From a virus, in the IMG/VR virus record IMGVR_UViG_3300011407_000003, positions 1 through 21,772 of that record: 21,772 nucleotides of DNA; one strand, given 5' to 3'. Every line of letters starts with the position of its first letter. The first letter of the stretch is position 1. Position numbers and translations under genes: made by a program. The notes beneath the pieces are model-generated. The model was given only the letters and a program-made list of their open reading frames with translations, had not been told where the DNA came from and made no database searches. Below, in pieces: positions 1 to 21,772 of the stretch.

Positions 1-426
<426 letters not shown>

Positions 427-427
<1 letters not shown>

Positions 428-738
428 TAGTCTGCCACGCGGCGAATTTCTTGGGGCGTATATTCCCTTTGGTGAGTGATCCTATACACACCCGTAGGAA
501 GCGGGATTGTGGCGTGTTCTTCGTGGACGATCTCGGCTGGCTCATCAACTTCGATGAATAACTCCCCGGCTTCGTTCACAAAAGACTTCGCTGTTTCCTC
601 GTCTATTGCATGAGCATGACCCGTGATTTCACCGTAAGCAAGTATGATCCGGCCATTGTCACGCTTGTAATTCTTAAGATTCTCTGGCAAAGTTTCAATG
701 CGTTCTATTAAAACATCGCCTTGTCTGAACTGTTTCAT
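427..738 (-). CDS. Small conserved protein paired with the DUF6745-like gene
   Basis: This 103-residue protein starts MKQFRQGDVLIERIETLP. It has a GEITGHAHAIDE segment (about 36-47), a VHEEHATIPLPTGVYRI segment (about 71-87) and ends REYTPQEIRRVAD. I recognise the GHAH...HEEHA...LP.G.Y.v..QREY pattern with a C-terminal RRVAD from unnamed small proteins that often sit next to DUF6745 genes; that link is from memory. The histidine-rich GHAH and HEEH segments could bind metal, but this is only a guess. The start is supported by AGGA seven bases upstream. The stop overlaps the next start (TAATG), so the pair is a two-gene unit. The function is unknown. Confidence 0.85.
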
Positions 739-888
739 GGTAGTTCCTATTAGTTTATACTGTGATTTATATGAATATCGCTAATGTTTTCGACAAAAGC
801 AAGGGAAATCGTATTCATTAGAAAGATTTAATAATTGGGAAAAGACATTGTTATGAATTTCATATAATTGAGTGTGAGAAAAGTTAAC

Positions 889-917
889 TTGCAACTTTGT
901 CCTGCGTGTGTTATATT
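889..917 (+). promoter_or_regulatory. Promoter-like element, copy A
   Basis: TTGCAA (889-894) and TATATT (912-917) are separated by 17 bases, a good sigma70-type arrangement reading rightward. About 49 bases around it (871-919) match 39 of 49 bases around the element at 3864-3892, including the invariant TTAACTTGC, TCCTGCG in the spacer and TTATATTCC. No convincing plus-strand gene lies downstream until the HNH gene at 1650. Confidence 0.6.
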
Positions 918-923
918 CCGAGC

Positions 924-1040
924 GAGGATGAATGGCTAAGAAGTGGCATGCTTCGCGTTTTACCCGTTGTCGAGCCGTGGCAAAATTCATCCTCAAATGA
1001 GTTTTACGACTTCTTGACAACCACATCGGCAACGGGTAAA
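924..1040 (+). ncRNA. Candidate structured RNA downstream of promoter copy A
   Basis: Two exact inverted repeats lie just after the promoter-like element. GAGGATGAAT (924-933) pairs with ATTCATCCTC (985-994), and TTTACCCGTTG (959-969) pairs with CAACGGGTAAA (1030-1040). The pairs interleave, so together they could form a pseudoknot, or they could be alternative helices. A related motif, TTACCCGTT...TGTCGAGCCG, recurs at 1192-1214. No matching RNA family is recognised, and the 3' end is not clear. The call is speculative. Confidence 0.25.
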
Positions 1041-1415
1041 GATCGGAGCATATTTATTTACAGGCTTCACGGTTAGTAGGAAAAGATAGCACATTCAAAC
1101 AGTGCTGAGATAAACTCACCTGCGATTCGAGCCACTTAAGTGTGGGCAGGTCAAGAGGCGAAATAGAAACGGGGGATTGGCCATCCACCACTTACCCGTT
1201 CTGATGTCGAGCCGGACTAGAATCCCCGGCCAATGTCTCTTGTGTGTGTTACGCCCGAAGGTCGATGGGGATAATTTCTCATTCACCATAACGAAAACCG
1301 AGTTTGCCATTGAGATTTAGGGGATTGTCTCTTCTTAAAAGAAGGGCAGGTGGTGCTTTACCCTCAGGTCTCAAGGGATTTCTTCAAAAGCAGAAACAAA
1401 AGCACAAATTAAGAC

Positions 1416-1625
1416 TTAAGCAATATTCTCAGCATGGGAATCATGTTTTGGATAGCAAAATTTGCATTTTTCAGTACAATCGCAAAATCCGTCACATTCC
1501 CCAATTTGATCTGAGGCAAATTCACATTCGCAAAGTCCATCAGTGTGTTCTTTACAGTCTGGGCATATATCGCTATCCGGCCACATAGGCATGGGATAGC
1601 CGCAGCATGAAGAATAAAAGCTCAT
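1416..1625 (-). CDS. Cys-rich mini-protein, probable zinc binder
   Basis: This 69-residue protein starts MSFYSSCCGYP and carries many cysteines: CC near the start, then CPDC, CEC, CDC, CKFC. The order CCG...D.DICPDCKEH is common among small phage proteins with a zinc-ribbon-like N-terminus, as I remember them; the exact role is unknown. I chose the ATG at 1625 because AAAGG sits about eight bases upstream. A TTG six codons earlier is in frame but lacks such support. The gene reads leftward, and only 24 bp separate its start from the divergent HNH gene. Coding is supported by composition (regular Cys pairs, acidic spacers). Confidence 0.8.
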   Translation of the reverse strand: MSFYSSCCGYPMPMWPDSDICPDCKEHTDGLCECEFASDQIGECDGFCDCTEKCKFCYPKHDSHAENIA

Positions 1626-1649
1626 AATATTAACCTTTCGCAATAAAAT

Positions 1650-2150
1650 ATGTCTAAGTTTAAAGATTTAACCGATTATACCTTCGGACGATGGACAGTT
1701 CTTTCGTATTCTCATTTTGATGGAGGGGGATACTGGCTTTGTCGTTGTGAGTGTGGCCTAGAGATAGCAGTCCATAGGGGAAATCTTCTTAGTGGAAAGA
1801 GTAAGGGTTGCAGAAAATGCAATGGGAAGTCCCAAAGAAAGAAATTTCCTCTTAATAAGTATAATACATATCATACTTGGCGAAACATAATTAATAGATG
1901 TTGTCGCCCAAATGACCAAAATTTTAAGGATTACGGTGGGCGCGGGATAACTATTTGCGAGGAATGGCGATGGAACTTTCTCGCTTTTTGGGAGGACATG
2001 GGGCCGAAGCCATCCCCCAAACATAGTATTGATCGTATTGATAACAACAAGGGCTATTATAAAGCTAACTGCCGTTGGGCGACACAAAAAGAACAAATGA
2101 GAAACACACGAACTTGGCACGCCGATCATAGTTGGCAAAGAATATTGTAA
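1650..2150 (+). CDS. HNH homing-type endonuclease
   Basis: This 166-residue protein has an N-terminal zinc-ribbon-like part (C31, C33, C35 and C54, C57) and a C-terminal HNH nuclease part. The HNH signature is clear: NRCCRPNDQNFKDYGGRGI (about 82-100), then HSIDRIDNNKGYY (125-137) and NCRWATQKEQMRNTR (140-154). H125 and N140 are the likely His and Asn of the HNH core. Such free-standing HNH genes in phages cut DNA at specific sites and spread by homing; this is known for the family. It is the only confident plus-strand gene in the left arm and lies between minus-strand genes, so it looks like an insertion into an existing operon. It faces the minus-strand gene ending at 2163, with 12 bp between the stops. 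No split target gene was seen around it. Confidence 0.95.
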   Translation: MSKFKDLTDYTFGRWTVLSYSHFDGGGYWLCRCECGLEIAVHRGNLLSGKSKGCRKCNGKSQRKKFPLNKYNTYHTWRNIINRCCRPNDQNFKDYGGRGITICEEWRWNFLAFWEDMGPKPSPKHSIDRIDNNKGYYKANCRWATQKEQMRNTRTWHADHSWQRIL

Positions 2151-2162
2151 GCAATTTGCTAA

Positions 2163-2366
2163 CTAATTTATGGGAACTTCATATTTCATTTGTCGGCTAT
2201 TTACAACTTGTGAGACTTTGAGCCAATATCCGTGCGTCATTACTTGCACCCAGCATCCCTTCCCCTGCCATTCCAGGGACTTAATATCATGGAAGGTCAA
2301 AGACATGGGACGGGATGGAGCGAGGAAGAGTTTCATGGCTTTGGCTCTGTCCAGAAAAATAGCCAC
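2163..2366 (-). CDS. Small hypothetical protein
   Basis: This 67-codon ORF has GTG at 2366 as its furthest start; an internal ATG at 2336 (MKLFLAPSRPM) is an alternative. The stretch SLTFHDIKSLEWQGKGC followed by WVQVMTHGYWLKV reads like a small beta-rich phage protein. I do not recognise the family. It reads in the same direction as the genes to its right and could be the tail of that operon, about 60 bp downstream of the zinc-ribbon gene. No strong ribosome binding site is visible for either start, so the start is uncertain. Confidence 0.5.
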   Translation of the reverse strand: MAIFLDRAKAMKLFLAPSRPMSLTFHDIKSLEWQGKGCWVQVMTHGYWLKVSQVVNSRQMKYEVPIN

Positions 2367-2427
2367 ACTAAAAAAACAAAAAAGATTACAAACATTATTC
2401 CGACAATAGTTGTCATTGGTTCGTCCT

Positions 2428-2706
2428 TTAAGGGATTAAGTATATTAGGCTCTCAATGTCGGTTACAATTTCTGGCATTGGTGTTTCGCCCATTTCTCCG
2501 TAATGGCTCTGTATTCTCCCAAGTTCATCTCTTATTTTATCGAGCAGCGAGTTATCGGGGAACAGTTTGACCCATTCTGGTGGGGTCAGATAGCATAGGG
2601 CAAGATTACACTCTCTATGTGTTTTATGAGAAGTCCAGTTCCCGAATTCGGATGAGTAGGTAATTGTGACCTCACTTCCACACAGTCCGCATTTTGGTAG
2701 GCTCAT
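2428..2706 (-). CDS. Small zinc-ribbon-type hypothetical protein
   Basis: This 92-residue protein starts MSLPKCGLCGSEVTITYSS and has CxxC (C6, C9) and then further Cys residues in HRECNLALC. The pattern CGLCG...W.SH.TH.ECNLA suggests a zinc-ribbon fold, as in small phage proteins of the Lar-like or general zinc-ribbon kind. The second half (LTPPEWVKLFPDN onward) is probably helical. It starts four bases after the stop of the DUF4326 gene and reads the same way, so it belongs to that operon. The exact function is unknown. Confidence 0.8.
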   Translation of the reverse strand: MSLPKCGLCGSEVTITYSSEFGNWTSHKTHRECNLALCYLTPPEWVKLFPDNSLLDKIRDELGRIQSHYGEMGETPMPEIVTDIESLIYLIP

Positions 2707-2709
2707 TTG

Positions 2710-2725
2710 TTCACCAATTGGTGAA
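2710..2725. repeat. 16-bp perfect palindrome at a gene junction
   Basis: TTCACCAATTGGTGAA is a perfect palindrome. It covers the last codons and stop of the DUF4326 gene and ends just before the next start. It could be an operator or a hairpin between the two coding regions. One such palindrome is not very unlikely by chance in a window this long. Confidence 0.5.
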
Positions 2726-3070
2726 AGACGTGGAAGCGGTGAACTTAGTCCGCTCTATTTCCCTTTTATTGGCACGTTCATTTAAAAAATTGATCCATAT
2801 ATCAGCATGGCACAATTCGCCGATTTTGCACCAACAAGATAGGTATTTTTTGTTTTTCAGGGGCACAAGGTAGAAATCGTCGAACCAAAGCGGTGTCCCA
2901 TGTTGTCTAGTAATTAGCATGTCTCGGAATGTTTCAATACACTCTGTGCGATTTGGAGTATATGAATCAACCTTAAATGGATTGCCCCACCTTGTAGGTC
3001 TGCCAACATAGACAGTCCCACTGGGGGCTTTCCAATTCTTTGTGCGCTTACGTTGGATGCGTTTTATCAT
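2711..3070 (-). CDS. DUF4326 domain protein
   Basis: This 119-residue protein has the signature GTVYVGRPTRWGNPFKV (about 18-34), a central helical part, and then YLSCWCKIGELCHADIW in the second half. This matches DUF4326, a small family frequent in phages and bacteria whose biochemical role is not established. The CWC...CH pattern suggests a metal or nucleotide site but this is unproven. The start at 3070 has GGGGGAAGGA directly upstream and overlaps the stop of the preceding gene by 4 nt (ATGA), so the genes are coupled. The C-terminal 25 residues (NKREIERTKFTASTSFTNW) look unstructured. Confidence 0.9.
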   Translation of the reverse strand: MIKRIQRKRTKNWKAPSGTVYVGRPTRWGNPFKVDSYTPNRTECIETFRDMLITRQHGTPLWFDDFYLVPLKNKKYLSCWCKIGELCHADIWINFLNERANKREIERTKFTASTSFTNW

Positions 3071-3273
3071 TCCTTCCCCCTTTCAGTAAGCATGGCATCG
3101 GCGTATTCATAACAGGCTTTGGCTGCGGTTTGTGGGTCAACCTGGACTGTGGGATCGGCAATAACACCGTTTAACGCTTGTCCGGCGAAATAGTCACGCA
3201 GGGTCATGCCAGTTCTATGGGGTTGAGTAGTCCATTCTGGACGTGGGAAAGCGTAGACAGGCTCTTCTTTCAT
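3067..3273 (-). CDS. Conserved phage hypothetical protein
   Basis: This 68-residue protein has the core GMTLRDYFAGQALNGVIADP (22-41), and later AAKACYEYADAMLTER. I recognise this core from many small phage and prophage proteins; no function is assigned to them. The start at 3273 has AGAGG about six bases upstream. It overlaps its neighbours by 4 nt on both sides, so it is the second gene of the leftward operon. Confidence 0.9.
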   Translation of the reverse strand: MKEEPVYAFPRPEWTTQPHRTGMTLRDYFAGQALNGVIADPTVQVDPQTAAKACYEYADAMLTERGKE

Positions 3274-3722
3274 TGTGCGCCTCTTTCAATTTCGTCAAGT
3301 GCTGTCGTATATCCGGCGAAGTATTCTTCAACCAATTCCTCGCGGGTTCTTTTGATAACAGCATCGACGTGCTCTTGTAATGCTTGTTTTTCGTCTGCGG
3401 TTAATTTCTTCCATGCGTCTCTTGCGAAATCCGCCGTACTTTGCCAATTCAATTCAGCTACCATTTGGGTAAGTCCGGCGGCGATATTCAGCTTGCCCTT
3501 GAAAAAATTCATAGCCGCATACTGTTCGGCATAGCCATAAGTACCGCTAAGCATCCAGTCAATTTGCTCGGCTACCCAAAGTGGGCTATCTTTCATAGCT
3601 TTGTAAAATTCTTCCCTCGCTTCTTGGCGATCCTTTAACGGAGATGCGTTCAGTTCCTCAATCTTATGAAAATACTTCCGCATTTCGTTATCATGGTACT
3701 CTTTTTTCGTTGGCATTGGCAT
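3270..3722 (-). CDS. Hypothetical protein, first gene of the leftward operon
   Basis: This 150-residue protein, MPMPTKKEYHDNEMRKYFH onward, is mostly charged and probably helical. It has an ELNWQSTADFARDAWKKLT stretch near 90-108 and a helical tail (VDAVIKRTREELVEEYF). No family is recognised. AGGAG lies nine bases upstream of the ATG at 3722. A second ATG two codons in is also possible. It is the first gene after the leftward promoter at 3799-3771, so it is probably expressed early. The stop overlaps the next start (ATGA). Confidence 0.85.
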   Translation of the reverse strand: MPMPTKKEYHDNEMRKYFHKIEELNASPLKDRQEAREEFYKAMKDSPLWVAEQIDWMLSGTYGYAEQYAAMNFFKGKLNIAAGLTQMVAELNWQSTADFARDAWKKLTADEKQALQEHVDAVIKRTREELVEEYFAGYTTALDEIERGAQ

Positions 3723-3770
3723 GGCACTTTCTCCTATTTATTTGAACAGTTAGTTAGTCTTACTTTTATC

Positions 3771-3799
3771 AATATACAAAGGCTTTCAGCCAATGTCAA
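3771..3799 (-). promoter_or_regulatory. Leftward promoter, consensus-like
   Basis: On the minus strand TTGACA (3799-3794) and TATATT (3776-3771) are separated by exactly 17 bases. It lies about 50 bp upstream of the first gene of the leftward operon, whose start has AGGAG. This is the strongest sigma70-type promoter in the window. Confidence 0.8.
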
Positions 3800-3863
3800 G
3801 AAGAAAATACAATTTAAGTAAAATTTAATAATTGAGTTTTCTACTTGTGTATGAAAATTTAAC

Positions 3864-3892
3864 TTGCTATTTTATCCTGCGCTTCTTATATT
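3864..3892 (+). promoter_or_regulatory. Rightward promoter, copy B
   Basis: TTGCTA (3864-3869) and TATATT (3887-3892) are 17 bases apart, reading toward the small terminase gene. About 49 bases here match copy A (889-917) at 39 positions. The expected transcription start, near 3899, falls next to the 17-bp repeat at 3902-3918, so that repeat could act as an operator. Confidence 0.7.
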
Positions 3893-3901
3893 CCAAAGTA
3901 G

Positions 3902-3918
3902 TGTATCGTTTCGTTACA
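3902..3918. repeat. 17-bp inverted repeat, left copy
   Basis: TGTATCGTTTCGTTACA is present here, and its exact reverse complement lies at 4513-4529. The unit itself is an imperfect palindrome (TGTA.CG...CG.TACA), as expected for a site bound by a dimer. It sits directly after the rightward -10 element. It may be an operator or a terminase/replication recognition site. Confidence 0.85.
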
Positions 3919-3944
3919 GTCTTTAATCAACTTACTCCAAGAGA

Positions 3945-4493
3945 GTGATTAAAAAGCCTCGCAGATTAAGCACCAAAGCCCTGATATTCTGCCGATTATA
4001 CGCTACCTCGGAGAATATAGTCAAGTCATACATGGAGGCTTATGGTACTACCCATTACAATAGCGCAGCTTCTAACGGCCAGAAGCTATTCAAACGCCCT
4101 GCAGTACAAGCTCAGATCGAGAAACTCCGCGTACCACTTACCAAAATATACTCCCCCGATGTAGTTAGGGCTGAATTCGCCGTATTATATGAAACGAGTA
4201 AATCAGAGCTAATTAAGGCTCGTTGCCTGGAGAACTTAGCCCGCTTCAATGGAATGTATGTGGAAAAGACTATCAACGTCAATGCAAACGTAACTCAGAA
4301 TATGCCTGATCTTAAGCACGTACCATTGGATCAGCTTGAACGTGAGTTTATAGGCCGCATGAAATTGGAAAGTACAGGAATTGAGACATTCGCAAGGAAA
4401 GAGTTACAAGCCACTGAACTAGTGCCATTAATCGCTCAGGGATCACTTGAGACAGATGAAACGCCGCTAATTGCAGAGAGTATCAATGAATGA
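3945..4493 (+). CDS. Terminase small subunit (probable)
   Basis: The predicted product has 182 residues with GTG as start. The N-terminal half has the layout of small terminase subunits: LSTKALIFCRLYATSEN, then SYMEAYG (helix-turn-helix-like), AASNGQKLFKRPAVQAQIEKL (A..G..L...P.V...I). The middle part (FAVLYETSKSELIKARCLENLARFNGMY) matches the oligomerisation-type region of these proteins, and the C-terminus is acidic. The subunit recognises phage DNA and guides the large subunit during packaging. The large terminase gene lies about 1 kb downstream, separated by the HTH gene and the micro-ORF chain. The start is uncertain: there is only GAGA directly before the GTG and no well-spaced ribosome binding site. 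The gene is flanked by the 17-bp inverted repeat. Confidence 0.75.
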   Translation: MIKKPRRLSTKALIFCRLYATSENIVKSYMEAYGTTHYNSAASNGQKLFKRPAVQAQIEKLRVPLTKIYSPDVVRAEFAVLYETSKSELIKARCLENLARFNGMYVEKTINVNANVTQNMPDLKHVPLDQLEREFIGRMKLESTGIETFARKELQATELVPLIAQGSLETDETPLIAESINE

Positions 4494-4512
4494 TACCACA
4501 CAACAATAACAG

Positions 4513-4529
4513 TGTAACGAAACGATACA
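4513..4529. repeat. 17-bp inverted repeat, right copy
   Basis: TGTAACGAAACGATACA is the exact reverse complement of 3902-3918. It starts 19 bases after the terminase small subunit stop and ends two bases before the DnaA boxes. The two copies bracket that gene and could also base-pair in a transcript. Confidence 0.85.
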
Positions 4530-4530
4530 G

Positions 4531-4550
4531 TGTGGATAACTTGTGCATAA
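4531..4550 (-). promoter_or_regulatory. Two DnaA boxes in tandem
   Basis: TGTGGATAA (4531-4539) and TGTGCATAA (4542-4550) are, on the minus strand, TTATCCACA and TTATGCACA. Both match the consensus TTATNCACA perfectly and they point the same way. They lie in a gene-free stretch (4494-4705) next to the right copy of the 17-bp repeat. They may mark a replication origin or a DnaA-controlled site. Confidence 0.6.
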
Positions 4551-4705
4551 GTATGGATATGGCTAAAACAGAGCGCAAAGTTGACTATAACTTTACATAA
4601 TATGGAACGGGGCAAGGCATCGAATGTGCACGGAATGAGCGAATGTACTGAGTTCGCAGCCAAGCCTCGTCTAATACGATCCTCTGCTCGAATAATGGCT
4701 ATTGT

Positions 4706-4906
4706 ATGCGCAAGCGCAAAGTGTTGACAATAGGCGAAATAGCCAAGTATTTCGACCAGGGCAGGAATAGCGTAGCCCAGGAGATACATGAACAGCGTGT
4801 CGATCTATACAATCCCACCCATGTCATAGAGTATGTAGTGCAAAAAGTGCGGGATAATGCACAGGTGGGGCGGGGGATAGTGCGTGTACAGGTAGGCAAG
4901 AACTAG
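4706..4906 (+). CDS. Small HTH-like DNA-binding protein (probable)
   Basis: This 66-residue basic protein begins MRKRKVLTIGEIAKYFDQGR. The stretch LTIGEIAKYF, then RNSVAQEIHEQRVDLYNP, reads like a helix-turn-helix of the excisionase or small phage regulator kind: helix 1 around 7-15, turn at DQGR, recognition helix around 21-29. The rest (THVIEYVVQKVRDN) is a third helix. It follows the terminase small subunit, the right copy of the 17-bp repeat and the DnaA boxes. Its role could be to bind one of these sites, but nothing shows this directly. No strong ribosome binding site precedes the ATG, and the frame is open further upstream without an ATG or GTG start. Confidence 0.6.
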   Translation: MRKRKVLTIGEIAKYFDQGRNSVAQEIHEQRVDLYNPTHVIEYVVQKVRDNAQVGRGIVRVQVGKN

Positions 4907-4981
4907 GCTATGGCCGGTGCATACATGGTGCATAGCACACACGCACACACCCAAGCTATGGCTGCGAGCATGGCTGGACAA

Positions 4982-5018
4982 GGGCCGGGGCAAAACGGGA
5001 CGGGGGGGGGAGGCGGGG
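4982..5018 (+). other. G-rich tract with G-quadruplex pattern
   Basis: G-runs at 4982-4984, 4987-4990, 4997-4999, 5002-5010 (nine Gs) and 5015-5018 are separated by short loops, which meets the usual G3+N1-7 rule. It sits in the gene-free stretch 4907-5093, upstream of the micro-ORF chain and on the non-template strand for it. The rest of that stretch has CA-rich and GCTATGG-containing sequence but no gene that I can support. Confidence 0.6.
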
Positions 5019-5093
5019 ATTCGACCCGGCACCCGTCGAGATGAAGGTACTAAGCGCCAAGCCAACTATATGTATTTTTTTAGCTAGGGGAAC

Positions 5094-5123
5094 ATGAAGT
5101 CATACCCGTACCCATGTAAATGA
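5094..5123 (+). CDS. Possible 9-codon leader peptide
   Basis: ATG at 5094 opens MKSYPYPCK and stops at 5123. AGGGG lies four bases upstream, which is a plausible ribosome binding site. The stop overlaps the ATG of the next ORF (ATGA at 5120-5123). It may serve mainly to load ribosomes onto the chain of small ORFs that follows. A real product is not proven. Confidence 0.35.
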   Translation: MKSYPYPCK

Positions 5124-5206
5124 AGTGTGTTCGTTTCATAATGCTCTCCATGCCATTTATCGTGTTATTTGGCATGATCGTAGCGTATGTGGTACTAAGT
5201 GAATGA
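5120..5206 (+). CDS. 28-residue hydrophobic peptide
   Basis: The ORF starts ATG at 5120 and reads MKCVRFIMLSMPFIVLFGMI and onward to VAYVVLSE. It is a short basic N-terminus followed by one long hydrophobic stretch, so it looks like a single-span membrane peptide. It has no ribosome binding site of its own. The start overlaps the stop of the leader ORF, and its 3' end overlaps the next ORF, so translation would be by coupling. An in-frame ATG at 5141 is an alternative start. Small membrane proteins next to packaging genes can be lysis helpers or holin-like, but nothing identifies this one. Confidence 0.45.
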   Translation: MKCVRFIMLSMPFIVLFGMIVAYVVLSE

Positions 5207-5306
5207 TGGTGGCTCAATAGATGGAATTTTGTACATTCCGTTGTTTTTCATAGGAATATGCGCGATTTGCCTGATAGTGTTGTTGATAAGCAAGCTAAGA
5301 AAATGA
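5199..5306 (+). CDS. 35-residue single-span membrane peptide
   Basis: GTG at 5199 opens MNDGGSIDGILYIPLFF followed by IGICAICLIVLLISKLRK. The order is a polar acidic N-terminus, about 21 hydrophobic residues (10-30) and a basic tail SKLRK, which fits N-out/C-in insertion by the positive-inside rule. The GTG overlaps the end of the 28-residue ORF by eight bases, and the TGA overlaps the next ATG (ATGA at 5303-5306). No ribosome binding site is visible. A single-span peptide of this shape can be a holin- or spanin-like lysis component; this is a guess from topology. Confidence 0.5.
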   Translation: MNDGGSIDGILYIPLFFIGICAICLIVLLISKLRK

Positions 5307-5455
5307 ACTGGGCTGCTGTTTTTGTGAAATCCGGGATGATATTTTGGATAGGGCTGACGATATTTACGGGAGCTCCGACCGATATGTTTGAGACTGGAAG
5401 AATCTTGGCGATGTCTCTGTTGATTGGGTTGTATTCTGAGTACGTGAAGGTATGA
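5303..5455 (+). CDS. 50-residue membrane protein upstream of the large terminase
   Basis: I place the start at ATG 5303 (MNWAAVFVKSGMIFWIGL), because it overlaps the stop of the 35-residue ORF. An ATG at 5258 gives a 65-residue version that would overlap that ORF far more. There are two hydrophobic stretches (about 3-22 and 35-45) joined by TGAPTDMFETGR. The TGA overlaps the large terminase ATG (5452-5455), so it is translationally coupled to it. The size and two-span layout resemble small phage holins, but no family is recognised. Confidence 0.65.
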   Translation: MNWAAVFVKSGMIFWIGLTIFTGAPTDMFETGRILAMSLLIGLYSEYVKV

Positions 5456-7287
5456 ATTACCCAAAGAACAGGGAAGATAACGTAAAGTACAGAATTAAGC
5501 TGATGAAAGAGGCTCAGGATATGAAGTTCCGGGCTTCGGTTAAGAGGATATTCGAGGAGAATCCGTTATTTGCGTTTAATACGTTCTTTTGGACGTATGA
5601 TCCCAGGGAGAGTAAAGATAAAGATTTACCGTTCACGACGTATAAATATCAGGACGACTTCATTTTAGAGCTTAATCGGTGTATAGATGAAGGTGAGGAC
5701 TTCTTTTGTGATAAGAGTAGGGATATGGGTGTCACATGGATGGTAATAGGTGTGTTTGTGTGGAGGTTCTTGACTAAGAGGGGTGAGCAGCTTAAAATCG
5801 GTAGTTGGAAGCAGGAGTATGTGGATCGTTTGGGGGACATGAGTACGCACTTCGAGAAGATGCGGTATTTACTCTCTAAGTTGCCGAAGTGGCTCTTACC
5901 GGAGGGGTTTGACCTCAGTAAGCACTCTACTTTTATGAAGATTATCGCCCCCTCATTAAGTAATGCTTTAATCGGTGAAGCTACAAATGCTGATTTTGCA
6001 AGAGGTGGTCGTGAGAAGGCGATTGCTTTGGATGAATTCCAGTCGTGGGACATGGCCAATGAAGCGTGGAGGTCATGTTCGGACGCTACCAGGTGTAAGA
6101 TTGTTTTTGGCACACCCAAGGGTGCAGGCAACAAGTTTGCTGAATTGTCAAGGACTTCGGAGATTAAGTCAAAGCATAGGTTGAAGTGGTTCTTACATCC
6201 CAAGAAGGCTTATACTGGTAGGGATTATCTCAAGACTGTTGAGGATGCGAAGATAACAGACAGGATTGACGGGTATATTGTTCAGAAAGCAGAGAATCAG
6301 GAGGCCGCCCCTTCTGGGTGTTACATAGATCAGTATGGTAAGATCAGGAGTGAGTGGTATGATCGTGAGTGTGAGAGAAGGAGTCGTGAGGACATACTTG
6401 AGAACTTGGACTGTAATTACCTTACCTCTGGTAATCCGGTCTTTGACGTACTTAAGTGTGAAGAACGGATGCGCGATTGCAAGAGTCCTCTTAAGATTGG
6501 CGACCTTTTATGGAAAGTGCGCCCGATTTTTAATGAAAGTGGAACCTGTGTAAATAAAGAGCAGTTGTCTGTTGAGTTCTTAGAGAACATGAACGGGCTG
6601 TATCTTGTGTGGGAGTTACCTGAGGAAGGCTGGGAGAACGCTTATTCGATAAGTGCCGACGTAGCTGAGGGTCTAGAGCAGGGAGACTGGGATTCAGCCA
6701 GTGTCAGAAAGAGGTTTGTCAACCACGATGAAGATGTTCCTTTAACTGTCTGTACGCTTCATACACACATTAAACCCTTCGAGTTTGCCGAGGAACTAGC
6801 CAAACTAGGGTATTGGTACAAGAAAGCCTGGATAGCACCCGAAAGACAAGGAAATTCAGGTGGTGTAGTTATCAATGAGTTGTTAAAGATTTACACCAGA
6901 ATTTACCACAAAGAAGTCATTACTAAGGGTTATCCCCAGAGTACAGACAAGATCGGTTTCGACACTTCAAATAGGCACATGAAGGGGATGATTATAGGTG
7001 AGTTGTCTAAACAGATCGTTGAGGGGACTTTCCGAGACTACGACACTGATTTCTGGAAAGAATGTCTAACCTTCGTTAATAACGACGGCAAGATGGAGGC
7101 TCAGGGTAAGGGTAAAGGCGAGAAGTGCTTTGATGATAGGGTGATGGACAGGGCTATTAATGCGTGGGTTGATACGCAGTTGCCAAATCCTTACAGGACA
7201 AGAGGTAAGGTAAGAGAGACGGACTGGCAAGCGATCCAGAAAAAACATTATCAGAACAAGGCTTTGGTGGGATGGGTGGTTAGATGA
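5452..7287 (+). CDS. Terminase large subunit
   Basis: This 611-residue protein is the packaging motor and nuclease that moves phage DNA into the prohead. The ATPase half has a Walker A-like motif CDKSRDMGVT (86-95), a Walker B motif with acidic pair IALDEF (191-196; D194, E195) and the coupling motif FGTPKG (219-224). The nuclease half has the expected acidic residues: D403 in YSISADVAEG, E464 in APERQGNSGG, and D561/D562 in CFDDRVMDRAIN near the C-terminus. Length is in the normal range for the family. The ATG at 5452 overlaps the stop of the upstream membrane peptide, so it is translated by coupling. After the stop there is a short run of ACTAAT direct and inverted repeats (7288-7321) before the next gene. 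Confidence 0.95.
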   Translation: MNYPKNREDNVKYRIKLMKEAQDMKFRASVKRIFEENPLFAFNTFFWTYDPRESKDKDLPFTTYKYQDDFILELNRCIDEGEDFFCDKSRDMGVTWMVIGVFVWRFLTKRGEQLKIGSWKQEYVDRLGDMSTHFEKMRYLLSKLPKWLLPEGFDLSKHSTFMKIIAPSLSNALIGEATNADFARGGREKAIALDEFQSWDMANEAWRSCSDATRCKIVFGTPKGAGNKFAELSRTSEIKSKHRLKWFLHPKKAYTGRDYLKTVEDAKITDRIDGYIVQKAENQEAAPSGCYIDQYGKIRSEWYDRECERRSREDILENLDCNYLTSGNPVFDVLKCEERMRDCKSPLKIGDLLWKVRPIFNESGTCVNKEQLSVEFLENMNGLYLVWELPEEGWENAYSISADVAEGLEQGDWDSASVRKRFVNHDEDVPLTVCTLHTHIKPFEFAEELAKLGYWYKKAWIAPERQGNSGGVVINELLKIYTRIYHKEVITKGYPQSTDKIGFDTSNRHMKGMIIGELSKQIVEGTFRDYDTDFWKECLTFVNNDGKMEAQGKGKGEKCFDDRVMDRAINAWVDTQLPNPYRTRGKVRETDWQAIQKKHYQNKALVGWVVR

Positions 7288-7321
7288 ATACTAATCAAAT
7301 ACTAATCACTACTAAATTAGT

Positions 7322-7549
7322 ATGAAGAAGAGCAAGATAAAGACGTTCCTATATTCATGTGAGGACTGGGGGGGTGCTGTTTTTGTCATAGTCCGTTCCG
7401 CTTTTGTGAAGGTAGCAAGGAACAAGGTAGTATCTCTAACCAGCGATTTTGAGAAACCTTTGAAGAACTGGAAAGGTATCGTCTTAAACGAGGAAACCGA
7501 GAAGAAAGTAATGGAAACTCATAAATTGAATACTCTCTACTATGCCTGA
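7322..7549 (+). CDS. Small hypothetical protein between terminase and portal
   Basis: This 75-residue basic protein starts MKKSKIKTFLYSCEDWGGAV. One moderately hydrophobic stretch (AVFVIVRSAFVKVA) lies near residues 19-32, and the C-terminal half is charged. No family is recognised. The end overlaps the portal start by eight bases, which suggests co-translation. The stretch just upstream of the ATG holds three ACTAA-type repeats at 10-11 bp spacing and the palindrome ACTAAATTAGT. No clear ribosome binding site is seen. Confidence 0.7.
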   Translation: MKKSKIKTFLYSCEDWGGAVFVIVRSAFVKVARNKVVSLTSDFEKPLKNWKGIVLNEETEKKVMETHKLNTLYYA

Positions 7550-9566
7550 TGTCTTTGAGAAAGATATTGAGGTAGTTAATTCTCAGTCCACAGCTGAGGA
7601 GCAGAATGTAATTAAGAAGCTCTTTGAGTTGGTTGAGGCTAAGGCTAATCCCTGGAAGCTAGCCCACAACGAGATTGTTAAGGAGAATTACAATTTCTGC
7701 GAACTAAGGCAGTGGGACGGGGCCGATATGCAGCTTCTAGCCCTAGCTGACGTTCCTACTTTAGCCATAGACAGGATCAACAGAGGTTTAGACTATATCA
7801 ACGGTGTGAGGGCTAACACTGGTAACACAATGAAGATCGTCAAAAGAGAGCAAGGAGATGATAGGGTGGCCTCTCTTTTGCAGGCTTGCGCTGAATACGC
7901 TGAATACTGTGGGGATTTTCAGAAGCCCAGGGATGAGGCTTTTGATTCAATGGCCAAGACCGGAATGGGCTTGAGGGTCTTGGGCTATGACCCTACCGCA
8001 AGAGGTGGAATTGGCGAGTTGTGGTGTGAAAACTTCCCAGTTGAAGATTGTGGGTGGAGTAAGACAGCCTCAAAAGAATTGGATGATATTTCGTGGTGGT
8101 GGAGGAGAACAGTCCAGTCGTGGGAAGATGCTATGGCTGACAACCCTGAGAAGGCTGGAATCTTAAAGGGGATGAAGACTGTTTTAGCTTCCGAGTGGGA
8201 GAAGATTAAAGGCGGTAGTACGACAGGTTCTCTGGTTCAGGACTACGGTGCCTTGGTTACTTCCGGCGATCCTTCATTAAGTTACCAAGACCAAGTAGAT
8301 AAATACGAGTTCTGGCTTCGTCGAAGAATCCCCGTCCGTAAGATTGGTTCGATTCAGTTCATTCCTTTACCTGATGGAAACGTAATGCCCGTCCCGCAGG
8401 TCAGAGAGGAGGCCGTTGATTATAAGCCACAGGAGTTGGAGCAGGATTTAGGCGTATCTGTAAACGAGACGTGGGAACAGTTCATCGTAGCCTCAGCAGG
8501 GAATATGCAGAACGCTACATTGCTCAAGCAGTCTGTGTCTAAATACCCCTTCTCCCCTTTGGTCGGGATGTGCGCCGCGATGAAGAAAAGCGGTCAACCT
8601 TTCTCTTATGTCGAGATGGTTATTCCTCACCAAAAGAGAATCAATATAGCTTGGGCGCAGAAAACGACGTTTAATAATAAGGCGATCAAAGCCCCCCTAG
8701 CTATCAAGAATCTCGACCCAGCTATGATTGACTCGAAGATTCTCAACAGTCAGTTGGGCACTATCCTTGCAATCGGCCCGAACGAAGATGTTATCAATGT
8801 TAATATTACGCCCAACGTAGATTTACAAGCTATTGAGGAGGGTCAGTCTGCAAGAGAGGACATGGACTTCGCCGCCGCCTCTACTGAGCCGGTGTTAAGG
8901 GGTCAGTCTGGGTCACAGGATTCTGGGATTAAACTTTCGATGCAACAGAACGCGGCTGTTACACCTTTGAATAAATGGGTGAAGGCCGAGAAGTTAAGCG
9001 AGTTGGCTTTCTGGCGCAAGGCTTTGCATATAATCATAGCGGAGTTTTCACCTGAGAGGATGCAGAGGATTGTTGGGGACGAGAATTTCTTCAAGATTGT
9101 GATTGGCAAGATTGACCCAGTGAAGGGGATTCCATTACAACCCCCGTTACAGCTTCCCCTAAATGTCGATGTCGCCCATTACGACGTTGAGATTACGGAT
9201 TCAGCTTTGAGTGACTTCAACAAACAGCAATCCTTTAACGCGGTTGAGTCTTTGGTGTCTCTGAACGTTCCATTTACAGATTCATACCGAATCCAGAACG
9301 CCCCGATTAAGGACGTTGACAGTGCGATAGCTTCAAACGAGGAGGCAAGGAACGACATCATCAGACAACAGCAAATGATAATCGAAGGCTTACAGTCTCA
9401 GTTGGAGATGACGCAAAAATTGATCCCCACAGAGTCTAAGGTGGCTATGGGTCAAGCCGGAGCGAAGATGAAGAAAAGTTCAAATCAGAAAAAGAACGCC
9501 CAGACAGGAGCGTCCCAATCTCAAGCCGGGATGAGGTCTATGGTGGGTGGACAGAATTTCGGATAG
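7542..9566 (+). CDS. Portal protein, P22-like
   Basis: This 674-residue protein forms the ring at the unique head vertex through which DNA enters and leaves. The N-terminal part fits the P22-type portal family: a helical start, FCELRQWDGADMQ (residues about 51-63), PTLAIDRINRGLDYINGVRANTGN, then a D..V...L.....Y..Y....... region and GMGLRVLGYDP. The C-terminal region (from about 600) is glutamine-rich and helical (RQQQMIIEGLQSQLEMTQKL), as in the long C-terminal helices (barrel) of podovirus portals, and ends in a basic, Ser/Gln-rich tail. The position directly after the terminase is usual. The family call rests on pattern recall. Confidence 0.9.
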   Translation: MPDVFEKDIEVVNSQSTAEEQNVIKKLFELVEAKANPWKLAHNEIVKENYNFCELRQWDGADMQLLALADVPTLAIDRINRGLDYINGVRANTGNTMKIVKREQGDDRVASLLQACAEYAEYCGDFQKPRDEAFDSMAKTGMGLRVLGYDPTARGGIGELWCENFPVEDCGWSKTASKELDDISWWWRRTVQSWEDAMADNPEKAGILKGMKTVLASEWEKIKGGSTTGSLVQDYGALVTSGDPSLSYQDQVDKYEFWLRRRIPVRKIGSIQFIPLPDGNVMPVPQVREEAVDYKPQELEQDLGVSVNETWEQFIVASAGNMQNATLLKQSVSKYPFSPLVGMCAAMKKSGQPFSYVEMVIPHQKRINIAWAQKTTFNNKAIKAPLAIKNLDPAMIDSKILNSQLGTILAIGPNEDVINVNITPNVDLQAIEEGQSAREDMDFAAASTEPVLRGQSGSQDSGIKLSMQQNAAVTPLNKWVKAEKLSELAFWRKALHIIIAEFSPERMQRIVGDENFFKIVIGKIDPVKGIPLQPPLQLPLNVDVAHYDVEITDSALSDFNKQQSFNAVESLVSLNVPFTDSYRIQNAPIKDVDSAIASNEEARNDIIRQQQMIIEGLQSQLEMTQKLIPTESKVAMGQAGAKMKKSSNQKKNAQTGASQSQAGMRSMVGGQNFG

Positions 9567-9574
9567 GAGCATTT

Positions 9575-9832
9575 ATGGGGTGGTTTAACATATTCGGCAG
9601 TAAAACAAATAAACCAATCACTGATGTTGAAAAAACGGTGGTTTATTATGGTGTATGGATTGAGGATGTTACAAACGACAGACATTTGGATGGTTGGCAT
9701 CGTTTAAGCAAGGAAGAAATCTTTGCTACCCCATCAAAGGGTGTTGCGATGGCTTATGCAGAAGAAGTTTTATCCAAATTTAAAAATGATCCCAACATAC
9801 AAATTGAGGTCAGGCAATTTAGGGAATCGTAA
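9575..9832 (+). CDS. Small hypothetical protein between portal and scaffold
   Basis: This 85-residue protein starts MGWFNIFGSKTNKPITDVEK. It has a central VVYYGVWIEDVTNDRHLDGWHRLS segment and a helical end (AYAEEVLSKFKND). AGGAG lies about six bases upstream of the ATG. No family is recognised. Its base composition appears more AT-rich than its neighbours, which fits either a late insertion or ordinary variation. Confidence 0.8.
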   Translation: MGWFNIFGSKTNKPITDVEKTVVYYGVWIEDVTNDRHLDGWHRLSKEEIFATPSKGVAMAYAEEVLSKFKNDPNIQIEVRQFRES

Positions 9833-9875
9833 AGAAGTAAACTAACTCACAATTCAATAATCTAAGGAAACAGTC

Positions 9876-10706
9876 ATGGATTTAGACACGCAAGGTACGG
9901 TTACTGACGTTGCATCGGCTGCCCAAGTTGGGCAAGGTGCTGCTCAGCCCGCATCCGCTACGTCTGTCGATCCGAACATTTTACCCTTTGTAGTTGAACC
10001 ATCCGCTACGGAACAGCAAGGTCAAGGTGGCTTACCATCCGCTGACCCCAATGCCTCGCAAGGTGTTGATACTCAGAGTGCAACAGATGAACGGTTTAGG
10101 CAGATACAGTCGGAGAAGGACAGGGTATATTCTCAAAACCTAGCCCTCCAACAGCAGATGCAACAGCTTCAAGCGCAACAGGCGCAGTTCATGCAACAGT
10201 TCCAACCGCAAGTTCAAGCACCCGACAAGGCTACAAACCCTGTCGAGTATCTTGAATGGAAGATGGAACAGCAAAATAAGTTCCTCATCCAAGAAGCCAA
10301 CCGCCAGAATCAGGCACAGATTCAACAGATGCTTGCTGGCGCGGCTGAGATGCAGTGGACTAACTCTCATCCTGGGGTAGATGTCAATTCAGTAAAGGCA
10401 TTTAACCGGATGAACGGGATAGCCGAGTGGAACTTAGACGCAGGACATAAGCTGATGACGATGCCAAGCCAAGTTCAAAATGTTGCCCGTAACGCGATCA
10501 ATCAAACATTCAATGAAATCAGGAAACCTCAAAATGGGGCGAGTCCTATGAGGGGCGCGGCAAGTACGGGTCAAGGAGCGATTCAGTTAAGCTGGGAGAA
10601 GATGGCGCAAGCCTACAATCAAAATCCCAACATTGAATCAACTTGGAGTCCTGAACTAAAGAAGTTCTTTTGGGACGGGACAGCCCAACTTCAACGTCAG
10701 CAGTAG
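9876..10706 (+). CDS. Capsid scaffolding protein (probable)
   Basis: This 276-residue protein is placed between portal and major capsid protein, where scaffolds usually lie. The first 70 residues are low-complexity and rich in Ala, Gln, Ser and Pro. Residues about 72-125 form a glutamine-rich coiled coil (RFRQIQSEKDRVYSQNLALQ and QQMQQLQAQQAQFMQQF). A second helical part follows (EYLEWKMEQQNKFL), and the C-terminus holds the compact LSWEKMAQAYNQNPN. These traits fit internal scaffolds, which shape the head and are lost from mature capsids. GGAAACAG precedes the ATG. Confidence 0.75.
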   Translation: MDLDTQGTVTDVASAAQVGQGAAQPASATSVDPNILPFVVEPSATEQQGQGGLPSADPNASQGVDTQSATDERFRQIQSEKDRVYSQNLALQQQMQQLQAQQAQFMQQFQPQVQAPDKATNPVEYLEWKMEQQNKFLIQEANRQNQAQIQQMLAGAAEMQWTNSHPGVDVNSVKAFNRMNGIAEWNLDAGHKLMTMPSQVQNVARNAINQTFNEIRKPQNGASPMRGAASTGQGAIQLSWEKMAQAYNQNPNIESTWSPELKKFFWDGTAQLQRQQ

Positions 10707-10729
10707 GTAAGCTCCGAAAGGAGTAAATT

Positions 10730-11962
10730 ATGGCAATATCTTATGCGTCTACCCCCTTTACTTTCGTAGACAGTCAGTTTGGGTCGGCAAGCGCAAGCAA
10801 TATCAAGTCTCTGGTTAATGTTGTTGTTGACCGGAGATACCACAAGGAAGTCCAGAAAAAGACTTTCTTTCAGTCGCATGGAATGATCGGTGCAGACGTT
10901 TACAGCGAAGGCGACTTTGCTCAAACGGCTCCCGGACTTCCGGTAGTTCGTAAGACTGACCTCACCGCGCAACCTGGCGATACGATTAAGATGGGACTTC
11001 GTAAGAACCTGTCTTTTGCTATCTCGACTGGTACGACTGGCGGGACTCAGTTGGTGGACAGCGAAGTAGGATGGGATTTGGACAATCAGTTGGTGAAGGT
11101 CGAACAGTTCCGGCAGGGTGTTCGTACAAACGGTGGGATCAACTCTCAGCGTAATCCGTATGAACCCTTTGAACAGACGGAAGTGTCTCTGCTTTCTGAC
11201 TGGTCAGCCCAACAGAAAGACACATCCATTCTTTATGCGATGCACTACGGCTTCGGACATCACCTGCTCCGTAAGTACGGACACACCAACCTCGCCCCTA
11301 CGGCGGTTATCAATACCCTCTACGGTAATGATACCACGATGACCACATCTCGCACGATTGCGAATATGTTGGGCGCGGGAACGGACAACGTGAAGCCGGT
11401 TACATTTGAAATCGGCGAAGCGTACTGCCGTCAGGCAGAGTTCGATCCCATCTCGGTTGGCGGAGATTCGTACTGGGTCGCCCTCATTTCACCGAAGGCG
11501 AAACTGGCTCTCTACCAAGATGCGACATTCCGCTCTGCGGTTCAACACGCCCGCGAACGTAGCGTCGATAATCCACTGTTCAAGTACGGCGATGGTCTTA
11601 TCTACGGTAACTGCATCATCTTTACCTATGACAAGATTCGCACCATTCTTGGCGGGAACAATCCGGCTGGTCTGACGGTTTCCAACGATGTAATCACGGA
11701 AGCCGCTTATACCGGAATCGGTGGTGGTCTTGCTTCAACCGATCTTCACGCGACGTACTTCTTAGGTGCGAACGCTGTCGTTTGGGCTGACGGTATGTAC
11801 TCAATGGCAGAACGCATCCGAAGCGAGAACGACTACGGAAATATCATCGGTCGTGCAGTTGATGAGATTTTCGGAACGAAGCGGGCAGATTGGAAGAACG
11901 AAGGTGGGACTATCGACATCAACCAGTCACTGCTTCAAATTGTTAATTCAACCGTACTCTAA
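10730..11962 (+). CDS. Major capsid protein, N4-gp56 / DUF4043 type
   Basis: This 410-residue protein builds the head shell, presumably with an HK97-like fold. Recognised pieces are KKTFFQSHGMIGAD (about 43-56), DLTAQPGDTIKMGLRKNLSF (the family's DL....GD.I...L...L), VEQFRQGVRTNGGINSQRNP (the family's v.qfR...r..G....QR), and the long C-terminal part with YWVALISPKAKLAL. AGGAG lies six bases before the ATG. No distinct pro-peptide is seen. The stop overlaps the next start (TAATG). Confidence 0.9.
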   Translation: MAISYASTPFTFVDSQFGSASASNIKSLVNVVVDRRYHKEVQKKTFFQSHGMIGADVYSEGDFAQTAPGLPVVRKTDLTAQPGDTIKMGLRKNLSFAISTGTTGGTQLVDSEVGWDLDNQLVKVEQFRQGVRTNGGINSQRNPYEPFEQTEVSLLSDWSAQQKDTSILYAMHYGFGHHLLRKYGHTNLAPTAVINTLYGNDTTMTTSRTIANMLGAGTDNVKPVTFEIGEAYCRQAEFDPISVGGDSYWVALISPKAKLALYQDATFRSAVQHARERSVDNPLFKYGDGLIYGNCIIFTYDKIRTILGGNNPAGLTVSNDVITEAAYTGIGGGLASTDLHATYFLGANAVVWADGMYSMAERIRSENDYGNIIGRAVDEIFGTKRADWKNEGGTIDINQSLLQIVNSTVL

Positions 11963-12195
11963 TGGAAACAGTCATTCTTAGAAGCAAAATTGGGCCGACT
12001 CAATACACTTATCGTCCAGCTACCGGAGGTGATTATGGTATGCAGTATGGTAAGTTCGTGAGAGAGTTCACCATTGACAACAGCTTGAAAGTGACTGTTC
12101 CTAAACAAGAATGGGAACACTTGGAGGAATTGGACTTTGACCGCACCGCGGGACTAAAGTTCAAAAACTGCTTCCTTGTGATCCCACAACAATAA
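11962..12195 (+). CDS. Small hypothetical protein after the capsid gene
   Basis: This 77-residue protein, METVILRSKIGPTQYTYRPA onward, is mostly beta-prone with a few charged residues. It overlaps the capsid stop by one base (TAATG), has no ribosome binding site of its own and is probably coupled. No family is recognised. In this position it could be a capsid decoration protein or a head-completion protein, but only the neighbourhood suggests this. Confidence 0.75.
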   Translation: METVILRSKIGPTQYTYRPATGGDYGMQYGKFVREFTIDNSLKVTVPKQEWEHLEELDFDRTAGLKFKNCFLVIPQQ

Positions 12196-12207
12196 AAGGA
12201 AAAAGTC

Positions 12208-12534
12208 ATGGAAAAGATCAGTGCTGTCATTAAATGTAACGCGGGGGAATGGGTAGCTACTTTGTCGCTGCCTGTCGGTAAAGCTAAAGTCCTCCACTTT
12301 GCAAAGGAGAACAATTTCACGCTTGAGGTTGAAAAGGAGGTTACCTTCGTTGACCATTTCGGGAAAGTGAAGGTTCATCATCCTAATTGGCCTCAGCACC
12401 TTTTGGACAACTACAAGTTCCTGGAACTGGTAGAAGTCAAGAAGGAAGAAGCTATCGTCGCGCCCCATATTGTGGATAGGAAGGCCGAAGCCAAGAAAAA
12501 GAAAGGATCAGAAAATGAAAAAAGTAATCTTTAA
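12208..12534 (+). CDS. Hypothetical head-region protein with basic tail
   Basis: This 108-residue protein starts MEKISAVIKCNAGEWVATLS and has beta-prone repeats of hydrophobic and charged residues. The C-terminus is strongly charged (KAEAKKKKGSENEKSNL). AAAAGGAAAAA precedes the ATG. Its last 20 bases overlap the next gene in a different frame. No family is recognised. Confidence 0.8.
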   Translation: MEKISAVIKCNAGEWVATLSLPVGKAKVLHFAKENNFTLEVEKEVTFVDHFGKVKVHHPNWPQHLLDNYKFLELVEVKKEEAIVAPHIVDRKAEAKKKKGSENEKSNL

Positions 12535-12973
12535 GGCTGTGTCGGGGCTGATGCTCCTTGCGACCGTGTTTCTCTTTATCGGCGCGGGGAACTATCTCTC
12601 TGTTCCTCTTAGAGCGGGAAGTCCTCAGACATCAGTTGTTGTAACGTATGCTAACTCTCAGGTGGACACGCTTCGCTTCATACGCGAGCCGGGTCTGGCT
12701 GGACTATCGTTTGCACTTCGGGCGAAGGACTCTATGAGTCTTACCAGTGTTCGTGTGCGAAGGGTGGTCAACGGAGTAATGCTTGCTCCTGTCGCGGGAG
12801 ATACGATTATCACCACAGTCGTTTCGATAACAAACGATACACTCAAGATAGCGACGGTGACATTGGCACCGCTTTGTGATGAGTACAGGTTCTTCATCAC
12901 TTATGCGGCTTCTGCTAATGGCGTTACCACGCCTACTGTTGAGTACGTCTTCAACCGTCAGTATCAAGATTAG
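12515..12973 (+). CDS. Protein with N-terminal signal/membrane segment
   Basis: I place the start at ATG 12515, which has AAAGGA about eight bases upstream, giving 152 residues; longer in-frame readings lack this. The N-terminus has MKK, then about 20 hydrophobic residues (GLMLLATVFLFIGAGN), which fits a signal peptide or a membrane anchor. The rest is beta-rich: VVVTYANSQVDTLRF, then SMSLTSVRVRRVVNGVM and later TIITTVVSITNDTLKIATVT. No family is recognised. Placed between head genes and adaptors, it could be a minor virion protein. A hydrophobic export-like start is unusual for such a protein. Confidence 0.8.
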   Translation: MKKVIFKAVSGLMLLATVFLFIGAGNYLSVPLRAGSPQTSVVVTYANSQVDTLRFIREPGLAGLSFALRAKDSMSLTSVRVRRVVNGVMLAPVAGDTIITTVVSITNDTLKIATVTLAPLCDEYRFFITYAASANGVTTPTVEYVFNRQYQD

Positions 12974-12976
12974 AAG

Positions 12977-13582
12977 ATGGCCACTGCCCAAGATATAGTA
13001 AACGAGTGGGCGGCGGGTGATGAGGACAAGCAGCAGCTAGTAATCCGTAGTGGGTTGCCCTTGAGATGGTTAAATCAGGGGCAACTCCGCTACTTCGATA
13101 AAAGCGAAGTGCTGCGCGGTGTCTGGACTCCAACTATCACCTCGTCTGGGAACATCGCCCTACCGAGTGATTTCTTAAGGGAATTTCCCAATAGAGTTAA
13201 ACGGGATGTTTCTGATTCGTCTGATTTGCCTCTGGGGAAGATTGATTACCCAGACGCTAATCTGATGGACTTTTCAGCGTTGACTCATTACTCAATCTGG
13301 AATGGGACGCTCTATGTTTGGTCAGCCGGAGCGTGTACCCCGTCCGTTCCATACATTAAGAAGCCAGCCGTACTAGCTTCGTTCGCAAGTGATTTGAGTG
13401 TCCCGACCGAGTTCCAGCATAATCTGATTATCTATCTCGACGCTCACTGGGTGAAGATTCAGAAAGATTTAGCCGGACATTACGCTCTGATGAAAGAGTT
13501 TGATAATCAAGCCCGTCAGGATGGGGTAATGAACATAATCAGGAATAATCAAATTCCGACGATAAGGGGGAGTTGGTTCTAA
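12977..13582 (+). CDS. Head-tail adaptor-like protein 1
   Basis: This 201-residue protein has WLNQGQLRYFDKSEVLRG (31-48), TPTITSSGNIALPSDF (51-66) and HYSIWNGTLYVWS in the middle, then a helical C-terminal half. This layout is typical of podovirus adaptor proteins that sit between portal and tail (the SU10/phiEco32-like kind); the family call is from memory. Several segments line up with the next protein, so the two look like paralogues. The stop overlaps the next start by one base (TAATG). AGAAG lies close to the ATG. Confidence 0.65.
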   Translation: MATAQDIVNEWAAGDEDKQQLVIRSGLPLRWLNQGQLRYFDKSEVLRGVWTPTITSSGNIALPSDFLREFPNRVKRDVSDSSDLPLGKIDYPDANLMDFSALTHYSIWNGTLYVWSAGACTPSVPYIKKPAVLASFASDLSVPTEFQHNLIIYLDAHWVKIQKDLAGHYALMKEFDNQARQDGVMNIIRNNQIPTIRGSWF

Positions 13583-14274
13583 TGCCTGACACTACTCCTG
13601 TTGCAAACCAGATTAACATAAACCTATCTCTACTCTTAGAGGATGCCGTTTATGACGCTGACAATGGTTTAGCCGCAGCGTTAGACGGTGTAATCTACAC
13701 AGGAGTTAAGAGGAATAAGTACGTCGCAGAAGCCGAGAGAGAGTTGGTTTTAACCCTAACCAATAGGCTTGGTTATGAGAAAGCCACAGAAGCATTACAG
13801 GGTGCTATGGTCAGCGCCACGATCACAACTTCAAGTTCGGGTGCGTCAGTACCAAAGAATTTCATCTGCCCGTCTAAATTAACATTTAGTAATATTGACG
13901 CGCAGTATGTTTCAACCAAATCTAAGCTAGACCAAGACTTAGACCCGTACTTAAATTACGGATATACGATTTCGGGCGGGAAGATTTACTTTTACAAGAG
14001 AGTTGCAAGTGTAATGACAATCTCAAACGGAGAGTCAGCGACGTTCCTGTATTTCGGTGTGCAGAGGACTGATTCAACCACAGGTTCAGATGTTTCTGTT
14101 AATACCGCGCCAGACATTGCGATAGATGCAAGGTGGAATGATTTCCTGACACTGTACGCTGCGGCAAGGGCTTCGTTTGATTCGGTGAGTGCTATTGCAG
14201 ACCCAGACCCGACAATGGTAGAAAAGGGAAACAGATTTATGGCTATGGCTATGGAGAAGTTACCGCATGGGTAA
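13582..14274 (+). CDS. Head-tail adaptor-like protein 2
   Basis: I choose ATG 13582 (MPDTTPVANQININLSLLLE), nine bases after GGGGGAG; a TTG three codons earlier is less likely. It gives 230 residues. The stretch YEKATEALQGAMVSATITTS (65-84), then SSGASVPKNF and GYTISGGKIYFYK, parallels the previous protein. The C-terminal half is helical (NDFLTLYAAARASFDSVSA). It probably also forms part of the collar between portal and tail. It overlaps the next gene by eight bases. Confidence 0.65.
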   Translation: MPDTTPVANQININLSLLLEDAVYDADNGLAAALDGVIYTGVKRNKYVAEAERELVLTLTNRLGYEKATEALQGAMVSATITTSSSGASVPKNFICPSKLTFSNIDAQYVSTKSKLDQDLDPYLNYGYTISGGKIYFYKRVASVMTISNGESATFLYFGVQRTDSTTGSDVSVNTAPDIAIDARWNDFLTLYAAARASFDSVSAIADPDPTMVEKGNRFMAMAMEKLPHG

Positions 14275-16840
14275 AGAGAGTCCATTGGTGACGGTGACTA
14301 ATTTTCAGTTAGCTGATGAGATTCGGCTATCTCGCAAAAGAAGTCCGTCCGACTTCAAGACGATCCTGAACTACTCAAACACCTTAACTGACGGTCTTAG
14401 GGTCAGGAGGGGGTATGCTGAGTACACAGGAATAACGTGGCCTGTGGTTAATGGTGTGTCTTTGGATGCGTCATCGTTGGATGTACCGATGATATGCCAG
14501 ATTGAGAACCCAGAAAAGACGGATGTTCACATTCTGTGCATGGCCTCTATTCCTCAAGTGTGGATGTTCCCGTATTGGAGGGGGTCAACGAAAGTCACTG
14601 GGTCAATGGCGTTAGCTGAGTCATTAACGCCTGGATTTATTCCAACCTACGCTCAGGTCACGACACATTCATTCGGGTTTCAGAACTGGCAACTATTCGC
14701 TCCATACGGTTCACAGACAGCAGACTATTACAATGGATGGAAGATATACAATGATACCACTGGGACTTCGACGGTGGTTACAGATTTCTCTGCTGTTGAT
14801 TCTGGTGGCGGAAACATTGTGGCAACTTTTACGGTTGCCGATGATATAAGCCCGACTGGATTGAATTGGTCGAACATTCACACATATGCGTTTTACCGGA
14901 ACTACCACGACAACCACACGTTCAACCCAGTTTACAATGTTACATTAAGTGACCCTCCATGTGCGGTAGCAGACAATAGCATCATCCATTTCTCAGGTGG
15001 GCAAGGAGTTGACCCAGACGCAAACAATAGCTTGAAGGGGTCAATCATCTATCCGAGGATGAACAAGACGTTCTTCCCTGGGTTGGCTGAGACGTTCACG
15101 ATTGACGGAACGTATGTATCTGAGGAACGATGCAAGGGGTATGATATAGTAGAAGATTTGGGGACTGCTGGGACTGGCTCTGGCTCAACCGCCCTTGAAG
15201 CCGGTGATTCTGGGAATACATATTGGGTTGGGATAGCCGCTATCTATGACGATGGGACTATTGGTGAGTTGCAGAAGTACGAGACTCCGGCTGACTATAC
15301 CACTGTTTCGCAGTGGTTGGAAAACTACATACAGGCAGACGACACCAATACCATTGCCGTAGAAGTTCGCATCCAAGCTGGGACACTGAACAAAACCGTG
15401 CAGGGCTTCGCGATCTATCTAGCTCAGGACGTAGGAGATACAAGGGACTCTGGCAGACAGACACCGTATTGGTCTGTTGGGTCAATTTCACTCACAACTG
15501 AATCTCAGAACGTATTTTCAGGCAGTGGGGTGTGGAGTTACAGCGCGGGAGAGTATGCTTTTATTTTCAGCTTAACCCAAGAAATGTGGGACGAGAAGGG
15601 GAATACCTATGAAACAGATTCAGGCATGGCTGAAATCCAATCTGATACTTCGTATGCTTATTCGGGGCGTAAGGTGGTTGGAGGCAGACATTATCTCTAT
15701 AACGTCTATGTCACCTCAGAAGCCCAAGCAGACAAGCAAAACCTATTCACAAACCCAATAGGTCAGAACGCTGCCATTAACTCAGGCATAACTGCCCGTA
15801 GAGTGTTTCCGAATGAACAGGGATTTTATCGTCTAAGGTGTGAGCCGGACATTGGTTCACGTATCAACGCAGTAGTGCCGATGGGGTTTGATGAGTTTTT
15901 GGTCTTGAAGAATTTAGGCATTGTATCGGTAAGAAACACAGTAACACAGGATTTAATCCCAGAACATATAAATAGAATCGTCGATCACAGAATCGGATGT
16001 TCCACTTTTCACGGATGTTCGGTTTCCAACCAAGAGGAGATATTCTTTGCAGGATACGATGATTGCTATTCTTACCGTTTGGGGCGACTACAACCACTGA
16101 TCGAACGCGAGGACAAGCGAGACTGGTTACATACCTATCGAGAAGTCCTGACAAACACTCAGAAAGAGAACGTCGTGGTGATTTGGTTGCCCCAAGATTA
16201 TATCATGTGGACTTTCGGTGAAGAAGGTTCGCAGTACATCTTGGACAGAGGCGGATGGACACAGGCGGCCTATAAGCAGACATCTGGATTGACTTCGACT
16301 GAATGGTTCAAGTTCCCCGTTAAGCTGAACAATGGTACGGTCTTGGCTTTGGGTACTCCGGGCAACACTGGTCTAAGACAATTTCAGAACCCGACTACGG
16401 GCGGTTTCTATTACACAGATGACGATACGGAGATAAAGAGTTACCTTGACAGTTGGTACTTTAACTTCGGTCACAACAAGGATATGTGTTTGTCCAAGAT
16501 AGTCTTTAACCGGACTTTCGATGAAGATACGACTGGGACATTAAGTATAGCGTTATACAAAGACAGGGCTTTGCTTCGTTCGTACAACCCAGACAGTTCT
16601 TTGGACAGGGTATATGTATTCTCTGTTGTCGGCGATTCCAAGATTGGATTCGAGTGGAGGTACATCTACAACAACAATTCCTCGCCGGAAGTCATGGGTG
16701 GGGATGTTTTGCAGATAGACTCGATTGAGATTTATGGTGAACTGCGTCCGAGAAGTAAGAGGGCGGCAGAACTTGTAACAATAACCAACGTCGGTGTCTG
16801 GGATGAGGACGCTTGGGATGGTGGCACATCATGGGGTTGA
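14267..16840 (+). CDS. Large tail nozzle/hub-like protein
   Basis: This 857-residue protein begins MGKESPLVTVTNFQLADEIR and quickly reads SDFKTILNYSNTLTDGLRVR, then RGYAEYTG. That N...G.L.vRrGy pattern is typical of large podovirus tail proteins (nozzle, hub or stabilising protein) that often have a beta-propeller core. The rest is beta-rich with repeated motifs: GFYRLRCEPDIGSRI, then NAVVPMGFDEFLVLKNLGIV, and EENVVVIWLPQDYIMW-like blades near 630-660. The C-terminus (GELRPRSKRAAEL) ends with a Gly/Trp/Asp-rich tail. GGAGAAG lies seven bases upstream of the ATG. It follows the two adaptors, as expected for a tail protein. Confidence 0.7.
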   Translation: MGKESPLVTVTNFQLADEIRLSRKRSPSDFKTILNYSNTLTDGLRVRRGYAEYTGITWPVVNGVSLDASSLDVPMICQIENPEKTDVHILCMASIPQVWMFPYWRGSTKVTGSMALAESLTPGFIPTYAQVTTHSFGFQNWQLFAPYGSQTADYYNGWKIYNDTTGTSTVVTDFSAVDSGGGNIVATFTVADDISPTGLNWSNIHTYAFYRNYHDNHTFNPVYNVTLSDPPCAVADNSIIHFSGGQGVDPDANNSLKGSIIYPRMNKTFFPGLAETFTIDGTYVSEERCKGYDIVEDLGTAGTGSGSTALEAGDSGNTYWVGIAAIYDDGTIGELQKYETPADYTTVSQWLENYIQADDTNTIAVEVRIQAGTLNKTVQGFAIYLAQDVGDTRDSGRQTPYWSVGSISLTTESQNVFSGSGVWSYSAGEYAFIFSLTQEMWDEKGNTYETDSGMAEIQSDTSYAYSGRKVVGGRHYLYNVYVTSEAQADKQNLFTNPIGQNAAINSGITARRVFPNEQGFYRLRCEPDIGSRINAVVPMGFDEFLVLKNLGIVSVRNTVTQDLIPEHINRIVDHRIGCSTFHGCSVSNQEEIFFAGYDDCYSYRLGRLQPLIEREDKRDWLHTYREVLTNTQKENVVVIWLPQDYIMWTFGEEGSQYILDRGGWTQAAYKQTSGLTSTEWFKFPVKLNNGTVLALGTPGNTGLRQFQNPTTGGFYYTDDDTEIKSYLDSWYFNFGHNKDMCLSKIVFNRTFDEDTTGTLSIALYKDRALLRSYNPDSSLDRVYVFSVVGDSKIGFEWRYIYNNNSSPEVMGGDVLQIDSIEIYGELRPRSKRAAELVTITNVGVWDEDAWDGGTSWG

Positions 16841-16842
16841 GA

Positions 16843-18957
16843 ATGAAAATAACATTAACTCTTATTTTACTTTACGCATCATGCGTAACGCATGGGTTTG
16901 CACAGTCCAAGACTACCAATTTTAGGTTGAATCTCCATGACCCAGGTACTACGATTGTCTCAGGGTCAAAGACGGACACGGCTACGTCAAACGTAGGCGT
17001 GAACGGGTCGATGCTCAGAATTGACACATACTTGGGGCATTGGTTCAGCGTAAATGATTCGTTAAGGAACATTAAGATACTTCGGTTCACAGATACGGTC
17101 AGCAAGAAGATTGATTTTGTGGCTAATGGTAATGCGTTCTTGGACGTGGCCAATTCGATTTACAGGCCAGCGATAACACTTGTGTCAAGGGACAGTGGGT
17201 ACTTGTCCAGCAACGGTGTGGCATTGAAATCCGTGTCTCAGGGGCTGTCCAAGACGCTCTCAGTTGTAGGCGCGGCAGGGGATGGGGAAGTTTACGGTTC
17301 GGGTCGCAGGCAGCAGGATTCAAATGCCACGTTCAATCGGTTCTTTGCGGTATGGAATGACACGGCTTTGTTCTATGTCAATGGTAACGAGGTTACGCGA
17401 CTTGACACAAATGGGCTTAGAGTACAACGAGACGTAATACTGAACAACGGTGGGAATTTAACTGCTCCCTCGCTCAAGTTCAAGATTATTGACGTGGCTG
17501 GCGGGAGTGCGCCGGATAGTGTGAGCATTGGCATTACAGCGGGAGCGTTGGGGGTTAGGGCTATTGCCATGAGTAACCCAATTCAGTTGCCATCAATAAC
17601 CTCAAATAATCTCTCCGGCAAGAGCAGACTCTTAACTGCAAGTGGCGATACGCTCATTTTCAAGGATGAGTCCAACGTCATTAATCGCGTTAAGCTGTCT
17701 GGTGCTTCGGCTGGTCAGGCGTTGGGGTGGAGTGGTTCGGCGTGGGTTCCGACAACGATTAGCGGTGGTGGGGGTGGTTCTGGAAACGGTGTAAGATTAA
17801 AGCGCGTTGATGGTTCTGTCAACATCTACCCAGATACAACGATTAGCTTAACCGATAGAAACTTCACGCTCTCAACTGGCGTGGGGTCGGAAGGTATAAT
17901 TAACACAATCCAGAACATTGACTCGACGGCTTCATTTAAAGTCAGGACTTTAACGGTTGACTCAACTGGTGGCTCTGCTGGCAATTTGAAGCTAACAAAT
18001 GGTACAGGAAAGATAGCAACGATTAATCTTGGCGGCGGAAACAATAATACGTCTGTTCTTTTTCCCGACACATCGGGCACAGTTTTCTTGGCAAATAGCG
18101 GTCAGACGGTCACCGCAGGAGTTTGGAATGGAACTCAGATTGGCTACGCCTACACGACGCACATGAGCGGGGCGAACATCGGAGATTCAATTAACACAAA
18201 ATCAGCCGGAGATACGATAGCCGTTCCGTGGTATTTCACAGGTGGGATGAGTTCGTACAATTCTGGCTCTGCTAATTCACTCAGATTCGGTCGTGGTGCG
18301 GTTACAGCAACAGACGCAACTGCGGTTGGCGATTTAGCGACTGCATCAGGGACTGGCGCAGTAGCATTAGGGTATAATGCAAATTCTACCAACTCAAATA
18401 CAATCTCGATAGGAAAGAACACTACCGTTTCTGGTATCAGTGCGATTGGTATTGGCGTGAGCGTCACATCAACAGATACATCTTCAATCGCCATAGGAAA
18501 TACAGCCAACGCAAGTTCCCGAAATGGGATCGCAATAGGACTGCAAGCGAACGCAAACGGAAAGCGAACCGTTGTTTTGGGCGCGGGTTCTTCTGCTGGT
18601 GGGTACGATTCATCCGTAGTCTTTAATACGACGGCAACGGGCAAGCATCACATTGAAACAGCTTCGGTTGATACGCTCGTTCTACCTTCGGGTAAGGTCA
18701 AAGCCAACGGCAGGATAGTGTCACTAGACTGGACAAGTGACTCAATCTATATCGCGGCTGGCGCAACACGGAAAGCCAAGTATATCTCAGGATTAACAAC
18801 GTACAGTAAGGTTAGGTATTTCTTTCAGGACTCACGCCCCGCTCAGGTATTAAGTGCAACACCCAAAGCATACACCAAAACAGACAGTATAATCATTGAA
18901 GCATATCAGACCTTTGACTTGGACAGCGCATATTTCTATGTGGAGTATAGACAATGA
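16843..18957 (+). CDS. Tail-fibre-like protein with signal peptide and YadA-type repeats
   Basis: I choose ATG 16843, two bases after the preceding stop; an upstream TTG at 16813 is in frame but less likely. It gives 704 residues. The start is MKITLTLILLYASCVTHGFA, a hydrophobic signal peptide with a likely cut after A20 (GFA|Q); YASC at 11-14 could instead be a loose lipobox. The rest is beta-rich and fibre-like, with a glycine hinge SGGGGGSGN (307-315). Residues about 490-588 form YadA-head-type repeats (ATAVGDLATASGTGAVALG, then SAIGIGVSV, SSIAIGNTA, NGIAIGLQA), which make trimeric left-handed beta rolls in bacterial adhesins. It is probably a trimeric host-binding fibre. The stop overlaps the next start (ATGA). 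Confidence 0.8.
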   Translation: MKITLTLILLYASCVTHGFAQSKTTNFRLNLHDPGTTIVSGSKTDTATSNVGVNGSMLRIDTYLGHWFSVNDSLRNIKILRFTDTVSKKIDFVANGNAFLDVANSIYRPAITLVSRDSGYLSSNGVALKSVSQGLSKTLSVVGAAGDGEVYGSGRRQQDSNATFNRFFAVWNDTALFYVNGNEVTRLDTNGLRVQRDVILNNGGNLTAPSLKFKIIDVAGGSAPDSVSIGITAGALGVRAIAMSNPIQLPSITSNNLSGKSRLLTASGDTLIFKDESNVINRVKLSGASAGQALGWSGSAWVPTTISGGGGGSGNGVRLKRVDGSVNIYPDTTISLTDRNFTLSTGVGSEGIINTIQNIDSTASFKVRTLTVDSTGGSAGNLKLTNGTGKIATINLGGGNNNTSVLFPDTSGTVFLANSGQTVTAGVWNGTQIGYAYTTHMSGANIGDSINTKSAGDTIAVPWYFTGGMSSYNSGSANSLRFGRGAVTATDATAVGDLATASGTGAVALGYNANSTNSNTISIGKNTTVSGISAIGIGVSVTSTDTSSIAIGNTANASSRNGIAIGLQANANGKRTVVLGAGSSAGGYDSSVVFNTTATGKHHIETASVDTLVLPSGKVKANGRIVSLDWTSDSIYIAAGATRKAKYISGLTTYSKVRYFFQDSRPAQVLSATPKAYTKTDSIIIEAYQTFDLDSAYFYVEYRQ

Positions 18958-21772
18958 ATAAACTAATCACAGTCATTTTATTCACCTTTGCGCTCACCGC
19001 TTCCGCGTTTTCTCAGATAACGTGGACGTACTCTACAAGAGATGCGATGAATTGGGCTACGGGGGACTCAGCCAACGCCCATCCCAAGTGGCGCAAAATC
19101 ATTGACACATCGGGTGGAAGTCCTCAGAGGAATTTAAAGGGGGCTACGGCTGCGGGTGGTGCTGGTCAAGCTGCAACCGGGTTTAGTTCGTTGGGGTCGG
19201 GGGATCGCGCCGGAGCGTTCTGGGATTCAGCGATGGTCATGGACACCAACTCATTCTCCTTCGTCTGGAAGCAGAACGAGGATTCTAGCTACACTTATGC
19301 GATTGGTTCTACGACATTCTACTTTGGCTTGAACGACAGCAACCGCCAGAGATGGCGAGGGTTGGCTTTTAGAGTGGCGAGACAAAATCCGGGCAGTACC
19401 AATGGCGGCGATTATCGTTCGTCATTTTACAAGGTTGATTCCACGACAGAGGGTGTGGCGACAGGCAACGTTGACCTTTTCTCTGGTGGGTTTGCCTTGC
19501 GTCAGAACGACACACTGCGAGTTGTTAATCATGGTGGCTCTCTGTGGGCGTATTGGGTCAGAGGTGGCGGGGCAGGGACTACGCTGATTGATTCAGTCCC
19601 CTACTCAGCCCTGAACGCGGCATACTTGACTAACCCAGGCAGAATAGCTGTGCGTTCGCGTGTATCAGCCGTCCCGCCGATGTTCAACACATTTCAGATA
19701 GGTACTAAGAGTGGGGCGGCTTCACCTGGGATATTGCGTGACACGATACCACCCGTGATTACAAACGTTACGCCATCGTTTAGCGTAATGAACACGCAGA
19801 CATTTACAATCTCTGCCCAGATAACGGATAGTAACACCACGACCCAGAAGAATCCAGGGGTGGATAGTATATGGCTAAAGTTTGGGACTACGTATGCTAT
19901 TGGTCAGGGTGGTGCGCCAGACACGGTGGTGGGGGATTCGGTTATCATTAAAGCTGGAACCACTAAAGATACGGTGATAAGTAAATTGTTCTCAGCTAAA
20001 TCTGTTGGGACGTACTATTACCAGATTAAAGCAAAGGACGATACTGCCAACACAAGAATATCCCCGAGGCAGACACTTGTTGTTGGGACTGTCGCTCAGA
20101 ATCCGTTCAAGATTCATGGGTACTTTTATGTCCAGACTCTTTCTTCGTGGTGGCCTGCAATCGAAGCAAATCCGTCGATTTTGGGTGATTTGGCTACGAA
20201 CCAAGACATTCTATACTGGTTCTACGATAATCCAGACACCCTCTTTCCACACTTGAGAGCAAGAGTCCCAGATCAGGGTAACGCTCAATACCCCAATGGG
20301 TCGATGGCGGCAGACTCCGCAAGGTTATTTGGTTGGACAAGATCGAGCGGGACAAGGAATATCATGTATCAGTTCCGTGATTCCATGCACGCCCACGGCA
20401 ATAAGTTTGTATTAGCTATCTCGGCCGTTGTTGGATTCGCACCAGCAACAGCCGTCCAGTTACAAATCATTGTCAACGATACGACCAAGAGTAAGAACTT
20501 CGCCTCTACTCTGGGCAAATTTTGCAATCTTCATAAGATAGATGGTATAGACTTCAACTGGGAGTTCCCCGCTCAGAGCAATAAAGCATTTATGTTCCAG
20601 TTCTTCAAGAAGTTGAAGGACTCACTAACCGTCTATTCTTGGGATGGTCAACCGCCGATTATATCTTTAGACCTTGAAACTCAATCAACCGTTGTCGGGA
20701 ATCAGTCATACGACTTCTCAGCATTAGATTCTCTGTGTACCTACGTTTCAGTTGTATCGAGAGATAGGTTCTCTTATGCAAGCCCACAGTACACGGCAAA
20801 TCCTCGTGGCGTATCACGACCGAGAGTCGGTAGCACTTACGGACTACCTGGCGACACGGTAAAAGGTTTTGATATGTACTCAATGAGCGATACAACGTGG
20901 CAGAACGGCTTAACCTATATTACGGTTAATGGCCTTAGGGCGGGGGGAATTAGAGCGTCAAAGGCCGTCCAAGTTCTTGGATTTGGTGCTTACGAGGTGT
21001 GGGGTGGGGCATCAGGGCCGGGGCAGTCTGCTTCTGGGGTTACTTTTGGAGATGCGGGTGTGCCAAGTGGCCAACTTGGTGAATCAAATAATGGTTCTTC
21101 CGCCCAGACCTACTTAGATCAATATTGGAGTCCAATGAGAGAATGGCGCGACTCCACGAACAATCACTATCTTGGCTATCGACTTCCCAGTAATGCTAAA
21201 CGAACCGTCATTTATGACGATTCGGTTTCGCTTGGCGAACTTGTTAAGCATCTTAAGTCAAGAGGTTTTTCCGGCATCATGTATAACGAGGCGGCGTGGC
21301 TACAAAACTCAGCGGGATGGAGGGGCAACAATGACCGTCTATCCTTCCTTAAGTGGATGAGGGCTGCGGCTGACGCTCCTACGTTTACAACGGTTGGCAT
21401 GCCTGCTCCCGTTGCCCCGACCGACGGTTCTACTAATCAGGGTTCTCCGAGCGCGGGAACGATGGCGGTAACTTTCAGATGGAATAAGGTCTCTAATGCG
21501 AACGAGGGTTACCACATCTCTGTTTCAGCGGACGGAAGATTCAATACGGCTGTTGGCGGAGCAGACCAAGACGTGGGCACAACTTCGACCGATACGACCG
21601 TGACCATAAGCGGATTAGCTTCAAACTCCGTATTCTACTGGAAGGTCGTTGGCAGGATGGGGAGATTCTATGGGTATTATTCAAGAGTTCACAGATTCAC
21701 GACAGGCAGTACGACATCCACCCCAACTCGCAGACCGTACAAGCCACAGTTAGTCGCTCCTGCAAATGCGGC
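18954..21772 (+). CDS. GH18 chitinase-like multidomain protein with signal peptide, open at the right edge
   Basis: ATG 18954 opens a frame that has no stop to the window edge (939 codons). GGAG lies eight bases upstream and the start overlaps the preceding stop. Order: signal peptide MNKLITVILFTFALTASAFS (1-20); a beta-rich, lectin-like part (about 21-250); an Ig-like part (about 262-380); a GH18-type barrel (about 385-805); an FN3-like domain (about 817-917); and a linker with VAPANAA that may begin another FN3. The GH18 signature IDGIDFNWE (529-537) fits the family's pattern, with E537 as the acid/base. The second-last acidic position is N535 where Asp is usual. GH18 enzymes cut beta-1,4 GlcNAc-containing glycans; some members are catalytically dead. 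The target here could be a cell-surface glycan or peptidoglycan. Confidence 0.8.
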   Translation, partial: MNKLITVILFTFALTASAFSQITWTYSTRDAMNWATGDSANAHPKWRKIIDTSGGSPQRNLKGATAAGGAGQAATGFSSLGSGDRAGAFWDSAMVMDTNSFSFVWKQNEDSSYTYAIGSTTFYFGLNDSNRQRWRGLAFRVARQNPGSTNGGDYRSSFYKVDSTTEGVATGNVDLFSGGFALRQNDTLRVVNHGGSLWAYWVRGGGAGTTLIDSVPYSALNAAYLTNPGRIAVRSRVSAVPPMFNTFQIGTKSGAASPGILRDTIPPVITNVTPSFSVMNTQTFTISAQITDSNTTTQKNPGVDSIWLKFGTTYAIGQGGAPDTVVGDSVIIKAGTTKDTVISKLFSAKSVGTYYYQIKAKDDTANTRISPRQTLVVGTVAQNPFKIHGYFYVQTLSSWWPAIEANPSILGDLATNQDILYWFYDNPDTLFPHLRARVPDQGNAQYPNGSMAADSARLFGWTRSSGTRNIMYQFRDSMHAHGNKFVLAISAVVGFAPATAVQLQIIVNDTTKSKNFASTLGKFCNLHKIDGIDFNWEFPAQSNKAFMFQFFKKLKDSLTVYSWDGQPPIISLDLETQSTVVGNQSYDFSALDSLCTYVSVVSRDRFSYASPQYTANPRGVSRPRVGSTYGLPGDTVKGFDMYSMSDTTWQNGLTYITVNGLRAGGIRASKAVQVLGFGAYEVWGGASGPGQSASGVTFGDAGVPSGQLGESNNGSSAQTYLDQYWSPMREWRDSTNNHYLGYRLPSNAKRTVIYDDSVSLGELVKHLKSRGFSGIMYNEAAWLQNSAGWRGNNDRLSFLKWMRAAADAPTFTTVGMPAPVAPTDGSTNQGSPSAGTMAVTFRWNKVSNANEGYHISVSADGRFNTAVGGADQDVGTTSTDTTVTISGLASNSVFYWKVVGRMGRFYGYYSRVHRFTTGSTTSTPTRRPYKPQLVAPANA

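Follow-up and report, generated by a model that had tools for sequence, protein, structure and literature searches.

What does a GH18-type glycosidase domain do in a phage tail gene cluster if the third aspartate of its catalytic motif is replaced by asparagine—does it cut glycans or bind them, and does it act on the virus particle or elsewhere? The question is raised by the last gene of the window, that is, the whole stretch of DNA analysed here, which corresponds to one entire IMG/VR virus record of 21,772 bases.

The GH18 domain and its setting

The late operon of the window is podovirus-like, as Pfam identifies a P22-type portal, a Phage_capsid_3 head protein, and an SU10 adaptor. These matches agree with an earlier sequence-only reading of the window, which had placed a GH18 gene after a fibre gene in such an operon. 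All three sister contigs stop short of the GH18 gene, and its 3′ end is not covered. The contig of its phage relative L060 breaks, like the window, within the FN3 repeat region of this gene, and perhaps these repeats stop assembly. The features of the locus are listed below, with identities to L060 and occurrences in a second phage relative, L062.

12515–12973, + strand: small gene after the capsid gene, signal-peptide-like N-terminus (simple rule)
16843–18957, + strand: fibre-like gene upstream of the GH18 gene, signal-peptide-like N-terminus, YadA-head repeats, ATGA overlap with the GH18 gene
18954–21772, + strand: GH18-domain protein gene, from ATG at 18954 to the contig end without a stop, 939 residues seen
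18954–19016, + strand: signal-peptide-like N-terminus MNKLITVILFTFALTASAFSQ, residues 1–21 (simple rule), similar in L060 and L062
19017–19727, + strand: N-terminal all-beta domain, residues 22–258, 34% identical to L060, possibly a lectin-like sandwich (uncertain)
19728–20093, + strand: Ig-like linker domain (RDTIPPV...), residues 259–380, 44% identical to L060, present in L062
20094–21377, + strand: GH18-type TIM barrel, residues 381–808 (Pfam, PDB profile, fold comparison)
21378–21772, + strand: FN3-like repeat(s), cut by the contig end; weak fn3 match, FN3 also after the barrel in L062 and in the bacterial protein L014

For the N-terminal domain, a Pfam search with residues 22–258 gave no match, and its model is all-beta at low confidence (pTM 0.46). 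A firm "LamG" label was dropped, as this model is too poor for naming a fold.

The sequence-only reading had recognised a GH18 signature in IDGIDFNWE at residues 529–537, and D530, D533, N535, and E537 are indeed in place. This is no chance motif, since PF00704 (GH18) matches residues 502–776 well above its cut-off (E 3e-13, 50.6 bits versus 29.6); the same family scores 59.7 bits in L060 and 56.7 bits in L062. An AlphaFold2 model of residues 385–824, built with 22 relatives, displays a TIM barrel with a pTM of 0.74 and a mean pLDDT of 65.9—the core strands being good and several insertions poor. Strand 4 of this model comprises G531–F534, with N535 and E537 at its C-terminal end, so that the motif is predicted where a GH18 barrel should carry it. 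Another fold, or a motif away from the end of strand 4, would have spoken against the sequence-only reading, and the model displays neither. The matches listed by Foldseek and VIA-align are all GH18 proteins—active chitinases and chitinase-like lectins alike—and the best of the VIA-align matches reach a Z of about 31 at an rmsd near 3 over about 340 residues. Together with a PDB profile search, whose matches shown are GH18-type, Pfam and the fold comparison hence support the GH18-type barrel that had been proposed. Enzyme and lectin are not separable by the predicted model.

A likeness to GH85 had been suggested as well. Hereby, the Asn two residues before the catalytic Glu (N535/E537) stands, whereas membership in the family does not: a Pfam search at E up to 1 reported GH18 and fn3 only, with no GH85 match, and the listed folds are GH18. 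GH85 structures are absent among the fold matches listed, an absence from a list that is no evidence in itself. Judged by sequence and predicted fold, the domain is GH18 by descent, not GH85, and the likeness would be at most convergent and one of mechanism. That it is a GH85 endo-N-acetylglucosaminidase is extremely improbable, as the equal N-x-E spacing of Endo-A (N171/E173; PMC2646837) is set against Pfam, PDB profile, and fold matches of GH18 type and against the retained D533 of the GH18 DxxDxDxE motif.

An asparagine shared by a small group of phages

In the viral contigs, a whole-protein scan found no relatives of the window protein, and a first scan with a GH18 alignment and a 29-base motif scan returned nothing. 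A looser scan for DG.D.NWE picked up five matches, and three of these lie in GH18 proteins; the matches L063 and L064 were rejected as chance hits that are not GH18. The final alignment scan of these contigs found no relatives beyond L060 and L062, and relatives of the GH18 domain and the fibre occur in none of the records of a searched collection of 50,697 annotated phages. L060 lies on a contig of 38.8 kb and is 30% identical to nearly the whole window protein, with the motif DGVDLNWEYP. L062, from a contig of 63 kb, is a complete protein of about 1,803 residues with about 21% identity to the window protein and the motif DGVDINWE; it consists of two copies of the N-terminal domain pair, the GH18 domain, FN3 repeats, and a fibre-like end.

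In the contigs of both relatives (L060 and L105/L112), the GH18 gene is directly preceded by a homologue of the fibre gene (31% over 413 and 39% over 201 residues), and both homologues have signal-peptide-like N-termini. A blastp comparison at 1e-4 of the window with the L060 and L062 contigs gave no head-gene matches, so that conservation is stronger in the gene pair than in the head genes. The portal and capsid of contig G405 belong to the same broad PHROG families as those of the window.

The expectation that Asn would be kept among phage relatives is borne out in the two that were found. On these sequences, Asn535 is a real, conserved feature of a small phage group that is kept by selection, since the same swap and the same two-gene arrangement are seen in two distantly related phages. 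Were the Asn due to a sequencing error, or to neutral change in a gene that is decaying, one base change (GAC to AAC) would be enough, and no second contig covers the GH18 gene of the window; nevertheless, this explanation is very improbable, as the reading frame is intact over 939 codons and Asn is also present in L060 and L062—independent contigs at the identities given above.

Asp is found at the position of N535 in 36 of 41 aligned rows, and the five Asn rows are the window, L060, L062, the viral L061, and the cellular L113. Among 395 genomes of the phylum of L010—an Ignavibacteria protein—the Asn pattern occurs once, in L113, and 72 genomes contain the Asp pattern, about 100 times in all; both patterns require W at the next position and, hence, undercount Asn and Asp alike. 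L061, on a viral contig and of different architecture, and L113, from a cell genome, carry the Asn in an otherwise ordinary active site, which makes them good natural controls for an enzyme comparison.

In a phylogenetic tree, the three phage domains fall together, with one origin in 98% of bootstrap trees and a support of 93/52, and L010—a secreted GH18 protein with Asp—stands beside them with a support of 91/90. The branches of this tree are long, and the joining of window and L060 was flagged by the program as a possible long-branch effect; shared architecture and gene order lend independent support to the grouping. While L010 is nearest to the phage domains in the tree, a second Ignavibacteria protein, L014, is nearest by whole-protein score. 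Both resemble the window protein in being secreted and in bearing a GH18 barrel, in L014 with FN3 repeats. They differ in the Asp at the Asn position, a CxGG (SxGG-like) in strand 3, a T9SS sorting tail, and a location off phage contigs; the strand-6 MxYD site reads MTYD in L014 and MQYG in L010. Ignavibacteria as hosts are no more than suggested by the style of the FN3 repeats and by these closest GH18 proteins. This is no proof of the host, since relatives of the capsid were not found in the 395 genomes of this phylum, nor relatives of the N-terminal domain in 99 of its genomes.

Glycan cleavage or glycan binding

The activity of the domain has to be judged from the strand-4 motif and the sites around it:

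20538–20564, + strand: strand-4 motif IDGIDFNWE, residues 529–537 (sequence, model)
20556–20558, + strand: Asn535 codon AAC at the usual Asp position (alignment)
20562–20564, + strand: Glu537, general acid position, invariant in alignments
20418–20426, + strand: strand-3 site ISA, residues 489–491, where SxGG is usual (alignments)
20751–20765, + strand: strand-6 site VVSRD, residues 600–604, where MxYD is usual (alignment)
21270–21287, + strand: strand-8 site SGIMYN, residues 773–778, with the usual Trp replaced (model, alignment)

The DxxDxDxE motif is incomplete in the window—DGIDFNWE, with Asn as the third Asp and the Glu present. Residues 530, 531, 533, 535, 536, and 537 (D, G, D, N, W, and E) are identical in the three phages, which makes the motif the densest invariant eight-residue stretch (6 of 8) of the 428-residue domain. 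This density was reached in 68 of 20,000 shuffles, in a count whose three phage rows are related and hence not independent, and the conservation could be partly structural, as strand 4 belongs to the barrel core. It argues against the relic in the "glycan-binding relic" that the sequence-only reading had considered, and so does the kept Glu. On the contrary, the neighbouring motifs have been lost, which argues against an ordinary chitinase. Strand 3 reads ISAV, ISAI, and IVAI, so that none of the three phages retains SxGG; the MxYD (or QxYN) site reads VSRD in the window, ESSS in L060, and QLYD in L062 and is lost in two of three; and the strand-8 Trp, W in 35 of 41 aligned rows, is replaced by N778 in the window and by Tyr in L060 and L062. 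From these alignments, the −1 subsite of the phage domains may be unfit for catalysis.

Three known systems help to interpret this pattern. By way of the DxxDxDxE motif, we take D313 of ChiA and D142 of ChiB to correspond to N535. For ChiA-D313N and ChiB-D142N, a lower Km and more transglycosylation have been reported (PMC5505975). GH85 Endo-A shares the Asn two residues before the catalytic Glu and uses a substrate-assisted mechanism, in which N171 forms a hydrogen bond with the acetamido group; in the N171A mutant, hydrolysis is abolished (PMC2646837). Endo-A is, however, of a different family, with no sequence or listed fold match and a Tyr205 that has no clear equivalent in the window protein. 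The chitinase-like proteins CHI3L1/YKL-40, SPX-40, and Ym1 have the same fold (Z about 31) and an altered catalytic motif; in YKL-40, A and L replace D and E, whereby activity is lost and chitin binding kept (PMC11190707). Unlike YKL-40, which has no catalytic Glu, the phage domains retain the Glu and both other Asp. From these precedents, we infer a glycan-recognising domain that is possibly a slow or altered glycosidase.

By sequence and analogy, the domain is thus best read as a glycan-recognising GH18 offshoot and perhaps as a slow or altered glycosidase. In the joint explanation that we favour tentatively—it falls somewhat short of an even chance—a secreted GH18 module, probably that of an Ignavibacteria-like bacterium, would have been taken over by a phage lineage and built into a long protein of adhesin-like make-up (beta domain, Ig, GH18, and FN3), whose gene stands in the tail gene cluster right after the fibre gene. 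The barrel would recognise a glycan that contains GlcNAc and belongs to the envelope or matrix of the host. Glu537 would be retained as the proton donor, and Asn535 may orient the 2-acetamido group of the substrate for substrate-assisted cleavage, as Asn171 does in Endo-A. The outcome would be a slow, altered, or transglycosylating enzyme and not a chitinase. The MxYD Tyr position counts against this explanation—it is Arg in the window and Ser in L060, yet the GH85 mechanism uses a Tyr (Y205 in Endo-A). The exchange of Asp to Asn at this site is known from laboratory chitinase mutants; in the phages, it has become fixed in nature, with the catalytic Glu retained. With such a group, the question of whether a GH18 site can shift to a GH85-like mechanism becomes testable.

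Alternatively, the barrel might be a lectin that binds a GlcNAc glycan for attachment without cutting it, in the manner of the chitinase-like lectins. The erosion of the three other active-site motifs would fit such a lectin, as would the best structural matches, among which the CHI3L1/SPX-40 lectins are tied with active chitinases, and the example of the inactive yet chitin-binding YKL-40 (PMC11190707). That the general acid Glu and the two remaining Asp are invariant in three divergent phages, within the most conserved stretch of the domain, speaks against it. Known GH18 lectins often do not have this Glu. Overall, we regard a pure lectin as a tangible possibility that stays below even.

Phage-borne glycosidases have been described before. 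TP84_26, the tail fibre depolymerase of Geobacillus phage TP-84, resembles the window protein in its GH18-like domain and the tail setting of its gene, and strips the host capsule (PMC10131341, PMC10815759), which makes it a precedent for the favoured explanation. It differs in being YdhD/YaaH-type, in its motif GIEIDCE with Asp, in its kept MTYD, and in its Gram-positive host; a profile comparison of TP84_26 with the window family gave no detectable match. The prophage-encoded chitinase of phage_KT1, a host-supporting gene product of 177 residues, is phage-borne as well, but is GH19 (PMC11788074).

Virion part or exported protein

The sequence-only reading had spoken of a tail-end protein. 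That the GH18 gene lies within the tail gene cluster holds for the window and for contigs G403 and G405, whereas membership in the virion is put in doubt by the signal-peptide-like N-termini in three phages. Both the GH18 protein and its fibre neighbour bear them in all three—the one of the window GH18 protein had been missed by that reading, and the one of the G405 fibre, MRKTIQFLMLIFLFGCPVFAQ, is missed by the simple rule and plain by eye. Classical tail proteins are synthesised and assembled in the cytoplasm, and, hence, export by the infected cell has to be taken seriously as an alternative. Such signal peptides on tail-cluster proteins raise the question of whether these are parts of the particle or are exported; a literature search for tail proteins with signal peptides turned up no relevant paper.

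In the case of export, the GH18 protein and the fibre would be non-virion proteins, Sec-exported by the infected cell and acting in the periplasm or on the surface—for host-glycan change, matrix release, superinfection exclusion, or lysis help. This concerns location and is compatible with either reading of the activity. Besides the N-termini of both proteins in all three phages and those of small post-capsid genes in the window and G405, it is favoured by the closest cellular GH18 proteins, which are secreted and, in the case of L010 and L014, end in T9SS tails, and by genes for a GT9 glycosyltransferase and further possible modifiers of glycans on a sister contig. However, the tail-cluster position is kept in three of three phages, with an SU10-type adaptor gene a few genes downstream in G405, and the complete L062 protein has a fibre-like end and no match in a Por_Secre_tail search, the C-terminus of the window protein being cut by the contig end. 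In addition, the signal peptides were judged by a simple rule and by eye. Weighing both sides, we consider export somewhat less probable than even. In the most far-reaching combination, a phage-specific GH18 offshoot would have evolved Asn-assisted catalysis in convergence with GH85, and the fibre and the glycosidase would be exported through Sec and be passed on as a pair between phages whose head genes have diverged strongly; this is unlikely.

Further observations concern neighbouring genes and the sister contigs. At L105, two small post-capsid genes (11449–11907 and 12652–13026) have signal-peptide-like N-termini, as does the gene at 12515–12973 of the window, in two phages whose head genes have diverged. 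The glycan-related genes mentioned above lie at L110 10915–15964, on sister contig G003 upstream of the window, and comprise the GT9 glycosyltransferase, two radical-SAM/SPASM-like proteins, and a methyltransferase as possible surface-glycan modifiers. Positions 1–179 of the window form a tandem array of 14.9 copies of 12 bases that code for repeats in a DUF6745 protein, and the sister contig has a longer stretch of these repeats (L110, 1965–3176). Finally, the gene at the position of the terminase small subunit (3945–4493 in the window, 6410–6952 in L004) differs in its N-terminal part between otherwise near-identical contigs, which suggests recombination.
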